The notes below the pieces were generated by a model. That model had not been told where the DNA came from. It ran no database searches and worked only from the letters and a program-made list of their open reading frames with translations. The position numbers and the translations under genes were made by a program. Below, piece by piece: positions 1-64,000 of a DNA stretch of 64,000 bases; position 1 is the stretch's first letter, and the number at the start of each line of letters is the position of its first letter. The stretch lies in the NCBI RefSeq assembly GCF_002931075.1, contig NZ_PSTQ01000010.1, positions 62,001 to 126,000 of the forward strand. The letters are read 5' to 3'. Origin of the DNA: Pseudoclavibacter sp. AY1F1 (GTDB lineage Bacteria; Actinomycetota; Actinomycetes; Actinomycetales; Microbacteriaceae).

Positions 1-447
1 CCCTTCGGCGATCGTGGAGACCACCTGTACCGAGCCGTCTTCCTTGACCACTGCAGTTGAACTGATGCCGCTCGTGTGGTCCACGAAGAGCGTTCCGTCG
101 TTCGTGATCTCGGCCGGCGCCTCCGCACCTGTTGCCTGCACAAGCGACATCGTGACGGCCGTGCCATCGGCCGGGTCTACCTCGATGGAACTCGAGCTGG
201 ACTCCAGAGCGACCGTCGTCGGTTCCGTCTGATCGCCCGGGTCGATTGTCGCAGTCGCGTCGGTGCCACTGACGACGATGTCCTCGTGGAGGTTGTCGAA
301 GACCTCTGGTGTGACCTCTTCGATGGCTTCTTGCGACTCCGATTCGCTCGGTGTCTCCCCCGCCTCATCGGCATGCGCCGGCACGGCGCTCATGATGGTG
401 ATGCCCATGAGTGCCGCCAGTGTGGCGGCCGCAGCTTTCCGTTTCAT
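1..447 (-). CDS. Secreted protein of unknown function, C-terminus beyond the window edge
   Basis: The frame reads leftward from an ATG at 447, preceded by a strong AGGGGGG ribosome binding site, and is still open at base 1. The 149 visible residues begin with a basic stretch (MKRK) and a hydrophobic segment ending MSAVPAHA, a good signal peptide with an AxA cleavage site around residue 25. The mature part is rich in acidic residues, Ser and Thr, with no Cys and no domain I recognise, so it is probably extracellular or wall-associated. A perfect 28-bp palindrome lies 21 bp upstream of the start and may control it. The protein is truncated only by the window edge. Confidence 0.7.
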   Translation of the reverse strand, partial: MKRKAAAATLAALMGITIMSAVPAHADEAGETPSESESQEAIEEVTPEVFDNLHEDIVVSGTDATATIDPGDQTEPTTVALESSSSSIEVDPADGTAVTMSLVQATGAEAPAEITNDGTLFVDHTSGISSTAVVKEDGSVQVVSTIAEG

Positions 448-467
448 ATTCCCCCCTGGGATGATTC

Positions 468-495
468 AAAGACGCTACTTATAAGTAGCGTCTTT
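468..495. promoter_or_regulatory. Perfect 28-bp palindrome upstream of the secreted-protein gene
   Basis: The arms AAAGACGCTACTT and AAGTAGCGTCTTT meet at a central AT with no loop and no mismatch. The absence of a loop favours a dimeric-protein operator over a terminator. It ends 21 bp before the ATG at 447, a position suited to transcriptional or translational control. The regulator is not identified; the neighbouring GntR gene has a different operator-like site at its own promoter. Confidence 0.55.
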
Positions 496-599
496 GACCT
501 TACAGGGGTCGAGTCAGGATTGGTCCGGTCCATGCATATGCAAGTGAAGACCGCTCGTCACACGGGATCTGGTGCACCGCAGTGTCCAGCGCGCGTGCC

Positions 600-1259
600 T
601 CAGGCTCGAGTGAGGTGACGGTGCACTGTCGCGTGGATGCCCTCGATGTCGCCCTGCTCGGTGAGCCGCACGAGGGCTTCGTGGTGCGAACTGAAGTCGC
701 TGAGGGGTGCATGCGCACCCACGGCGTGGGACGAGCAGATGAGGGACTCGGTGGCGATCGTCGCGTAGGCCCGCGTGAGCCGCGAATTGCCTGCGCTCGC
801 CACGAAGCGAGTGTGGAACTCGTGGTCGAGGCGCAGCGCTCGAGCTTCGCTGCCCGCCGCGATGGCAGCGTCGAGCTCGCTGACGACCGAGGAGAGTGCA
901 GATGCGATGGCGGCCCGCTCCGCGGCGGGCCTGGCCGCGATGACGGCGGCGGCAGCGCATTCGAGCACTTCGCGGGCCGCGAAGATCTCCGCGACGTCCT
1001 CGTCGGTGAGCTCGCGAACGAACACCCCGCGATTGCGTCTGCTCTCGAGCAGCCCCTCTTGGATGAGCCTCTGCAGGGCTTCCCGCACAGGGCCGCGGGA
1101 GACCTGGAAGTCGCCGGCGATGCGCGCCTCGTTCAGCTGCGAGCCCGGCGCGAAGGTCCCATCCACGACGCGTTCGCGCAGGTGCTCGGCGATGATCGCC
1201 GACGTCGACTGGCTCTGGATCCCGGGCAGCGCCGTCGTGCTCTGGTGGGATGCGCTCAT
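600..1259 (-). CDS. GntR family transcriptional regulator, FCD (FadR) subfamily
   Basis: This 219-residue protein has an N-terminal GntR winged helix (about 18-85, with VSRGPVREALQRLIQEGLLE) and an all-helical FCD effector domain (about 90-215). The FCD part keeps the acidic and histidine positions that bind a metal in many family members (DHEFH near 145, SSHHEA near 190, VHRHL near the end). Its ATG overlaps the stop of the upstream CDF exporter by 4 bp (ATGA), so the two are one operon. A likely operator lies on the promoter of that operon (2340-2355). I infer autoregulation and control of metal export; FCD regulators more often sense organic acids, so the ligand is open. Confidence 0.88.
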   Translation of the reverse strand: MSASHQSTTALPGIQSQSTSAIIAEHLRERVVDGTFAPGSQLNEARIAGDFQVSRGPVREALQRLIQEGLLESRRNRGVFVRELTDEDVAEIFAAREVLECAAAAVIAARPAAERAAIASALSSVVSELDAAIAAGSEARALRLDHEFHTRFVASAGNSRLTRAYATIATESLICSSHAVGAHAPLSDFSSHHEALVRLTEQGDIEGIHATVHRHLTRA

Positions 1260-2317
1260 GAGTGCAGCTGGCCGGAGTGGGCTTCGTGGCCGACATGCGC
1301 GGCAGGTTCAACCTGGAACGTGCTGTGGCTCGTCTCGAAGTGCTCTTTGAGGCACGCATCGAGTTCGCACAGCACGGCGTCGAGGCCCCGCTCGTCGAGC
1401 GCTTCAGGGGCGACGACGACGTGGGCGGAGAACATGGGAACTCCCGAGGTGATGGTCCACGCGTGCACGTCGTGCACATCCACGACCCCCGGCACCGACC
1501 GGAGGTGCTCCCGGGTGGCGTCGAGGTCGACGTTCTTCGGGGTTGCCTCCATGAGCACATCCACGACCTCGCGGAGAAGGCTTACGGCTCTCGGCAAGAT
1601 GAGGACCGCGATGAGGATCGATGCGATCTGGTCGGCGACCATCCACCCGGTCACCCATATGACGATGGCGGCGATGATGACGGCGACAGATCCGAGCAGG
1701 TCGCCAAGCACCTCGAGGTACGCGCCGCGGACGTTGAGGCTCTCCTTCTGCCCCGAGCGGAGCACTAGGAGGGAGACCAGATTCGCGACGGCGCCGATGA
1801 CGGCGGCGAGGAGCATGATGCCCGATTCGATCTCGACTTCCTGCCCGAAGCGGCGAATTGCCTCGATGAAGATCGTGACCGCGATGACGCCGAGGATGAG
1901 GCCGTTGATGAGCGCCGCGAGCACCTCGGCGCGCTGGAAGCCGAAGGTGCGTCTGGAGGATGCGGGCAGCGTCGCGACGTAGCTGGCGAGGAGTGCGACG
2001 GTGACCCCGGCGGCATCGGTCAGCATGTGGCCGGCATCGGCGAGCAGGGAGAGCGAGTTCGAGGCGATCGCGCCGACGACCTGCACCAGGAACACGCTGG
2101 CCGTGATCGCGAGCACGATGATGAGCTTCTTGCGGTGCTTGCCCGTCGCCGTGGCGTGGTCGCCCAGGCCGTGGCTGTGGCCGTGCCCGTCAGAGTCGGT
2201 CGATGTGCGTTCGACGCAGGGGTGTTCAGGGCTGAACGACTCGCCACCCTCGTGGTCGTGCTCTGACGAGTGGCCGCTGGTGGGCTCGGCGTCGTCTGGC
2301 TTGTGGGGAATCGGCAT
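1256..2317 (-). CDS. Cation diffusion facilitator (CDF) metal exporter, CzcD/ZitB type
   Basis: A 353-residue inner-membrane proton-coupled exporter, probably for Zn(II) or a similar divalent ion. The His/Asp-rich N-terminus (about 1-58, with HDHEG and GHGHSHG) is a metal-binding tail. Six membrane helices follow, then a cytoplasmic domain from about 260 with the usual VHDVHAW. The transport-site motif in TM2 is intact (ADAGHMLTD), but the TM5 partner reads YLEVLGD where classical Zn transporters have HVLGD, so Glu replaces His. The C-terminus is again His-rich. The start is set by the promoter at 2324-2352, whose -10 lies 6 nt before the ATG. It is co-transcribed with the GntR gene. Confidence 0.92.
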   Translation of the reverse strand: MPIPHKPDDAEPTSGHSSEHDHEGGESFSPEHPCVERTSTDSDGHGHSHGLGDHATATGKHRKKLIIVLAITASVFLVQVVGAIASNSLSLLADAGHMLTDAAGVTVALLASYVATLPASSRRTFGFQRAEVLAALINGLILGVIAVTIFIEAIRRFGQEVEIESGIMLLAAVIGAVANLVSLLVLRSGQKESLNVRGAYLEVLGDLLGSVAVIIAAIVIWVTGWMVADQIASILIAVLILPRAVSLLREVVDVLMEATPKNVDLDATREHLRSVPGVVDVHDVHAWTITSGVPMFSAHVVVAPEALDERGLDAVLCELDACLKEHFETSHSTFQVEPAAHVGHEAHSGQLHS

Positions 2318-2323
2318 GACCTC

Positions 2324-2355
2324 AGGGTAGCCCGACCGTAGATTGTTGACAATCT
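2324..2355 (-). promoter_or_regulatory. Promoter of the CDF-GntR operon with GntR-type operator
   Basis: On the minus strand TTGTCA (2352-2347), a 17-bp spacer and TACCCT (2329-2324) form a sigma-70-like promoter. The -10 ends 6 nt from the ATG, implying a leaderless transcript. The inverted repeat AGATTGT-TG-ACAATCT (2340-2355) covers the -35; its core TTGTTGACAA fits the general GntR/FadR pattern of short dyads. Binding there by the co-transcribed GntR protein would block the promoter; that assignment is inference. Confidence 0.6.
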
Positions 2356-2404
2356 GCAGTTTGGTGACTTTTCGAGCCGCCTCGACCCCCGCTAGGCTCC
2401 TCCC

Positions 2405-2740
2405 ATGCCTTCATCGCCCGACGCCCCCGCCCAAGCAGAACACGAGGCTGACGACGCGGCGCTGCGTCGACTCACCTCGATCCGCGGCAGCATCGACAAC
2501 ATCGACGCAGCCCTCGTGCACATGCTCGCAGAGCGGTTCAAGTTCACGACCCTCGTGGGTGAGCTGAAGGCCGAGTATGGTCTGCCGCCCGCGGACCCGG
2601 ACCGGGAGCGCCGCCAGATCCTCCGCCTGCGTCAGCTCGCGGAGGAGGCGCACCTCGACCCTGAGTTCGCCGAGACGTTCATCAATTTCATCATCGCCGA
2701 GGTGATCCGCCACCACGAGCGCATCGCCGAGCAGGTCTAG
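2405..2740 (+). CDS. Chorismate mutase, AroQ class
   Basis: A compact 111-residue all-alpha chorismate mutase converting chorismate to prephenate for Phe/Tyr synthesis in the cytoplasm. The AroQ landmarks are present: an Arg in the first helix (SIRGSIDNIDAAL), VGELKAEY carrying the catalytic Lys, PDRERR in the second helix, and a long third helix (FAETFINFIIAEVIRHH). No dehydratase or DAHP synthase domain is fused, so it is a stand-alone enzyme. A -10-like TAGGCT at 2393-2398 is followed after 6 nt by the ATG, which indicates a leaderless mRNA and supports this start. Confidence 0.9.
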   Translation: MPSSPDAPAQAEHEADDAALRRLTSIRGSIDNIDAALVHMLAERFKFTTLVGELKAEYGLPPADPDRERRQILRLRQLAEEAHLDPEFAETFINFIIAEVIRHHERIAEQV

Positions 2741-2803
2741 CTCGCCAGCCCAGCCCAGCCCGGCCCGGTCCAGCCCGGACCCAGTGCATCCTGGCCCGGC
2801 TCG

Positions 2804-4009
2804 TCAGCGCCGCGCGAGTGCATCCGCCATGCGCTGGATGATCTCCTCGAGTATCGGCTTGGGTGTTGCGAAGACGATACGCACGTACTGCTCGAAGCCC
2901 GCGCCGCAGGACGCGCCGGCGGTCAGGGTGACGCCCGCGTTGTCGAGGAAGAACTTTGCGGGAGGGCCTTCGATGCCGAGCTCTGACACGTCGAGCCAGG
3001 CCACGTAGGTTGATTCCGGCACGATCGCGCGAACTCCGGGCAGGTGATCGGCGACAAGCGAGAAGAGGAGGTCGCGGTTCGCGACGAGCGCCCTGTTGAC
3101 TTCATCGAGCCAGTCATCGCTGTCGCGGTACGCGGCCTCTGCAGCGAATGCGCCGAGGATCGAGGATCCCCAGACGACGCCGAACCCGAACGTGCGGTAG
3201 TGCTCGAGGTCGTCGTCGTTCGTGAAGATGAGCTGCGCTGACTTGAGGCCGGCGACGTTCCAGGCTTTTGACGCTGCCGTCGAGGTCACGGAGTGGCGCG
3301 CTGCCTCCTCGGAGATCGAGGCGTAGGGGATGTGCGGCGGCCCGTCGAGAGTGAGCGGCGCCCAGATCTCGTCGGCGAACACGCGGCCGCCGCCGCGTTC
3401 GACGATGTCGGCGAGGCGGAGCAGCTCCTCACGCGTGTAGATGGCACCCGTCGGGTTGTGCGGGTTGACGAGGACGACGTTGGCGGGGCCGTTCGCGAAG
3501 GCCCGCTCGATGCCGTCGAAGTCGAGCGTCCACCGGTCGTTCTCGATGACGCCTGGCACCTCAATCGTCTCGCGTCCTTGCAGCGCTTCGGTGACGAGGA
3601 ACGGCATGTAGGCGGGCGTCGGCACGATGATGGGGGAGCCGGGCGCGGTGAAGTGCCGCACGAACACGTCGAAGGCGCCCATGACGTCGGCGACGTGGTG
3701 AATGCGCTCCGGGGCCACGGCCCACTCGTAGCGTCGCTCGAAGAAGGCGGATGCGGCGGCCGTGGTCCGTGCCCAGGTGGGCGGGGCGAGGTAGCCGAGT
3801 TCGTCCTTTGTGACGGCGCTCACGATCGCGTCCCGCACGTTGGAGGCCGTGCCGAAGTCCATCTCCGCAACCCACGCGCCGATGGTGCCCTCGTTGAGGC
3901 TCCACTTTCGGCTGTCAGGGCGGTCAAGTTCCGCGCGGCTGATTGCATCGAAGCGCGTGGTGGTCGCCACCTTGCTTGACGGTGGTGTCTTGCTTGTCGG
4001 CGTGGGCAT
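2804..4009 (-). CDS. PLP-dependent C-S beta-lyase, MalY/PatB type aminotransferase-fold enzyme
   Basis: A 401-residue fold-type I PLP enzyme most like MalY/PatB cystathionine beta-lyases, which cleave cystathionine or cysteine conjugates to thiol, pyruvate and ammonia. Key motifs: AWVAEMDFGTA near the N-terminus, VNPHNPTG, FADEIWAPL, and the PLP lysine in TSTAASKAWNVAGLKSA. The open frame extends further upstream, but the ATG at 4009 is preferred because TACGCT lies 6 nt before it. It is divergent from metY 99 bp away, so the pair plausibly handles methionine-pathway sulfur in both directions. A general aminotransferase role cannot be excluded. Confidence 0.85.
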   Translation of the reverse strand: MPTPTSKTPPSSKVATTTRFDAISRAELDRPDSRKWSLNEGTIGAWVAEMDFGTASNVRDAIVSAVTKDELGYLAPPTWARTTAAASAFFERRYEWAVAPERIHHVADVMGAFDVFVRHFTAPGSPIIVPTPAYMPFLVTEALQGRETIEVPGVIENDRWTLDFDGIERAFANGPANVVLVNPHNPTGAIYTREELLRLADIVERGGGRVFADEIWAPLTLDGPPHIPYASISEEAARHSVTSTAASKAWNVAGLKSAQLIFTNDDDLEHYRTFGFGVVWGSSILGAFAAEAAYRDSDDWLDEVNRALVANRDLLFSLVADHLPGVRAIVPESTYVAWLDVSELGIEGPPAKFFLDNAGVTLTAGASCGAGFEQYVRIVFATPKPILEEIIQRMADALARR

Positions 4010-4108
4010 GGGGGAAGCGTAGCCATGTGAACGTTCAAGGCCCCCCGCGTATTTCCAAAGGTTTCGCCGCGGCTCCACAAGCTGACGCGAGTTCCGTACG
4101 TTGACCCT

Positions 4109-5410
4109 GTGGCCATTGAAGAACGAAATGAACAGACCTTTGCGACCAGGCAGATCCACGCCGGCGCGGTCGTCGACAGCGACGTCGGCGCGCGCGTGAC
4201 GCCGATCTACCAGAGCGCTGGGTACGTCTTCCCGTCGTACGACGAGGCAGAGGCCAGGTTCTCGGGCGAGAGCGTCGGGCGCGCCTACTCTCGGGGCGAC
4301 AACCCGACGAACGTCGTGGCAGGGAAGCGCATCGCGAACCTCGAGGGTGGGCGCAACGGTCTTGTCGTGTCGAGCGGGCAGGCGGCCATCGCCATGACGC
4401 TCTTCTCGTTGGCCGCCTCCGGTGATCACATCCTCTCGACGGCCAGCCTCTACGGTGGCACGCGTCAGCTCTTCGACGGCAGCCTCACACGGCAGGGCCT
4501 GAACTTCGAATTCCTTGGCGCAGATGCGACCGAAGAGGAGTGGCTGTCACGCGTTCGGCCAGAGACCCGTGCCGTGTACACGGAGTCGGTGCCGAACCCG
4601 AAGAACGACGTCGTCGATCTCGAGCTCCTTGGGCGCGTGGCGGCGAAGGCAGGCGTGCCGCTCATCGTCGACAACACGGTTGCGACCCCCTACTTGTGTC
4701 GTCCCATCGAATGGGGCGCCGACATCGTCATCCACTCGACCTCGAAGTGGCTTTCTGGTCATGGCTCGGTCATCGGCGGCGTCATCATCGACGCCGGCAA
4801 GTTCGACTGGGCGGCCAACTCTGCGCGCTTCCCGCACTTCACGAAGGGCTCATTCGAGGGGGCGCCGTCGTTCATCGAACGCTACGGCGCGGACACGTTC
4901 ATGAGCTACGTGAAGTCGGTGACCGTGCTCGACTACGGCCCCACGGTGCCGCCGACGAGCACGTTTCTGCTGCTGCACGGCATCGAGACGCTGTCGCTGC
5001 GCATGGAGCGCCACGTCGAGAACGCGCAGCGCGTCGCGGAGTGGCTCGAGTCTCGGCCCGAGGTTGCTTCCGTCGACTATTCGGGTCTCCCGTCGAACGA
5101 CTACTACGAGCTCGCACAGAAGTACCTGCCGAACGGGGCCGGTTCGGTCGTCTCGTTCGACCTGCCCGGTGGGCCGGATGCGGCGCGCAAGTTCGTGGAG
5201 GCCCTCGAGCTGGTCAGCCATATGACGCACATCGGAGACGTGCGCACGCTGGCGCTGCACATGCAGTCGACGATCTTCAAGCGCTCCTCGCAGGAGCAGC
5301 GCGACGAGGCCGGCGTGACGCCAGGGCTCATCCGCCTGTCGATCGGTATTGAGGGGATCGACGACATCCTCGCCGACCTCGAACGCGGACTCGAGGCGAC
5401 CAAAGCGTAG
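4109..5410 (+). CDS. metY: O-acetylhomoserine (thiol)-lyase / sulfhydrylase
   Basis: A 433-residue Cys/Met-metabolism PLP enzyme. Its length and motifs fit MetY, which makes homocysteine directly from O-acetylhomoserine and sulfide: TPIYQSAGYVF, YSRGDNPTN, SSGQAAIAMTLF, VDNTVATPYL and the PLP lysine in IHSTSKWLSGHG. MetB/MetC relatives are shorter (about 380-400 residues), which favours MetY. The start is a GTG; TACGTT at 4097-4102 sits 6 nt before it, so the message is probably leaderless and leaves no room for a riboswitch. Confidence 0.92.
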   Translation: MAIEERNEQTFATRQIHAGAVVDSDVGARVTPIYQSAGYVFPSYDEAEARFSGESVGRAYSRGDNPTNVVAGKRIANLEGGRNGLVVSSGQAAIAMTLFSLAASGDHILSTASLYGGTRQLFDGSLTRQGLNFEFLGADATEEEWLSRVRPETRAVYTESVPNPKNDVVDLELLGRVAAKAGVPLIVDNTVATPYLCRPIEWGADIVIHSTSKWLSGHGSVIGGVIIDAGKFDWAANSARFPHFTKGSFEGAPSFIERYGADTFMSYVKSVTVLDYGPTVPPTSTFLLLHGIETLSLRMERHVENAQRVAEWLESRPEVASVDYSGLPSNDYYELAQKYLPNGAGSVVSFDLPGGPDAARKFVEALELVSHMTHIGDVRTLALHMQSTIFKRSSQEQRDEAGVTPGLIRLSIGIEGIDDILADLERGLEATKA

Positions 5411-5481
5411 GTCGGCGCCCGCAGCGCCCCTTACGCACCAGGGGCGCATGCTAGCCCGGAGGTGTTCCTCTTCCGGCTCCG

Positions 5482-5961
5482 TTAGGCGGTCACGGTCACG
5501 ATCGCGCTGGAGGGGCCGCCGCAGACGTCAGCGTCGTCTCGCTTCCAGTCTGGAGATACGACCGTGTCCGTGACTGTGCCCCCGGCGCTATCCAGGGTTC
5601 TCACGGTGAGCTCCTCGGGGTGGTACATGTCGATCCGGAAGGTCCAGCTTCCCGCCGTCGGGTTGCTCGCGATGAGATCGCCGGGGACGAGGATCTCTTC
5701 GTTGAGCGGCTCGGATAGGGTCGAAAGGCACGTGCGTTCCGGGCAGAGCTGGACCTCGGCAACCTCGCTGGTGTCGCCCTCGAATTGCACCTCAAGGTTG
5801 TCGAACCACCCGACTGCGGGGCAGGCCGTGGTGATCGGGGCACTGCAAGCGCCGAGTGTGAGTGCTGTCGTGAGGGCGACCAGGGTCGCGGCTGCGCTGC
5901 GGGTCGCGCGGTTCTCGGGACCGGACTGCGAGTGTGTGTCACTGTGAGCCATGCGCTGCAT
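5482..5961 (-). CDS. Lipoprotein of unknown function
   Basis: The 159-residue product starts at the ATG at 5961, chosen over an ATG eight codons earlier because GTGGAGGAG lies 6 nt upstream of it. A long n-region is followed by a hydrophobic core and the lipobox LTLGAC, so it should be lipid-anchored on the outer face of the membrane. The mature part has paired cysteines (CPAVGWF; CPERTC; CGGP) suggesting disulfides, and a predicted beta-rich body. I recognise no family. It is an isolated minus-strand gene. Confidence 0.65.
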   Translation of the reverse strand: MQRMAHSDTHSQSGPENRATRSAAATLVALTTALTLGACSAPITTACPAVGWFDNLEVQFEGDTSEVAEVQLCPERTCLSTLSEPLNEEILVPGDLIASNPTAGSWTFRIDMYHPEELTVRTLDSAGGTVTDTVVSPDWKRDDADVCGGPSSAIVTVTA

Positions 5962-6009
5962 CGTAGTCTCCTCCACTTCGTGCAACGTTTCGAGGTCTGA
6001 ACGCGCTCA

Positions 6010-6543
6010 TCACGCACCCCGCGCGCGATGCCGGCGAACTGCGGCCCGGTTCGCGCAGCGCACGGAGCAGTAGCGCTGCCGGCCATTCCGGGTGACGTCG
6101 ACGACGACGTTCCGGCAGTCGTCGCCGGCGTCGAGTCCCGCCGCGCACCGGCTCAGTCGGTGCATGCCGCGGGTGGTGAGGTGGAGGGCGGTGCCGACGG
6201 TGATGACGGCGAGCAGGATCTCTGGCAGTGACATCTCCCAGCCTCGGTAGTGGAGGTGCCACCCCTCGTTGTCGTGGTTTGTGAGGCGCGGGTATGCGGT
6301 CGCCGAGGCCATGAGCGTGTTCAGTACTTCGGCGCGCTCTTCGTCGGTGGGGGCATCCACAACCCTGAGCCACTGGTCGATCACCGATCGGGTTCGCGGG
6401 TGGTCCTCGGCCTCCGGTGGGAAGGGCATCGTCATGCCGTGCTCGCGAGTTCTGGCAAGCAGTGCCGGGCGGTCCACTGGCCAGTCGTTGGCGAGGGATG
6501 CTGCCAGTACAACCGCGTATTCGCCGTAAGGGTTGAGATGCAT
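6010..6543 (-). CDS. CGNR zinc-finger protein (ABATE-like regulator)
   Basis: A 177-residue protein whose C-terminus is a CGNR-type zinc finger: RCAAGLDAG, DDCRNVVVD, then RYCSVRCANRAAVRRHR. The four Cys and the basic tail are the family signature, associated with putative stress-related transcription regulators. The N-terminal 120 residues correspond to the poorly characterised ABATE region. The start lies 26 bp from the divergent small gene at 6570. A TGTAAT hexamer sits 6 nt before the ATG, so leaderless initiation is possible. Confidence 0.8.
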   Translation of the reverse strand: MHLNPYGEYAVVLAASLANDWPVDRPALLARTREHGMTMPFPPEAEDHPRTRSVIDQWLRVVDAPTDEERAEVLNTLMASATAYPRLTNHDNEGWHLHYRGWEMSLPEILLAVITVGTALHLTTRGMHRLSRCAAGLDAGDDCRNVVVDVTRNGRQRYCSVRCANRAAVRRHRARGA

Positions 6544-6569
6544 AAGGCTATTACACCAGGCTCGGAGGC

Positions 6570-6845
6570 ATGACGAAACTCACCCCCACAGACGACTTCG
6601 CAACCCGCCCGATCGAGCTGCCCCGCATCAGTGGCCTCAAGGCCGAAGGGCTCGCTTCGCCATCATTGACCTGTGTCGAGCACGGATGGGCAACCGCATC
6701 CCGCCACTCGACGTCTCTCGGCATCGTGATCTACAGCACGTGTGGCACGTGTGGCGCGTACCGAGCCGAGATCCTCGCGTCGGATGGCCTCTTCCCGCAG
6801 CCCATCTCCGACGCGATCGTGGCCCCGAATATGCGCGGCCTGTGA
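6570..6845 (+). CDS. Small hypothetical protein with a CxxC motif
   Basis: A 91-residue protein with Cys-containing motifs (TCVEHGW and STCGTCGAYRAE) that could form a small metal site. It has no signal peptide or membrane segment. CAGGCT lies 7 nt before the ATG, matching the leaderless pattern of its neighbours. The frame was chosen because an overlapping alternative frame lacks such a start. I do not recognise a family. The divergent CGNR gene shares its intergenic region. Confidence 0.5.
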   Translation: MTKLTPTDDFATRPIELPRISGLKAEGLASPSLTCVEHGWATASRHSTSLGIVIYSTCGTCGAYRAEILASDGLFPQPISDAIVAPNMRGL

Positions 6846-6956
6846 TGTGAGGGGCCGGACGCATGGGCTCCGGTTTCCCGCGTACATCTCTCGGATGACG
6901 AAGTTCACCACTTCGGATGACGTGATCGGCCCGGTCCAACGCGTACTGTCGAGCCT

Positions 6957-7424
6957 GTGCATTCCCGTCGAGTCGTGACCTTCGTTGCCCTCAGCGTGCT
7001 CGCCGCTACCTCGCTGTCTGCGTGCGCGCCGCCCGACCCCGTGCGCCTCGTCGATCACCTCGCCGTCAACGAGCTGTCCGCGACGCTTAACATCGACGAG
7101 CTGCTGCCCGATGATGCGTCCGCGTTTGTGCTCGGCTGTCCGTACAGCGACGTGGATGCGCTCGCGACGAACACGGGCATCGAACGAGACCGGTTCCGCA
7201 TCGGCGACCGCCACCTGCCCGGACTCAACACGGATGGACCCATCGCCCTGCTGCCGATCGTCGACGGCAAGGTGCGCCCGGGCGTGGAGTACGACACGCA
7301 GTACGTGTCGATGTGCGGGACGCACAATACCCCGGTCATCGACCGCGGCTCGATCGTCACGTTCGCCCAGGACGGCTACGGGTGGTGGTTCGCCGTGTCG
7401 GTGCAACCGAGCGAACAGGTGTAG
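6957..7424 (+). CDS. Lipoprotein of unknown function
   Basis: A 155-residue predicted lipoprotein: basic start (MHSRR), hydrophobic core, then the lipobox SLSAC at about residue 23. Three further Cys (LGCPYSDV, MCGTHN) lie in the mature domain. It begins at a GTG with TACTGT 7 nt upstream, consistent with leaderless initiation. No catalytic motif was found and no known family is claimed. It belongs to a cluster of small exported proteins between 5.4 and 9.7 kb. Confidence 0.65.
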   Translation: MHSRRVVTFVALSVLAATSLSACAPPDPVRLVDHLAVNELSATLNIDELLPDDASAFVLGCPYSDVDALATNTGIERDRFRIGDRHLPGLNTDGPIALLPIVDGKVRPGVEYDTQYVSMCGTHNTPVIDRGSIVTFAQDGYGWWFAVSVQPSEQV

Positions 7425-7697
7425 CGCGTTCGATCCCACGCGAGACGCGGTGAGGTCCCCGATCCCGCCCTCGGCGTCCGGCCAGCACGTGGTGATGAGG
7501 TGTCCTGCGTGCGCGGTTCCCGGTGAGGGGTGCTGGGCTGAGGTGTGACGGCCGAAGCCGTGACGCTGCCCACCGCGTCGACAGGTGGACTGGGAAACCG
7601 CCAGCCCTCGGTGTGTGCTCGCGCCGTGCGCCTACCGACTCACCGCGATGATGTGCTCGCTGCTCGCTGCTCGCTGCTCTCTGCTCTGGGGCCAGGC

Positions 7698-8162
7698 TTA
7701 CGCCTCCAGGAGCTCGACCTCCCAGTTCGTCCGCTGGATGATGACGTCGAGTTCGCGCAGCGCCTGCGCAACACCGTCCGCCTTGGCCCGCACGTCGCGC
7801 ACGGGCAGTGCTGACATCTGCCGCAGCTCGCTGCGCATCTGGCGCTGCCCCCACGACCCGGCCGCCGCATCCGCTGCCCGAACCAGGATGCTGTGCTGGC
7901 TTCGCAGCGTTTCGCGCGCCGCGAGGAGGGCGGTGATCGTGCGTCCGTCCTCGGTGGGAGAAGTCGCGTTGGTGATATTGATCGACGTGACGAGGCGCTC
8001 GAGCTGCAAAAGGCGCGTCGCGCACTCGTCGAGGAGCTCGCCCGCGTCTTCCGTGGGCTGCTCACCCTCCTGATAGGAGGCGTTCGCGACGATGCGAGCC
8101 TGTAGCGACTCGACGCGCTTCTGCAGGTCAGCGCGCTCCAAGAGCGCTTCGGCGAGTTTCAT
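7698..8162 (-). CDS. DIP1984 family protein (septicolysin-like)
   Basis: A 154-residue helical protein matching the DIP1984 family of actinobacteria: start MKLAEALLERADLQKR, the central NITNATSPTEDGRTIT, and the closing DVIIQRTNWEVELLE. Family members are cytosolic and mostly uncharacterised; a septicolysin label exists in databases with little functional support. Heptad-like Leu spacing suggests coiled-coil association. The gene is 12 bp from the end of the upstream lipoprotein gene (8175-9074), so they may be co-transcribed. The 273 bp downstream (7425-7697) contain only short GCTCGCT repeats and no gene that I can support. Confidence 0.82.
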   Translation of the reverse strand: MKLAEALLERADLQKRVESLQARIVANASYQEGEQPTEDAGELLDECATRLLQLERLVTSINITNATSPTEDGRTITALLAARETLRSQHSILVRAADAAAGSWGQRQMRSELRQMSALPVRDVRAKADGVAQALRELDVIIQRTNWEVELLEA

Positions 8163-8174
8163 GCGTCCACGATC

Positions 8175-9074
8175 TCACGTCGTGGTGGCCTCGATATAGA
8201 CAGGGCCGAGGCTCGAGAGCTCATGAGTGATCGAAACGGAGACCGACCCGGCGACTCCGGCTGGCACCTCGATCACGTCCGCACGATCGATCGGCTCGAA
8301 GCCGCAACCCCCACCCTCACCGCCCTCTGCGAGGTACCGGTAGTTGATCGAAATCTCGGATGCACTCAACGTGATGAGCTCACTCGGTGCGTGGCTGCAG
8401 GGTTCGGCACCGTCCTGACGGATGACGGTGAATGTACCGTCGTCGTTCGAGACGAGCACAGGGCGGCGCTGTGTAATGTCCGTGCCGAGAATGAGAGCAG
8501 ACTGCTCCGCCGTCGCGACAGGCGCCACTGCGCCGTCGAGCACGGTGATTGCTGGCGCGACCGCCTCCGTCGTCGCCCCTGCAGGGAGCTCGATCGTCGG
8601 GTCATCGGTCTGCACGTACTCGCTGGTCATGCGAACCTCGACGCCCAACGGGTCGATCCCGGGCGGGACCTGGAACTCGTCGACTCGTGTCGTCCCGGTC
8701 AGCGTGCAGGCCAGCTCGGGATCGCCGAGGTAGGCGTACGTGATGAGGATTGTCTCGGGGTCGAGCACCATCAGCCGAGACGGGGCTTCGCTGCAAGAAT
8801 CTTCCCCGTTGTCGTTCCGAACGACTCGGAACGTCTTCCCATCCTCGCTCAGCACGGCGGCTTCGGAGCGGGGGTTGTCCTCCTGCCAGAGCAGCTGGTC
8901 CTCCTCACGCGTCGCCGACCGCGCGACCGCGGGCTCGAACTCCTCGACGTAGACACCGGCGTCAGCCGCGGGAGTCTCCGCTGGGTTCCCGACGTGCGGG
9001 TCCGCGGGTGCGCATCCCGCGAGCGTCGCGGCGAGGGGCATCTTCGATCGGCGCAGCGCTGTCGTCTCGGTCAC
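8175..9074 (-). CDS. Lipoprotein with two tandem copies of an unknown domain
   Basis: A 299-residue lipoprotein: short n-region, lipobox ATLAGC at about residue 21, then an acidic linker. Two repeats of about 80 residues follow, each with the pattern edge-strand (TFRVVRNDN / TFTVIRQDG), Cys-x-x-A-P-S (CSEAPSRLM / CSHAPSELI), a strand ending in Tyr (ITYAYLGDP / INYRYLAEG), a second Cys, and a closing strand after V-P. The adjacent gene at 9130-9681 carries a third, divergent copy. The start is the GTG at 9074, with TAGCCT 6 nt upstream. The function is unknown. Confidence 0.65.
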   Translation of the reverse strand: MTETTALRRSKMPLAATLAGCAPADPHVGNPAETPAADAGVYVEEFEPAVARSATREEDQLLWQEDNPRSEAAVLSEDGKTFRVVRNDNGEDSCSEAPSRLMVLDPETILITYAYLGDPELACTLTGTTRVDEFQVPPGIDPLGVEVRMTSEYVQTDDPTIELPAGATTEAVAPAITVLDGAVAPVATAEQSALILGTDITQRRPVLVSNDDGTFTVIRQDGAEPCSHAPSELITLSASEISINYRYLAEGGEGGGCGFEPIDRADVIEVPAGVAGSVSVSITHELSSLGPVYIEATTT

Positions 9075-9129
9075 CCTCGAAGGCTACCGATTGGGTCGGT
9101 CCCGCGGAAGGCTCCGTGAGTCGGGCTCG

Positions 9130-9681
9130 TCAGTGCGCCGTGAGGAGCGCCGCTGAGATCTCGTCACCGACGAGCTCGACCGTTATGGGGCGCCCTGTCG
9201 CCTCTTTGGGCAGGTCGAAGTCGTCGACTACCAGAACGCCCAACGCTGCGCATAACTCACCAGTCGGCTCCTTGCCCTCATAGGTGATGCGTATCCCTGC
9301 GTCGCCGAGGGCTTCCAGGCGTGTTGCTCTGGTCGAGCAGGGGCCGCCTCCGGCGTCCAAGCGGACGACTTGGACCGACTCTTCGTTTTCGTCGAGGAAG
9401 GCAGCGTTGAGCAGGGGAATGTTGAGGTCTGGCCACCTCTCGGAGTCTGCGAAGTGGGCCGTCGTTGCGGCATCCGCCTCGTCTTCGGTGGTGCTGCGCG
9501 ACTCGACCGGCTCAAGCTCGTAGCTTGCGGTGACGACCAGCCCATCGAGGGGCGTTGGCTGCGCAAGCTCGGCCGGTCCGTCCGGCGAGCACCCCGTCAG
9601 CATGGCGATGACAGCGGCAAGAGCGCCAGCGGAGGCGGCCAGGTTCCGACGGTTCCGGCGGCGGTGGTGCGCGTGCTGCAT
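9130..9681 (-). CDS. Lipoprotein, single-domain paralogue of its neighbour
   Basis: A 183-residue lipoprotein with a very basic start (HAHHRRRNRRN) and lipobox MLTGC. The C-terminal 85 residues (SVQVVRLDAGGG, CSTRATRLEAL, IRITYEG, LCAAL, VDDFDLP) follow the same strand/Cys pattern as both repeats of the 8175-9074 protein, indicating a local duplication. The ATG at 9681 was preferred over one 14 codons earlier because TACGTT lies 6 nt before it. The two genes point the same way and are separated by 55 bp. Confidence 0.6.
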   Translation of the reverse strand: MQHAHHRRRNRRNLAASAGALAAVIAMLTGCSPDGPAELAQPTPLDGLVVTASYELEPVESRSTTEDEADAATTAHFADSERWPDLNIPLLNAAFLDENEESVQVVRLDAGGGPCSTRATRLEALGDAGIRITYEGKEPTGELCAALGVLVVDDFDLPKEATGRPITVELVGDEISAALLTAH

Positions 9682-9778
9682 GGGTTCAACGTAGCCGAGG
9701 CCGGTCGAGCTGGCCAGACTCACGTTCCTCTGCCCGACACCCTGGGCGCGCCCCGAGCTCGGTGGCTAGCCTGGCCTC

Positions 9779-10852
9779 ATGTCCTGGATCCACGCAGCCG
9801 CCTTCTCGGCGGAGCCCCTCTACCTGAACACCGCTTCGATGGGCTTGCCGCCTCGGCCGACAACGGATGCGCTGACGCACGAGATCGCGGGGTGGAGCGC
9901 GGGGCGTCGGCAGGCGAACGACTACGACGGCACCGTGCGCCGGTCGCGCGAGCTGTACGCGGAGCTTGTGCACGTGCCGGCATCGTGGGTCGCGATCGGC
10001 AATCAGGTCTCGCCGCTCGTCGGGCTGATCGCCGCATCCGTGCCCGACGGCGCCGAGGTGCTGTTCGCCGAGAACGACTTCACGAGCGTCAGCTTCCCGT
10101 TCGCGGCGCACGCAGACCGGGGGCTGCGCCTGCGCGAGGTGCCCCTGCATCGCATCGCCGATGAGATCGGCCCAGGCACGGCCTGGGTGGTGGTGTCGGC
10201 AGTGCAATCCAGCAACGGGGCCGTCGCCGACCTCGACGCCATCGAGGCTGCGGCGAAGGAGCACGGCGCGCGCACCCTCATCGACCTGACGCAGTCCGCA
10301 GGGTGGAACGACATCGACGCGAGTCGGTTCGACGCGACCGTGTGCGCCGCCTACAAATGGCTGCTCTGCCCGCGGGGGACCGCGTTCCTGACGCTGCACC
10401 CTGAACTGCACGAGAGCATCCGCCCGCTTGCAGCGAACTGGTACGCCGGCGAGGATCCGTGGACAAGCATCTACGGGCTGCCGCTCAGGCTTGCAGCGGA
10501 TGCGCGCCGCTTCGACGTCTCGCCGGCCTGGCACGCATGGGTCGGCACAGAGGCTTCGCTCGAGTTCCTGCTCGGTATCGGCCCCCCCGCGCTGGAGGCG
10601 CACGCGCTCGAGGTGAGCGCCGCATTCGCGGCCGCCGCCGGGCTCCCGGATGCGCGCTCCGCGATCCTCGCCCTCGCCCCCGTCGAGGGCGCAGCTCTGG
10701 AGATCCAGGACACGCTCGCGAGGCTCGACGTGATGGCCGCGAACCGCGCCGGTAACTTGCGGCTCTCCTTCCACGCGCACAACACCGCCGAGGAGGTCGA
10801 GCCGCTCGGCGAGGCCCTGCGAGGCCTCATGCACATCGTCTCGGGACGCTGA
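9779..10852 (+). CDS. Class V aminotransferase-fold PLP enzyme
   Basis: A 357-residue fold-type I enzyme of the class V group (cysteine desulfurase / kynureninase / EgtE-like). Visible landmarks are YLNTASMGLPP near the N-terminus, VVVSAVQSSNGAVADL, LIDLTQSAGW containing the PLP-binding Asp, and the probable PLP lysine in CAAYKWLLCPRGTAF. No Cys-containing loop typical of SufS/IscS desulfurases is evident, so the substrate is not assigned. TAGCCT lies 6 nt before the ATG. The ThrE-like gene begins 32 bp downstream but has its own leaderless-type promoter. Confidence 0.8.
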   Translation: MSWIHAAAFSAEPLYLNTASMGLPPRPTTDALTHEIAGWSAGRRQANDYDGTVRRSRELYAELVHVPASWVAIGNQVSPLVGLIAASVPDGAEVLFAENDFTSVSFPFAAHADRGLRLREVPLHRIADEIGPGTAWVVVSAVQSSNGAVADLDAIEAAAKEHGARTLIDLTQSAGWNDIDASRFDATVCAAYKWLLCPRGTAFLTLHPELHESIRPLAANWYAGEDPWTSIYGLPLRLAADARRFDVSPAWHAWVGTEASLEFLLGIGPPALEAHALEVSAAFAAAAGLPDARSAILALAPVEGAALEIQDTLARLDVMAANRAGNLRLSFHAHNTAEEVEPLGEALRGLMHIVSGR

Positions 10853-10884
10853 CGCGGACCCTTCCGCGGAATTAGACTCCGGCC

Positions 10885-12582
10885 GTGCGCGGTAAGAACT
10901 TCTTCGACAACCTGGCCAGGAAGGTCGGCGGGAAAGCCCCGTCGACGACCGTGGGGCGCCGCGCGCAACGTGCCCTCATGGCCGAGCGGAGCATCCGCGA
11001 AGTGCTCGAACTGGCCGTGCGGCTCGGCGAGACGATGCTTGCCCTCGGCGCATCCGCGACCGACGTCACCGACGCGATCCGCCGCACCACGAAGGCTTTC
11101 GGCGTCGACTGCCAGATCGACCTCACGTTCACGTCGATCCTCGTCGTGCACGACGGCGCCAACGACGGTGCGGGCATCAGTCTGCTGCGCGTCGTCAACA
11201 GCAGGCTCCCCGACTACGACCGCCTCACCCGCGTCATGGAGCTGTCGCGCGAGATCGCCGCCGACCCCAACGACATCGATGTCGTCGAGACGATCGACGA
11301 CCCGGCCAAGCTCGAGGCGGCGCTCGAGCAGCTCGAGTCGTTCCACCAGCGCCTCGACGAGATCCTCGTCGCCCCGCAGCGCTTCCGCCGCTCGATGGTC
11401 ACCCTCTGGCTCGCGCTCATGGCGGGCGGCGTCGGCTTCCTGCTCGGCGGCGGCCCGCTCGTCTGCCTCCTCTCGGCGGCGACAACGGTTGTCGTCGACC
11501 TCGTCCTCCAAGCCCTCGGCCGCTGGGGCCTGCCAGCCTTCTTCCTCCAGATCGCCGGCGCCGCGATCGCCACGGGAGTCGCCGTCGGGCTCCTCGCGGC
11601 GCGTCCGGTCCTGCCGGGCGAATTCGCTGCCCTCCCGCCCGCGCTTGTCGTCGCATCCGGACTGGTTGTGCTGCTTGCCGGGATGTCCTTCGTTGGTGCG
11701 GCCGACGACGCGATCAACGGCTTCCCGATCACCGCCATGGGCAGACTCCTCGAGGTGGTTCTGCTCACGCTCGGCCTCATCGTGGGCATCGCGATCGTGC
11801 TCGACGTGGCCCGCGGGCTCGGCATCGACCTGCGCCTCGTGGAGCGATCCGTGCAGCCGTGGCCGTCGGCCGTGCAGGTCTTCGGCGCCGCCATCGCAGC
11901 GGGCGCGTGGGCGCTCGCCTCCTACGCGACGATGCGCACTGCATTCGTCGTGATGATCTTCGGCGGCATCGCCTACCTCGTCTACGACGTGCTGGTCACC
12001 GCCGGGACCGAGCCGCTCGTCGCGACCGCCGTGCCCGCCCTCATCGTCGGCCTGCTCGCCGAATCCCTCTCACGAAGGCTGCACATCCCCGCCACCATCA
12101 CCGCGGTCTGCGGCACCGTGCCGCTCCTGCCGGGCCTCGCCATCTATCAGGGGATGCTCGACATCACCTCGAGCGAGTCCTCCGACGACGGGGTCCTGCG
12201 GCTTGTGCAGGCCGGTTCGATCGGCATCGGAATCGCAGGCGGCGTCACCCTCGGCCGGTTCCTCGCCCGCCAGTTCAGGCGCCGTCGTCGCCGTCGCAAC
12301 GCGACGCCCGAGGCCATGGTCATGTCGAAGCGCCAGTTCCGCGGCACCGCGACCGCCGGTCCGGAGACGCGCGCGCTGTTTGTCATCCCAGACGAGGTCG
12401 CGGTTGGCCTCGAGACGGGGATGCTCCGAATCGTCTCAGTGGATGAGGTCGTGGACACTGCGGGCGGTGCGAGCGGCGCGGGCGATTCGGGCGGCTCGGG
12501 CGGCTCGGGCGATAAGCCGGCGGCGCCCGCGCATCCCAATGTCGCCCTCAGGCGCGGCGACCTGAACGACCGCGGAGAGTGA
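10885..12582 (+). CDS. ThrE-like threonine/serine exporter family membrane protein
   Basis: A 565-residue protein of the ThrE/DUF1212 family, which exports threonine and serine in corynebacteria. The N-terminal cytoplasmic domain (about 30-170) has the family motifs LGASATDVTDAIRRT and DLTFTSILVVHDG. About ten membrane helices span roughly 170-475. The C-terminal tail is unusual, a Gly/Ser-rich stretch (GGSGGSG) of low complexity. The start GTG follows TAGACT by 6 nt. The exporter role is family knowledge; the actual substrate is not shown here. Confidence 0.85.
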   Translation: MRGKNFFDNLARKVGGKAPSTTVGRRAQRALMAERSIREVLELAVRLGETMLALGASATDVTDAIRRTTKAFGVDCQIDLTFTSILVVHDGANDGAGISLLRVVNSRLPDYDRLTRVMELSREIAADPNDIDVVETIDDPAKLEAALEQLESFHQRLDEILVAPQRFRRSMVTLWLALMAGGVGFLLGGGPLVCLLSAATTVVVDLVLQALGRWGLPAFFLQIAGAAIATGVAVGLLAARPVLPGEFAALPPALVVASGLVVLLAGMSFVGAADDAINGFPITAMGRLLEVVLLTLGLIVGIAIVLDVARGLGIDLRLVERSVQPWPSAVQVFGAAIAAGAWALASYATMRTAFVVMIFGGIAYLVYDVLVTAGTEPLVATAVPALIVGLLAESLSRRLHIPATITAVCGTVPLLPGLAIYQGMLDITSSESSDDGVLRLVQAGSIGIGIAGGVTLGRFLARQFRRRRRRRNATPEAMVMSKRQFRGTATAGPETRALFVIPDEVAVGLETGMLRIVSVDEVVDTAGGASGAGDSGGSGGSGDKPAAPAHPNVALRRGDLNDRGE

Positions 12583-12683
12583 ATGTCGGAGGGGAGGCAT
12601 AGAGTCTCCTCGGTCCCGCCTCGCTCCGAGAACCCGGAGCGCGTGCGAGCAGTGACCTCCACGAACATCCCGAAGGAGCATGA

Positions 12684-13724
12684 ATGACGACCGCAAAGGC
12701 GTACGCCGCCCCCTCAGCCACCGAGCCGCTCGAGCCCACCACCATCGAGCGCCGCGCCGTCGGCCCCAACGACGTGCTCATCGACATCGCATACTCGGGC
12801 ATCTGCCACTCCGACATTCACACGGTGCGCGGCGAGTGGGGGCGGGTCCCGTATCCGCTCGCTCCCGGACACGAGATCGTCGGAACCGTCGCCGAGGTCG
12901 GCGGCGACGTCACGAAGCACAAGGTCGGCGACCGCGTCGGTGTCGGCTGCATGGTCAACTCGTGCCGCGAGTGCGACAACTGCAAGGCAGGCTCCGAGCA
13001 GTACTGCACCAACGGCAACGTCATGACGTACGGCGGCAAAGACCGAGACGGCAGCATCACGCAGGGCGGCTACGCGACGAACGTCGTCGTCGACGCCGAC
13101 TTCGTACTCAGCGTGCCCGAGAGCATTCCATACGAGAAGGCGGCTCCGCTGCTCTGCGCGGGCGTCACGACCTACTCGCCGCTCGCCCATTGGAATGCGG
13201 GCCCTGGCAAGAAGGTCGCCGTCGTCGGCATGGGCGGCCTCGGCCATATGGCCGTGAAGATCGCTGTCGCCATGGGCGCTGAGGTCACCGTGCTGTCGCA
13301 AACCCTCAGCAAGCAGGAAGACGGCCTGCGCTTCGGCGCGAAGCACTACTACGCGACAAGCGACAAGGCCACCTTCACCGAGCTGCGGAACACGTTTGAC
13401 CTCATCATCAACACGGTCAGCGCGAACCTCGAGATCGACCAGTATCTGAACCTGCTGACGCTCGACGGCACCATGGTCTACGTCGGAGCACCCGCCGAGC
13501 CCATCCCCGTGCGCGCGTTCACGCTGTTCAACAACCGTCGCTCCTTCGCCGGGTCGACGATCGGCAGCATCAGCGAGACGCAGGAGATGCTCGACTTCTG
13601 CGCCGAGCACGGCATCGCGCCCGAGGTAGAGCTCATCGACGCCGCCCAGATCAACGACGCCTACGAGCGTGTCCTCAAGTCGGACGTGCGCTACCGCTTC
13701 GTGATCGACGCCGCGACGTTCTAG
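12684..13724 (+). CDS. Zinc-dependent NAD(P) alcohol dehydrogenase, YahK/AdhC type
   Basis: A 346-residue MDR-family dehydrogenase reducing aldehydes or oxidising alcohols. The catalytic zinc site is complete ([15 protein letters not shown]). The structural zinc loop has all four Cys ([15 protein letters not shown]). The Rossmann segment is [17 protein letters not shown]. The overall pattern resembles the cinnamyl-alcohol/YahK aldehyde-reductase branch, usually NADPH-linked. An AAGGAG site lies upstream of the ATG. It is monocistronic and convergent with the Gfo/Idh gene, with a palindromic repeat between them. Confidence 0.9.
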
Positions 13725-13782
13725 CGCGAGAGACAGCCCTCCGCGAGAGGCCCGGCTCGGCAGGGCCGGCTCGCTGAATCAC

Positions 13783-13853
13783 GGTTTCGGGATGGGTTGC
13801 GCGCACGCAGATGGGTGCAACCCATCCCGAAGCGTGGAACCCATCCCGAAACC
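13783..13853. repeat. Inverted-repeat element, CGGGATGGGTT family
   Basis: Perfect 16-bp arms GGTTTCGGGATGGGTT (13783-13798) and AACCCATCCCGAAACC (13838-13853) enclose further copies of the same words (AACCCATCCCGAA at 13819-13831). It lies between two convergent genes and may terminate both. The same words build the 60-bp palindrome at 45298-45357. Confidence 0.75.
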
Positions 13854-13913
13854 TGACGCAGAGCGGGGCCGCGCGCCCTGGAGCCGTGCGGCGAGCGGAC
13901 GTGCGCGCCGCCG

Positions 13914-15095
13914 CTATGCGCGGGCGGGGACGTCGTGCCAGCGGCCGTCCTCGATGGATGCCTCTGCGGCCTCGACGATCTGCGCGGCGACGAGCCCGTC
14001 GGCAACCGACGGCGCGACCTGCTTGCCGGTGACGACGCTTTCCAGGAAGCGGGCTGCCTCGATGGTCTTGAGGTCGTCGAAGCCCATGCCGGTTCCGCCG
14101 CCCGGCTGGAAGCGGTGGAACTCACCGTGACCTGGGGACATGTAGACGGTCGTGTAGCCGTAGGGGTTCGACGAGTCGAGGCAGACCTCGAGTTCGTTGA
14201 GCCGCTGGAAGTCCCACCGCAGCGAGCCGTTTGTGCCGTACACCTCGAGGGCGTACTCGGCGCGGGGGCCGCGCATGATGCGGCTGGAGTCCATGATACC
14301 GATTGCACCGTTGTCGAAGCGCATGAGGAGCGCCGCGTAGTCCTCGTTCTCGACGGCCTTCAGCTCGCCGGTTCCAGGTTTGGATCGATCGACGATGCCG
14401 GTGCCGGGCGCGGGGCGCTCCGTGATGAATGTCTCCGCCGTTGCCGAGACGCTGCCGATGCGGCCCACGACGTGCTGAGCGAGGTCCAGGCCATGCGAGA
14501 GCAGGTCGCCGAGGACGCCAGAGCCGGCGCGCTCACGCTCGAAACGCCACGTGAGCGGGGCGAGGGCGTCGGAGGAGTAGTCGGCGAGGAGCGCGCCGCG
14601 CACGTTTGTGACCCGGCCGATCGCGCCTTCTTCGATGAGCTGCTTCATGTGGGCAATCGCCGGTGCATTGCGGTAGTTGAACCCGACGGCCGTGACGATG
14701 CCGGCTGCATCCACTGCGGATGCGATGCGTCGCGAGTCGGACGCGTACCGGCCCATGGGCTTCTCGATCCAGAACGGCTTGCCGGCCTCGGCCGCCGCGA
14801 TTGCCATCTCCGCGTGCAGGAAGTTGGGCGAGCAGATCGAAACGACGTCGACCTCGGGGTCGGCGAGCACCTCGTGGTAGTCGGCGACGGTGCGCTCGAA
14901 GCCGAGGCGCTCTTCGGCCTGCGCGCGTGCCTCTGGCACCGGGTCTGCGGCGACCACGAGCCGCGTCTTGATGCCGAGCTCGGGGAAATGGTCGGGCACG
15001 GCGCGATAGGCGCGCGAGTGGAGGCGGCCCATCCAGCCGACGCTGATGAGGCCAACTCCGATGGTGCGGGGGCTGCTGGCGGTCTGGTCTGTCAT
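13914..15095 (-). CDS. Gfo/Idh/MocA family oxidoreductase
   Basis: A 393-residue NAD(P)-dependent dehydrogenase of the Gfo/Idh/MocA family, usually acting on sugars or inositols. The N-terminal Rossmann fold has GVGLISVGWMGRLHSRAY, the conserved WIEKPMGR Lys-Pro motif is near residue 105, and the C-terminal alpha/beta domain contains LLSHGLDLAQHVVG with the usual catalytic-region His. AAGGAG sits 7 nt before the ATG. No sugar transporter or kinase adjoins it, so the substrate is not inferred. It is divergent from the UvrA-like gene. Confidence 0.87.
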   Translation of the reverse strand: MTDQTASSPRTIGVGLISVGWMGRLHSRAYRAVPDHFPELGIKTRLVVAADPVPEARAQAEERLGFERTVADYHEVLADPEVDVVSICSPNFLHAEMAIAAAEAGKPFWIEKPMGRYASDSRRIASAVDAAGIVTAVGFNYRNAPAIAHMKQLIEEGAIGRVTNVRGALLADYSSDALAPLTWRFERERAGSGVLGDLLSHGLDLAQHVVGRIGSVSATAETFITERPAPGTGIVDRSKPGTGELKAVENEDYAALLMRFDNGAIGIMDSSRIMRGPRAEYALEVYGTNGSLRWDFQRLNELEVCLDSSNPYGYTTVYMSPGHGEFHRFQPGGGTGMGFDDLKTIEAARFLESVVTGKQVAPSVADGLVAAQIVEAAEASIEDGRWHDVPARA

Positions 15096-15253
15096 GGGAA
15101 CTCCTTTGTCCAGGTTGGAGCTGTCATATGTTCGGACAACGAGACATTTCTACTCGGTTTTGGGGCGTCGTAGCTTTGCGTAACCTTGCGTTACCTGAAG
15201 GCCCTGCCCACGACGCCCAGGCTGGGGCGGCGCGCAAGCGGCATGCTGAGTTG

Positions 15254-17842
15254 ATGCAATCTGCCGAGGAACGAACGCCATTCGGAGCCCCAGACCGAGT
15301 CCTCGTGCGGGGCGCGCGCGAGCATAACCTCCGCGATGTGGACGTGGATATCCCGCGCAACGCGCTGGTCGCGTTCACCGGCGTGTCCGGCTCCGGCAAG
15401 AGCTCCCTGGCCTTCGGGACGCTGTACGCGGAGGCGCAGCGCCGCTATTTCGAGTCTGTCGCGCCGTACGCGCGTCGCCTCATGAACCAGGTCTCCCCGC
15501 CCGACGTGGATGCGGTGGAGGGCATGCCGCCTGCGGTGGCGCTCCCGCAGCAGCGTGGCGGCGGGAGCGCTCGCTCGACGGTCGGGAGCACCTCCACAAT
15601 CGCGAACGTCGTGCGGATGCTCTTCTCGAGGGTCGGCGAGTATCCCGCGGGTGCGCCGATGCTGCTTGCCGAGGACTTCTCGGCGAACACCGTGCAGGGT
15701 GCGTGCCCGAACTGCCACGGGCTCGGCCGCGTCTACGAAGTGCCGGAGAAGCTCATGATCCCGGATGCTTCACTGAGCATCCGCGACGGGGCGATCGCCG
15801 CCTGGCCCACGGCTTGGCACGGCAAGCAGCTGCGCGACAGCCTCGTCTCGCTCGGCTACGACATCGATATCCCGTGGCGGGAGGTTCCTGCTGAGCAGAG
15901 GTCCTGGCTGCTGTCCACATCCGAGAAGCCTCAGGTGCCCGTCTTCACGGGCCTGCCGCCAGCCGAGGTGCGAGCAGCGGTGGCAGCGGGCGACGAGCCG
16001 TCGTATATGAGCACGTTCGTCGGGGTGAAGCGCTACGTGCTCGACACGTTCGCGAACTCGAAGAGCGAGCGGATGCGCGAGAAGGCGGCTGCCTTCATGG
16101 AGAGCATCCAGTGCCCCGCATGTCGTGGCACGAGGCTGAAGCCGGATGCGCTCGCCGTGACGTTCGAGGGGCGGGACATCACGGAGGTCGCCGCGATGCC
16201 GCTTCGCGAGTTGGCCGCGCTCATGAGGGGCGTGCTCGAACCTGACTGGGGTCCGGCCGGCGATCGGCGGCAGACGGCGGCGCTCGCGCCCGAGCAGGTC
16301 CACGCCGCCCGCCGCTTGGCCGGCGAGTTGTGCGCCAGGCTTGCGCCTCTCTCTGATCTCGGGCTCGGCTACCTCTCGCTCGACCGGCAGACGGGCTCGC
16401 TTTCCGGTGGTGAGCTGCAGCGGCTGCGGCTCGCGAATCAGCTGCTCGCTGGTCTCTTCGGCGTCGTGTTTGTGCTTGACGAGCCCTCGGCGGGCCTGCA
16501 TCCCGCGGACACGGAGGCGCTGCTCGGCATCCTGCGTGGCCTGCGCGATCGGGGAAACACTGTCTTCTACGTCGAGCACTCGCTCGACGTCATCCGCGAG
16601 GCCGACTGGATCGTCGACATCGGCCCGGGGGCCGGTGCTTCTGGCGGCAGTATCGTCTACTCGGGCGAGCTCAGCGGCCTCAAGAACGCCGAGGAGTCTG
16701 TGACGCGCCGCTACCTGTTCGACGGCGCCGACTCTCCGAAGCCGAGGTTCCGGGAGCCACGGCCCCGGAACCAGCACGTCACCCTCGAAGGTGTCGTGCG
16801 CAACAACATCCGCGGCCTCTCGGTGGAGTTCCCGCTCGGCTGCCTGACCGCGGTCACGGGGGTCTCCGGCTCCGGGAAGACGACGCTTGTCAACCAGGCG
16901 CTGCCGGACCTGCTTCGCGCGAGCCTTGCGAGCGAGGTCGGCGAGGTCTCGGCGGCCAGTGAGCCGGAGCGGGCTGACCCGATGCTCGCCGTCGATGCAG
17001 CGGCGACACAGGGTCGGGCCAGGGGGCCGGCGGAACGCCTCAAGCGGATCGTGCAGGTCAGCCAGGCTCCCATCGGCCGCACCTCGCGCTCGAACGTCGC
17101 GACGTACACGGGACTGTTCGACCGCATCCGCTCGCTGTTCGCGGCGACGGATGAGGCGAGGCGGCGACGATACAGCGCCAGCCGCTTCTCGTTCAACCTG
17201 CCAAGCGGTCGATGCCCGACCTGCAAGGGCGAGGGCACCATGGAAGTCGAGCTGCTCTTCCTGCCCACAGTGCAGGCGCCCTGCTCGACGTGCGGCGGTA
17301 AGCGCTACAACGCGGAGACTCTCGAGGTCGAGTTCGAGGGGTCCTCGATCGCCGACGTGCTCGACCTGAGCGTCACCGAAGCGCGGCAGAAGTTCGCGGG
17401 TCACTCCGAAGTTCTCCAGCATCTGGATGCGCTCGCGGACGTGGGCCTCGGCTACGTCTCGCTCGGCCAGCCCGCGCCTGAACTCTCCGGAGGGGAGGCG
17501 CAGCGGGTGAAGCTCGCGTCTGAGCTGCGGCGTGCGCAGCAGGGCGACACCCTTTACCTGCTCGACGAACCCACATCCGGCCTGCACCCCGCCGATTCCG
17601 ACCGCCTGCTCGGGCACCTGCACGACCTCGTCGACCTCGGCAACACCGTCATCCTGGTCGAGCACGACACGCGCGTCGTCGCGGGGGCAGATTGGGTCGT
17701 GGACATGGGGCCGGGCGCTGGGGATGAGGGCGGAGCGATCGTCGCGCAGGGCACCCCGCAAGAGGTGGCCGCGGTCGAGGGCAGTGCGACATCCGCGTAC
17801 CTGAAGGCCGCAGTGGAGCGGCTCGCGGCGACTGGGGTGTGA
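15254..17842 (+). CDS. UvrA-like tandem ABC ATPase (UvrA paralogue)
   Basis: An 862-residue protein with two UvrA-type ATPase modules: Walker A GVSGSGKSSLAFGTLY (about 45) and GVSGSGKTTLVNQAL (about 545), signatures SLSGGELQRLRLA and ELSGGEAQRVKLA, and Walker B VFVLDEPSAGLHP and LYLLDEPTSGLHP. Zinc-type Cys clusters are present (CPNCHGLG; CPACRG; CPTCKGEG; CSTCGGK). It is shorter than housekeeping UvrA (about 950), matching the UvrA2/drug-resistance branch (DrrC-like). The open frame runs 42 codons upstream; the ATG at 15254 was chosen because the conserved region begins soon after and CATGCT lies 6 nt before it. No drug cluster is adjacent. Confidence 0.82.
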   Translation: MQSAEERTPFGAPDRVLVRGAREHNLRDVDVDIPRNALVAFTGVSGSGKSSLAFGTLYAEAQRRYFESVAPYARRLMNQVSPPDVDAVEGMPPAVALPQQRGGGSARSTVGSTSTIANVVRMLFSRVGEYPAGAPMLLAEDFSANTVQGACPNCHGLGRVYEVPEKLMIPDASLSIRDGAIAAWPTAWHGKQLRDSLVSLGYDIDIPWREVPAEQRSWLLSTSEKPQVPVFTGLPPAEVRAAVAAGDEPSYMSTFVGVKRYVLDTFANSKSERMREKAAAFMESIQCPACRGTRLKPDALAVTFEGRDITEVAAMPLRELAALMRGVLEPDWGPAGDRRQTAALAPEQVHAARRLAGELCARLAPLSDLGLGYLSLDRQTGSLSGGELQRLRLANQLLAGLFGVVFVLDEPSAGLHPADTEALLGILRGLRDRGNTVFYVEHSLDVIREADWIVDIGPGAGASGGSIVYSGELSGLKNAEESVTRRYLFDGADSPKPRFREPRPRNQHVTLEGVVRNNIRGLSVEFPLGCLTAVTGVSGSGKTTLVNQALPDLLRASLASEVGEVSAASEPERADPMLAVDAAATQGRARGPAERLKRIVQVSQAPIGRTSRSNVATYTGLFDRIRSLFAATDEARRRRYSASRFSFNLPSGRCPTCKGEGTMEVELLFLPTVQAPCSTCGGKRYNAETLEVEFEGSSIADVLDLSVTEARQKFAGHSEVLQHLDALADVGLGYVSLGQPAPELSGGEAQRVKLASELRRAQQGDTLYLLDEPTSGLHPADSDRLLGHLHDLVDLGNTVILVEHDTRVVAGADWVVDMGPGAGDEGGAIVAQGTPQEVAAVEGSATSAYLKAAVERLAATGV

Positions 17843-17921
17843 CGGCGGCGGATGCGCGGGCGGATGTGCTGGCGACTGTGGGGGTCTTGGCCGACCGGGG
17901 CATCCTGTCGTCACGAGGGTC

Positions 17922-18122
17922 TCAGCCCCCGCGCGGGGTTGAACCCTCCGCACCGCCGGCGTCTGGCGTCAGCTCCGCCTCGAGGTCGCGCACCTCCGTT
18001 TTGAGGATGCGCATCGACTGCCCGACGCTCTTCGCGAGGGCCGGCAACTTCGAGGCGCCGAAGATGAGCACGATGATGGCGAGCACGGCGATGCCGTGCC
18101 AGCCGGTGAGGTTCGCGAGCAT
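17922..18122 (-). CDS. tatA: Sec-independent translocase component TatA
   Basis: A 66-residue protein with one N-terminal membrane helix (IAVLAIIVLIFGASKLPALA), the FG hinge and an amphipathic helix (KSVGQSMRILKTEV), then a disordered acidic tail. This is the TatA/E pattern, forming the pore of the twin-arginine export system. TatB and TatC are not nearby. It lies 75 bp downstream of, and in the same direction as, a gene whose product has a twin-arginine signal, so it may be co-transcribed as a dedicated TatA paralogue. GAAAGG precedes the ATG. Confidence 0.88.
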   Translation of the reverse strand: MLANLTGWHGIAVLAIIVLIFGASKLPALAKSVGQSMRILKTEVRDLEAELTPDAGGAEGSTPRGG

Positions 18123-18197
18123 GATGGTCGCCTTTCGTCGTGTTGGTCTTCTGCGGTGGGGGCGTTTGAGAGTTCCGTCTGGCCGGATGCGCCGGGT

Positions 18198-19199
18198 TCA
18201 GTTGCCTGGGCCGCCTGGGCCGCCAGAACCGCCGGGGCCACCCGCGCCGCCGCCTGACGGCGCTGCCCCCGCGGTCGGTGTGGTCGTCGTATCGACTCGG
18301 ACCGTGAGGGCGACGTTGTAGCCGCTTGTCGCGTCGCCCGTGACGGTCGCGAGCTGCAGGGCACCGCCGTCGTCGCCGAAGACGTTGTCGGAGTCGAGGC
18401 TGACCTGGGCCATGTTCGGGGCGGAGCCGTCGTAGCCGGACAGGGCGTAGACGGCGTTCGATGCGTACTCGGGCAGGGCGACCTGTGAGGTCGAGATGGC
18501 GTTCGTCGACTCGGTGATGTCGTCGATCGTGGGGTAGACCTCGAAGTGGATGTGCGGCCAGCGGCCCGTGTAGCAGGCGGGGAAAATCGAGGTGAAGGTC
18601 ACGCTGCCCGAGCTGTCGGCGACCTGCACGCCCCGCAGGAAGGTCTCGTTCTCGATGCCCTCCGAGTACATGGAGTAGCCGCCCGTGGCGTCGCAGTGCC
18701 AGACGTAGACGGCGACGTTCGCGAACGGCCTGTCGCCGTTTGCCATGTCGAGGATGGTCAGTGTGAGCGTCATGGGCACGCCGACAGCGGCCGTGGTGCT
18801 GCCGATGCTTGTGCGGATGTCGCTGCGCACGACTCCGGACTGCTCAAGCACGTCCGCGCCGTTCGAGCCGTCGCCCGGATACGGGCCCGCGGTTTCGTCG
18901 GGGATCTCGTTCGCGGGCACGGTGCCCGCCGCTGCGCTCGCGGTCGGGCTGGCGGTCGCTGTGGCAGCTGCGGTGGCCGCCGCCGTGCTCGACGCCCCGG
19001 ACCCAGCCGGGGTGCACGCTGCGAGCGCCACCGTTCCGACTCCGACCCCGAAAATGCTCAGCAGGCCGCGGCGGGACATGAGCGTGCCGAGGTCGAACGA
19101 CACGCCCTGGTCGACGACCTCCTCGTCGGCACGGTCAAGAAGCCTGCCCTCGTAGGCGGGTCCGTCTGGGGTGAGGTCGGGCTCGGGGATCTTGATCAT
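18198..19199 (-). CDS. Tat-exported lipoprotein with intradiol dioxygenase fold
   Basis: A 333-residue protein. A twin-arginine signal (SRRGLLSIFG, about residue 43) is followed by a hydrophobic core and lipobox ALAAC, so a folded, metal-loaded protein is probably lipid-anchored outside the membrane. Residues 100-250 resemble intradiol ring-cleavage dioxygenases (protocatechuate 3,4-dioxygenase type): ETAGPYP, VWHCDATGGYSMYSEG and YTGRWPHIHFEVY supply the Tyr/Tyr/His/His Fe(III) ligands. The C-terminus is a Gly/Pro-rich tail (GGPGGSGGPGG). An extracytoplasmic catechol dioxygenase is unusual and the substrate is unknown. AGGAGAG precedes the ATG. It is followed by tatA. Confidence 0.82.
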   Translation of the reverse strand: MIKIPEPDLTPDGPAYEGRLLDRADEEVVDQGVSFDLGTLMSRRGLLSIFGVGVGTVALAACTPAGSGASSTAAATAAATATASPTASAAAGTVPANEIPDETAGPYPGDGSNGADVLEQSGVVRSDIRTSIGSTTAAVGVPMTLTLTILDMANGDRPFANVAVYVWHCDATGGYSMYSEGIENETFLRGVQVADSSGSVTFTSIFPACYTGRWPHIHFEVYPTIDDITESTNAISTSQVALPEYASNAVYALSGYDGSAPNMAQVSLDSDNVFGDDGGALQLATVTGDATSGYNVALTVRVDTTTTPTAGAAPSGGGAGGPGGSGGPGGPGN

Positions 19200-19369
19200 G
19201 GTGACTCTCCTGCTCTTCGTCGTGGAACGAGAGCCAGCATGAGTCGCCGGCCAGGCAGGGGACTATGGCGTTCCTATGCCAGGGCTATGGCTCGCATCCC
19301 AGGCTGAATGTCCGTGGCTCGTGCTTAGCTATGCGCACACTTCAGGGAAGACGTGAGCGGGGGAGCAAC

Positions 19370-20989
19370 GTGACTCAGCAGATCGGTGTTCGGGAGTCGG
19401 GAGCGGGCAGCGAGGTTGCGCCCGGACCGGCCGGCCTGCGGCGTGCGTCCAAGCTGCGGCAGTCACTCCTGCGGCTCGGGTCGGGCGCGCTCACGAAGAC
19501 CTACGACCTGTACCACCTACATCCGGCCGTCTGGCGCTGGACCGCACGCCACTACGTGCCCGCCATGGGCGACTTCGCGAAGTTCAACGCGTGGATGATC
19601 TGCCAGCGCGCCAACCTCGACGTGCCCGCCTACCAGCGGTGGTTGCACGAGAACGACTTCAGCTTCCGCTGGTGGCAGCTGTCGAGCTACCCGGAGACGA
19701 ACAAGGACGACTACGTCAAGCGCTACACGGAAGACGAGCGCTGCTGGGGCGGCGAGATCGACACGGTCGGCACGGTCGTCGACGAATCGAGTGGGTCGAG
19801 CGGCTCGCCCTTCAACTGGATACGCGGCCGGCGCGAGCTCGCGACCATCCACAACAACGTGGCCGGGTACATCACGCTGCTCTTCGGCACGAAGAAGCTG
19901 TTCGGCATCAACGCCTTCTCGATGGGGGCGTGGGCCACTGGTACCAACACGGGGCACGCGCTCTCGAAGATCTCGATGGTCAAGAACACCGGCCCTGACA
20001 TCGACAAGATCGTCGACACGATCCGCCACTTCGGGCCGAAATACCAGTACCTCGTCAGCGCGTACCCGCCCTTCCTGAAGCACCTGCGCGACCGGCTCGA
20101 CGGCGAGGAATGGTTCGACTGGTCGAAGCATCGCCTCAACGGCTTCGTCGGGGGCGAGGCGATGACGGAGGGGCTGCGCGACTACCTTGAGGAGCGCTTC
20201 GGCCGCGTCTACTCGGGTTACGGGGCCTCCGACCTCACGATCGGGATGGCCGGCGAATCGGACGCGTGCGTGTGGCTGCGCCGAGCGATGTTCGCCGACG
20301 AGCGGCTGAGGCGGGCCCTCCTCGGCGGCGACGAGTCGCGCATCCCCATGGTCTTCCAGTACAACCCGCTCGAGACGTACCTCGAGACGAATCCGAACAA
20401 CGAGCTCGTGGTGACGCTCAACTCCTCCGCAGTGCTCAGCCCGAAGCTGCGATACAACATCGGCGACGAGGCGAAGATCCTCTCGTTCCCCGAGGTGCGA
20501 GAGAAGATCGCCGAGCTCGACCCGGCTTTGTCTCGCGCATTCCACCGGGCATTCGCGGTGCAGCGGATGAAGCTGCCGTTCCTCCTGCTCTTCGGCCGGA
20601 AGGACTCGACCATCTCCTACATGGGCGCCAACCTCTACCCGATCGACATCGAGAACGGGCTCTACCGCGACAACCCGCATGCCGGAGACATCGAGTCCTT
20701 CAAGCTCGGCCTGCTTGAACTCGACGGGCACGAGCAGCGGCCCATCGTGCACCTCCAGCTGCGCGACGGGGTGGCGCTTTCGGATAAGGACGTCGCACAG
20801 TTGAGCGAGACGACCCGGCTCGGCATCGTCGAGCACCTCGCCTCCGTCTCGCGAGACTTCGCGCAATCCCTCGACGAGGACCCGTCGACGGGCGACCTCC
20901 GCATCGAGGTGCACCCGTTCGGCACGGGGCCGTTCCTGGGAGGCAACTCGAAGATCAAGAACGTCTACGTCGTCAAGAACGCCGAGTAG
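19370..20989 (+). CDS. AMP-forming acyl ligase family protein (PaaK-like adenylation enzyme)
   Basis: A 539-residue member of the adenylate-forming superfamily, closest in layout to phenylacetate-CoA ligase (PaaK) relatives: P-loop VVDESSGSSGSPFNWIRG (about 140), A5-type YSGYGASDLTIGMAGE (about 285), and the A7/A8 region YNIGDEAKI with FGRKDSTISYMGANLYP. It should activate a carboxylic acid as an acyl-adenylate; whether CoA or another acceptor follows is not visible. The GTG at 19370 is preferred (GGGGGAG 4 nt upstream), although an ATG at 19331 is possible. It is the first gene of a tight operon with 20993-23053 and 23050-24297. Confidence 0.75.
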   Translation: MTQQIGVRESGAGSEVAPGPAGLRRASKLRQSLLRLGSGALTKTYDLYHLHPAVWRWTARHYVPAMGDFAKFNAWMICQRANLDVPAYQRWLHENDFSFRWWQLSSYPETNKDDYVKRYTEDERCWGGEIDTVGTVVDESSGSSGSPFNWIRGRRELATIHNNVAGYITLLFGTKKLFGINAFSMGAWATGTNTGHALSKISMVKNTGPDIDKIVDTIRHFGPKYQYLVSAYPPFLKHLRDRLDGEEWFDWSKHRLNGFVGGEAMTEGLRDYLEERFGRVYSGYGASDLTIGMAGESDACVWLRRAMFADERLRRALLGGDESRIPMVFQYNPLETYLETNPNNELVVTLNSSAVLSPKLRYNIGDEAKILSFPEVREKIAELDPALSRAFHRAFAVQRMKLPFLLLFGRKDSTISYMGANLYPIDIENGLYRDNPHAGDIESFKLGLLELDGHEQRPIVHLQLRDGVALSDKDVAQLSETTRLGIVEHLASVSRDFAQSLDEDPSTGDLRIEVHPFGTGPFLGGNSKIKNVYVVKNAE

Positions 20990-20992
20990 GCC

Positions 20993-23053
20993 ATGTTCAC
21001 CACCGACTTCTCGAAGGCGCCCATCCAGGGACAGGCGGAGGCGCTGGTCATCACTGAAGGCCGCAGCGCCAGCCGCGAGGGTGTGATCTGGCGTCAGCGC
21101 TTCACCGACCGCCGGGTCAGCGGTGAGCTGCTGCTCTTCGAGAGTGTCGAGCGAGCGCGTGAGGTCGCGGCCGGGCACGATGGGCGCACGAAGCTGCTGC
21201 TCGCCGAGACTCGCGGCTACTCCAACGGCATCTGGCGAGCCGATCCCGAACCACCACCCGGCGAGATGGCGCACAACCCGCACTTCGCCCCCGTCTCCAA
21301 AGAACGCGCCGAGGGGCGCACACCGCCGCTTGTCGCCGAGCCGACACGTAAGCCGAGGAAGCTGACAAGCCCGATCCCACCGCCGACGCACACGATCTTC
21401 GACACTGCATCGATGTTCGTCGGTGCAACCCGCTACACGACCCCGCTCGCCTGGGCAGTGACGGGCCGCATCTGGGGGCAGATGACCGGCAAGATGCGAA
21501 GGATGCCCGACTACTGCTGGCACGGCATCTACTGGGAGGCGCCGTGGACCCTCGGAACGCTCGCGAACTTCTCTACGCGTGACGCCCTCCTGCGCTTCGC
21601 CAGAATGCCCGAGCACACGCACCTCATGCAGTGGATCGTGAAGGACACCAGGAACGCCAACGCCGGGTTCATCCGCCTCTTCGCGAGCGAGGAGGAGCTG
21701 GCGAGTGTCGAAAGCAGCTCGGCGAACGGAGCGGATGGTCCTGGTCCTGGTGTTGTTCCTGGTGCTGTTCCTCGGACGGACGCGCAGAGTTCGGCCCTGG
21801 CTGAGTCTGCCCCGCTACCGAGATCCAACGCGACGTCCGGTCTCGCTGGGACGACGCCGAAGTCACGCGGGATCGAGGTGCGCCGCGTGCGCTCGGAGCT
21901 CGAATTCCTTGAGTTCGTCGAGCTACCGGGGCGCGTTTCCGATCCGAGCCGCGAGGTGCCCGTGCTCGAGTCGACGCTCCGGTCGTGGTGGAAGGGCCCG
22001 CGTTCTCCGCGAAGAGATTCTGCCGCGCACGAACCGGAGGTGGAGCTGCTGCTCGCCTACCGCGAGGGCACACCCCTCGCCCGAGCCGTAACGCACACAA
22101 GCGCCGCCCTCGACGCCAAGCTCGACTCGCGCCTGCAACTGTTCGGAGCCGTCACTGCGGCCGATGCGGATGCGCTCGGCGCGATCATCGGAGCCGTCGA
22201 AGCCCGAGCGGTGAAGGCAGGCCGGCAAGAGCTCCTGGGGCCCGTCACGCTCCTCCCGAACCAGGTCGGCGGTGTCATCACGAGCGGCTTCGGGGAGCGG
22301 GGCTTCGTAGAGGGGGCCTGGAACCCGGACTGGGTGCCAGCCGCCTACGAGGGGCTCGGCTTCACGACCTGGAACGAGTCGGCGACCTGGCTCGCTCGCC
22401 TTGAGCAGGGCCGCCTCGGGCAGATCGAGAGCGACGCCTTCACCGCGCCCACCGATGCGGAGCTCAAGGCCGCGGGCATCGTCATCGAGCACGCGTCGCG
22501 CCTGCGATTCCCACGCGAGGTCGCCCGCCAGCGCGAGCTTGTCAACGCTGCCTTCGCCAGGCTGCCCTACTACACACAGATCTCGCCAGCGCAGATGAGG
22601 GAGGCGACAAGCGGACTCATCGCGATCATTGACCCAAGCATCTGGGTCTTCGCGCTCGACGAGAAGACGCGCAAGCCGCTCGGCTTCCTCCTCTGCGTTC
22701 CCGACGTCACGCGCATCGTGCAGCGCTCCTCCGGCAGAATCGGGCTGAGGCAGCTGCTCGAGATCTGGCGCCAGCGCAAAGAACCGAGGGAAGCCGTGCT
22801 CACCATCCAGGGCACCATCCCCGAGGCGCGGGGCCGCGGCATCAGCACGCTCCTCGGTCGCACGGTCGGGGAGGCGCTCATCGAAGGCGGCTACACGGCG
22901 CTGCGCTCGACTTACATCGGCCGCGACAACCCAGCGTCGGCGCGGCAGCTCAGCCGCATGGGCGGCCAGGAACTGCACGAGACCGTCTTCTACCGCCGGG
23001 CTGTCGGGGCGGGTCCCGAGGGGAACGCGACACACGAGGGGGAGCAGCCATGA
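20993..23053 (+). CDS. Two-part protein: unknown N-terminal domain plus GNAT-like C-terminal half
   Basis: A 686-residue protein starting 3 nt after the ligase stop. Residues 1-235 have a compact domain ending in a beta-rich block (HGIYWEAPWTLGTL, RFARMPEHTHLMQWIV, NAGFIRLFA) that faintly recalls spheroidene-monooxygenase or dimeric alpha-beta barrel proteins. A low-complexity Ala/Ser/Gly/Pro linker covers about 240-290. Residues 295-680 resemble large GNAT acyltransferases (GAWNPDWVPAAYEGLGF; acetyl-CoA loop IPEARGRGISTLLG; NPASARQL; a final FYRR). It overlaps the nitroreductase gene by 4 bp (ATGA), so translation is coupled. The reaction is unknown; transfer of the acyl group activated by the preceding ligase is a reasonable guess. 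Confidence 0.65.
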   Translation: MFTTDFSKAPIQGQAEALVITEGRSASREGVIWRQRFTDRRVSGELLLFESVERAREVAAGHDGRTKLLLAETRGYSNGIWRADPEPPPGEMAHNPHFAPVSKERAEGRTPPLVAEPTRKPRKLTSPIPPPTHTIFDTASMFVGATRYTTPLAWAVTGRIWGQMTGKMRRMPDYCWHGIYWEAPWTLGTLANFSTRDALLRFARMPEHTHLMQWIVKDTRNANAGFIRLFASEEELASVESSSANGADGPGPGVVPGAVPRTDAQSSALAESAPLPRSNATSGLAGTTPKSRGIEVRRVRSELEFLEFVELPGRVSDPSREVPVLESTLRSWWKGPRSPRRDSAAHEPEVELLLAYREGTPLARAVTHTSAALDAKLDSRLQLFGAVTAADADALGAIIGAVEARAVKAGRQELLGPVTLLPNQVGGVITSGFGERGFVEGAWNPDWVPAAYEGLGFTTWNESATWLARLEQGRLGQIESDAFTAPTDAELKAAGIVIEHASRLRFPREVARQRELVNAAFARLPYYTQISPAQMREATSGLIAIIDPSIWVFALDEKTRKPLGFLLCVPDVTRIVQRSSGRIGLRQLLEIWRQRKEPREAVLTIQGTIPEARGRGISTLLGRTVGEALIEGGYTALRSTYIGRDNPASARQLSRMGGQELHETVFYRRAVGAGPEGNATHEGEQP

Positions 23054-24297
23054 CGGGCATCCACACGCTGAACCAGATCATCGCCGACGCCGCGTCCGCG
23101 CCGTCCGCGCACAACACGCAACCCTGGTCGCCGCGCATGATCGGCGACGGGGCCGCGGTCGAGCTGCGGGTCTCGCGCAAGCGGACGCTCCCCGCCTCCG
23201 ACCCCACCGGACGCGACACCCTGCTCGGGTTGGGCGCCTGGCTCGAGGCGTTCAGCGTCAGCGCGGCCGCGCACGGGGTCGACTTCGAGGTTGAGGTCCT
23301 GCCCGCGCTCGCTGACCCGGAGGCCATCGTGCACGCGAGGAGCGACGAGCCCGTGCTCCGCATCGAGCTGCGCGAAGCCGGAGGCGGCCCAGGGGCCGAT
23401 TCAGTCGACGGCGCCATGAACGTGCGCGCCAGTGTCGGCGCCGGTGTCAGCGCGACCGGCACCGGAACCCACTCGCAGGGCACGGCGGCGGATACGCCTG
23501 GCAGCGGGAGCGCCCCCGCCGGCGGCGCGGAACCTGTGCCCTCGGCCGGCCCGGATTCCGACCGACAGCTGCTGGCGTCGCGGAGGACGGTGCGCGGTGA
23601 TCTCGCGCCAGCGAAGGGGCTTGTGATCGAGCTCGCGAACGCGCTGCCTGCCTGGCTGCGGCTCGTGCCCGTCGACGCGGACGACCTGCGGCACTTCTCC
23701 GCGCTCGGCACCGCCGACACTTTGCGCGAACCTGCCATCGCTCGCGAGCTTGCGCACTGGCTGCGTCTGCACCCCTCGCATCCGCGCTACGACGTCGACG
23801 GTCTCAACAACAAGGTGCTCGGGGTGCCCGCGTTGGTGTCCCGGCTTGCGTCGGCGTTCACACGGAAGCGGCGCCTGCGCGAGGCAGCGGTGCGCGTCGT
23901 GGCCCCAGTCGGAGAGCTGTGGCGGCGGGTGCTGCTCGAGGTGCCAGTCTCGGCGGCTGGCGAGGACGCCCCTGCCGCCGCGGCAGCGTTCGTCCTGGTC
24001 GCAGACACGAAGCTGCTCGACCTCGGATCTGGAGCCGATGCGACGCGGGTGCTCAACTCTCCGCTCGGACTCTCACCAGAACGGGTGCTCGAGGCCGGCC
24101 AGGCGCTCATGCGGCTGTGGCTGCTTGCGAGCGCGCGCGGGGCGGCGTTTTCGCCAGCCTCCGAGATCATCGACTCGTCGCTCGCGCAAGGCGAGCTGCG
24201 CTACAGGCTCGGACTCTCGCGCCGTGATGTGCCGCTGTTCATCACAAGGGTCGGTGTTCCGAAGGACCCGAACCCGCCACGCGCCCCGCGTCGGTGA
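23050..24297 (+). CDS. Acg-like nitroreductase family protein
   Basis: A 415-residue protein with the hallmark ASAPSAHNTQPW at residues 14-25, as in Acg (Rv2032)-type nitroreductase-fold proteins that bind flavin. A second conserved block is SRRTVRGDLAPA (about 178), and the C-terminal half has LEAGQALMRLWLLA and YRLGLSRRD. A low-complexity Gly/Ala/Ser insertion (about 118-170) separates the two halves. Some Acg proteins sequester FMN and lack catalysis, while others act as oxidases or dehydrogenases in biosynthesis. It is the last gene of the three-gene operon and is translationally coupled to the preceding gene. Confidence 0.78.
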   Translation: MTGIHTLNQIIADAASAPSAHNTQPWSPRMIGDGAAVELRVSRKRTLPASDPTGRDTLLGLGAWLEAFSVSAAAHGVDFEVEVLPALADPEAIVHARSDEPVLRIELREAGGGPGADSVDGAMNVRASVGAGVSATGTGTHSQGTAADTPGSGSAPAGGAEPVPSAGPDSDRQLLASRRTVRGDLAPAKGLVIELANALPAWLRLVPVDADDLRHFSALGTADTLREPAIARELAHWLRLHPSHPRYDVDGLNNKVLGVPALVSRLASAFTRKRRLREAAVRVVAPVGELWRRVLLEVPVSAAGEDAPAAAAAFVLVADTKLLDLGSGADATRVLNSPLGLSPERVLEAGQALMRLWLLASARGAAFSPASEIIDSSLAQGELRYRLGLSRRDVPLFITRVGVPKDPNPPRAPRR

Positions 24298-24329
24298 ACC
24301 GGCGGCCCTCGCCAGCGCGACAAGTCCGC

Positions 24330-25259
24330 TCAGCCCAGCTGCCGCATCCAGTCGCTGAGCAGGTCGATGCCGCGCACGAAGGCAGGGTCGCGCGGACGGT
24401 TCAGGAACGCATGCGAGCTGCCGGGGAGCACGCGGTACTCGGTGTCGACACCGGCGTCGTGGAGCTCGCGCGCGAAGAGCGAACCGGATGCGCGCATCGC
24501 GTCGCGGTCCGCATCCACGACCAGCGAGGGCGGGAACCCGCTCAGGTCGTGCCCGCCTGGGAACGCGTCCGGCCGCGACAAGACCTCCTCGCTGCCCGCG
24601 TAGTTGAGGTTCATCGCACCGATGAGCCATGGTGTGTGCACGTAGCGGCGGCCGCCGCGCAGGCGACTCAGCAGCTCGGGGGACCGCGCCGGCAGCCGCG
24701 CGTGGAACGTCCCGTAGGTCAGGAAGAGCCCGCGGATCGGGGAGGCTCCGGCACGCTCGAGCCGGTACGCCGCGCCCGCTGCGAGACACGCGCCCGCGCT
24801 GGCGCCGCCGAGCACCAGCCCCTCCGGTGACCGCGCGCTGACGGTCGCCACCACCGCGAGCACGTCGTCGAGCGACACCGGGTAGCGCACCTCGGGGTGG
24901 TCGTCACGGCGCGACTTGCACGTCCGGTGTCTGTCGTCCGCGGTGCCCCCGCCGCTCGCATCCGCCGCCTTGGACTTCGCGCGACCTCCGAGCGTCACGA
25001 GCCGGTAGTCGACGGTCGTCACCTCGAACCCGGCGCGGGCCAAAGCGAAAGCCACCTCGTGCGTCTCCGGCTGGGCGAGCCCGCCGGAGTAGAAGCCACC
25101 GCCGTGCAGCCAGATGAAGGGCAGAACGGGCGAGCGCAGGGCGCCGCGAGCAGGGGAGGCAGGGGAGTAGGTGCGCACCGGGACCGGCCCGTGGGGCCCG
25201 ACGACGGCGGAATTCGTCGCCTCCACCCCGTGCGGTGCGGTCAGCGAGCGTCTCGGCAT
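24330..25259 (-). CDS. Alpha/beta hydrolase, hormone-sensitive-lipase (HSL) family
   Basis: A 309-residue esterase. The oxyanion motif is LHGGGFYSGG (about 62), the nucleophile elbow GGASAGACLAAG (about 165), the acid VVDADRDAM (about 250) and the histidine GSSHAFLNRP (about 282), a complete HSL-type catalytic triad. The start is the ATG at 25259, with TATGGT 6 nt upstream. It runs toward the ligase/GNAT/nitroreductase operon and is convergent with it, 32 bp apart, which suggests but does not prove a functional link. The substrate is unknown. Confidence 0.85.
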   Translation of the reverse strand: MPRRSLTAPHGVEATNSAVVGPHGPVPVRTYSPASPARGALRSPVLPFIWLHGGGFYSGGLAQPETHEVAFALARAGFEVTTVDYRLVTLGGRAKSKAADASGGGTADDRHRTCKSRRDDHPEVRYPVSLDDVLAVVATVSARSPEGLVLGGASAGACLAAGAAYRLERAGASPIRGLFLTYGTFHARLPARSPELLSRLRGGRRYVHTPWLIGAMNLNYAGSEEVLSRPDAFPGGHDLSGFPPSLVVDADRDAMRASGSLFARELHDAGVDTEYRVLPGSSHAFLNRPRDPAFVRGIDLLSDWMRQLG

Positions 25260-25296
25260 CAGCCCACCATACGGGCACACACTCTAGGCTCTTCCA

Positions 25297-25956
25297 ATGC
25301 ACGAGCTACGTCTCTCCCCGGAAACCCAGCGTCGCGCCATCGCTCTGAACATGCGGCAGTCCTGGATCAGCCTGGCCATGCTCGCGCCCATCCTCCTGGT
25401 GCTCGTCGTCATCTTCTCCCTCCAGGATTTCTGGCTCGGCTTCGGCTACGGGATGCTCGTTGTTCTGCTCATCGGCGGCTCCGTGCCGCTCTCGATCTGG
25501 CTCGCCCGCAAGTCCATGCGCGAGACTTACATCCGGTTCGGCGACGGCTGGATCGAGCACAGGTGGATGTTCCGCACGCGCCGGTTTTCCGCGGCCGAGG
25601 CGACCAGCGTCGTCACGGTCGACCAGATGACGCTCGGCGGCTTCATGGGTGCCCCCACGCACCACCTCATCGTCACGGGCGGCGACCGCAGGCTGCTGAT
25701 CCTCGTCGGACAGATGTGGACCCAGCAGCAGCTCACCGCGGTCATGCAGGACCTCGCGAGCCGCGGCGTGCCGTGGATCTCCGTCCCCGAGCCGATCACC
25801 CCTCCGCAGCTGCGCGCCAGGGACCCGCGCCTCGTGCCCTGGTGGCAGGCGCATCCGGTGGCCTTCGCGCTCTTGATCGCGGGTGCGACGTTCGCCGTCG
25901 TCATCGTGCTGGCAATCGTCGTGGCCTTCGCGATCTTCACGGCAACGACGAGCTGA
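25297..25956 (+). CDS. Membrane protein with a PH-like cytoplasmic domain
   Basis: A 219-residue protein with two adjacent N-terminal helices (ISLAMLAPILLVLVVIFSL; GMLVVLLIGGSVPLSIWL), a soluble middle domain of about 110 residues rich in strands (YIRFGDGWIEHRWMFRTRRF; LIVTGGDRRLLILVG), and a C-terminal helix (FALLIAGATFAVVIVLAIVV). The arrangement resembles actinobacterial bPH-domain membrane proteins. TAGGCT lies 6 nt before the ATG. The divergent hydrolase start is only 37 bp away, so the two promoters overlap. Confidence 0.6.
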   Translation: MHELRLSPETQRRAIALNMRQSWISLAMLAPILLVLVVIFSLQDFWLGFGYGMLVVLLIGGSVPLSIWLARKSMRETYIRFGDGWIEHRWMFRTRRFSAAEATSVVTVDQMTLGGFMGAPTHHLIVTGGDRRLLILVGQMWTQQQLTAVMQDLASRGVPWISVPEPITPPQLRARDPRLVPWWQAHPVAFALLIAGATFAVVIVLAIVVAFAIFTATTS

Positions 25957-25958
25957 CC

Positions 25959-26166
25959 GGGCCGGGCTGAGCTGAGCTGAGCTGCGCTGGCAGAGCAGAG
26001 CAGAGCCGAACCGAGCCGAGCCGAACCGAACCGAACCGAACCGAGCCGCGCCGAGCCGGGCCGGGCTGAGCTGAGCTGAGCTGCGCTGGCAGAGCAGAGC
26101 AGAGCAGAGCCGAGCCGAGCCGAGCCGAGCCGAGCCGAGCCGAGCCGAGCCGAGCCGAGTTGAGCC
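25959..26166. repeat. GAGCC/GAGCT pentanucleotide tract with a duplicated 48-bp block
   Basis: The 208 bp between two genes are almost wholly 5-bp units (GAGCT, GAACC, GAGCC, AGAGC). Two identical 48-bp blocks beginning GGGCCGGGCTGAGCTGAG occupy 25959-26006 and 26058-26105. An uninterrupted run of GAGCC follows from about 26106 to 26157. No coding function is apparent. Slippage is likely, so copy number may differ between strains. Confidence 0.85.
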
Positions 26167-26229
26167 GGCGGACCGGGCCGCTGGGCGACGCCTGGGCGCG
26201 GGCCCCGCCCGGCGTCCTACGCTGAGCAC

Positions 26230-27279
26230 GTGCGCTCCCTCACTCGTCTCACCGGCCTCGACCGGATACAGGCGAGCAAGCGCGTGCCCGCCCTGCAGGT
26301 CGCGAAGACCGCCATCGCTGCGGTCGGGGCGTGGCTGCTCGCCGGCTGGCTCATCCCCGGCCCGCTACCGGTGTTCGCTGCCGTGGCCGCCCTGCTCGTT
26401 GTGCAGCCGAGCGTCAACCAGTCGTTCGCGAAGGCCCTCGAGCGAAGCGCCGGAGTGGTCATCGGCGTGGCCGTCGCGAGCGCCATCTCGCTGGTGCTTG
26501 GGCCGCAGTCGTGGGTGATCCTCCTCGCCATCGTCGTCGCCATGATCGTCGCGTGGCTGCTGCGCATGACCTCCACGACCAGCAACCAGGTCGCGATCAG
26601 CGCCATGCTGGTCCTCGCGCTCGGCGCATCCACCCCCGAGTACGCGCTCGACCGCATCCTCGAAACCCTCATCGGCGCCGCGTTCGGGTTGCTCATCAAC
26701 GCCGTGATCTTGCCGCCCGTGCTCGTCGGTCCGGCCCAGCGCGACACCGCGATGCTCGGCAACGAGATCGCCGCGTCGCTCGAGCGCCTCGCCGACGCCA
26801 TCGAGCAGCCCCAGACGCCCGCGAGCCTCACCGAAATGCTCCTCAAGGCCCGCCTCCTGCGGCCCATGGCGGGTGCCGCCGAGAACTCCATCGCCGACGG
26901 ACTCGAGTCGCTCGCCTTCAACCCGCGGAAGTCGAGGCACCACGAGGAGCTCGTCGAATGCCGCGAGCTGCTCGACCGCTTCCGCCCCATCGTCACGCAG
27001 CTCACCGGCATGACCCGCGCCGTCGCCGAACACTGGGAGCCGACGCTCGCCGACGAACCGCAGGCCATCGCCATCGCCGAGCAGCTGCGACGGGCCGCGC
27101 ACGACACGCGCATCCTCATTCCGAGCGAGCCCGGGGAGCCGAAGGCGTTCATCCTGGAGCCGCCGGCGCTGACCGCCCCACTCGTCGTCTCCGCACCCAA
27201 GGGAGGCAGCTGGGTGCTCATCGGCTCGCTCATCGAAGACCTCCGCCGCATCCACGAAGGCCTCACCGCCGAGGCGTAG
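26230..27279 (+). CDS. FUSC-family membrane protein (aromatic acid exporter-like)
   Basis: A 349-residue protein. The first 170 residues carry four to six hydrophobic helices typical of the FUSC N-terminus (LQVAKTAIAAVGAWLLAGWL; VAALLVVQPSVNQSF; ERSAGVVIGVAVASAISL; ILETLIGAAFGLLINAV). The rest is a helical cytoplasmic domain. Relatives include aromatic-acid efflux proteins, but many bacterial members have no known substrate. The GTG start follows TACGCT by 6 nt. The gene stands alone between repeat tracts. Confidence 0.8.
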   Translation: MRSLTRLTGLDRIQASKRVPALQVAKTAIAAVGAWLLAGWLIPGPLPVFAAVAALLVVQPSVNQSFAKALERSAGVVIGVAVASAISLVLGPQSWVILLAIVVAMIVAWLLRMTSTTSNQVAISAMLVLALGASTPEYALDRILETLIGAAFGLLINAVILPPVLVGPAQRDTAMLGNEIAASLERLADAIEQPQTPASLTEMLLKARLLRPMAGAAENSIADGLESLAFNPRKSRHHEELVECRELLDRFRPIVTQLTGMTRAVAEHWEPTLADEPQAIAIAEQLRRAAHDTRILIPSEPGEPKAFILEPPALTAPLVVSAPKGGSWVLIGSLIEDLRRIHEGLTAEA

Positions 27280-27740
27280 GGGTGGCGTGCAGGGGGCGTG
27301 GCGGGCAGGCCCCTGGCCTGTCCCGGCCTGTCCTGGCCTGGCCTGGCCTGTCCCGGCCCGCCGCGGCACCGCCCGCGGCCGCCTCGCCCGTCGACGTGAC
27401 GCGCTGTCTGTCCAAGATCAGTGCAAAAACGGGCCCCGAGCCGCGATAAGGCGTCAGATGGCCCGATTCTGCACTGAAGTTGGTCACGCGCGACGCACTG
27501 CCACGAGTCCACGCCACGAGTCCACGCCACGAGTCCACGCCACGAGTCGGCGCTTCGAGTCCACGTCACAAGTCCGCGCTTCGTCCTGGCCCGCCTCAGG
27601 CAGGGCATGCCAGTACCTGGCACACCCGACCCTCCCGGGCGCAGGCTGGAAGCGATCCAATGGAGGAACGGCGACGGCCGGCGCTCTCGGAGTAGGGGCG
27701 CGTCCCGCTGCCGTTCCCGGAAGCGCAACGAGAGGCACCC
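27280..27740. other. 461-bp non-coding interval of three repeat types
   Basis: From left to right it holds a GGCCTGTCCC-type tract (about 27300-27360), the first 78-bp palindromic element (27409-27486), and four tandem 13-bp units CCACGAGTCCACG (27501-27552) followed by degenerate copies to about 27583. The remainder up to the alcohol dehydrogenase ATG has no gene that I can support; its promoter must lie there. Confidence 0.7.
27409..27486. repeat. 78-bp palindromic element, copy 1
   Basis: Left arm TGTCCAAGATCAGTGCA; right arm, read on the opposite strand, TGACCAACTTCAGTGCA. GGGCC follows in both arms before a less conserved middle. It lies between the FUSC gene and the alcohol dehydrogenase, both rightward. 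The length is exactly that of the four other copies in the window. Confidence 0.85.
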
Positions 27741-28802
27741 ATGAAGGCAACGTTCATGTACGCAGCAGGCGACGTCCGAGTCGAGACCGTCGCGGACCCG
27801 ACCATCCAGCAGCCGACCGACGCGATCGTCCGCGTCACGCAGGCCTGCATCTGCGGCTCGGACCTGCATCCGTATCACTCGATGCAGGCCAGCGAGCAGG
27901 GCTCCCCGATGGGGCACGAGCTCATCGGCATCGTCGAGGAGATCGGTGCGGCCGTCACGACACTCAAAGTCGGCGACTTCGTCATCGCCCCCTTCGCGTT
28001 CCAGGACAACACGTGCGTGTTCTGCCGTGAGGGATTCCAGACCTCGTGCATCCACGGCGGCTTCTACGGCAGCCCGGAGGTCGGCGGTCTGCAGGCCGAG
28101 CTCGCGCGCATCCCGCAGGCCGACGGCAGCCTCGTTGTCGTACCCGGCGTCGACGCGGCCGCCCTTGGCCGTGGGGAGAGCGCTGAGCTCGCCGCGAGCT
28201 TGCTCACCCTCTCCGACGTGTACCTCACCGGCTACCACGCAGCCCACATGGGGCGCGTCGAGGCGGGCAAGACCGTCACCGTGATCGGCGACGGCGCCGT
28301 CGGACTCTCCGCCGTGCTCGCCGCCAAGCAGCTCGGCGCCGAGCGCATCATCCTCATGGGGCGGCACACCTCGCGCACCGACCTCGGCATCGAGTTCGGC
28401 GCGACCGACGTTGTCGCCGAGCGCGGCGACGACGGCATCGCGCAGGTCATGGACCTCACGAACGGCGAAGGCAGCCACGTCGTGCTCGAGGCCGTCGGCC
28501 ACATGCCCGCCTACGAGCAGGCCTACGGCGTCGTCCGCCCCGGTGGCGTCATCTCGCGCGTCGGCGTGCCCCAGTACGAGGAAGCGCCCATCGGCTTCGG
28601 CTCGCTCTTCGGGAAGAACGTCACCCTCACCGGCGGCCCGGCCCCCGTGCGCGCGTACATGGAACCCGCAATCCAGCAGGTCCTGAACGGTGACATCAAC
28701 CCGGGTCGCGTCTTCGACCGCACGATCGGCATCGACGAGGTGCCGGCCGGCTACGCAGCCATGGATGCACGCGAAGCGCTCAAGGTGCTCGTCCAGATGT
28801 AG
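27741..28802 (+). CDS. Zinc-dependent alcohol dehydrogenase family protein
   Basis: A 353-residue MDR dehydrogenase. The catalytic zinc ligands are present (ACICGSDLHPY, GHELIG), and the Rossmann motif is VTVIGDGAVGLSAVLAA. The structural-zinc loop is reduced: only three Cys remain (TCVFCREGFQTSC), so that zinc may be absent, as in several formaldehyde- or threonine-dehydrogenase-like members. The substrate is not predicted. The cupin gene follows after 46 bp and both have ribosome binding sites, so an operon is likely. Confidence 0.88.
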   Translation: MKATFMYAAGDVRVETVADPTIQQPTDAIVRVTQACICGSDLHPYHSMQASEQGSPMGHELIGIVEEIGAAVTTLKVGDFVIAPFAFQDNTCVFCREGFQTSCIHGGFYGSPEVGGLQAELARIPQADGSLVVVPGVDAAALGRGESAELAASLLTLSDVYLTGYHAAHMGRVEAGKTVTVIGDGAVGLSAVLAAKQLGAERIILMGRHTSRTDLGIEFGATDVVAERGDDGIAQVMDLTNGEGSHVVLEAVGHMPAYEQAYGVVRPGGVISRVGVPQYEEAPIGFGSLFGKNVTLTGGPAPVRAYMEPAIQQVLNGDINPGRVFDRTIGIDEVPAGYAAMDAREALKVLVQM

Positions 28803-28848
28803 TCGCCCCGCAGCCGTGCGCGCTACAACCCGAGAAAGGAACCTCCTC

Positions 28849-29259
28849 ATGAGCACAGAACTCCAACCGAAGAGCCCGACCAACAAGGGGCCAGCCGAGT
28901 GGTTCACCGGCGACGTCTACTTCAACGCCTACTACGCGGGGACTGAGCCGTCGCGCACCCGCCTCAACCTGGTGCGCTTCACACCTGGAGCGCACACCGC
29001 CTGGCACCGCCACGCGGTCGGCCAGACGCTGCACGTCACCGAGGGGTACGGCTACGTGCAGTCGCGCGGCGAAGAGCTCCTCGAGTTGCGCCCGGGTGAC
29101 ACCGTCTACACGCCGGCCGGCGAGTGGCACTGGCACGGCGCATCCGCGGACAACTTCATGTGCCACCTCGCGCTGTGGGAGGGGCCCGGCGCTGACTCCG
29201 ACGAGCCCGAGACTGTCTGGGGCGAGCTGCTGAAGCCGGAGGAGTATCCGCAGGGTTAG
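28849..29259 (+). CDS. Cupin-domain protein
   Basis: A 136-residue single-domain cupin. Motif 1 is GAHTAWHRHAVGQTLHVTEG, with the two His and the later Glu/Gln as metal ligands; motif 2 is PGDTVYTPAGEWHWHGA. The pattern fits small mononuclear cupins related to carboxymuconolactone-type or hydroxynitrile-lyase-like proteins, often found with alcohol dehydrogenases. The start follows AAAGGA by 8 nt; an upstream in-frame extension overlaps the dehydrogenase and was rejected. It is likely co-transcribed with the preceding dehydrogenase. Confidence 0.85.
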   Translation: MSTELQPKSPTNKGPAEWFTGDVYFNAYYAGTEPSRTRLNLVRFTPGAHTAWHRHAVGQTLHVTEGYGYVQSRGEELLELRPGDTVYTPAGEWHWHGASADNFMCHLALWEGPGADSDEPETVWGELLKPEEYPQG

Positions 29260-29262
29260 GTC

Positions 29263-29414
29263 GTGTCTGACACTGTCTTGCCTCCTCCGCTCGTCCTGAT
29301 CGCGCGATCTGCTGCGTTGGAGAACTCGGGCAATGCTCCGCATTTGGCTTCGTTCTCCGCCTTGCATCTCGCACGACCAGACCGTGCTCGCTGCGGCGAT
29401 CCACTGTCAGACAC
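29263..29414. mobile_element. 152-bp MITE-like sequence with 10-bp terminal inverted repeats
   Basis: GTGTCTGACA at 29263-29272 is exactly mirrored by TGTCAGACAC at 29405-29414. The interior can fold further (CTGCGTTGGAGAACTC pairs loosely with CGTTCTCCGCCTTGC) and carries no coding frame. No clear target-site duplication flanks it. It starts 3 bp after the cupin stop. A non-autonomous insertion or a large structured terminator are both possible. Confidence 0.4.
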
Positions 29415-29508
29415 TCCCTAGTGGCGGGGTGAGTCAGCGGGGGTGGCCCGGGCGCAGGCCGCGCTTGCCTGCCGGCCCAGCCGCGGCCTCGTGGTCTCCG
29501 CACCGAAC

Positions 29509-29561
29509 GAGTGAGCCAGACGCATCCAGAACCCGTGTGGGTGGATGCTTCTGGCTCACTC
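29509..29561. terminator. Bidirectional hairpin between cupin and MmyB-like genes
   Basis: A 20-bp stem with one mismatch (GAGTGAGCCAGACGCATCCA against its reverse ending GCTCACTC) and a 13-nt loop lies between convergent genes. A perfect 20-bp palindrome of CAGCTGGC words follows at 29587-29606, just beyond the stop of the leftward gene. Both would stop transcription from either side. Confidence 0.65.
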
Positions 29562-29614
29562 TTCGCGTTCGAGCGGGGACTGCTGGCAGCTGGCAGCTGC
29601 CAGCTGGCTCGCGC

Positions 29615-30499
29615 CTAGTGCTGTTGGAAGGCTGCCTGTGTCTGTGCCGGGAACTCCGTTGCCGCCCAGGACGCGAGCATCCGTAAAGCGTCAGCGCTCG
29701 GGCTGCCCTCCGCGGCCGTGTAAACGTTCATCGTCAGCCCGGGCTCGCTCGGCAGCGGCAGCGACTCGAAGTTCAGCTCGAGCAGGCCGACAACCGGGTG
29801 GTTCAGGCGCTTCACGCCGCTGCGATGGAACTTCACGTCTTTCGCCGCCCACATCTCGCGGAAGAGCTCGCTCTGCGTCGACAGCTCACCGATGAGCTGG
29901 TGCAGCTTTGGGTCGTGCGGGTTGCGGCCCGCCTCCATCCGCAACATGGATGCGGCGTCGGCGGCGATGCGGTCGAAATCCGGCCAGAAGTCGCGGGCGG
30001 CCGGGTTCAGGTAGATGTACCTCGTCGTGTTCACGGGGCGGCGCGGGTCGTCGAAGACGGGGGAGTAGAGCGCGCGACCCAGACGGTTGGCGGCGAGCAC
30101 GTCGTGCCGGTCGTTGCGCACCCACGCGGGAGCCTCGGAGAACGCGTCGAGCATCTGGCGGACGGCGGGACGCAGCTCGCCGCCGCGCTGCTTCTTCGAC
30201 GCGCGGCGCGACGGTGCGCTCGCTCTGGCGAGGTTGAAGAGGTGCTCGCGCTCGGCCTCGTCGAGCTGCAACGTCGAAGCGATCGCGTCGAGCACGCTCT
30301 CCGAGGCGCCGGACAGGTTGCCGCGCTCGAGCCGCACGTAGTAGTCGACGGAGACTCCCGCGAGCATCGCGACTTCCTCGCGCCGCAGCCCCGCGACGCG
30401 GCGATTCCCGCCGTACGCCGGCAGGCCAGCCTGCTCCGGGGTGATTTTCGCCCGGCGGGAGCTGAGGAACTCCTTCACCTGTTCGCGCACATCGTTCAT
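29615..30499 (-). CDS. Helix-turn-helix regulator with MmyB-like ligand domain
   Basis: A 294-residue regulator. The XRE-type helix-turn-helix occupies about 10-85 (GLRREEVAMLAGVSVDYYVRLERGN), and the C-terminal MmyB-like domain (about 105-280) resembles the fatty-acid or fatty-acyl-binding region described for MltR/MmyB proteins (WVRNDRHDVLAANRLGRALY; RYIYLNPAARDFW). Proteins of this type often control an adjacent dehydrogenase or reductase; an aldo/keto reductase lies upstream on the same strand. TAGCTT sits 6 nt before the ATG. Confidence 0.88.
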   Translation of the reverse strand: MNDVREQVKEFLSSRRAKITPEQAGLPAYGGNRRVAGLRREEVAMLAGVSVDYYVRLERGNLSGASESVLDAIASTLQLDEAEREHLFNLARASAPSRRASKKQRGGELRPAVRQMLDAFSEAPAWVRNDRHDVLAANRLGRALYSPVFDDPRRPVNTTRYIYLNPAARDFWPDFDRIAADAASMLRMEAGRNPHDPKLHQLIGELSTQSELFREMWAAKDVKFHRSGVKRLNHPVVGLLELNFESLPLPSEPGLTMNVYTAAEGSPSADALRMLASWAATEFPAQTQAAFQQH

Positions 30500-30600
30500 G
30501 CGTCCAAGCTACGCCCGCAGAGCCGAGCGAGGGAGGCCCCGCGAGTACCTGCCCAGAACGCCGCGCCCTCCGCCCGGTGGTCTTTCGCAGCGCGGAGAAC

Positions 30601-30662
30601 TTCGGTGACTCTTCGCGCGGAAGTGTGCGAATTCTCGCGCGAACCAGCCAATAGTCACCGAA
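30601..30662. repeat. Nested inverted repeat upstream of the MmyB-like gene
   Basis: TTCGGTGACT (30601-30610) and AGTCACCGAA (30653-30662) form a perfect 10-bp outer stem. Inside it, TTCGCGCG and CGCGCGAA form a second stem. It sits about 100 bp before the regulator start, within a 350-bp interval (30500-30849) that also holds the second 78-bp element and no gene. Confidence 0.55.
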
Positions 30663-30730
30663 ATTTGCAGCGGGACGGTGGCACCGCGCGCTCAGTGGTG
30701 CGGGTCCGACCTGGGCCGCGGCTGGCGGGC

Positions 30731-30808
30731 TGTCCAACATCAGTGCAGAGTCCGGCCGAAACTCGCTGAAAGCGGCGGGAAGGGCCGATTCTGCACTGAA
30801 GTTGGACA
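30731..30808. repeat. 78-bp palindromic element, copy 2
   Basis: Left arm TGTCCAACATCAGTGCAGA; right arm, opposite strand, TGTCCAACTTCAGTGCAGA. One mismatch separates the arms over the first 19 bp. It lies between the aldo/keto reductase stop and the MmyB-like gene, both leftward, 41 bp beyond the reductase stop. Confidence 0.88.
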
Positions 30809-30849
30809 AGAGCGGAGCTGCAGCTCGGCCTGAGCCGGCCCTGCGCGGA

Positions 30850-31734
30850 TCAGGCCTCCGGGATGGGCATGCCGTACGCCTCAAGGGTCAGCGACTCGGG
30901 CTCGGGGCCGCGGCGCACTGCCTTGTCGAGCGCGTCGATCTGGGCAACCTCGTGAGCGGTGAGCTCGAAGTCGAAGATGTCGAAGTTCTCGGCGATGCGG
31001 TGCGGCTTGACTGACTTAGGGATCACCGAGCGGCCCTCCTGCACGTGCCAGCGCAGCATGACCTGGGCCGGGCTCTTGCCGTGCGCCTCGGCGATGGCGC
31101 CGATCGTCGCATCCTCAAGGGTGCTGCCGCCGTCGCCTTCGCGGTAGAAGGTGATGCCGCCGATGGGTGACCAGGCCTGGTCGAGGATGCCGTGGCGCGC
31201 ATCCGCTGCCTGGAGTTCCTTCTGCTGGAAGTAGGGGTGCAGCTCGATCTGGTTCACGGCGGGCACGACGTCGGTCGCCTCCAGCAGGGAGGCGAGGTGG
31301 TCTGGCATGAAGTTACTCACGCCGATTGCCCGCACCTTGCCGTCGGCAAGGAGGCGTTCGAGGGCCCGGTAGGCGCCGATCGTTTTCTCCCAGGCGGTGG
31401 GGAGCGGCTGGTGGAGGATGAGGAGGTCGATCTGCTCGACGCCCAGCTTGGCGGCCGACTTCTCGAAGCCGTGGAGCGTTTCGTCGTAGCCGTAGTCGCT
31501 GATCCAGATCTTGGTCTCGATGAAGATCTCGTCGCGGGGGAGACCGGATGCGGCGATCGCCTGTCCGACTTCCCGCTCGTTCCCGTAGGCGGCGGCCGTG
31601 TCGATGTGCCGGTAGCCAACGCGCAGCGCCTCGGCGACTGCGGCTGCCGTCTCCTCCGGGGAGGACTGGAAGACGCCGAAGCCGATGGCGGGAAGTTCGA
31701 CGCCGTTGCTCAGGGTCAGGTTCGTGGTGCTCAT
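30850..31734 (-). CDS. Aldo/keto reductase
   Basis: A 294-residue NADPH-dependent aldo/keto reductase of the 2,5-diketogluconate-reductase-like group. The catalytic tetrad is visible as Asp and Tyr in YRHIDTAAAYGNE, Lys in IETKIWIS and His in LLILHQPLP. The signature GVSNFMPDHL and the cofactor motif VIPKSVKPHRIAEN are intact. TAGCGT lies 7 nt before the ATG. The gene is divergent from the polyol PTS operon and does not carry the SorC-type operator in its own direction, so a role in that pathway is uncertain. Confidence 0.92.
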   Translation of the reverse strand: MSTTNLTLSNGVELPAIGFGVFQSSPEETAAAVAEALRVGYRHIDTAAAYGNEREVGQAIAASGLPRDEIFIETKIWISDYGYDETLHGFEKSAAKLGVEQIDLLILHQPLPTAWEKTIGAYRALERLLADGKVRAIGVSNFMPDHLASLLEATDVVPAVNQIELHPYFQQKELQAADARHGILDQAWSPIGGITFYREGDGGSTLEDATIGAIAEAHGKSPAQVMLRWHVQEGRSVIPKSVKPHRIAENFDIFDFELTAHEVAQIDALDKAVRRGPEPESLTLEAYGMPIPEA

Positions 31735-31829
31735 GGTGAAGACGCTACGTCGCGCGGCTGATCGGAGACAGGCCCTGTCAGGACCCGTCAGACGAATCGA
31801 AGCTGTTTCGGATGCCCGCAGATCGCCTC

Positions 31830-31903
31830 TTGCGCACGGGGGCGCTCGTGCCTACACTTTCGGCAGGTGCACAAACGATCAGATCTATTTGCAACTTCGT
31901 GCA
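31830..31903 (+). promoter_or_regulatory. Promoter and SorC-type operator of the polyol PTS operon
   Basis: TTGCGC (31830-31835), a 17-bp spacer and TACACT (31853-31858) form the promoter. Nine bp later a 36-bp site (31868-31903) begins TGCACAAACG and ends TGCAACTTCGTGCA, an imperfect inverted repeat. The same site, same length and nearly identical half (TGCAACTTTGTGCA), stands before the leftward isomerase operon at 39669-39704. Placement over the start of transcription suggests repression by the SorC-type regulator encoded at 36169. Confidence 0.72.
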
Positions 31904-31926
31904 CACCCCGACAAAGGAGTCAGAAC

Positions 31927-32019
31927 ATGCGGTTTAAGTCGCCGCTCGCCGCCCCCGCGGCCAGCACCGTCGAGCAGAGCTCGACGACCACGTCGGGAGG
32001 GCAGCCGGCATGGAAGTAA
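31927..32019 (+). CDS. 30-codon leader ORF overlapping the PTS IIC start
   Basis: An ATG at 31927 has the best ribosome binding site of the operon (AAGGAG, 7-nt spacing) and opens a 30-residue frame (MRFKSPLAAPAAST...QPAWK) whose stop lies 10 nt inside the IIC gene. The IIC gene itself has only GGGAGG at a long distance. The arrangement suggests translational coupling. The peptide has no membrane segment and resembles nothing I know; it may be a leader without its own function. Confidence 0.45.
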   Translation: MRFKSPLAAPAASTVEQSSTTTSGGQPAWK

Positions 32020-32612
32020 TCACCTGGATCGCCGAGAACTTCATCGGCCTCTTCAACGCCTCCGCCGAGAGCCTCATGGGTCTCATCACGGGCATCCTCC
32101 CTCTGCTCCTCGTGCTGCTCACGGCAATGTACGCCGTGACCACGTGGATCGGCGAGGAGCGCGTCACCCGCGCTGTCCGCTGGGCAGGCAAGTACGCGAT
32201 CACGCGCTACACGGTGATGCCGATCATCGCCGTCATCATGCTGACGAACCCCATGGCGTACACGTTCGGTCGCTTCCTCCCCGAACGCTACAAGCCGGCC
32301 TTCTACGACTCTGCGGTGTCGTTCGTGCACCCGGTCACGGCCTTCCTCCCGCACGCCAACGCGGGTGAGCTGTTCGTCTGGACCGGCATCTCCGCTGGCG
32401 TCCTCGCCATCGCGCCCGACAAGTACGCGACGCTCGCCGCCCTCTATTTCATGGTCGGCATCGTCGTCATCTTCATCCGCGGCATCACCACGCAGTGGAT
32501 CACGAAGGTCCTCATCAAGCGCGGCGGCCACGAGGCGACCTTCGCCCGTTTCGACGAGATGTATGCCGAGGGCCACCTCCAGGGCTCCAAGACCGAAGGT
32601 GGTGTCCTGTGA
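32010..32612 (+). CDS. srlA: PTS glucitol/sorbitol-type EIIC subunit
   Basis: A 200-residue membrane subunit of the glucitol-type phosphotransferase system, forming part of the sugar channel with the EIIBC protein. Family motifs: start EVITWIAENFIGLF, the block LTNPMAYTFGRFLPERYKPAFYD cut here as LTNPMAYTFGRF, and SFVHPVTAFLPHANAGELFVW. Four to five hydrophobic helices are visible. Its TGA overlaps the GTG of the next gene by 4 bp. It is the first full gene of the operon running srlA-srlE-srlB-gutM-oxidoreductase. Confidence 0.92.
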   Translation: MEVITWIAENFIGLFNASAESLMGLITGILPLLLVLLTAMYAVTTWIGEERVTRAVRWAGKYAITRYTVMPIIAVIMLTNPMAYTFGRFLPERYKPAFYDSAVSFVHPVTAFLPHANAGELFVWTGISAGVLAIAPDKYATLAALYFMVGIVVIFIRGITTQWITKVLIKRGGHEATFARFDEMYAEGHLQGSKTEGGVL

Positions 32613-33688
32613 GCACAGACGCTGAGAACACGAACGCCAGCGCTGCCGAGAACTCCAGCGCAGGCACGGCCGACTACAAGGGCGTCAAAGTCAACCGCGG
32701 TCGCGGCGGCTGGGGCGACGGCCTGACCCTCGTCCCGAACGCCGAGAAGAACATCGTCCTCTCGGTGACCGGAGGCGGCATCCACCCCGTCGCACAGAAG
32801 ATCGCGGAGCTCACGGGCGCCGAGGCAGTCGACGGCTTCAAGAACAACGTTCCGGACGCGAACGTGCTCTGCGCCGTCATCAACTGCGGCGGCACGGCGC
32901 GCATCGGCGTCTACCCGAAGAAGCGCATCCCGACTGTGGATGTGTACCCAGGTGAACCGGGCGGCCCGCTCGCCCAGTTCATCACGGAGGACATCTTCGT
33001 CTCCGACGTCGCGCCCCGCGACGTGGTTGCGCTCGACGCAGAGGCAACCGCAGCGGCTGGCGCACCCGCCGCGGCAGCTGCTCCGGCGCAGAGCCCGGAA
33101 GAGATCGCCGCGAAGGCCAAGGCGGATGCACGCGCCAGGGTCGCAGCACAGGGAAGCGGATTCACGGGCTTCGTCGTGAAGTTCGGCAACGCGATCGGCT
33201 ACTTCATCAACACGCTGCTCTCCTCGGGCCGCCAGGCGATCAAGCTGACGCTCAACACGATCCTGCCGTTCATGGCGTATGTCTCGCTCCTCATCGGAGT
33301 CGTCACGTACACGGGCGCTTCGGACTTCATCGCCAACGCGGTGTCGCCGCTCGCGTCGAACCCGATTGGCCTGATCCTGCTCGGCGTCATCACGGGCCTC
33401 CCGTTCCTGTCGCCGATCCTCGGCCCAGGTGCCGCGATCGCCCAGGTCGTCGGTGTCTTGATGGGCACGCAGATCGCGGCCGGCGCGCTGCCGGTGCAGT
33501 ACGCGCTGCCGACGCTCTTCGCGGTCAACGGCCAGGTCGGCTGTGACTTCATCCCCGTCGGTCTCTCCCTCGGTGAGGCTGAGCCGGAGACGGTTGCGGT
33601 CGGTGTCCCCGCAGTGCTCTTCTCCAGGCAGATCACGTCGCCCCTCGCGGTCGTGCTCGCCTACTTCGCCTCCTTCCTCCTCGTCTAG
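32609..33688 (+). CDS. srlE: PTS glucitol/sorbitol-type EIIBC subunit
   Basis: A 359-residue protein starting at the GTG that overlaps the srlA stop. The N-terminal EIIB domain (about 18-140) carries the phosphorylated cysteine in VINCGGTARIGVYPKK. An Ala/Pro-rich linker (about 150-170) leads to the membrane domain (about 195-359), with LTLNTILPFMAYVSLLIGV and NGQVGCDFIPVGLSLGEAEP. It takes phosphate from EIIA and passes it to the incoming polyol. Domain order is that of the Srl/Gut family. Confidence 0.92.
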   Translation: MSTDAENTNASAAENSSAGTADYKGVKVNRGRGGWGDGLTLVPNAEKNIVLSVTGGGIHPVAQKIAELTGAEAVDGFKNNVPDANVLCAVINCGGTARIGVYPKKRIPTVDVYPGEPGGPLAQFITEDIFVSDVAPRDVVALDAEATAAAGAPAAAAAPAQSPEEIAAKAKADARARVAAQGSGFTGFVVKFGNAIGYFINTLLSSGRQAIKLTLNTILPFMAYVSLLIGVVTYTGASDFIANAVSPLASNPIGLILLGVITGLPFLSPILGPGAAIAQVVGVLMGTQIAAGALPVQYALPTLFAVNGQVGCDFIPVGLSLGEAEPETVAVGVPAVLFSRQITSPLAVVLAYFASFLLV

Positions 33689-33762
33689 GTGGCGCCGGGC
33701 GGGCCGAGACCCGGCCCGCCCGCGCATCCACTGAACTCTTGAACCATGAAAGGGACCACAAC

Positions 33763-34137
33763 GTGTCCACGACCATCTGGCAGTCAGAAATCGCCCGCAT
33801 CGGACCCGACGCGAACGACATGTTCGAGGGCGGCGTTTACATCCTCTTCGGCGAACCCGTGCCGGACGCGCTCGCCGAGGTCAGCCTCGTGCACAAGGGC
33901 CACTCCGGTGAGTTCGTGCCGGTGCAGGCAGGGGACGAATTCGTGATCGGCGACGAGGCGGTCACCGTCACAGCGGTCGGTGACCTCGCCAACCCGAACC
34001 TGCAGGAGCTCGGACACGTCGTGCTCTACCTGAACGCGGAAGACACCGCGCTCCTTCCCGGCGCCATCCAGGCGACCGGATCCCTCTCCACCCCCACCGA
34101 GGGCGCATTCGTCAGCGTGCGCCGGAACGAGGTCTAG
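33763..34137 (+). CDS. srlB: PTS glucitol/sorbitol-type EIIA subunit
   Basis: A 124-residue cytoplasmic EIIA of the Gut family. IWQSEIARIGPDA at the start, LVHKGHSGEF (likely bearing the phospho-histidine) and VGDLANPNLQELGHVVLY align with the family pattern. The GTG at 33763 follows AAAGGGA; an in-frame TTG eight codons earlier was rejected for lack of a binding site. It receives phosphate from HPr, which is not encoded in the window. Confidence 0.9.
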   Translation: MSTTIWQSEIARIGPDANDMFEGGVYILFGEPVPDALAEVSLVHKGHSGEFVPVQAGDEFVIGDEAVTVTAVGDLANPNLQELGHVVLYLNAEDTALLPGAIQATGSLSTPTEGAFVSVRRNEV

Positions 34138-34140
34138 ACC

Positions 34141-34626
34141 ATGGACTGGAGATTCCCCGCCGTCCTGGTGCTCGCGCTTGTCCTGAGCATGTTCATGACG
34201 GTTGTGCAGATGCGCGCGTACATGCGACAGGTCAACGAGATCGCGAAGGCCAACGCGGGCAAGAACCTCAACCTGGTGAGCGGACGAGGCAAGGGCGCCT
34301 TCCGCGGCGCGATCGCCGTGCTGCTCGTCGACCCCACGACCCTCGAGGTCGTCGAGGCTCGAGCACTTGTCGGCTTCAGTGTCTTCGGCCGTCTGAAGCC
34401 GGCCCCCGACCTCGAAGGGCCGCTCAAGACGGTCTTCGACCGTGCGGCGGCCCGCCACAAGCACCTCGGAACCGCCGTGCGCCAGGCGATCAGCATGCTG
34501 CCCCACCAGGTGCGCGCACAGGTCACGCTGCCGCCCGCGAAGGGCAAGGCCAAGCGCGGTCAGCCGACCGCCATCAAGGGCGCGGCCCCGAAGCAATTCG
34601 CCGGCCTCTCCCGCGTCAGCAACTAG
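34141..34626 (+). CDS. gutM: GutM/SrlM family glucitol-operon activator
   Basis: A 161-residue protein with one N-terminal membrane helix (FPAVLVLALVLSMFMTVVQM) and the GutM core (SGRGKGAFRGAIAVLLVD; EARALVGFSVFGRLKP). In enterobacteria GutM activates the glucitol operon; in Gram-positives homologues sit inside PTS operons with unclear mechanism. The C-terminal Lys/Pro-rich tail (PPAKGKAKRG) is longer than in E. coli. It lies 3 nt after srlB, in the same operon. Confidence 0.85.
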   Translation: MDWRFPAVLVLALVLSMFMTVVQMRAYMRQVNEIAKANAGKNLNLVSGRGKGAFRGAIAVLLVDPTTLEVVEARALVGFSVFGRLKPAPDLEGPLKTVFDRAAARHKHLGTAVRQAISMLPHQVRAQVTLPPAKGKAKRGQPTAIKGAAPKQFAGLSRVSN

Positions 34627-34656
34627 CCCCCACGAACCAAGCAAAAAGGAACGCAC

Positions 34657-35958
34657 ATGAACTACACGCAGCGCCTCATCCAGCGCGAAGCAGAGCTTGG
34701 CCGTCCCATCCGCGTCGGCGTCGTGGGTGCCGGTCAGATGGGCTCAGGCCTCATCGCCCAGATCGAACGCGCGAAGGGTATGGAAGTCGCCGTCGTCGCC
34801 GACATCGCCGTCGAGCGCGGCGTGGATGCGTACACTCGCGCCGGCCGCACCGACGTGCAGGTCGAGAACGACCTCGCCGTCGTCGCCGAGCACATCGAAG
34901 CCCGCCGCCCCGTTGTCATCAACGACGGACTCCTCATCCCGAAGCTCCCCGTCGACGTCGTCCTCGAGGTCTCCGGCGTCACTGAGATCGCCGCGCAGGT
35001 CGCCTACGCGTCGCTCCTCGGCAAGAAGGACGTGGCCCTCATGACCGTCGAGGCCGACGTGACCGTCGGGCTGTTCCTCGCGAGCATCGCCAACGCCGGC
35101 GAGCAGGTCTACACGATCTGCCGCGGTGACGAGCCCGTCGAAGCGCTCAAGCTCGTCGAGCACGCCACCGACCTCGGCCTCACCGTCGTCGCAGCAGGCA
35201 AGGGCAAGAACAACCCCAACCGCCCCACGGACGTGCCGGAAGACGTCATGGAAGAGGCGAAGGCGAAGAACATGAACCCGCGCATCCTGTGCGAGTTCAC
35301 CGACGGCACCAAGACGCAGATCGAGATGGCGTCGCTGTCGAACGCCACGGGCTTCCCCGTCAACAAGCCGGGCATGCACGGCCCCGCCGCCGATATCGCG
35401 ACCCTCGCGACGACGCTCATCCCCGTCGAGGACGGCGGCGTCCTCACCTCGACCCCGGCCGTCGAGTACACCGTCGAGGGCGACGTCGCGCCAGGTGTGT
35501 TCGTCGTCGTGAAGTCCGAAGACGACGTCGTCACGCACGAGCTCGACTACCTGAAGCTCGGCAAGGGCCCGTACTACGCGCTCTACCGCCCGTACCACCT
35601 CGCATCCGTCGAGGCGATCCTCTCGATCAGCGAGGCCGTGCTCGAACGCCGCGCCGACTTCCAGACCATCACGTGGCGCACCGAGGTCGCCTCGAAGGCG
35701 AAGTTCGACCTCACTGCCGGCACGAAGCTCGAGGGCATGGGCGGGCACCACGTGCACGGCTGGGCCGTCGACGCCGATGAGGCTCGCGCCAACAACTCCA
35801 TCCCGATCGGCCTCATCTCTGGCGGCATCCTGAAGCGCGACATCAAGGCCGGCGAGATCGTCTCCTACGACGACGTCGAGCTCGACGAGACGCGCCCGCT
35901 CATCGCCATGCGTCGCCTGCAGGACTCGCTTGTGGCCGCCGGAGTCATCGGCGTCTAG
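34657..35958 (+). CDS. Homoserine-dehydrogenase-like oxidoreductase with C-terminal SAF domain
   Basis: A 433-residue NAD(P)-dependent enzyme. The Rossmann motif is VGVVGAGQMGSGLIAQI (about 20), the middle resembles the homoserine dehydrogenase fold (LEVSGVTEIAAQVAYASL; TVVAAGKGKNNPNRP), and a SAF domain (about 360-425; GGILKRDIKAGEIVSYDDVE) closes it. It is the last gene of the PTS operon (RBS AAAAGGAACG), so it probably acts on the imported polyol phosphate or its keto form. No classical sorbitol-6-phosphate dehydrogenase (SrlD) is present, and this enzyme may take that place. The reaction is unknown. Confidence 0.75.
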   Translation: MNYTQRLIQREAELGRPIRVGVVGAGQMGSGLIAQIERAKGMEVAVVADIAVERGVDAYTRAGRTDVQVENDLAVVAEHIEARRPVVINDGLLIPKLPVDVVLEVSGVTEIAAQVAYASLLGKKDVALMTVEADVTVGLFLASIANAGEQVYTICRGDEPVEALKLVEHATDLGLTVVAAGKGKNNPNRPTDVPEDVMEEAKAKNMNPRILCEFTDGTKTQIEMASLSNATGFPVNKPGMHGPAADIATLATTLIPVEDGGVLTSTPAVEYTVEGDVAPGVFVVVKSEDDVVTHELDYLKLGKGPYYALYRPYHLASVEAILSISEAVLERRADFQTITWRTEVASKAKFDLTAGTKLEGMGGHHVHGWAVDADEARANNSIPIGLISGGILKRDIKAGEIVSYDDVELDETRPLIAMRRLQDSLVAAGVIGV

Positions 35959-36037
35959 GGAACCTCGGGCGGGACCTGAGGCCCTTGCGGCCTGCCGGGC
36001 GGCGGCCGCTCGGTAGGATCATGTGAACCGGACCGCC

Positions 36038-36062
36038 GGCGCCGCGCCTCGTGCGCGGCGCC
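36038..36062 (+). terminator. Strong hairpin between the PTS operon and the SorC gene
   Basis: A perfect 10-bp stem GGCGCCGCGC / GCGCGGCGCC with the loop CTCGT lies in the 210-bp gap after the oxidoreductase. There is no T-run. TAGGAT at 36014-36019 could be a -10 for sorC, in which case the hairpin would lie in its 5' leader and might instead attenuate. Confidence 0.5.
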
Positions 36063-36168
36063 GGAACGGCTCCCCAGCGGTGCGGATGCGCGGCTCGGGA
36101 GCCGCGGTCGTCCGGGCCCCGCGGGCACGCAACAGCCGCCGCCGCACCACGACGAAGGAGCAGACGGG

Positions 36169-37122
36169 ATGCCAGCACCTCGCAACGCCGAGACGCTCGT
36201 CCGGGCGGCGCGCCTCTACTACCTCGACGGCCTCTCGCAGAGCGACGTCGCGAACGCCCTCGGCGTCTCACGGGCGAGCGTGTCGCGCATTCTCTCGGCC
36301 GCCCGCGACCAGGGGATCGTCGAGATCCGCATCCACGACCCGAACGTCGTCGGCCGTGTGGGCGAGCTCGAGCAGCAGATCGTGGATGCGTTCGGCGTCG
36401 GTTCGGCCGTTGTCGTTGCCGCCCTCCCCGGTCGGCATCCGCTCGACGTCGTGGCGGGTGCCGCCGCCGACTACTTCGCGGAGCAGGTGCCGTCGGTCGG
36501 TTCGGTCGGTCTCAGCTGGGGCAAGTCGATCGACGCGTTTGTCGAGCAGATCCACCTCGAGTCGACCGGCCGCGCGCTCACCCTGTGCCCATTGGTCGGG
36601 GGTATGCCGTTCGACTCGGGCCCCGCCGGGAACACCGCCCTCGAGCGGCTGTCGCAGAAGTCGGGAGCGAAGGCGTTCCGCTTCGAGTCGCCGGCCGTCG
36701 TCGAGTCGCCGCAGACCTGGGCCGCCCTCACCCGCGAGTCGTCGATCTCGTCGGCCATCAAACGCGCGACGGATGTGCAGCTCGCGTTTGTCGGCATCGG
36801 CTCGTACGGTCTCCACGCGTCGCGGCACATCGTCTCCGCCATGCGCCTCAGCGACGCCGAGCGCGCCGAGCTCGACGCGCAGGAACCGGTCGGCGACATC
36901 TGCGGCCGCTTCTTCGACGCGTCCGGTCGCGCGCTCGGCTCGCCCGTCTCGGAGCGCGTCATCGGCATTACGCTCGAGCAGCTCGCCGACATCCCCGAGG
37001 TCGTCGGCTTCGCTGCCGGCGCCGAGAAGGCGCCAGGCGTCGCAGGCTCACTGCGCACGGGAGCGCTCGACGGTGTCATCCTCGACGAGGACCTCGCCCG
37101 CGCGCTCGTGGAGCTCGTGTAG
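36169..37122 (+). CDS. SorC/DeoR-type (sugar-binding domain) transcriptional regulator
   Basis: A 317-residue regulator of the SorC family: helix-turn-helix at about 22-45 (LSQSDVANALGVSRASVSRI), then a sugar-phosphate-isomerase-like effector domain (about 60-315; VGLSWGKSIDAFV, LCPLVGGMPFDSG, VGIGSYG, VVGFAAGAEKA). Such proteins sense phosphorylated sugars. AAGGAG precedes the ATG at about 8 nt. Its location between the PTS operon and the aldolase operon, and the shared 36-bp operators at 31868 and 39669, make it the probable common regulator. Confidence 0.88.
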   Translation: MPAPRNAETLVRAARLYYLDGLSQSDVANALGVSRASVSRILSAARDQGIVEIRIHDPNVVGRVGELEQQIVDAFGVGSAVVVAALPGRHPLDVVAGAAADYFAEQVPSVGSVGLSWGKSIDAFVEQIHLESTGRALTLCPLVGGMPFDSGPAGNTALERLSQKSGAKAFRFESPAVVESPQTWAALTRESSISSAIKRATDVQLAFVGIGSYGLHASRHIVSAMRLSDAERAELDAQEPVGDICGRFFDASGRALGSPVSERVIGITLEQLADIPEVVGFAAGAEKAPGVAGSLRTGALDGVILDEDLARALVELV

Positions 37123-37152
37123 GCAGAGCCCTCATCTGGCGCCGAAGAGTCA

Positions 37153-37192
37153 GCCAGAAGCAGGCTCTCGGTTGCGGGGCGATGCTTCTCGC
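37153..37192. terminator. Weak hairpin between convergent sorC and yjbQ genes
   Basis: GCCAGAAGCA (37153-37162) pairs, with one mismatch, with TGCTTCTCGC (37183-37192). The words resemble the stem at 29509-29561 (AGCCAGAAGCATCCA), so it may be a degraded relative. The rest of the 295-bp gap (37123-37417) shows nothing else. Confidence 0.4.
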
Positions 37193-37417
37193 CCACACTT
37201 GTCGAAGTTCGGGTTGCTCGGGACGTGTTCGCATCCTGCCGACCGCATCCTCTCGCTCTGCGCATCCATCCGCCCGCTCGTGCCCGCATATCGCAGCCCG
37301 GACACACGAACGCCGCCGATCGACCGCGCCGCTGATGGGGGAATCAGGGCGTGATGGACCGGCGGCGTCGCGCGCCGACGGCGTTGGCGGCGTTCAGGAG
37401 CGAGGAAGCCGGGGGAC

Positions 37418-37948
37418 CTACTCGCCCATGACGACGACCTGGCATTTGCGCGAGCGGGCGCGTGTGCGGTCGAAATCGACGAAGTAGATGTAGCCGGTCA
37501 CGCCGACGCCCAGCTTGCCGTCGATGACGGCGAACACCTCGCTCGAGCCGAGGATCGTCGCCTTGATGTGGGCCTCCGCGTTGAGCAGCGCCGTCTTGTC
37601 GCCGCCGGGCAGGTACACCTCGGCGTCAGGCCACGACTCGACGTCCGCGTAGTGCTCGGGCCCCGGGTAGCGGTACTCGCCCTCCGGTGGCACGGCCGTC
37701 TGGTTCGGGGCGATGCGGTTCAGCACGTCGTCGAGGTCGGCCTGCAAAAACTCGGTGCCGTCCTCGAGACGGTCGTGCACGAACTCCTCGAAGAAGACAG
37801 CGCACGTCGTGTGGGGCGAGATGACGGTCACGGTGCCGGACGTGATGCCGCTCGCCGCGATCGCGTCCTTCACCTCGGCGGTGACGTCGATGTAGCTGGG
37901 CGTCCCGCCGTGCGACTGCAGCTGGAGGGTGGTCTGGGTGACGGTCAT
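37418..37948 (-). CDS. YjbQ/UPF0047 family protein
   Basis: A 176-residue protein of the YjbQ/UPF0047 family, recognised by ITSGTVTVISPHTTCAVFFEE cut to ISPHTTCAVFFEE, FLQADLDDVLNRI, and GSSEVFAVIDGKLGVG. E. coli YjbQ has weak thiamin-phosphate-synthase-like activity, but the true role is unknown. GAAGAGGAA precedes the ATG. It is the third gene after the TIM-like isomerase and aldolase, so in this organism it may serve sugar-phosphate metabolism, perhaps as an isomerase or epimerase; that is inference from context. Confidence 0.85.
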   Translation of the reverse strand: MTVTQTTLQLQSHGGTPSYIDVTAEVKDAIAASGITSGTVTVISPHTTCAVFFEEFVHDRLEDGTEFLQADLDDVLNRIAPNQTAVPPEGEYRYPGPEHYADVESWPDAEVYLPGGDKTALLNAEAHIKATILGSSEVFAVIDGKLGVGVTGYIYFVDFDRTRARSRKCQVVVMGE

Positions 37949-38040
37949 CGGGGTTCCTCTTCGAGTCGTGGATGCGCGTGCGTCGACGAACGCGCGGGTG
38001 TCAGTGGATGCGGTGGGTGAGTGGATGCCGCGACCGCGGC

Positions 38041-38889
38041 TCAGGCGCCCGGTCGCAGCGCCTGGATGAACTCGGCGACATCGCTCTCGACCTGCGCCGA
38101 CACGGCCTTCGCGACCTTGGGGAACAGGATCGTGTTGGGCTGGTCTGCGGCCCGGAGTGCAGCATCCAGTGCCGCCTTCGCCGCGTACGTGTAGTAGTTG
38201 ATTTTGCGGACGCCGCGCGTGATCGAGCTGTGGTACTCGTCGAGGCTGAGGCCGGAACCGCCGTGCATGACGATGGGCACACCAGTCGCGTCGCGCAGCT
38301 GCTCGATGAGCTCGTAGTTGAGCTTCGGCTCCTGGTGGTACATGCCATGCACGGTGCCGAACGACGCGGCGAGCGCGGTCACGCCCGTGCGCTCGACGAA
38401 CTCCTTCGCCTGGGCCGGCTCGGTGTAGAGCGTCTCGTCGGCGACGCCCTGGCTGGGGTCACCGTTCTCGTTGCCAGTCATGACGCCGAGCTCTCCCTCG
38501 ACGCCAACTCCACGCTCCTTCGCGAGCTTCACGACCTCGGTCGTGCGAGCGACGTTCTCCTCGTACGGCAGCGTCGACCCGTCGATCATGACTGAGTTGA
38601 AGCCGATGTCGAGGCCGCGGGCGATGTAGTCGATGTCCTCGCCGTGGTCGACGTGCAGCACAAACGGCGCCTCGCTGCGCGTCGCGAGGGCGAGCATCGC
38701 CGGCCCGATGTCGTCGATCGAGAGCGTGCTCTCGTGCACCTGCGCGTGCTGCAGGATGACGGGAACGCCGGCTTGCTCGGCGGCCGCGATCGTGCCGAGG
38801 AGCCCCTCGAAGTACGGGGTGTTGACTGCCGCGATGGCGATGTTGTGCTTCTGTGCGTAGCGGAGCGCTTCGTCGAGTCCGATGAGCAT
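38041..38889 (-). CDS. Class II (zinc) aldolase, GatY/KbaY/FbaA family
   Basis: A 282-residue class II aldolase. Zn-binding and catalytic landmarks: FVLHVDHGEDIDYI, SVMIDGSTLPYEENV, VEGELGVMTGNENG, FGTVHGMY and IVMHGGSGL. This group cleaves ketose 1,6-bisphosphates (fructose, tagatose) or related ketose monophosphates to dihydroxyacetone phosphate and an aldehyde. A housekeeping FbaA is expected elsewhere; location here with the TIM-like gene and PTS points to a dedicated catabolic aldolase. The ATG at 38889 was chosen over a longer frame because homology starts there (MLIGLDEALRYA). It is co-transcribed with its neighbours. Confidence 0.87.
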   Translation of the reverse strand: MLIGLDEALRYAQKHNIAIAAVNTPYFEGLLGTIAAAEQAGVPVILQHAQVHESTLSIDDIGPAMLALATRSEAPFVLHVDHGEDIDYIARGLDIGFNSVMIDGSTLPYEENVARTTEVVKLAKERGVGVEGELGVMTGNENGDPSQGVADETLYTEPAQAKEFVERTGVTALAASFGTVHGMYHQEPKLNYELIEQLRDATGVPIVMHGGSGLSLDEYHSSITRGVRKINYYTYAAKAALDAALRAADQPNTILFPKVAKAVSAQVESDVAEFIQALRPGA

Positions 38890-38927
38890 GCGTGGATCTT
38901 CTCTCTGGTGCCCTGGTGAGGAGCGGG

Positions 38928-39644
38928 TCAGTTGGTGGGGGAGGTGGACGCCTGCGCGTCGCGATGGTCGGCGAGCGCCTGGAACATCTCGGTGAGGATC
39001 TCGCGCCAGTCGGGGTGCTTGATGATGCCGCTTGTGCCGCCCGAGCAGTCGGCGCCCTGCTGCAGGACGCGCGTGATGTCCGCGCCGCGGCTCACGCCGG
39101 CAGCCTGCACGACGAGGATCGACGGGTCGACGTTCTTCACGATCTGGGTCGTGCGCTCGATGTAGTCGCCCGCATCCATCTGGCCCGTGCCGATGTTGGC
39201 GGTCGGCTCGCAGATCATGCCGGACGGGTCGAGGTCGGCGACGGCCCGGCACTGCAGGTCGGAGTCGGCGCAGACGATGGTTGCAAGACCGACCTCTTCG
39301 CAACGGCGCATCGCGCGGTCGAGGTCGGCCAAGGTGAGGGGGTGCTCAGCGTGGTTGAGCACGACGGCCTTGACGCCGGCCTCCGCGAGGCCTTCGGCGA
39401 GGATGTGCCCCATGCCGCGGCCCGGCACGATCGGGTCGACATGCTGGGCGGTGACGCAGAGGTTGGTCGTCTCGGCGACCACGGACCGCAGGTCGATGTG
39501 CTGCGCCGTGAAGACGACGTCGATGTCGAACTCTCCGGCGAGTTCGTCGGTGAGGTGGGCCAGCTTCATGAGTTCGCTGCCCGTCAGGTAGGCCTTCGGG
39601 TTGACGATGAGAAACGGGCTCCGTACAGGGATGGGGACAGCCAT
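38928..39644 (-). CDS. Triosephosphate-isomerase-like sugar phosphate isomerase
   Basis: A 238-residue TIM-barrel protein retaining all three TIM catalytic positions: Asn/Lys in FLIVNPKAYL, His in VVLNHAEHPL and Glu in ICEPTANIGTG (where housekeeping TPI has YEPVWAIGTG). The changed loop wording (LGHSER to LNHAEH; VWA to TAN) marks a paralogue, like EryH-type tetrulose-phosphate isomerases, rather than glycolytic TPI. AGGAG lies upstream of the ATG. It is the first gene of the leftward operon (isomerase-aldolase-yjbQ) behind the 39669 operator. Confidence 0.82.
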   Translation of the reverse strand: MAVPIPVRSPFLIVNPKAYLTGSELMKLAHLTDELAGEFDIDVVFTAQHIDLRSVVAETTNLCVTAQHVDPIVPGRGMGHILAEGLAEAGVKAVVLNHAEHPLTLADLDRAMRRCEEVGLATIVCADSDLQCRAVADLDPSGMICEPTANIGTGQMDAGDYIERTTQIVKNVDPSILVVQAAGVSRGADITRVLQQGADCSGGTSGIIKHPDWREILTEMFQALADHRDAQASTSPTN

Positions 39645-39668
39645 TGTCAGTTGCTCCTAGCGGATGTA

Positions 39669-39742
39669 TGCACAAAGTTGCACTATAGATTGTACGAACG
39701 TGCAATGAGGTTAGTATCGCATCCACGGGCAGAAACTGGCAA
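39669..39742 (-). promoter_or_regulatory. Promoter and SorC-type operator of the isomerase-aldolase-yjbQ operon
   Basis: On the minus strand TTGCCA (39742-39737), an 18-bp spacer and GATACT (39718-39713) form the promoter. Eight bp later begins a 36-bp operator (39704-39669) whose far half TGCAACTTTGTGCA differs at one base from that at 31868-31903. Spacing between -10 and operator is the same in both operons to within 1 bp, strong evidence for one regulator acting in one way. Confidence 0.72.
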
Positions 39743-39842
39743 GGCTTCGGACGCTGGAGCCCCACGGACAACGCCGCCCGTACCGATTTCGTCCCAGGCA
39801 CCGCGAATAAGCTGGCACCTCACACTTGGACCAGGGAGCCAC

Positions 39843-40619
39843 ATGACTCGCGAACCCGTCTACTCATTTGCGATCGGGGTCGGGCGCACGGTGTTCGCCG
39901 CCCTCCGCGTTCGCCAGACGGTCCGCGGCGCGCACCACATCCCCGACACCGGCGGTGCCGTCATAGCGATGACCCACTTCGGGTACCTCGAGTTCGCGCT
40001 CGTCGAATGCGCGACCTGGATGCACAACCGTCGGCGCATCCGCTTCATGGCAAAGCAGAGTGTCTTCGACAAGCCCGTCGTCGGCCGCCTCATGCGCAGC
40101 ATGCGACACATCCCCGTCAACATGAAGGCCGGCGCCGACGCGTTCGCAGCGGCCGCGACCGCGTTGCGTGACGGCGAGCTCATCGGAGTGTTCCCTGAGG
40201 CGGGCGTCAGCGCATCGTTCACGATCCGCGACTTCAAGACCGGGGCGGTGCGCCTCGCCGCCCAGGCCGAGGTGCCCATCATCCCCGTCGCCGTGTGGGG
40301 CGGGCACCGGCTGCTCACCAAGAATCGCAAGATCAGCATGAAGGAGCGCCTCGGTGTTCCCGTGCACTTCTCGTTCGGTGCGCCCATCCACGTCACTGCC
40401 GGTGAAGACCCGGCCGTCGCCACGGCGAAGCTCAAGACGACAATGGAGGCGCTGCTCGGCGAACTGCAGTCCAGCTACCCCGAAGACGGCACCGGCAAGT
40501 GGTGGCAGCCGCGCGTCCTCGGCGGCACCGCCCCCACGCCCGAGGAAGCCGCGGCCGCCGACGCCGCGCGCGACCGCCGGCGCGAAGCGGCCCGGGCCGC
40601 GCAGGCCGCCCGGAAGTAA
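39843..40619 (+). CDS. 1-acyl-glycerol-3-phosphate acyltransferase (PlsC) family protein
   Basis: A 258-residue acyltransferase of phospholipid synthesis. The catalytic motif is THFGYLE (an H-x4-E variant of the usual H-x4-D), and the glycerol-phosphate-binding motif is GVFPEAGVSASF. Block III/IV (AEVPIIPVAVWGGHRLL) is present. A charged Ala/Arg-rich tail closes it (AAADAARDRRREAARAA). The ATG follows GGGAG by 5 nt; the open frame extends far upstream but overlaps the leftward operon. It is probably membrane-associated. The next gene (MerR) has a separate promoter. Confidence 0.85.
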   Translation: MTREPVYSFAIGVGRTVFAALRVRQTVRGAHHIPDTGGAVIAMTHFGYLEFALVECATWMHNRRRIRFMAKQSVFDKPVVGRLMRSMRHIPVNMKAGADAFAAAATALRDGELIGVFPEAGVSASFTIRDFKTGAVRLAAQAEVPIIPVAVWGGHRLLTKNRKISMKERLGVPVHFSFGAPIHVTAGEDPAVATAKLKTTMEALLGELQSSYPEDGTGKWWQPRVLGGTAPTPEEAAAADAARDRRREAARAAQAARK

Positions 40620-40691
40620 GACGCGTGTAGGCGTTGGGACGCTTCGGCGGTCGCGGTGGTGGGGCGGTGCGGGGCGGTTACCCGCGATCCG

Positions 40692-40769
40692 TGTCCAACA
40701 TGAGTGCAGAATCGGCGCTTCCGGCGCCAAAACCGGGCTGAGGGCCAGAAATCGCACCGATGTTGGACA
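40692..40769. repeat. 78-bp palindromic element, copy 3
   Basis: Left arm TGTCCAACATGAGTGCAGA; right arm, opposite strand, TGTCCAACATCGGTGCGAT. It lies between the PlsC-type gene and the MerR gene, both rightward, 72 bp after the former and 40 bp before the latter. Confidence 0.87.
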
Positions 40770-40809
40770 GAGATCGGCGGCAGACGGAACCCGGTGCCAC
40801 ACTTGGCGC

Positions 40810-41646
40810 ATGAACCGTGAGCTTCCCGGAACCCTGATGAGCATCGGCGAGTTCTCGCGCTACTCGGGGCTGAGCGTGCGCATGCTGCGGCACTACGCGG
40901 ATCGAGGAGTGCTGGCACCGGCCGAGGTCGACGAGTTCAGCGGATACCGACGCTACGCACCCGCGCAACTGCAGGACGCTGGGCGGGTGCGGATGCTCCG
41001 CGACGCGGGCTGCGGCATCCCGGCGATCGCTGAACTCCTGCCGCTCTTCGACTCGCCTGACGTGCTGCGGGTTCGCCTGCAGTCGCACCTCGACGAGCTG
41101 AAGGCAGAGGCACGACGGGTGGCCGAGCAGCAGGTGCTCGCGGTGAACCTGCTTGGCGAGCTCGAGGCGCGAACACGACGGCTCGATGTCGTTGAGCGCA
41201 CGTTCCCCGCGCTGCGCGTGCTCTACCTGCGGCGCACCGTCGCCGACTACCCGTCCGAGGGGCCGCTCTGGGTCAACTTCCGCGGGCCGGTCGCCGAGCT
41301 CACCTCGCGAGACCCGGCGGTCTTCGGCGACGTCGGCGGTGCCACCTACTTCGACGACGAGTATCGCGATTCCGACGTGGAGATGGCGATCTGGCGCGAG
41401 TACCGCGGTGCATCTGTGCCCGACGGATACGAGGTCGTCCAGCTGCCTGAGCAGCGCGTCGCCACCGTCACGCACCGCGGCGGCTTCGAGACGATCAACG
41501 AAGCGACTGCCACCGCGGGGGCCTGGGTCGCCGATCAGCACCGCACGAGAGTCGGGCCGATCTTCAACGTCTACGTGCACGGCCCCGGCCGCGACCCGAA
41601 CCCCGACAACTGGGTCACCGAGGTGAACGTGCCGATCGCGGCCTGA
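40810..41646 (+). CDS. MerR family regulator with GyrI-like effector domain
   Basis: A 278-residue regulator. The MerR winged helix covers about 11-80 (MSIGEFSRYSGLSVRMLRHYADRGVLAP read in parts as SIGEFSRYSGLSVRMLRHY). A linking helix follows, then a C-terminal GyrI/BmrR-like ligand domain (about 130-278; EQRVATVTHRGGFETI; IFNVYVHGP). Such proteins bind diverse lipophilic cations and activate efflux or detoxification genes. A CACACT hexamer lies 6 nt before the ATG. A MerR-type promoter stands immediately downstream, before the VOC gene, which is the likely target. Confidence 0.9.
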   Translation: MNRELPGTLMSIGEFSRYSGLSVRMLRHYADRGVLAPAEVDEFSGYRRYAPAQLQDAGRVRMLRDAGCGIPAIAELLPLFDSPDVLRVRLQSHLDELKAEARRVAEQQVLAVNLLGELEARTRRLDVVERTFPALRVLYLRRTVADYPSEGPLWVNFRGPVAELTSRDPAVFGDVGGATYFDDEYRDSDVEMAIWREYRGASVPDGYEVVQLPEQRVATVTHRGGFETINEATATAGAWVADQHRTRVGPIFNVYVHGPGRDPNPDNWVTEVNVPIAA

Positions 41647-41655
41647 GATCGGCAC

Positions 41656-41686
41656 TTGACTCTCACACTGTGTGAGACCTCACGAT
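41656..41686 (+). promoter_or_regulatory. MerR-type promoter with 19-bp spacer
   Basis: TTGACT (41656-41661) and CACGAT (41681-41686) are separated by 19 bp, the over-long spacing typical of MerR-activated promoters. The spacer region holds the dyad TCTCACA-CTG-TGTGAGA (41661-41677). It lies 10 bp after the MerR gene stop and drives the VOC gene at 41761. Confidence 0.72.
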
Positions 41687-41760
41687 CGGATCACCGGCGC
41701 ACGAGGCCGGCGCCGCAACGCAGGGGCGCTGCGGCGCATCTGAACGAGAGGACAACGACC

Positions 41761-42114
41761 ATGTCGGACAACATGAACTACTTCGAGATCGGCACCACCA
41801 ACCCTGAAGCTGCGAAGGCCTTCTACGGCGATACCTTCGGCTGGACGTTCGGCTCGCTCGAGCCCGGCGGCTACGGGATGGTCGACGGCGCGGGCAACGG
41901 CGGCGGGCTCTGGGACTCGAACACCGTCGGCGGTGGCAGCTGGGCGGTCTTCTACGTCGAGGTCGAGAACATCGAGGCGAAGCTCGAGCAGGCCGCCGCG
42001 AACGGTGCCGAGACCGTGATCCCGCTGGTCGACAACGGCACCATCAAGTTCGCGCACCTGCGCGACCCGCTTGGCAACCGATTCGGCGTCTGGCAGCGCA
42101 AATCGCAGGACTGA
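41761..42114 (+). CDS. VOC superfamily (glyoxalase/bleomycin-resistance-like) protein
   Basis: A 117-residue single VOC module: start NYFEIGTTNPEAAKAFYGDT, FGWTFGSLEPGGYGMVDG, and closing FAHLRDPLGNRFGVWQ. It shows the beta-alpha-beta-beta-beta pattern with potential metal ligands His and Glu. Function within the superfamily (dioxygenase, lyase or drug binding) cannot be told. GAGAGGA precedes the ATG. The MerR-type promoter upstream suggests induction by a xenobiotic, so a binding or resistance role is plausible. Confidence 0.82.
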   Translation: MSDNMNYFEIGTTNPEAAKAFYGDTFGWTFGSLEPGGYGMVDGAGNGGGLWDSNTVGGGSWAVFYVEVENIEAKLEQAAANGAETVIPLVDNGTIKFAHLRDPLGNRFGVWQRKSQD

Positions 42115-42135
42115 GCAGCGCGATCGCACAAGCGA

Positions 42136-42170
42136 GAACCCCGCCCGCGAACGAATCGCGGGCGGGGTTC
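42136..42170. terminator. Strong bidirectional terminator
   Basis: A perfect 15-bp stem GAACCCCGCCCGCGA / TCGCGGGCGGGGTTC with a 5-nt loop stands between the convergent VOC and metS genes. It has no T-run on the plus strand. Confidence 0.85.
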
Positions 42171-42202
42171 GCCTCTGCTGAGAACGACCGAGGTCGGACG
42201 GA

Positions 42203-42370
42203 TCAGGTGTCGTGGATGACCGGTGCCTGCTCGGCCCTGCCATCGTCGTAGCCGCCAGCCGGATAGTCGGCGCGTTCCGGGTGGCGACGGAGCGCGATGA
42301 CGGATGCCGCGCATCCACCCCACACGATCCCGATCGCGACGATGAGCATCGTGATGGCTTCCGGGGTCAT
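42203..42370 (-). CDS. metS: MetS-like small subunit of the methionine/alanine importer
   Basis: A 55-residue protein with a single N-terminal membrane helix (AITMLIVAIGIVWGGCAASVIAL cut to MLIVAIGIVWGGCAASVI) and a short polar tail (RRHPERADYPAGG). This is the MetS pattern: in Corynebacterium the NSS transporter MetP needs this small subunit for methionine uptake. Its ATG overlaps the MetP stop by 4 bp (ATGA), indicating coupled translation. Confidence 0.85.
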   Translation of the reverse strand: MTPEAITMLIVAIGIVWGGCAASVIALRRHPERADYPAGGYDDGRAEQAPVIHDT

Positions 42371-43932
42371 CGGACCGCCTCCTTCTCGTTCTTGCGCAGC
42401 TCAGCCGCTGATGGCCAGGCGGTGAAATTGTCGGGGCTCGTGCGCCAGCGGATGAGCGTCATGACGGCGCTCGCCACCAGCATGATGAGGACCGCGCCCC
42501 AGCCGAAGACACCGATGTACCAGAGGGGGTAGCCCTCGTAGCCGTCGACGATGAGGGACCTGATCTGCTCAATGAGCATGTAGGTGAGGACAACCGGCGC
42601 GAGGATTCCCGTGAGCACAAGCCACCACTTGCCGAGCTGGAACGTCGAAACCGAGTTGAGATGCAGGCGCATCTCCTCGCCACGGCGAGCAACCCAGATG
42701 ACGCCGATGCACGTCGCGACGGCGGACGCGATGATGCCGATGTTGTTGGTCCACATGTCGACAGTGTCGAGGGCGATGAGCCCAGTCGTGGTCGAGAACA
42801 CCAGGATCGAGATGACGGCGCTGACGCTGCCCAGGATGATCGCGGCCTTGCGTGGAGTCCAGCCGAACTTGTCCTGGAACGCCGACGACACGACTTGAAG
42901 GATCGACAGCAGGGATGTGAACCCCGCCATCACGAGCGAGCCGAAGAACAGCGCCCCGAAGATCTGCCCACCGGGCATCTCCGAGATGATCGCCGGGAAC
43001 GTCACGAACGACAGGATCGGGCCGGTCAGCCCCTCGAGCTCGCTCACTGCGACGTTCTGCTGGTGCGCCATGAAGCCGAGCGTCGCGAAGACTCCGATAC
43101 CGGCGAGGATCTCGAACGACGAGTTGGAGAAGGCGACAACAAGACCGGGCGAGGTCATGTTCGATCGTCGGTTCCGGTACGAGGAGTAGGTGACCATGAT
43201 GCCGTAGGCGATGGATAGCGAGAAGAAGATCTGGCTGTACGCCGCGATCCAGACGCTCGGGTCGCCCAGCGCGACCCAGTCAGGTGTGAAGAGCGCGTTG
43301 AGGCCGTCGGCGGCGCCCTCCAGGAAGAGTGCCCGGACCACGAGGATGAGGAACGACACGAGCAGCAGCGGCAGGAAGATGAAGTTCGTGCGCTCCACAC
43401 CCTTCGCGATGCCCGCAGCCAACACGAAGATCGTGATGGCCCACACGGCAACGAGCGGGATGAGGACCGAAGGCACAAACTGCATGGAGATGCCAGGGTC
43501 GGAGACCTGCAGGAAGTCACTGATGAAGAATGCTGCCGGGTCGTCACCCCAGCCGAGGTTGAACGACAGCACGAAGAAGCTCAGCGCCCACGCGATGATC
43601 GCCGTGTAGTACAGGCCGATCACGAAGCAGATGAACACCTGGAACCAGCCGAGGCTCTCCATCCACTTCGCGACGCGACGGAAGGCGGTCGGTGCGGCCC
43701 CGCGCATCCGGTGCCCGATCGCGTAGTCGAGGAAGAGGATCGGAATGCCCGCCGTGATGAGCGCGACAAGGTATGGGATGAGGAACGCGCCCCCGCCGTT
43801 CTCATACGCGACGCCAGGGAAGCGCCAGATGTTTCCGAGGCCGACGGCGGAGCCGATGGCCGCGAGGATGAACCCGGTCTGGCCGGTCCATTGCTCGCGA
43901 GGCTTGACCTCGGTTGTTGTGGATGTCGTCAT
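42367..43932 (-). CDS. metP: Sodium-dependent NSS transporter, MetP-like
   Basis: A 521-residue neurotransmitter:sodium-symporter family protein. The TM1 signature is AVGLGNIWRFPGVAYENGGG cut to GLGNIWRFPGVAYENGGG, which forms the substrate and sodium sites; about eleven helices follow. Pairing with the small metS gene identifies it as the methionine/alanine importer type rather than a generic NSS. A GGGGGA site precedes the ATG. The two genes form one leftward operon. Confidence 0.9.
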   Translation of the reverse strand: MTTSTTTEVKPREQWTGQTGFILAAIGSAVGLGNIWRFPGVAYENGGGAFLIPYLVALITAGIPILFLDYAIGHRMRGAAPTAFRRVAKWMESLGWFQVFICFVIGLYYTAIIAWALSFFVLSFNLGWGDDPAAFFISDFLQVSDPGISMQFVPSVLIPLVAVWAITIFVLAAGIAKGVERTNFIFLPLLLVSFLILVVRALFLEGAADGLNALFTPDWVALGDPSVWIAAYSQIFFSLSIAYGIMVTYSSYRNRRSNMTSPGLVVAFSNSSFEILAGIGVFATLGFMAHQQNVAVSELEGLTGPILSFVTFPAIISEMPGGQIFGALFFGSLVMAGFTSLLSILQVVSSAFQDKFGWTPRKAAIILGSVSAVISILVFSTTTGLIALDTVDMWTNNIGIIASAVATCIGVIWVARRGEEMRLHLNSVSTFQLGKWWLVLTGILAPVVLTYMLIEQIRSLIVDGYEGYPLWYIGVFGWGAVLIMLVASAVMTLIRWRTSPDNFTAWPSAAELRKNEKEAVR

Positions 43933-44085
43933 TGAGAATCCCCCAAGAGCGTCGTGAGCGGGTGCGCCTGCGACGACAAGCGCTCTGCTTGCTCGACGAG
44001 CCTAGTGAACTCGACAGCCACTTCGCATGCTCAGGACTGAATCGTGATTCGCGTGCGCCGCGCGACCCTTCCCGAATCTCGGTCG

Positions 44086-45354
44086 TCAGTGCTGCAGGAG
44101 GTGCAGGCGGCTGACCATGCGGAACGCGTCGGCACGGCCGGCGGCTGCGCCCACGAACTCGTCGAACGATGCGTCGGCGTGGAAGTGCGCCTCGATGTCG
44201 TAGTCGACGAGCACGTCGACGGCGTTGGCGAAACGCTGCTGCGGGTCACGGCCGACGGATGCGAGCAGCGGCACTTCCAGCACGTGCCACGTGTCGAAGT
44301 CGCGCGCCCACTGCAGGTACTCGAGCGACGACGTCTTCACGATGAACAGCTCCGCGAACGTTGCCCACAACTCGCGGCCGCGCACGGCGGTCACCTCGAA
44401 GGTGCGGCCGCCGAGCTCGAGCGTCGTCGACTCAGCTGGTGACGGGCAGTTGTCAGCGAACGCGAGGTCCGACTCGGCAGCGGAATCTCCGTCTGCGTGG
44501 CCAGCGGCGGCGGATGCGGCGCTCGGTACGTGAATCCAGGACCCGGTCGCAAATCCGCGACGCTCGACAGCGTCAACGCGCGAACGGCGGTAGTCGACCT
44601 CGCCGGGCAGCTCGACGACGTCGAGCTCACGCTCGATGAGCTCGATGCCGGGCTCGAAGATGTGGTGGTAGACGGGGCTCGGGAGGAGGCCGTGCGGCGG
44701 GTAGTTCGAGGTCGCGACGACCGTGATGCCGTGCTCGAGCGCGAACCGCAGCAGGCCGGTGAGCAGCGTCGCGTGGCCGGGGTCGTGCACATGGAACTCG
44801 TCGAACAGCAGCAGGCGAGCGTCGCCGATGAGCTCCCGTACTGCATTCTCGAACACGGTGTCAGAGCCGCGGTTCGCGAAGATACGGGAGTGCAGCTCGT
44901 TGAAGAACGAGTGGAAGTGGACGCGCAGTTTCCGCTCGATCGGGACCGCGTCGTAGAACGCATCCAGTAGCCACGACTTGCCGCGGCCCGCCGGACCCCA
45001 CAGATAGAGGCCTCGCGGGGTCGCCGACCCGGCAGTGGATGCGTCGGCATCTTCTGCCTCGACGGCACCGAGCTGCGTTGATTCCGAAACGCCGGAAATG
45101 TCGCCCGCATCCGGGCTCAGAGCCCGGCGCTCACCAGAGACCGCCTCGTGCCCGACGATGTGCGCGCCGAGGGCTGCGAGACGCAGGGCGACCATCCGCT
45201 GACCGTCGTCGAGGGCGAAGCCGGCGGACGCGGCTGACGAGACGATGCTCGCGAAGACCTCGGCCGCAGCCTCGCTCGCACCCGCGCCAACAGTTTCGGG
45301 ATGGGTTCCTCGCTTCGGGATGGGTTGCAACCCATCCCGAAGCGAGGAACCCAT
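44086..45354 (-). CDS. AFG1/ZapE-like P-loop ATPase
   Basis: A 422-residue AAA-type ATPase of the AFG1 (ZapE) family: Walker A WGPAGRGKSWLLDAFYD, HFHSFFNELH, Walker B LLLFDEFHVHDPGH, sensor region VVATSNYPPHGLLP and C-terminal FVGAAAGRADAFRMVSRL. ZapE in E. coli acts on the Z-ring; other members aid membrane-protein quality control. An insertion of low complexity (about 295-325) is present. The first 20 or so codons come from a 60-bp palindromic repeat; the ATG at 45354 (or a TTG at 45366) lies within or beside it, and no later start precedes the conserved region. Confidence 0.82.
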   Translation of the reverse strand: MGSSLRDGLQPIPKRGTHPETVGAGASEAAAEVFASIVSSAASAGFALDDGQRMVALRLAALGAHIVGHEAVSGERRALSPDAGDISGVSESTQLGAVEAEDADASTAGSATPRGLYLWGPAGRGKSWLLDAFYDAVPIERKLRVHFHSFFNELHSRIFANRGSDTVFENAVRELIGDARLLLFDEFHVHDPGHATLLTGLLRFALEHGITVVATSNYPPHGLLPSPVYHHIFEPGIELIERELDVVELPGEVDYRRSRVDAVERRGFATGSWIHVPSAASAAAGHADGDSAAESDLAFADNCPSPAESTTLELGGRTFEVTAVRGRELWATFAELFIVKTSSLEYLQWARDFDTWHVLEVPLLASVGRDPQQRFANAVDVLVDYDIEAHFHADASFDEFVGAAAGRADAFRMVSRLHLLQH

Positions 45355-45357
45355 CCC
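45298..45357. repeat. Perfect 60-bp palindrome, CGGGATGGGTT family
   Basis: The sequence from GGGATGGGTTCC to its mirror GGAACCCATCCC is a perfect palindrome centred on TTGCAA, containing four copies of GGGATGGGTT or its complement. It encodes the N-terminus of the AFG1-like protein on the minus strand and lies just downstream of purL. The related element is at 13783-13853. Confidence 0.9.
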
Positions 45358-45378
45358 AAGACTCAAGAGCGGCGATCC

Positions 45379-47748
45379 TTAGGAGATCGCGGTTGAGATC
45401 GCAGCCGAGGTGGCCGCCGAGATCGGTGCCGAGTTCGGTCCGACGACGTCGCCGAAGCGCTTCGGCAGGGTCGCGCCGCGCGCCTCCGAGAGCTCGGCGA
45501 GCGTGAACTCGAAGAGGCCCTGGACTTCGAGCTTCGCGTCGGCACCCGTGCCGTCGCTCACGCCGACGCGCGTGACGGGGAAGTCGCGCGCTTCGCACAT
45601 GGCCTGGAAGCGCACGTCATCGTCGTGGGGAACGGAGACGAGGATGCGCCCGGCCGACTCGCTGAAGAGCGCGGTAGCCGCATCCACCCCCTCCTTCTGC
45701 ATGAGACCGTCGAGCACGATGCGCGCGCCGACGCCGAAGCGGGTCGAAGACTCGACGATCGCCGCCGCGAGGCCACCCTCGGAGAGGTCGTGCGCCGAGG
45801 TGAGGAGGCCCTGCTGGCCGGCGCCGATGACGAGGTCGGCTAGCGCCTTCTCGCGCTCGAGGTTGACCTGCGGCGGCAGACCGCCGAGGTGCCCGTGGAC
45901 CACGTCGGCCCAGATGGAACCGGAGAGCTCTTCGAGGGTCGTGCCGAGGAGGTAGAGGTTGTCGCCCTCCTCCTGCCAGCCGGACGGGACGCGGCGGGCC
46001 ACGTCGTCGATGAGGCCGAGCACCGCGACGACGGGCGTCGGGTGGATGGGCACGTCGCCGGTCTGGTTGTAGAACGACACATTGCCGCCCGTGACGGGAA
46101 TGCCGAGCTCGAGGCAGGCGTCGGCGAGGCCCTCGACGGCCTGCGCGAACTGCCACATGACCTCGGGGTTCTCGGGGCTGCCGAAGTTGAGGCAGTCGGA
46201 GACGGCGGCCGGGCGTGCGCCGGTGGCTGCGACGTTGCGGTACGCCTCGGCGAGGGCGAGCTTCGCACCCGCGGACGGGTCGAGCTGCGCGTAGCGGCCG
46301 TTGGCATCGAGGCTGATGGCAAAGCCGAGCCCGGACTCCTCATCGATGCGCACCATGCCGGCGTCTTCCGGCGTGCCGAAGGCGGTGTTGCCGAGCACGT
46401 AGCGGTCGTACTGCTGCGTGATCCACTCGGGGTTGGCGAGGTTCGCCGACGAGATGAGGGCGAGCACCTGCTCGCGGAGCTCTTCGCCCGACTGGGGGCG
46501 GGGGAGCGCGGATGCGGAGTCGGCTTGGAGTGCGTCGATCCACGTCGGGTAGGCGACTGGGCGGTCGTAGACGGGGCCGTCGATCGCGACGGTGCGCGGG
46601 TCGACGTTCACGATCTCGACACCGCGCCAGTTGATGACGAGGCGGCCCGTGTCGGTGACCTCGCCGAGCACGCTCGTCTCGACGTCCCACTTGTCGACGA
46701 TCGCCATGAACGCGTCGAGCTTGTCGGGAGCGACGACCGCCATCATGCGCTCCTGGCTCTCCGACATGAGGATCTCCTCAGCCGTCAGGTTCGGGTCGCG
46801 CAGCAGCACCTTGTCGAGCTCGATGTACATGCCGCCGTCGCCGGCAGCTGCGAGCTCGCTCGTCGCGCAGGAGATTCCGGCGGCGCCCAGGTCCTGGATG
46901 CCCTCGACGACCTTCTCGCGGAACAGCTCGAGGCAGCACTCGATGAGCACCTTCTCGGCGAACGGGTCGCCGACCTGGACTGCTGGACGCTTCGTGGGGC
47001 CCTTCTCGTCGAACGAGTCCGAGGCGAGGATGGAGGCGCCGCCGATGCCGTCGCCACCCGTGTGGGCGCCGAAGAGCACCACCTTGTTGCCGGCGCCGCG
47101 CGCGTTCGCGAGGTGCAGGTCCTCGTGGCGGAGCACGCCGACCGCGAGGGCGTTGACGAGCGGGTTCGCCTGGTAGACGCTGTCAAACCAGGTTTCGCCG
47201 CCGATGTTCGGCAGGCCGAGGCAGTTGCCGTAGAAGGAGATGCCGCTCGTGACGCCGTGCACGACCCGCGCGGTGTCGGCCTCGTCGATGGCGCCGAAGC
47301 GGAGCGCATCCATGACGGCAACCGGGCGGGCGCCCATCGAGATGATGTCGCGGACGATGCCGCCGACACCGGTCGCGGCGCCCTGGAACGGCTCGATGTA
47401 GGAGGGGTGGTTGTGCGACTCGACCTTGAAGGTCACAGCCCAGCCCTCGCCGGCGTCGATGACGCCCGCGTTCTCGCCCATGCCGACCATGAGGTTCTTC
47501 TTCATCTCGTCAGAGACCTTCTGGCCGAACTGGCGCAGGTAGTTCTTCGAGGACTTGTAGGAGCAGTGCTCCGACCACATGACCGAGTACATGGCCAGCT
47601 CGCCCGAGGTGGGGCGGCGGCCGAGGATCTCGCGGATCTTGTCGTACTCGTCAGGCTTCAGCCCGAGGGCGCCGTACGGCTGCTCCTTCTCGGGAGTCGC
47701 CTTCGCGTTGTCGACGGTGTCCGGGACGTGAATGGTCTGGCTGCTCAC
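45379..47748 (-). CDS. purL: Phosphoribosylformylglycinamidine synthase subunit II
   Basis: A 789-residue PurL converting FGAR to FGAM with ATP and glutamine-derived ammonia in purine synthesis. Typical motifs: [15 protein letters not shown] near the N-terminus, [35 protein letters not shown] and [14 protein letters not shown]. Its length fits the small (separate PurQ/PurS) form. The GTG start follows AAGGAG by 8 nt. The C-terminus carries a low-complexity Ala/Ser/Ile tail ([14 protein letters not shown]) that looks like a late addition. The other pur genes are not nearby. Confidence 0.95.
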
Positions 47749-47851
47749 TGGCGAGGCTCCTTCTGGCGGCGCGATGCGGAGAAGTCGGGGCGTGTCCGCA
47801 CCGGACGAGTCTACGGCGTTCGCGGGCGCCCGCGTCCGAGGAGGAGTCGCC

Positions 47852-47929
47852 TGACCGACTTCAGTGCGATTTCGGCCGTATCTGGCGTCTCGGCGTCAGA
47901 TGCCGCAGATTTTGCACTGATGTTGGACA
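47852..47929. repeat. 78-bp palindromic element, copy 4
   Basis: Left arm TGACCGACTTCAGTGCGAT; right arm, opposite strand, TGTCCAACATCAGTGCAAA. It lies between the DeoR gene stop and purL start, both leftward. Confidence 0.87.
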
Positions 47930-47995
47930 CGCGCGGGGTAGCCGGCGCGCATCGAGCGCGGGGCAGCTGGCGCGGTCGAGCCCAGCGGGGTGCTT

Positions 47996-48799
47996 CTAGA
48001 CCAGGCGCACGTCGCAGCCGGCCGCCCGAAGTGCCGCGACCTCAGCAGGGTCTGCCTCCGTTCCGGTGATGAGGCTCTCGAACTCGCTGAGCCCGCCGAT
48101 GACGCCGACGTGGGCGCGGCCGAGCTTGCTGGCGTCGGCGACGACCACAGAGCGGTCGGCGGTGCCCAGCATGGCCCGCTTCAGCTCGGACTCCGGCAGG
48201 TTCACGTTCGTGACACCTGCGCCGACCTGCACACCGGTGCAGCCGATGATCGCGAGGTCGGTGTGGATGCGCTCGAGCATCGCGGACGCGTAGGGCGCGA
48301 CAAGCGAGTGCTGGAGCGGGCGGAGGGTGCCTCCGGTCACGACGACGGTGAAGCGGGGAATGGCCGATTCGAGCGCGAGCGCGATCGAGAGTCCGTTGGT
48401 GATGATCACGACGTCATCGAGGTCGTCGCGAGCGAGCAGTGCTTCGGCGACTGCAGTCGTGGTCGTCCCGACGTCGAGGAGCACGCTCGAGCCGCTTGTC
48501 ACGAGCGCGGCGGCGGCGATGCCGATGCGCCGCTTCTCGGCGGCGGCGCTCTGCTGTGCCGTCTCGAACGACGTCTCCAGGCCGACCGGCCCGTGCCCGT
48601 AGATCGCCCCGCCGTGGACTCGGCCGAGGATTCCCTCGCGCTCGAGCGCCGTGAGGTCTGACCGCACCGTGACCTCCGACACTCCGAGCTCGCGGCTCAA
48701 ATCCGCGACCCTCGCGAAGCCGGTACGTTTGACGAGCTCGACCACGTCGGCTCTCCGTGCCTCTGCTGGGCGGTCTGGGGTCGAGTCGTTGTTCACCAC
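47996..48799 (-). CDS. DeoR family transcriptional repressor (probable gal operon regulator)
   Basis: A 267-residue regulator: helix-turn-helix at about 22-45 (ARVADLSRELGVSEVTVRSDL cut to DLSRELGVSEVTVRSDL) and the DeoR sensor domain (LLDVGTTTTAVAEAL; IITNGLSIALAL; VTGGTLRP; IIGCTGV). Such domains bind phosphorylated sugars. The GTG at 48799 has TAAGCT 7 nt upstream and replaces a longer frame. It is divergent from galT-galK, whose promoter contains a CTTTCG/CGAAAG dyad of DeoR type, so it is the likely repressor of that operon. Confidence 0.9.
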   Translation of the reverse strand: MVNNDSTPDRPAEARRADVVELVKRTGFARVADLSRELGVSEVTVRSDLTALEREGILGRVHGGAIYGHGPVGLETSFETAQQSAAAEKRRIGIAAAALVTSGSSVLLDVGTTTTAVAEALLARDDLDDVVIITNGLSIALALESAIPRFTVVVTGGTLRPLQHSLVAPYASAMLERIHTDLAIIGCTGVQVGAGVTNVNLPESELKRAMLGTADRSVVVADASKLGRAHVGVIGGLSEFESLITGTEADPAEVAALRAAGCDVRLV

Positions 48800-48835
48800 A
48801 ATGCACAGCTTACGCCTTCGCAAGAGAATCGAAGC

Positions 48836-48864
48836 TTGACTTTCGAAAACGAAAGTGGCGTAAT
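48836..48864 (+). promoter_or_regulatory. galTK promoter with overlapping DeoR-type operator
   Basis: TTGACT (48836-48841), a 17-bp spacer and CGTAAT (48859-48864) are followed after 6 nt by the GTG of galT, so the message should be leaderless. The inverted repeat ACTTTCG-AAAA-CGAAAGT (48839-48856) fills the spacer, the usual location for repression by a DeoR protein; the deoR gene is divergent 72 bp away. Confidence 0.75.
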
Positions 48865-48870
48865 CGGAGC

Positions 48871-49997
48871 GTGCAATCCCTCACGAACAACATCGTCAAG
48901 CGCGAGACGCTGCTCTCCGACGGCCGCGAGCTCATCTACTTCGACGACGCCGACACGACGCTCGACCCGGAGCGCGCCCTCGACAGTCGCATCCCCGCCG
49001 ACAGGCCCCCCGTCGCCGAGATGCGTCAGGACCCGCTCACCGGTGAGTGGATCTCCATCGCGGCCGCCCGCCAGAACCGCGTCATGCTCCCGCCCAAACA
49101 CCTCGACCCGCTGGCGCCCTCGAGCCCCGCGAACCTCACCGAGGTGCCGAGTAACTACGACGTCGCGGTCTTCGAGAACAAGTCGCCATCGTTCGGCCCG
49201 ACGCTCGCCGACGCCGACTTCAACGCGGCTGCGCAGCTCGAGGAGCTTGCATCCGTTGGCCTCGGCCGTACGAAGCCGTCGATCGGCCGGTGCGAGGTCG
49301 TCTGCTTCAGCCCCGAATCCGAGGGGTCGTTCGCGTCGCTCTCGCTCTCGCGCGCCCGCACCGTCGTCGAGGCGTGGGCTGACCGCACGGCCGCGCTCTC
49401 GCAGCTGCCCGGCGTGCAGCAGGTGTTCCCCTTCGAGAACCGCGGCAAAGACATCGGCGTCACCCTGCACCACCCGCACGGTCAGATCTACTCGTACCCG
49501 TACATCACGCCCCGCACGGCAGCCCTCATCCGCTCGGTCGAGAAGTACGGGCCCACGTTGTTCCAGGACATCCTTGACTACGAGCAGGCCTCCGATCGCG
49601 TGCTGATCCGCGGCGAGCACGTCACGTTCTTCGTGCCGTTCGCCGCGAGGTGGCCGCTCGAGGTGCACATGCTGCCGCACCGTCACGTCGCAGACCTCGC
49701 CGAGACGACGCCGGAGGAGCGCGACGAGATCGCCCGCGAGTACCGCCGCGTGCTGCGCGCGATCGACGCGATCTACAACACCCCGACCCCCTACATCGCG
49801 GCCTGGCATCAGGCGCCCGTCAACTCACATCGGGATGACATCAGGCTCATGCTGCAGATCACGTCACCTCGGCGCGCCGAGGACAAGCTCAAGTTCCTCG
49901 CGGGATCCGAGTCGGCGATGGGTGCTTTCATTGGCGACGTCCCGCCCGAAGCCACGGCGGGCCTCCTGCGCGCGGCGCTCGCGAAGGTGGACGCAGC

Positions 49998-50001
<4 letters not shown>
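48871..50001 (+). CDS. galT: Galactose-1-phosphate uridylyltransferase
   Basis: A 376-residue Leloir-pathway enzyme exchanging UMP between UDP-glucose and galactose-1-phosphate. The active-site HPHGQIYSYP carries the nucleophilic His; the N-terminal MRQDPLTGEWISIAAARQNR and the C-terminal IAAWHQAPV are family motifs. The GTG start is fixed by the promoter 6 nt upstream; an extended upstream frame overlaps the deoR gene. It overlaps galK by 4 bp (GTGA). No galE is nearby. Confidence 0.94.
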
Positions 50002-51161
<1,160 letters not shown>

Positions 51162-51526
51162 GGGGCCCTGGGTGTGTGCTGCGCCCGGCGGTTTCTCGCC
51201 GGCCGGGCGCGGCGCTGGCGCTTGCTCCGCCGGCCGGGCGCTCGCATCTCCGGCGCAGATGTTGGGGTTGTGCACTGCTGCTTGCGCCGAGGATGCGCCT
51301 TCCATAGGTCTGCGCGCGGACCGCGCTTCCCGGCATAGACCTGGGGCTTGCGCATCCGCTCGCAGCCAAACGGATGCGCGAGGCCCAGGTAAGTTCGCGC
51401 GCCGGCCTCTCCTCCGCAGACGTAGGGCCCTCCGCAAACTTGGGGCCCTGCACAGACGTGGGGCCCGCGCATCCGCTCGTCGCCGAACGGATGCGCGGGG
51501 CCCAGGTTTGCGGACCTGCTGCGCCG
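51162..51526. other. 365-bp non-coding interval with two large homologous hairpins
   Basis: Hairpin 1 (51339-51358 with 51371-51390) and hairpin 2 (51456-51475 with 51488-51507) each have 20-bp arms with 18 matches, a 12-nt loop containing GCTCG, and the shared stem word GCGCATCCG / CGGATGCGC. They are spaced 117 bp apart between the convergent galK and GyrI-like genes. Short words such as GGGGCCC and GCAAACTTGG recur around them. No gene is supported here; the hairpins may act as terminators. Confidence 0.7.
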
Positions 51527-52042
51527 CTACCCGCGCGGGGCGAGCGACACGATGAGGTCGGTGCGCAGGTCGTCGGGGTTCATCTCGGGGCTCGGTTCGG
51601 TGACGTAGATCTCCACCATCGAGCCTGGGCCGTCGCCGGAGTCCAGGACATCCTGCATGAGGCGCCCCCACGATTCGCCGAGGCCGTCGAACGAGCCGAG
51701 GTGCGAGGCGCCGGCAGCAGGACCGACCGGCAGCGTTGAGTTCTGGATCGTGATGTCCCCGACGAGCGTCTTCTCTCGAATGGGCTCGACAACCGGGAAG
51801 CCGATCTCGACGTCGAACGTCTGGGCTGGGTCGCCGTGGTAAACGGCGAGGGCGGGACCTGCAGGCTGCACCTTGCCGGCCCCGATCGCGGCGCCAAGTG
51901 CCTGGAACGTCGTGTCGAAGAGCGTGCGCAGGTCGCCCATCGTGACGTTGTCGTACCGGGCGACGGCCAGCGGAACGGCGGTCAACTCGAAGCGCTCCAC
52001 GCCCTGGCGGGGCGATTCTGGCAACGGCAGTGTCTCTGGCAT
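51527..52042 (-). CDS. GyrI-like small-molecule-binding domain protein
   Basis: A 171-residue stand-alone GyrI-like (SRPBCC-unrelated, AraC/BmrR effector-type) domain: FELTAVPLAVARYDNVTMGD at the start (here 20 residues), LAVYHGDPAQTFDVEIGFPV in the middle and GPGSMVEIYVTEP at the end. Such domains bind hydrophobic ligands or hydrolyse cyclopropanoids; the role here is open. The ATG at 52042 follows GGAGGA by 7 nt; an extended frame upstream was rejected. It is convergent with galK. Confidence 0.75.
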   Translation of the reverse strand: MPETLPLPESPRQGVERFELTAVPLAVARYDNVTMGDLRTLFDTTFQALGAAIGAGKVQPAGPALAVYHGDPAQTFDVEIGFPVVEPIREKTLVGDITIQNSTLPVGPAAGASHLGSFDGLGESWGRLMQDVLDSGDGPGSMVEIYVTEPSPEMNPDDLRTDLIVSLAPRG

Positions 52043-52267
52043 GGTGTCCTCCTCGACGCCCCGTTCGAGCGGGGCAGATGCTTGACGCCAACCTAGGGCA
52101 AGCAGTCGTGCGCCGGCCGCAGTTTCGGGGTCTTCCCGGCATTCTCTGCACAATGTCTGGAGTCACCCGGCACCACCGTGAGGCGCTACGATTCCGCAGG
52201 TGGCGCGCCGGCGCAGATGACGGTCGGGTGGATGCGCCACCGGAACCACGAGAGACACGAGCTGCGC

Positions 52268-53758
52268 ATGAACACGGTCGAGAACAACGGCATCGACACC
52301 GGGGCGACGCAGAAGCAGCCCCTCGCGCGTGCGCTGACGGCGCGGCACATCCGCTTCATGGCGCTCGGCTCGGCCATCGGAACGGGCCTCTTCTACGGGT
52401 CGTCGGCTGCGATCCAGGCCGCCGGCCCAGCCGTGCTGCTCGCCTACATGATCGCCGGCGCCGCCGTCTTCATGGTGATGCGCGCGCTCGGGGAGATGAC
52501 GGTGCGTCACCCCGTGACGGGGTCGTTCGGGCAGTTCGCGAACCGCTACCTCGGCGCGCGCTGGGGCTTCATCACCGGTTGGACGTACGCGTTCGAGATG
52601 GTCGTCGTCGCGATCGCCGACGTCACCGCGTTCGGCGTCTACATGGGCTTCTGGTACCCGGACGTCGCGCGCTGGGTCTGGATCGTCGCCGTCATCCTCT
52701 TCATCGCCGCCATCAACCTGCTCGGCGTGCGCGCGTTCGGCGAGCTCGAGTTCTGGCTCGCCCTCGTCAAGGTCACGGCGATCATCGCCATGATCGCGGG
52801 CGGCATCGCGATCATCATCTTCGGCTTCGGCAACCAGTCAGCGGATGCGTCCGGCATCGGCGCGCTCTTCAACCCGGCGGCGGGCGGGTTCTTCCCGATG
52901 GGCATCGAAGGCCTCATCGCCTCCTTCGCGATCGTGGTCTTCGCGTTCGGCGGCATCGAGATCATCGGCATCACGGCGGGCGAGGCGCAAGACCCGAAGC
53001 GGGTCATCCCGAAGGCCATCAACAGCGTGCCGCTGCGCATCCTCCTCTTCTACGTCGGCGCGCTCGCGGTCATCATGATGCTCGCGCCGTGGAACACGAT
53101 CACGGGGGATGCGAGCCCGTTCGTCTCGATCTTCGACGGCCTCGGGATCCCCGCCGCCCCGCACATCCTGAACTTCGTGGTCATCACGGCGGCGCTCTCG
53201 GCCATCAACTCGGACGTGTTCGGGGCTGGGCGCATGATCTTCGGCCTCGCCGAGCAGGGGCAGGCGCCGCGCGTCTTCCTGCGCGTCTCGAGGAACGGCG
53301 TACCGTGGGCGACGGTGGCGCTCATGGTCGCGGCGCTCGCGGTCGGCGCGTGGATGAACGCCGTGATCCCCGAGGACGTGTTCCTCGTGATCGCCTCGAT
53401 CGCGACCTTCGCGACCGTGTGGGTGTGGATCATGATCGTCTGCTCGCACATCGCGATGAAGCGTGACATCGCGCGTGGCGGGCGGAGCGCTTCCGAGTTC
53501 CCCGTTCCGCTGTGGCCGTACGCGTCGTGGGCGACGCTGGGCTTCCTCGTGTTTGTGCTCGGGGTGCTCGGCTGGTTCGAGAACACGCGCGTGGCCCTCG
53601 TGGTCGGTGCCGTGTGGCTGGCGCTGATGCTCCTTGCCTACCAGTTCGCCGTCGGGGCGGCCGGTAAGCGGCGGGCGGACCTCGTCGACGAGACGGGCAC
53701 GCTCGAGGTTCAGCCCCGCGAGCAGACGCCGGAAGTCAAGGGCACCTCGCGCGACTGA
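52268..53758 (+). CDS. Amino acid permease, APC superfamily (AAT family)
   Basis: A 496-residue permease with twelve predicted helices, of the ProY/AroP/GabP-like AAT family: [20 protein letters not shown] (start of TM1), [15 protein letters not shown], and [20 protein letters not shown] in the unwound TM6 region. Substrate within the family (proline, histidine, aromatic residues or GABA) cannot be decided from sequence. The ATG at 52268 was chosen because the family begins shortly after it; a frame 30 codons longer was rejected. It precedes thrC by 43 bp. Confidence 0.87.
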
Positions 53759-53801
53759 CCCGCCCCGATACGATGGGGGCGCACATTCCCGGTGAAACAC
53801 G

Positions 53802-55244
53802 ATGACTGAGGCGAGCAACTTGCAATACATCTCTACCCGTGGCGGCATGCTCGGTTCCTACTCCGACGTTCTTCTCGAGGGCCTCGCCCCGAACGGCGGG
53901 CTCGCCGTGCCGGAGCTGCTGCCCCGCTTCACGAACGAAGACCTGGAGAGCTGGCGCTCGCTCGACTACGCAGGGCTGGCTACGGCGGTGCTCGGCCTCT
54001 TCGCGACCGACATCCCGCGCGACGACCTCGAGCAGCTCACGGCGCACGCGTACGGCGAGGGCCGCTTCGTGTCGGAAGATGTCGTGCCGCTGCAGAAGCT
54101 GGATGCGCGGCTCACGCTGGTCGGCCTGTCCGAGGGGCCGACCCTCGCGTTCAAGGACATGGCCATGCAGTACCTGGGCCAGACGCTCGACTACGTGCTC
54201 GGCAAGCGCGACCGCGTGCTCAACGTGCTCGGCGCGACCTCGGGCGACACCGGGTCCGCCGCGGAGCACGCGCTGCGCGGCCGCGAGCGCGTGTCCGTCT
54301 TCATGCTTTCCCCGCAGGGCCGCATGAGCGCGTTCCAGCGTGCGCAGATGTACTCACTGCAGGACGAGAATGTGCACAACATCGCGGTCAAGGGCGTCTT
54401 CGACGACTGCCAGAACCTCGTGAAGCGCCTCGCCGAGGACATCGACTTCAAGCGCGGCAACAACATCGGCGCCGTGAACTCGATCAACTTCGGCCGCATC
54501 TCGGCCCAGATCGCGTACTACGTCTGGGCGTGGCTGCGGGCGACTGACGAGCTGTCGGCGGATGCGCGTGACGGCTTCGAGGTGTCGTTCGCGGTGCCGT
54601 CCGGCAACTTCGGCAACATCCTGTCCGGCCTGTACGCGAAGCTCATGGGCCTGCCCGTGCGCAAGCTTGTGCTCGCCGTCAACGAGAACAACGTGCTGGA
54701 CGAGTTCTTCCGCACGGGCTTCTACCGCCCGCGCAACGCCGAGAACACGCTCGCCACGTCGAGCCCCTCGATGGATGTGTCGCGCGCGTCGAACCTCGAG
54801 CGCTTCGTCTTCGAGTTGCTCGGCCGCGACGGCGGACGCACGGCGGCCGCGTGGAGCGAGCTCGCAGAGACCGGCGAGATCGACCTGTCGGTGGCCCAGC
54901 ACACGTTCGAGCCGCTCTTCGGCATCGTCAGTGGCACCAGCACGCATGCCGACCGCCTCGCGACGATCCGCAGCGTCCACGACGCATCCGGGATCACGAT
55001 CGACCCGCACACGGCCGACGGCGTGAAGGTCGCCCGCGAGCACCTCGAGGACGGCGTGCCCATGCTGGTGCTGGAGACCGCGAAGCCGCAGAAGTTCGCC
55101 GACACGATCTCTGAGGCGCTCGGCGCCGAGGTCGAGGTCGACGCGGAAACACAGGCCCTCCTCGACGCACCCCAGCGGGTCGTCGAGCTCGACGACGACG
55201 AGCAGGCACTGCGCGCGTTCATCGCGGAGCGCGTGCTGCGCTAG
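53802..55244 (+). CDS. thrC: Threonine synthase
   Basis: A 480-residue PLP fold-type II enzyme making threonine from O-phosphohomoserine. It is the longer (E. coli/yeast-like) class: YISTRGG at the start, PLP lysine in GPTLAFKDMAMQYLG (about 110), LGATSGDTGSAAEHAL, SFAVPSGNFGNILSGLYA and NVLDEFFRTG. Length and motifs are regular. TACGAT at 53767-53772 could be its own -10. A strong hairpin terminator follows at 55305. Confidence 0.95.
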   Translation: MTEASNLQYISTRGGMLGSYSDVLLEGLAPNGGLAVPELLPRFTNEDLESWRSLDYAGLATAVLGLFATDIPRDDLEQLTAHAYGEGRFVSEDVVPLQKLDARLTLVGLSEGPTLAFKDMAMQYLGQTLDYVLGKRDRVLNVLGATSGDTGSAAEHALRGRERVSVFMLSPQGRMSAFQRAQMYSLQDENVHNIAVKGVFDDCQNLVKRLAEDIDFKRGNNIGAVNSINFGRISAQIAYYVWAWLRATDELSADARDGFEVSFAVPSGNFGNILSGLYAKLMGLPVRKLVLAVNENNVLDEFFRTGFYRPRNAENTLATSSPSMDVSRASNLERFVFELLGRDGGRTAAAWSELAETGEIDLSVAQHTFEPLFGIVSGTSTHADRLATIRSVHDASGITIDPHTADGVKVAREHLEDGVPMLVLETAKPQKFADTISEALGAEVEVDAETQALLDAPQRVVELDDDEQALRAFIAERVLR

Positions 55245-55304
55245 CTGCCCGCCCGCACTCGCCTCCGCCGCGCCCTCGCCCCCGCCCGCCCCGACGGGCA
55301 CAAG

Positions 55305-55357
55305 AGTTGGCCAGATGCACCTCCCTGATCTCAGGGGGATGCATCTGGCCAACTTTT
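55305..55357 (+). terminator. Intrinsic terminator after thrC
   Basis: A 15-bp perfect stem AGTTGGCCAGATGCA / TGCATCTGGCCAACT, extended by an imperfect inner stem (CTGA-TC-TCAG), ends in AACTTTTC. It lies between the convergent thrC and YdeI-family genes. Confidence 0.88.
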
Positions 55358-55406
55358 CTCGCGGGGCGCCGCCGCGTGCTTCGCCCCGCCCGCCCGCGCC
55401 GCGCGC

Positions 55407-55979
55407 CTACTTGTAGTGGTGCTCTCCGCGGGCGGCCTTCTCGACGACATCCTGGATGCGCGCGGCACGGATCGCGGGCGTCTTGATGCCCGTGATGCGG
55501 AAGATCACCTGGAAGCGTTCCTGCTTCTTCATGGCCTCGAAGAAGGCGAGCGCCGCGGGATTCGCGTCGAGCGCCGCCTGCAGGTCGGCGGGAACCACCG
55601 CATCCTTGACTCGGTAAGCGGCGTCCCAGCGGCCGTCGGCCTTGGCTCGTTCGACCTCCGCGTGGCCGGCCGGCTGCATCCGCCCCTCCTCGATGAGGCG
55701 TGCCACGTGCCCGACGTTGATCTGCGACCACGGGCTGTTCTTCCGCCGAGGCGTGAACGCCTGCAGCATGTAGTCGTCGTCGAACCGCGCCGACTGGCCG
55801 TCGATCCACCCGAAGCAGAGGGCCACCTCGAGGGCCTCTTGCCAGGTGATGCCCGGCGCCTTCGAGAGCTTCTTCCGCAGCTTCAGGCGGACGCCGCCGT
55901 CGTCGGGACCGGCCGCGAGGAACTCCTCCCACTGCGCGATCGTGAATTCGTGGATGGGTTTGTCGGCAAAGCTCACCAT
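55407..55979 (-). CDS. YdeI/OmpD-associated family protein
   Basis: A 190-residue protein matching the YdeI/OmpD-associated family: WEEFLAAG near the start, GITWQEALEVALCFGWIDGQ cut to EALEVALCFGWIDGQ, FTPRRKNSPWSQINVGHV and the C-terminal ALAFFEAMKKQERFQVIFRI. The family is common in soil bacteria and its biochemical role is unknown. TAGGAT lies 6 nt before the ATG. The gene is monocistronic. Confidence 0.85.
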   Translation of the reverse strand: MVSFADKPIHEFTIAQWEEFLAAGPDDGGVRLKLRKKLSKAPGITWQEALEVALCFGWIDGQSARFDDDYMLQAFTPRRKNSPWSQINVGHVARLIEEGRMQPAGHAEVERAKADGRWDAAYRVKDAVVPADLQAALDANPAALAFFEAMKKQERFQVIFRITGIKTPAIRAARIQDVVEKAARGEHHYK

Positions 55980-56161
55980 GTCGTCATCCTAGGAGGGCAT
56001 CTGGCCAGTCGGCGCCGTCCAACTTCCGCGATGGATGCGCCTCACCGGTCGCCAGCCACGCGTCCCTCCCCGCTTCATCCCGGAAGTCGGTCAAGACCCG
56101 CGCCCAGCAGGAGGCTGAGCGCGGGCCTTGACCGTCGGTCCAAGTCGCCGAAACGTTGCGC

Positions 56162-57463
56162 CTACCCGGCGATGAAGCTCATGAGGAGCCGCACCGAGAG
56201 GGCGAGCACCGCGAACAAGCCGATGATGCCGAACGCGTTCTGCCACCACCTGTTGCGCATCTCGCCCATCAGCGAACGCCGGTTGGCCATGATGATGATG
56301 AGCGCGGCCAGGATGGGCGCAACCAGGATCGTCAGGGCCTGGGCGAGCACGATGAGCTCGACCGGCGAGGTCTGGAAGAGCAGCGTCACGCCGAGCCCGA
56401 AGGCCAGGATGAACCCGCTCGTGATCCGCGCCGTGAGCGTGTTCGCGGAGCCGCCCCTTCCGACGGCGTCGGACAGCATCGTGCCGCCCGCGATGGCGTT
56501 GGGGATCATCGAAGAGAAAGCTGACCCCGCGAACCCGAGGGCGAAGATGAAGCCTCCCACCGGGCCGGCCAGCGGCTCGAAGATGGCCGCGAGTCCGGTG
56601 ATCGAGGTCGCCGTCTCCTCGGTCTTGCCCAGGGCGCCTGCCGCGACGATGATGACAAGCCCCGTCATGATGCCGGGCGCGATGATGCCTGGGATCGTGT
56701 CGACGAGCGTCACGTCGCGGTAGTCCTCCTCCGTGCGGCCGCGCTCCTTCGTGCCGTATGAGGTGTAGAAGGCGGCGTTGATGGAGAAGTTCGTGCCGAC
56801 GAGGGCGACGATGAGCAGCCACGAGCCCTCTGGCGCCGTGAGGATGAGCCCCCGGCCCGCCGCGGACCAGTCTGGGTTCACGACGAACGCGCTCACGACG
56901 AAGCAGATCGCCATGAGGGCGACGATGCCGATGAGCACCTTCTCGATGACGTTGTAGATGCTGCGGATGAACAGCACGGCTGCGACGCCGAGCGTGCAGA
57001 TGGCGGTCCACATGACGGGGGAGGAGCCCTCGACGAGCATGGAGAGCCCGAGGCCGGAGCCGACCGCGTTGCCCACCGAGAAGCAGAGCGTGATGAGGAA
57101 GACGCCGACGCCGGCGACGACCCCGAAGGGCTTCCCGAGGTGGTCCTTGATGGAGGCGATGAGCGAGACCGGCGACTTGATGCCGAGGCGCACGCTCATG
57201 TCCGTGAGGAAGATCATGAGCACCGTCGAGACGGCGATGACCCAGATGAGCGTGTACTGGTACGAGCTTCCCGCCTGGACGGCGGTGGTGAGGTTGCCCG
57301 GGCCGAACTGCCAGGCGCCCGCGACGAACGCGGGGCCGATGAGGGCCAGCTGCTGCCAGAAGCGGCGGCGAGTGCGGCTGGATTCGACGATCGTGCGGAC
57401 TGCTTCGGTCGAGATGCGCGCGTGGCCTGTGCCCGGCGTCGAGTGGAGGCGTGTGTCGCCCAT
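56162..57463 (-). CDS. Nramp-related membrane transporter lacking canonical metal ligands
   Basis: A 433-residue protein with about eleven helices and the Nramp fold. The TM1 motif, normally DPGN, reads FGPGN in GAWQFGPGNLTTAVQAGSSYQ cut to WQFGPGNLTTAVQAGSS, and the TM6 region, normally MPH, reads NFSINAAFYTSYGTK. The Asp and Met that bind Mn/Fe in true Nramp proteins are therefore missing, and the substrate is probably not Mn(II). AAGGAG precedes the ATG. It lies downstream of a DHDPS-family enzyme with a terminator between them; a shared catabolic role is possible. Confidence 0.8.
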   Translation of the reverse strand: MGDTRLHSTPGTGHARISTEAVRTIVESSRTRRRFWQQLALIGPAFVAGAWQFGPGNLTTAVQAGSSYQYTLIWVIAVSTVLMIFLTDMSVRLGIKSPVSLIASIKDHLGKPFGVVAGVGVFLITLCFSVGNAVGSGLGLSMLVEGSSPVMWTAICTLGVAAVLFIRSIYNVIEKVLIGIVALMAICFVVSAFVVNPDWSAAGRGLILTAPEGSWLLIVALVGTNFSINAAFYTSYGTKERGRTEEDYRDVTLVDTIPGIIAPGIMTGLVIIVAAGALGKTEETATSITGLAAIFEPLAGPVGGFIFALGFAGSAFSSMIPNAIAGGTMLSDAVGRGGSANTLTARITSGFILAFGLGVTLLFQTSPVELIVLAQALTILVAPILAALIIIMANRRSLMGEMRNRWWQNAFGIIGLFAVLALSVRLLMSFIAG

Positions 57464-57622
57464 GGGGGTCTCCTTCGTGGAGTGCGGCTCAGCGGATGCT
57501 GTGCATCCGGCCGCGAAGTCGTCATTGACTTGGAGGGCGCGCAGGTTGGGGGAACCGGCGCGACCAGAGCCGCTTCTGGGCGGCGTGTGTCGTCGATCGT
57601 CGAGCAGTCGACGTCAAGCGTA

Positions 57623-57650
57623 GGGGCAGCGACCCTGTTGTCGCTGCCCC
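57623..57650 (-). terminator. Hairpin between the DHDPS-family and Nramp-like genes
   Basis: A perfect 11-bp stem GGGGCAGCGAC / GTCGCTGCCCC with a 6-nt loop lies 6 bp beyond the stop of the upstream gene. It should reduce read-through into the transporter gene, 160 bp further on. Confidence 0.7.
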
Positions 57651-57656
57651 TCCCTG

Positions 57657-58592
57657 CTAGGAAGCGACCGTGACTCGGTCGAGCCCGGCGAGAGCAAACG
57701 CCTCGGCGATCTCGCGGTCCGCGCCGTCGGCGAGCGGCAGCAGCGGGGTGCGCACGGTCGCGTGGTCGAGGATGCCCCGGTGCACAAGGCCCCACTTGAG
57801 TGCAACTGTGCCTTCCATGTGCGAGCCGCGGTGGTACACGTTCTTCGTGACGGGCAGGAGGCGCTCGTGGATCTCGTGCGCACGGTCGTAGTCGTGCGCC
57901 TTGCCTGCCTCGATGAGCTCGACAAGTGCCTCGGGAGCGATGTTGCCGTAGCCGACGAGCAGGCCGTCGACATCGAACATCGTGGGCAGCAGGTACTCGT
58001 CGTGACAGGAGAGGATCTGCAACTCCGGGTAGGCGGCGCGCAGCGCGGGGATCTCGGTGTACCAGCGGCGCATGTTGCGCACGCCGTTCTTCGTCGCGAA
58101 CACACCCTCCTGGCCTGCGATCTCGAGCTGCGTGTCGAGGTTGTAGCTGGCCTTCGTGTTGTCGGGGTACTGGAAGAGGATCAGCGGGAGTCCACTCTCT
58201 TCGTAGATGTCCCGGTACCGCGTCTGCGGTGCGCCGTCCTGGTAGCCGAAGCGCAGCCATCCGTGGGACGGGTAGACGAGGCCGGCGGACGCGCCAGCAT
58301 CCACTGCCCGCTTGGCTTCTTCGGCGGCGACGGCGTTGCCCTCCTGGGTGATGCCGGCGACGATCGGGATGCGGGAGTCGACCGACTCGCGGAAGGCCGT
58401 GATGACCTTGGCCTGCTCGGTCTGCGTGAGGAACGTGCCCTCGCCGGCGTGGCCGAGGACGACGAGGCTCTTGACCCCGTCGACGGAGCCGAGCCAGGAG
58501 CCGAGGCGCTGGATGGCGTCGTAGTCGACGGCTCCATCCTCGGTGAAGGGCGTGACGGGGGCGGGGGAAAGGCCGCGGAGATCGATCGACAT
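57657..58592 (-). CDS. Dihydrodipicolinate synthase / N-acetylneuraminate lyase family enzyme
   Basis: A 311-residue class I aldolase-type lyase. The Schiff-base lysine is in VFATKNGVRN, the proton-relay Tyr in LILFQYPDN and the substrate loop in LGHAGEGTFL (GHAGE replaces the GTTGE of lysine-pathway DapA), so this is a catabolic family member, not housekeeping DapA. Substrates of such enzymes are 2-keto-3-deoxy sugar acids, hydroxyproline products or related keto acids. AAGGAAG precedes the ATG. LacI-type operators lie upstream and the divergent lacI gene is the probable regulator. Confidence 0.87.
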   Translation of the reverse strand: MSIDLRGLSPAPVTPFTEDGAVDYDAIQRLGSWLGSVDGVKSLVVLGHAGEGTFLTQTEQAKVITAFRESVDSRIPIVAGITQEGNAVAAEEAKRAVDAGASAGLVYPSHGWLRFGYQDGAPQTRYRDIYEESGLPLILFQYPDNTKASYNLDTQLEIAGQEGVFATKNGVRNMRRWYTEIPALRAAYPELQILSCHDEYLLPTMFDVDGLLVGYGNIAPEALVELIEAGKAHDYDRAHEIHERLLPVTKNVYHRGSHMEGTVALKWGLVHRGILDHATVRTPLLPLADGADREIAEAFALAGLDRVTVAS

Positions 58593-58675
58593 CTTGTCTT
58601 CCTTTGCTCATCGTTGAGGTGGTGGGTCCCGGCCGTCGCGAGCTGGCGGTGCTTCTGCTTCTGCACTTGCGTTTT

Positions 58676-58721
58676 GCAAACGTTTGCGGGAACGATTGCA
58701 AGTCTTGATGCAAACGTTTCC
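58676..58721. promoter_or_regulatory. Cluster of LacI-type operators
   Basis: A perfect GCAAACGTTTGC (58676-58687), a near copy GCAAACGTTTCC (58710-58721) and a degenerate site between them (GGAACGATTGCAA) lie in the divergent region between the DHDPS-family gene and lacI. The central CG and flanking AA/TT are typical for the LacI/GalR family. Spacing of 34 bp between centres, about three helical turns, would allow cooperative binding. Confidence 0.82.
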
Positions 58722-58788
58722 ACTGTCAACCCCCGGATCCTGAGATTCCTGCCGGAGGAGCGTCAGCGCCCGGGATACACTCCTCCGC

Positions 58789-59832
58789 ATGAGGCGAAAC
58801 GACAGTGCTGTTGCCCCCGGTGCGGGCGAGCGTCGAGTCGTGACCCTCAAGCAGGTCGCCGCGGAAGCAGGTGTCAGCATCTCGACGGTCAGCCGCATCC
58901 TCGACGAACGCGCCGCCCAATCGCAGTCGGTGACGGCCGTGCGCGTCCGCGAGATCGCGAACGAGCTCGGCTACCGGCGCAACGTCTTCGCGTCCCAGCT
59001 CCGCCGCGGGTCCACCAGTACCATCGGCGTGCTCGTGCCGCGCCTCAGCGACACGGTCATGGCGCTCATGTACGAAGCGATCGAGCGCGCCGCGGCCGCA
59101 CGAGGCTACGTCGCCGTCGTCGCGACGACGGGCGACGATGCCGAAGGCGAGCAGCGCGCAGCCCAAGTGCTCCTCGACCGCAACGTCGACGCGCTCATCA
59201 TCGCCTCATCGCGCCGTGTCGACAGCTTCCCCCAGTCGCTGCAGGAGTCAGGCATCCCGCTCGCGCTCGTGCTGCGCACCGACGGGGTGAGCCCCTCCTC
59301 TCTCGGCGACGACGAGGTCGGCGGCTACCTCGCCGTGCGCCACCTCATCGACCTCGGGCACCGCGACATCGCGCTCGTCACCGGACCGGACTTCACCTCC
59401 AGTGCCCGCGACCGTCTCGCCGGGGCCCTGCGAGCGGCGCGCGAGGCCCACGTCGAGATCCCGGAGCATCGCATCGCGGGCGACGGCTTCCGCATCGAGC
59501 ATGGCGCTGCCGCGGCCGAGCGCATCCTGAACGCCACCAATGTGCCGCCGACCGCCATCTTCGCCGCCAACGACAACCTCGCCCTCGGCGTCATGGCCGC
59601 CTCGCACCGCCACGGCCTGCGCATCGGCACCGACCTGGCGCTCGTCGGTTACAACGACGTCCCTCTCGCCGAGGCGCTGCCCGTGCCGCTCACTTCGGTG
59701 CGCACTTCGTTCGACCAGATCGCGACGACGGCACTCGAGCTGCTGCTGACGCCCGGGGTCGGGCCAGCCATCCGGCGCGCGATGCCGACCCTCATCCCGC
59801 GAGCATCCAGCTGCCCGCCACCGCACCGCTGA
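58789..59832 (+). CDS. LacI family transcriptional regulator
   Basis: A 347-residue regulator: helix-turn-helix and hinge at about 18-75 (TLKQVAAEAGVSISTVSRIL), and a periplasmic-binding-protein-like effector domain (TIGVLVPRLSDTVMALMYEA; IIASSRRVD; AIFAANDNLALG; LALVGYNDVPLAEAL). The 16-residue N-terminal extension is not conserved. TACACT lies 7 nt before the ATG. The operators at 58676-58721 point to repression of the divergent DHDPS-family gene and autoregulation. Confidence 0.92.
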   Translation: MRRNDSAVAPGAGERRVVTLKQVAAEAGVSISTVSRILDERAAQSQSVTAVRVREIANELGYRRNVFASQLRRGSTSTIGVLVPRLSDTVMALMYEAIERAAAARGYVAVVATTGDDAEGEQRAAQVLLDRNVDALIIASSRRVDSFPQSLQESGIPLALVLRTDGVSPSSLGDDEVGGYLAVRHLIDLGHRDIALVTGPDFTSSARDRLAGALRAAREAHVEIPEHRIAGDGFRIEHGAAAAERILNATNVPPTAIFAANDNLALGVMAASHRHGLRIGTDLALVGYNDVPLAEALPVPLTSVRTSFDQIATTALELLLTPGVGPAIRRAMPTLIPRASSCPPPHR

Positions 59833-59871
59833 GGCTCCGGGCCGCCGCAGCTTCCGCTTCCGAGGTGGCCC

Positions 59872-59949
59872 TGACCAACATCAGTGCAAAATCGGGGCTT
59901 CCTGGGGCGTAACGGCACATTCGGGCGTTTATTGCACTGATGTTGGACA
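59872..59949. repeat. 78-bp palindromic element, copy 5
   Basis: Left arm TGACCAACATCAGTGCAAA; right arm, opposite strand, TGTCCAACATCAGTGCAAT. It lies between the convergent lacI and tetR genes, 39 bp after the former and 70 bp after the latter, in a terminator position. Confidence 0.88.
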
Positions 59950-60019
59950 GAGCCTGGCCAGAGCTTGACTCGAATGGCTCGGCGGGCAAGCGCTGCGCAG
60001 CGTTACTCCGCTGCTCGCG

Positions 60020-60574
60020 TCAGTCGTCGAGCAGGTCGAGGAGGGTTCGGATGATCGCCTCGCGCTCCTCGTCGCTCGGCAGGAGCTTCGCCGCTTCCGG
60101 CAGGCTCTCGCGCGACTCGGTGACAAACGACGTCGAGTGGTAGAGGCCGTCGCCGAGGAGCTTCGTCATGTGCGCGACGAGGGGGCTGCCGGTCGACTCG
60201 AGGATCGTGTCGTGCCACGAGCGTTCGAGTTCGAGGATGGCGCGGGTCGCGCCCTGGTTGCCGTTGCGGGAGAGGTTCATGACGGCGAGCCAGGCGGTGT
60301 CGAGCTCGTCGCCGACGGAGCTGCTCATCTCGATGAAATGGCGGACGGTGGTCGCGGCATCACCCTGCAGCTGGTCCGCGCTTGCACGGGCCATGCCTGC
60401 GAAGCGCGCGATGAGCGCGTCTGCCAGCGCTTCCTTCGAGGGGAAGTGGTAGATGAGACCACCCTTCGAGACGCTGGCGATGCGGGCAACGGCGTCGAGG
60501 GTGGTCGCGGCGACGCCCACTGTGGTCAGTGACTCCTCGTAGGCGTCGAGGATCTTCTCTCTGGCGGAGCTCAT
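60020..60574 (-). CDS. TetR family transcriptional repressor
   Basis: A 184-residue regulator: TetR helix-turn-helix at about 22-48 (TTLDAVARIASVSKGGLIYH), then a helical ligand domain with no known subfamily motif. The ATG at 60574 follows TAGGAT by 7 nt; an ATG three codons earlier lies within the hexamer itself and is less likely. It is divergent from an MFS exporter gene, with an operator overlapping both promoters, the standard arrangement for a drug-responsive repressor. Confidence 0.9.
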   Translation of the reverse strand: MSSAREKILDAYEESLTTVGVAATTLDAVARIASVSKGGLIYHFPSKEALADALIARFAGMARASADQLQGDAATTVRHFIEMSSSVGDELDTAWLAVMNLSRNGNQGATRAILELERSWHDTILESTGSPLVAHMTKLLGDGLYHSTSFVTESRESLPEAAKLLPSDEEREAIIRTLLDLLDD

Positions 60575-60590
60575 GGCCGACATCCTACAG

Positions 60591-60620
60591 TTGCCAACTG
60601 TACCGGCTGGTCGGTATAGT
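60591..60620. promoter_or_regulatory. tetR-MFS divergent promoter with TetR-type operator
   Basis: TTGCCA (60591-60596), an 18-bp spacer and TATAGT (60615-60620) form the MFS promoter. The dyad TACCG-GCTGGT-CGGTA (60601-60616), extended to CTGTACCG / CGGTATAG with one mismatch, lies over it. This matches the common TetR/QacR half-site pattern. Binding would block both directions. Confidence 0.75.
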
Positions 60621-60628
60621 CCTCTCTT

Positions 60629-62149
60629 ATGACCACACTGATCGAACAGCGCGCAGGCCGGAAGGAATGGCTCGGCCTCGCGGTGCTGATGCTCCCCGTC
60701 CTCCTCGTGTCGATCGACAACACGGTCCTCAGCTTCGCCCTTCCCTACATCGCGCTCGACCTCGAGCCGAGCGCCGCGATGCAGCTCTGGATCATCGACA
60801 TCTACCCGCTTGTCCTTGCGGGGCTCCTCGTCACGATGGGCTCGTTCGGCGACCGCATCGGCCGCCGCAAGCTGCTGCTCATCGGATCCACGGGCTTCGC
60901 GCTCGTCTCCGTGCTTGCGGCGTTCTCCGTCTCGGCCGAGATGCTGCTGCTGTCACGCCTGCTGCTCGGCGTATTCGGCGCCATGATCATGCCCTGCACG
61001 CTCTCGCTGCTCCGTGGCATGTTCCACGACCGCGCGCAGCGCCGCCTCGCCATCGCGATCTGGGCGACCGGCTTCTCGGCGGGCACGGCCATCGGGCCGA
61101 TCGTCGGCGGTGTGCTCCTCGAGCACTTCCACTGGGGATCCGTGTTCCTCATCGCCGTGCCGTTCCTGCTGCCGCTCCTGATCTTCGCGCCGCTGCTCGT
61201 CACCGAGTCGCGCGACCCGAACCCCGGCCCCATCGACGTGCCCGCGATCCTGCTCTCCATGGCGGCGCTCGCGCCGATCGTCTTCGCCATCAAGCACACC
61301 GCGACTGACGGCCTCGACTTCATCTCGGTCGGCGCGCTCCTCGTCGGCCTGCTGTCCGGCTGGCTGTTCGTGCGGCGCCTCCTCAAGCAGGAGAACCCGA
61401 TCCTCGACATGCGTCTCTTCGCGGTGCCCGCCTTCACCGGCTCGGTGCTCGTGAACCTCGTGAGTGTCGTCGCGCTGGTCGGGCTGCTCTTCTTCCTGTC
61501 GCAGCACCTCCAGCTCATCCTCGGCCTCACGCCGCTGCAGGCCGGTCTCATGCTGCTGCCCGGAACGGTCATGATGATCGTCGCCGGCCTCCTCATCGTG
61601 CGCGTCGTGCGCCGCGTGAAGGTGCACATCGCCATGGCGTTCGGCCTCGGCCTCGCGTTCCTCGCCTACCTGTCGCTTGCGATCACGGGCGGCTCCGCCC
61701 CGCTGTGGATGCTCGTGGCGGCGTTCACGCTGCTCGCGGCGGGAATCGCCATCGCCGAGACGCTCTCGAACGACGTCATCATCGCGAGCGTTCCGCCGGC
61801 GAAGGCCGGCGCGGCTTCCGCCGTGTCGGAGACGGCGTACGAGGTGGGCGCGGTGCTCGGCACGAGCGTCCTCGGCGGCGTGCTGACGGCGAGCTACCGT
61901 TCCGGCATGGTTGTGCCGGAAGGTGCAACGGCCGAGCAGGCTCACGCCGCCCGCGAGACGCTCGCTGGCGCCGTGAACGTCTCGAGCGAGCTTGAAGCGA
62001 GCGGCATGACGTCGCAGGCCCAGACCCTGCTTGACTCGGCGTTCCACGCCTTCGACGCGGGCAGCACGGTCACGTCGGCGGTTGGTGCCGTGCTCATGGT
62101 CGGCGCGATCTTCCTCGCGCTGCGCATGGTCGGCAAGGCCTCGGCGTAG
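60629..62149 (+). CDS. MFS drug:proton antiporter, DHA2 (14-TM) family
   Basis: A 506-residue exporter with fourteen predicted helices. Motif A is GSFGDRIGRRKLLL, motif D1 is LLVSIDNTVLSFALP, and motif C in TM5 is GFSAGTAIGPIVGG, diagnostic of antiporters. This is the QacA/SmvA/LfrA-like group, exporting cationic drugs or antiseptics. Pairing with the divergent TetR gene supports an inducible efflux role. The actual substrate is not known. The 182 bp to pfkA show no terminator that I can define. Confidence 0.9.
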   Translation: MTTLIEQRAGRKEWLGLAVLMLPVLLVSIDNTVLSFALPYIALDLEPSAAMQLWIIDIYPLVLAGLLVTMGSFGDRIGRRKLLLIGSTGFALVSVLAAFSVSAEMLLLSRLLLGVFGAMIMPCTLSLLRGMFHDRAQRRLAIAIWATGFSAGTAIGPIVGGVLLEHFHWGSVFLIAVPFLLPLLIFAPLLVTESRDPNPGPIDVPAILLSMAALAPIVFAIKHTATDGLDFISVGALLVGLLSGWLFVRRLLKQENPILDMRLFAVPAFTGSVLVNLVSVVALVGLLFFLSQHLQLILGLTPLQAGLMLLPGTVMMIVAGLLIVRVVRRVKVHIAMAFGLGLAFLAYLSLAITGGSAPLWMLVAAFTLLAAGIAIAETLSNDVIIASVPPAKAGAASAVSETAYEVGAVLGTSVLGGVLTASYRSGMVVPEGATAEQAHAARETLAGAVNVSSELEASGMTSQAQTLLDSAFHAFDAGSTVTSAVGAVLMVGAIFLALRMVGKASA

Positions 62150-62331
62150 CTCGCGGCGGGGCCGGGAAATCGGCAGAAATCGCGCCAGACACCCGGACCC
62201 GGTACTGTCGCAGTCGAGCCGTCTTCCAACGCAGGAATCCGCTTCTGCATTGAATTCGTTCCGCAGTGGGTGGGCTACTCAACCGTGATGGCTGTTTGCG
62301 TGTATTGCCACACCCAGAGGAGAACGAACGC

Positions 62332-63360
62332 ATGAAGATCGGACTGCTGACCAGCGGCGGCGACTGCCCCGGACTCAACGCTGTCATTCGCGGCAGCGTG
62401 CTCCACGGCATCAAGACCTACGACAACGAGTTCGTGGGCTTCCGCGACGGCTGGCGGGGTGTCATCGAGGGCGACATCATGGACCTTCCCCGCACGAAGG
62501 TCCGCGGCCTCGCGAAGCAGGGCGGCACGATCCTCGGCACCTCGCGCACGAACCCGTTCGACGGCCCCAATGGTGGTCCTGACAACATCGCCGTCATGAT
62601 GGAGCGCCACTCGGTGGATGCGCTCATCGCGATCGGCGGCGAGGGCACGCTGGCTGGCGCGAAGCGTCTCGCTGACGCCGGTATCCCCGTCATCGGGGTG
62701 CCGAAGACGATCGACAACGACCTCCAGGCCACGGACTACACGTTCGGCTTCGACACGGCCGTGCAGATCGCGACCGACGCCATGGACCGCCTCCGTACGA
62801 CCGGCGAGTCGCACCACCGCGTGATGGTGGCTGAGGTCATGGGTCGCAACGTGGGCTGGATCGCCCTCCATTCGGGTATGGCTGCCGGCGCGCACGCCGT
62901 GCTCATTCCCGAGCAGAAGGTCGCGATGACTCAGGTCGCGGAGTGGGTCTCCGAGGTGCACCAGCGCGGGCGCTCGCCGCTTGTTGTCGTCGCCGAAGGG
63001 TTCATCCCCGAGGGCATGGACGACGTGCTCTCGCAGGGCACCGAGGTCTCCGGCCGGCCGCTGCTCGGCGGTGTCGGTGACTACGTGACTGCTGAGCTCG
63101 AGAAGCTCACGGGCATCGAGACCCGCAACACGACCCTTGGCCACATCCAGCGAGGTGGCGCGCCGACCGGCTTCGACCGCGTGCTCGCGACCCGCTTCGG
63201 CCAGTACGCCGTCGACATGGTCAACGCGAAGCAGTGGGGCAACATGGTCGCCCTCCGCGGCACGGAGATGCAGACGGTCGCCTTCGAGGAGGCGCTCGAC
63301 GGCCTCAAGACGGTTCCGCAGGATCGCTGGGACCAGGCGAAGATCTTCTTCGGCCGCTAG
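62332..63360 (+). CDS. pfkA: 6-phosphofructokinase
   Basis: A 342-residue PfkA-family kinase making fructose 1,6-bisphosphate. TSGGDCPGLNAVIRG starts the protein, IGGEGTLAGA carries Gly at the position that distinguishes ATP- from pyrophosphate-dependent enzymes (Asp in the latter), and GVPKTIDNDL carries the Lys usually seen in the PPi group. The combination Gly plus Lys is as in mycobacterial ATP-PFK, so ATP is the likely donor. GGAG precedes the ATG at about 9 nt. A 40-bp palindromic terminator follows. Confidence 0.92.
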   Translation: MKIGLLTSGGDCPGLNAVIRGSVLHGIKTYDNEFVGFRDGWRGVIEGDIMDLPRTKVRGLAKQGGTILGTSRTNPFDGPNGGPDNIAVMMERHSVDALIAIGGEGTLAGAKRLADAGIPVIGVPKTIDNDLQATDYTFGFDTAVQIATDAMDRLRTTGESHHRVMVAEVMGRNVGWIALHSGMAAGAHAVLIPEQKVAMTQVAEWVSEVHQRGRSPLVVVAEGFIPEGMDDVLSQGTEVSGRPLLGGVGDYVTAELEKLTGIETRNTTLGHIQRGGAPTGFDRVLATRFGQYAVDMVNAKQWGNMVALRGTEMQTVAFEEALDGLKTVPQDRWDQAKIFFGR

Positions 63361-63396
63361 CTACGAGCTCGGTCGGAGGGTCACTGACCCGAGATA

Positions 63397-63436
63397 CGCG
63401 AAGAGGGCGGATGCACGTGCATCCGCCCTCTTCGCG
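63397..63436. terminator. Perfect 40-bp palindrome, bidirectional terminator
   Basis: The arms CGCGAAGAGGGCGGATGCAC and GTGCATCCGCCCTCTTCGCG match perfectly with no unpaired centre. It lies between convergent pfkA and the DUF3817 gene and should stop both. Confidence 0.88.
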
Positions 63437-63467
63437 TCGGTCAGGGTTTTGTGGAGGTGCTCTTGGC

Positions 63468-63974
63468 TCAGTGGGTGCCGGTCGGCCCGACCAGAGCGCC
63501 GCTGAGGGATCCGGTGAGGATGACGACGGCCAGCACGATGACAGCAACGCTCATCGTGATTGGCCGGTCGACGAACCAGCGCACGATGCGCTGCAGTGAG
63601 AAGCCGTTCGCGGGGGCGTCTCGCCAGCCGCCCTCGAGCGCGCCGCGGCGCTCAGCCCACCAGTCGTAGACGAGGGTGGCGAACGGCGGGATGGCCGCGA
63701 ACCAGCCGAGCCCGAACATCCACCACGGCCAGCGCTGGTTGATGCCGACAAAGGCCGTCACGACCAGGTAGACCATGAACATGGCCCCGTGCAGTGAACC
63801 GCCGACCGAGACGAGCAGGTCGGTGGTCTGCGTGACGTACTTGAGGAACATGCCCGTGAGCAGCAGGGCCCACGTGATGGCCTCGCCGATCGAGACGGCG
63901 CGCAGCAGGACGCGCGGAGTGAGGCGCCGGTCGTCGGCCTCGGTCGCCGGAGAGCTCGCCGTGGTCTGCGTCAT
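63468..63974 (-). CDS. DUF3817 domain membrane protein
   Basis: A 168-residue integral membrane protein. Its first 100 residues match the actinobacterial DUF3817 pattern (LRAVSIGEAITWALLLTGMF, GSLHGAMFMVYLVVTAFVG, WPWWMFGLGWFAAIPPFATL), with three helices. A fourth helix near the C-terminus (SVAVIVLAVVILTGSLSGAL) is separated by a polar loop. Function is unknown; members are common and usually lie singly near core genes. Its upstream region is only partly inside the window. Confidence 0.82.
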   Translation of the reverse strand: MTQTTASSPATEADDRRLTPRVLLRAVSIGEAITWALLLTGMFLKYVTQTTDLLVSVGGSLHGAMFMVYLVVTAFVGINQRWPWWMFGLGWFAAIPPFATLVYDWWAERRGALEGGWRDAPANGFSLQRIVRWFVDRPITMSVAVIVLAVVILTGSLSGALVGPTGTH

Positions 63975-64000
63975 CTGAGCGCTCGCCCCGTTCGTTTCCG

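Follow-up and report, generated by a model that had tools for sequence, protein, structure and literature searches.

The window, the whole 64,000-nucleotide stretch of Pseudoclavibacter sp. AY1F1 DNA that was analysed, carries a version of a compact block of four predicted functions, namely a ligase that would activate an acid, a small protein resembling monooxygenases, a transferase of fatty-acyl groups and a flavin oxidase, whose parts stay linked in many Actinobacteria of soil and skin. The block is real and well conserved and represents an apparently undescribed pathway assembled from known enzyme families in a differing combination, which is set apart from the nearest known pathway by its activating enzyme, its type of acyltransferase and an added oxygenase. 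We tentatively suggest, with somewhat less than even confidence, that the four enzymes of the locus form a complete pathway of their own, leading to a small N-acylated metabolite that is probably an acyl derivative of an amino acid. The cassette was not found described in the literature searched, which covered few subscription journals.

The operon of genes A, B and C is real. The first-pass annotation had placed three reading frames here, separated by 3 bp and by a 4-bp overlap, and both junctions could be read directly from the sequence, a 3-bp gap between A and B (tag gcc atg) and a 4-bp ATGA overlap between B and C. All three frames, together with that of the following esterase (D), were chosen as genes by a codon-usage gene caller, and relatives keep the gene order and spacing far beyond chance. 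The GTG start of gene A is preceded by GGGGGAGC, and a sigma-70 consensus scan found no promoter. The features are listed below.

19370-20989, + strand: gene A, 539 aa, GTG start; PaaK-type adenylating enzyme (ANL superfamily), as judged from motifs and model
19781-19810, + strand: A3 phosphate-loop motif DESSGSSGSP of A, residues 138-147
20951-20959, + strand: C-terminal KIK of A, residues 528-530, candidate A10 catalytic lysine
20993-23053, + strand: gene B, 686 aa, BN-BC fusion protein
20993-21730, + strand: BN part of B, residues 1-246; two tandem dimeric alpha/beta-barrel-like units, af470/ABM-like
21848-23014, + strand: BC part of B, residues 286-674; tandem GNAT, predicted N-acyltransferase
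23050-24297, + strand: gene C, 415 aa, Acg-type flavin-dependent oxidase, nitroreductase superfamily by sequence
23764-23766, + strand: Arg239 of C, in the E-x3-WLR motif (E233, W237 and R239 invariant)
24330-25280, - strand: D, alpha/beta hydrolase (HSL-type esterase), convergent; Abhydrolase_3 E 2e-30

One scan with A yielded 80 actinobacterial loci, in which the cassette parts were sought by six-frame profile searches; as the loci were collected through A, its own presence is given, and the result is the presence of BN, BC and C. All four parts occur in 80/80 genomes carrying cassette-type A, so that the homologues, whose co-occurrence had been proposed as a check, are not independent, and 78 of the 80 loci hold A-BN-BC-C adjacent in that order. 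Of these, 77 pass the compact-span filter, and the 78th, from Auritidibacter, fails only through a second partial BC-C copy, a fragment lying downstream of the complete cassette (L120:19139-19694). Two Streptacidiphilus genomes have an A-BN-C locus and a BC on another contig (E about 1e-116). This separate BC lies between rplI and MATE/dnaB genes (the names ssb, rpsR and rplI were read from protein sequences), the very site that the whole cassette occupies in Streptomyces and Embleya relatives, and in the tree it groups with Streptomyces cassette BC (support 99/98), indicating that the operon was split while all four functions were retained. The complete set was also present in a 35% GC genome from another family of the phylum. 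Among 150 genomes of the window's own family, Microbacteriaceae, the cassette is patchy: a high-score A was found in 6, all with BC adjoining, a distant A type in three, and BC without A in two. Orphan BC genes of the cassette clade lie at L058:8804-9895 and L059:7828-8946, in Microbacteriaceae without A. Protein-distance correlations among the four proteins (0.5-0.8) were obtained without species-tree control and were not counted as evidence. A conserved small ORF, exporter or carrier protein was found in none of the 80 neighbourhoods, which supports the earlier remark that no carrier protein, peptide substrate or exporter is visible and rules out a carrier-protein or peptide system.

Gene A had been labelled PaaK-like, and this label is upheld by a match to NCBIfam PaaK (E 3e-5) and by its AlphaFold model (pLDDT 82.8), which superposes on PaaK1 (2y27) with Z 28.4 and an rmsd of 3.1 Å over 403 residues. 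In the structure search the closest folds were PaaK1 and 2-hydroxyisobutyryl-CoA ligase; NatL2 (Z 25) and ClxA (Z 24) were also matched, and the EhpF structures (Z 17-18) and GH3 enzymes ranked below these two. Against TIGR02155, the PaaK phenylacetate-CoA ligase equivalog, A scores 22.8 bits, below the curated cut-off of 646 bits. The SSGSSGxP loop, YGASD, RYNIGDE, GRxDST and the C-terminal KxK are invariant or near-invariant in 31 orthologues, in which D138, E139, S140, S141, G142, S143, S144 and G145 never vary and P147 hardly does. A thus retains every adenylation motif, whereas a loss of catalytic residues had been considered beforehand, and by sequence and model it is an intact PaaK-type adenylating enzyme of the ANL superfamily. 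It shares its fold and ATP-dependent acid activation with NatL2, AjiA1 and ClxA, the PaaK-family non-thioesterifying ligases, but is only about 15% identical to them. NatL2, a PaaK-type enzyme, forms no CoA thioester and serves benzoxazole formation (PMC7204872), a process that ClxA serves too; the partner of NatL2 is an amidohydrolase, whereas the partners of A are a flavin-dependent oxidase of the FDO subgroup and a GNAT protein.

The Acg-type label given to C likewise stands, with an NF047509 (Acg/Rv3131) match of E 8e-39 at 134 bits, below the family cut-off of 199 bits, and a profile match to Acg 2ymv (E 2e-17). The homology of C to both Acg and TrzS spans the whole protein and takes in APSxHN.QP as well as the conserved Arg discussed below, and its sequence assigns it to the FDO subgroup of the nitroreductase superfamily. 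With the Acg/Rv3131 FMN proteins it shares the APSxHNTQPW motif and the overall family, but it differs from them in its score under the cut-off, its separate clade and its linkage to A. In a maximum-likelihood tree, separate groups are formed by cassette C, pair C (described below), Acg and the oxidase domains of TrzS (Rv1355c), except that pair_L181, on a long branch, groups with cassette C; since C belongs to neither the TrzS nor the Acg clade, its reaction may differ from theirs. The E-x3-WLR motif aligns with EMVSELRWP of TrzS. In two correctable TrzS homologues the aligned Arg is numbered 537-541 after start correction, so that it is probably R540, and R239 of C would by position be its probable counterpart. 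Substitution of TrzS R540 impaired desaturation (PMC12856293), and the FDO members studied desaturate N-acyl amino acids (PMC10404671, PMC12856293).

A second A subfamily, about 35% identical to cassette A (34% in the alignment), occurs in pairs with C. Most ANL motifs of A, as well as K528 and K530, are kept in these pair-type proteins, which adjoin a C-like flavin oxidase in 9/9 genomes with a readable neighbour (L062-L064, L177-L182). None of these nine genomes contains BC, and BN is absent or, in two, represented by a very weak partial match, indicating that the most constant partner of A is C. An incomplete A at L183 is without C, and no C was seen near the A of two less similar low-GC relatives.

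Gene B had been described as a two-part protein with GNAT features. The C-terminal GNAT part is confirmed (FR47 E 0.0013), but the two parts are two fused enzymes, and BN is a fourth activity that had been missed. In most relatives (Agreia, Subtercola, Cellulomonas, Micromonospora, Streptomyces and others) BN and BC are separate genes, of ~140-330 aa and ~350-430 aa, respectively. Pseudoclavibacter and two Microbacterium species have the BN-BC fusion, with one more at locus L146 by profile search, and a BC-C fusion occurs in Brevibacterium, Nesterenkonia and others (7 and 11 cases, respectively); the two proteins joined in B are thus fused only in certain lineages.

Matches of the BN family to PF13826 (af470-like monooxygenase) are weak but consistent, covering 25 of 29 members with a best E of 1.7e-5; two members score 20-22 bits against a gathering threshold of 25 bits, and the window's BN alone gave no match at E 0.01. 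The secondary structure of the B model was also used in defining the two BN units. In the alignment the first BN unit holds the GYSNGIWRA tail (GYxNGxWRAE across the lineage) and the second a W-H-Y / HxxLMxW core, from which BN in the window's lineage reads as a tandem duplication whose copies keep different motifs. A PDB sequence search with BN returned no match, and structure searches with the whole B model (pLDDT 84.3), which barely probed BN, had only GNAT chains among the matches listed. BN is predicted to be a dimeric alpha/beta-barrel, af470-monooxygenase-like protein with a role in oxygenation. It resembles the af470 (Fma-MO) monooxygenases in its small domain of the dimeric alpha/beta-barrel type, but the displayed members fall below the Pfam gathering score, and BN is fused to or paired with an acyltransferase.

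The BC model matches MAB_4324 (7q3a, Z 24.4) and MshD (mycothiol synthase; 2c27, Z 22.3), and as modelled BC is two GNAT domains in one chain, with predicted N-acyltransferase activity. In a phylum sample, 17 of 27 non-cassette BC homologues adjoin an Spt-like aminotransferase, and 6 of these 17 also a CerR-like epimerase. Such an Spt-linked setting has been described for ceramide synthesis in Caulobacter (PMC11087976, PMC11324152). BC is homologous over the full tandem-GNAT length to the Spt-linked acyltransferases, the proteins compared here in place of bCerS itself, but the cassette loci, in contrast to the ceramide operons (Spt - bCerS - CerR), are without Spt and CerR. In the tree, cassette BC forms a separate clade (support 100/100) apart from the non-cassette homologues. 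Operons of an Spt-like gene, a tandem GNAT and an epimerase, possibly for ceramide synthesis, were seen in two distant members of the phylum (L065:7310-10641, L066:7878-10263). The plasmid collection contained only distant BC homologues, except for one Nonomuraea replicon.

The nearest known systems are OxzAB, TyzABC (Rv2336/Rv2338c/Rv2337c) and TrzAS (Rv1356c/Rv1355c), in which the N-acyl amino acid made by an acyltransferase is activated and cyclised by an ATP-using ThiF enzyme and desaturated by an O2-dependent FDO (PMC10404671, PMC12856293); a like gene set has been proposed for stieleriacines (PMC12479983). The cassette likewise combines an adenylating enzyme, an Acg/FDO-type oxidase and a predicted N-acyltransferase in a compact locus, without a carrier protein and with fusions among the parts (PMC10404671, PMC12856293). 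The A-C pair corresponds to the fusion of ThiF and oxidase seen in OxzB and TrzS, and the adjacency and fusion of BC with C place an FDO gene beside a predicted N-acyltransferase gene. However, the adenylating enzyme is ANL/PaaK-type rather than ThiF, the acyltransferase is of the tandem-GNAT and not of the FeeM/AHL-synthase-like type, BN is extra, and the oxidase falls in its own clade. No ThiF-type cyclase was found in the cassette; in the same genome NF005901 matched a ThiF-like protein on another contig and gene C, both under the cut-off. The cassette probably makes an undescribed small acylated compound, and its parts resemble, but do not match, the acyl-oxazolone pathway of the tuberculosis bacterium.

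Taken with the observed gene set, domain and fold assignments, A motifs, obligate co-occurrence and fusions, the substrates, order of steps, ring closure, product and role of BN could be envisaged as follows. BC would move an acyl group from acyl-CoA or acyl-ACP onto an amine, most likely an amino acid. A would then adenylate the free carboxylate of the N-acyl product with ATP, by analogy with the oxazolone pathways, and the acyl-adenylate would be captured within the molecule, in an oxazolone-like ring closure, or by another nucleophile. C would take away two hydrogens with O2, and BN could carry out a further oxygenation. The first-pass annotation had read the gene order as acid activation, then acyl transfer, then a flavin step; a single biosynthetic unit with these three activities is supported, but the data do not establish that order, and N-acylation may come first. 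An N-acyl amino-acid-type product with A-catalysed activation or cyclisation is considered most likely, because the three roles are oxazolone-like, with A standing in for ThiF, and NatL2 offers a precedent. Also in favour are the FDO group of C with the position of R239, and the Spt-linked relatives of BC; counting against it are the lack of a ThiF gene in the cassette, the position of C outside the TrzS and Acg clades, the two Microbacteriaceae genomes with BC but no A, the lack of a place for BN in known oxazolone pathways, and the possibility that A is an ordinary CoA ligase feeding BC. To our knowledge, no ANL enzyme closes an oxazolone. A further and rather unlikely proposition is that the cassette represents a ThiF-independent route to acyl-oxazolone or dehydroamino-acyl lipids, widespread and unnoticed in Actinobacteria, with an ANL ligase and an own-clade flavin oxidase as core, to which an af470-type oxygenase and a tandem GNAT of the ceramide-synthase-like kind were added.

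The main alternative, which we consider unlikely, is that A closes no ring but acts simply as an acyl-CoA (or acyl-AMP) ligase supplying the acyl donor to BC, which would N- or O-acylate a lipid-like amine before BN and C tailor the product. PaaK1 and 2-hydroxyisobutyryl-CoA ligase as the closest folds to A would agree with this, as would the BC relatives in ceramide operons, but the steadiest partner of A is C and not BC, as the nine A-C genomes without BC illustrate, and PaaK-type ligases mostly take aryl or short acids. The Caulobacter sphingolipid region also holds an acyl-ACP synthetase, AasR (PMC11324152), which speaks for such a donor ligase. Quite improbable is a carboxylate-modifying A-C module, in which A adenylates an acid that C reduces (to the aldehyde) or oxidises, BC and BN coming later. 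The PaaK-like EhpF, whose structures match A at Z 17-18, reportedly activates a phenazine acid for reduction, and A-C pairs do occur alone. Nevertheless, FDO proteins of known function are O2-dependent desaturases (PMC10404671), which argues against such a module. Modification or detoxification of xenobiotic acids or amines by conjugation, with the esterase and an aromatic-acid exporter as partners, is very improbable, for although the window has two suggestive neighbours, an ArAE/FUSC-type exporter gene at 26230-27279 and one for a dioxygenase-like protein at 18198-19199, neither is conserved outside Pseudoclavibacter, and the flanks elsewhere are unrelated housekeeping genes.

These flanking genes (SHMT, FolD, PurU, RNA polymerase alpha and DnaB) are ruled out as partners. 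The esterase noted earlier at the far end does face the operon, but it is an accessory that the Microbacteriaceae version may have or lack: in Agreia and Subtercola a related hydrolase gene lies after C in the same direction, whereas in Pseudoclavibacter it is reversed, and its occurrence in only some Microbacteriaceae and absence from most cassettes indicate that it is probably not part of the core.

Acg/FDO-type flavin oxidases are numerous in Actinobacteria and few of their functions are known, and an obligate ANL partner gives the new FDO clade a testable biochemical context. The cassette would also extend the ceramide-synthase-like GNAT family to a new use outside sphingolipids and points to a probable class of metabolites in Pseudoclavibacter, Agreia, Brevibacterium, Cellulomonas, Micromonospora and Actinoplanes relatives, from loci that carrier-protein-based cluster finders may miss.

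Further observations concern the surrounding window. The gene at 18198-19199 (- strand), divergent from A, is intradiol-dioxygenase-like (PF00775 E 3e-9); its protein has a long low-complexity, apparently exported N-terminal region, and its position is conserved in Pseudoclavibacter. Between a 219-aa ORF and the exporter gene, about 44 copies of the pentamer CGAGC occupy 25949-26167. A UvrA-like ABC protein (UvrA DNA-binding domain E 1e-14) is encoded at 15254-17842 (+ strand), and a GC-rich open frame of 727 aa runs antisense to this gene.
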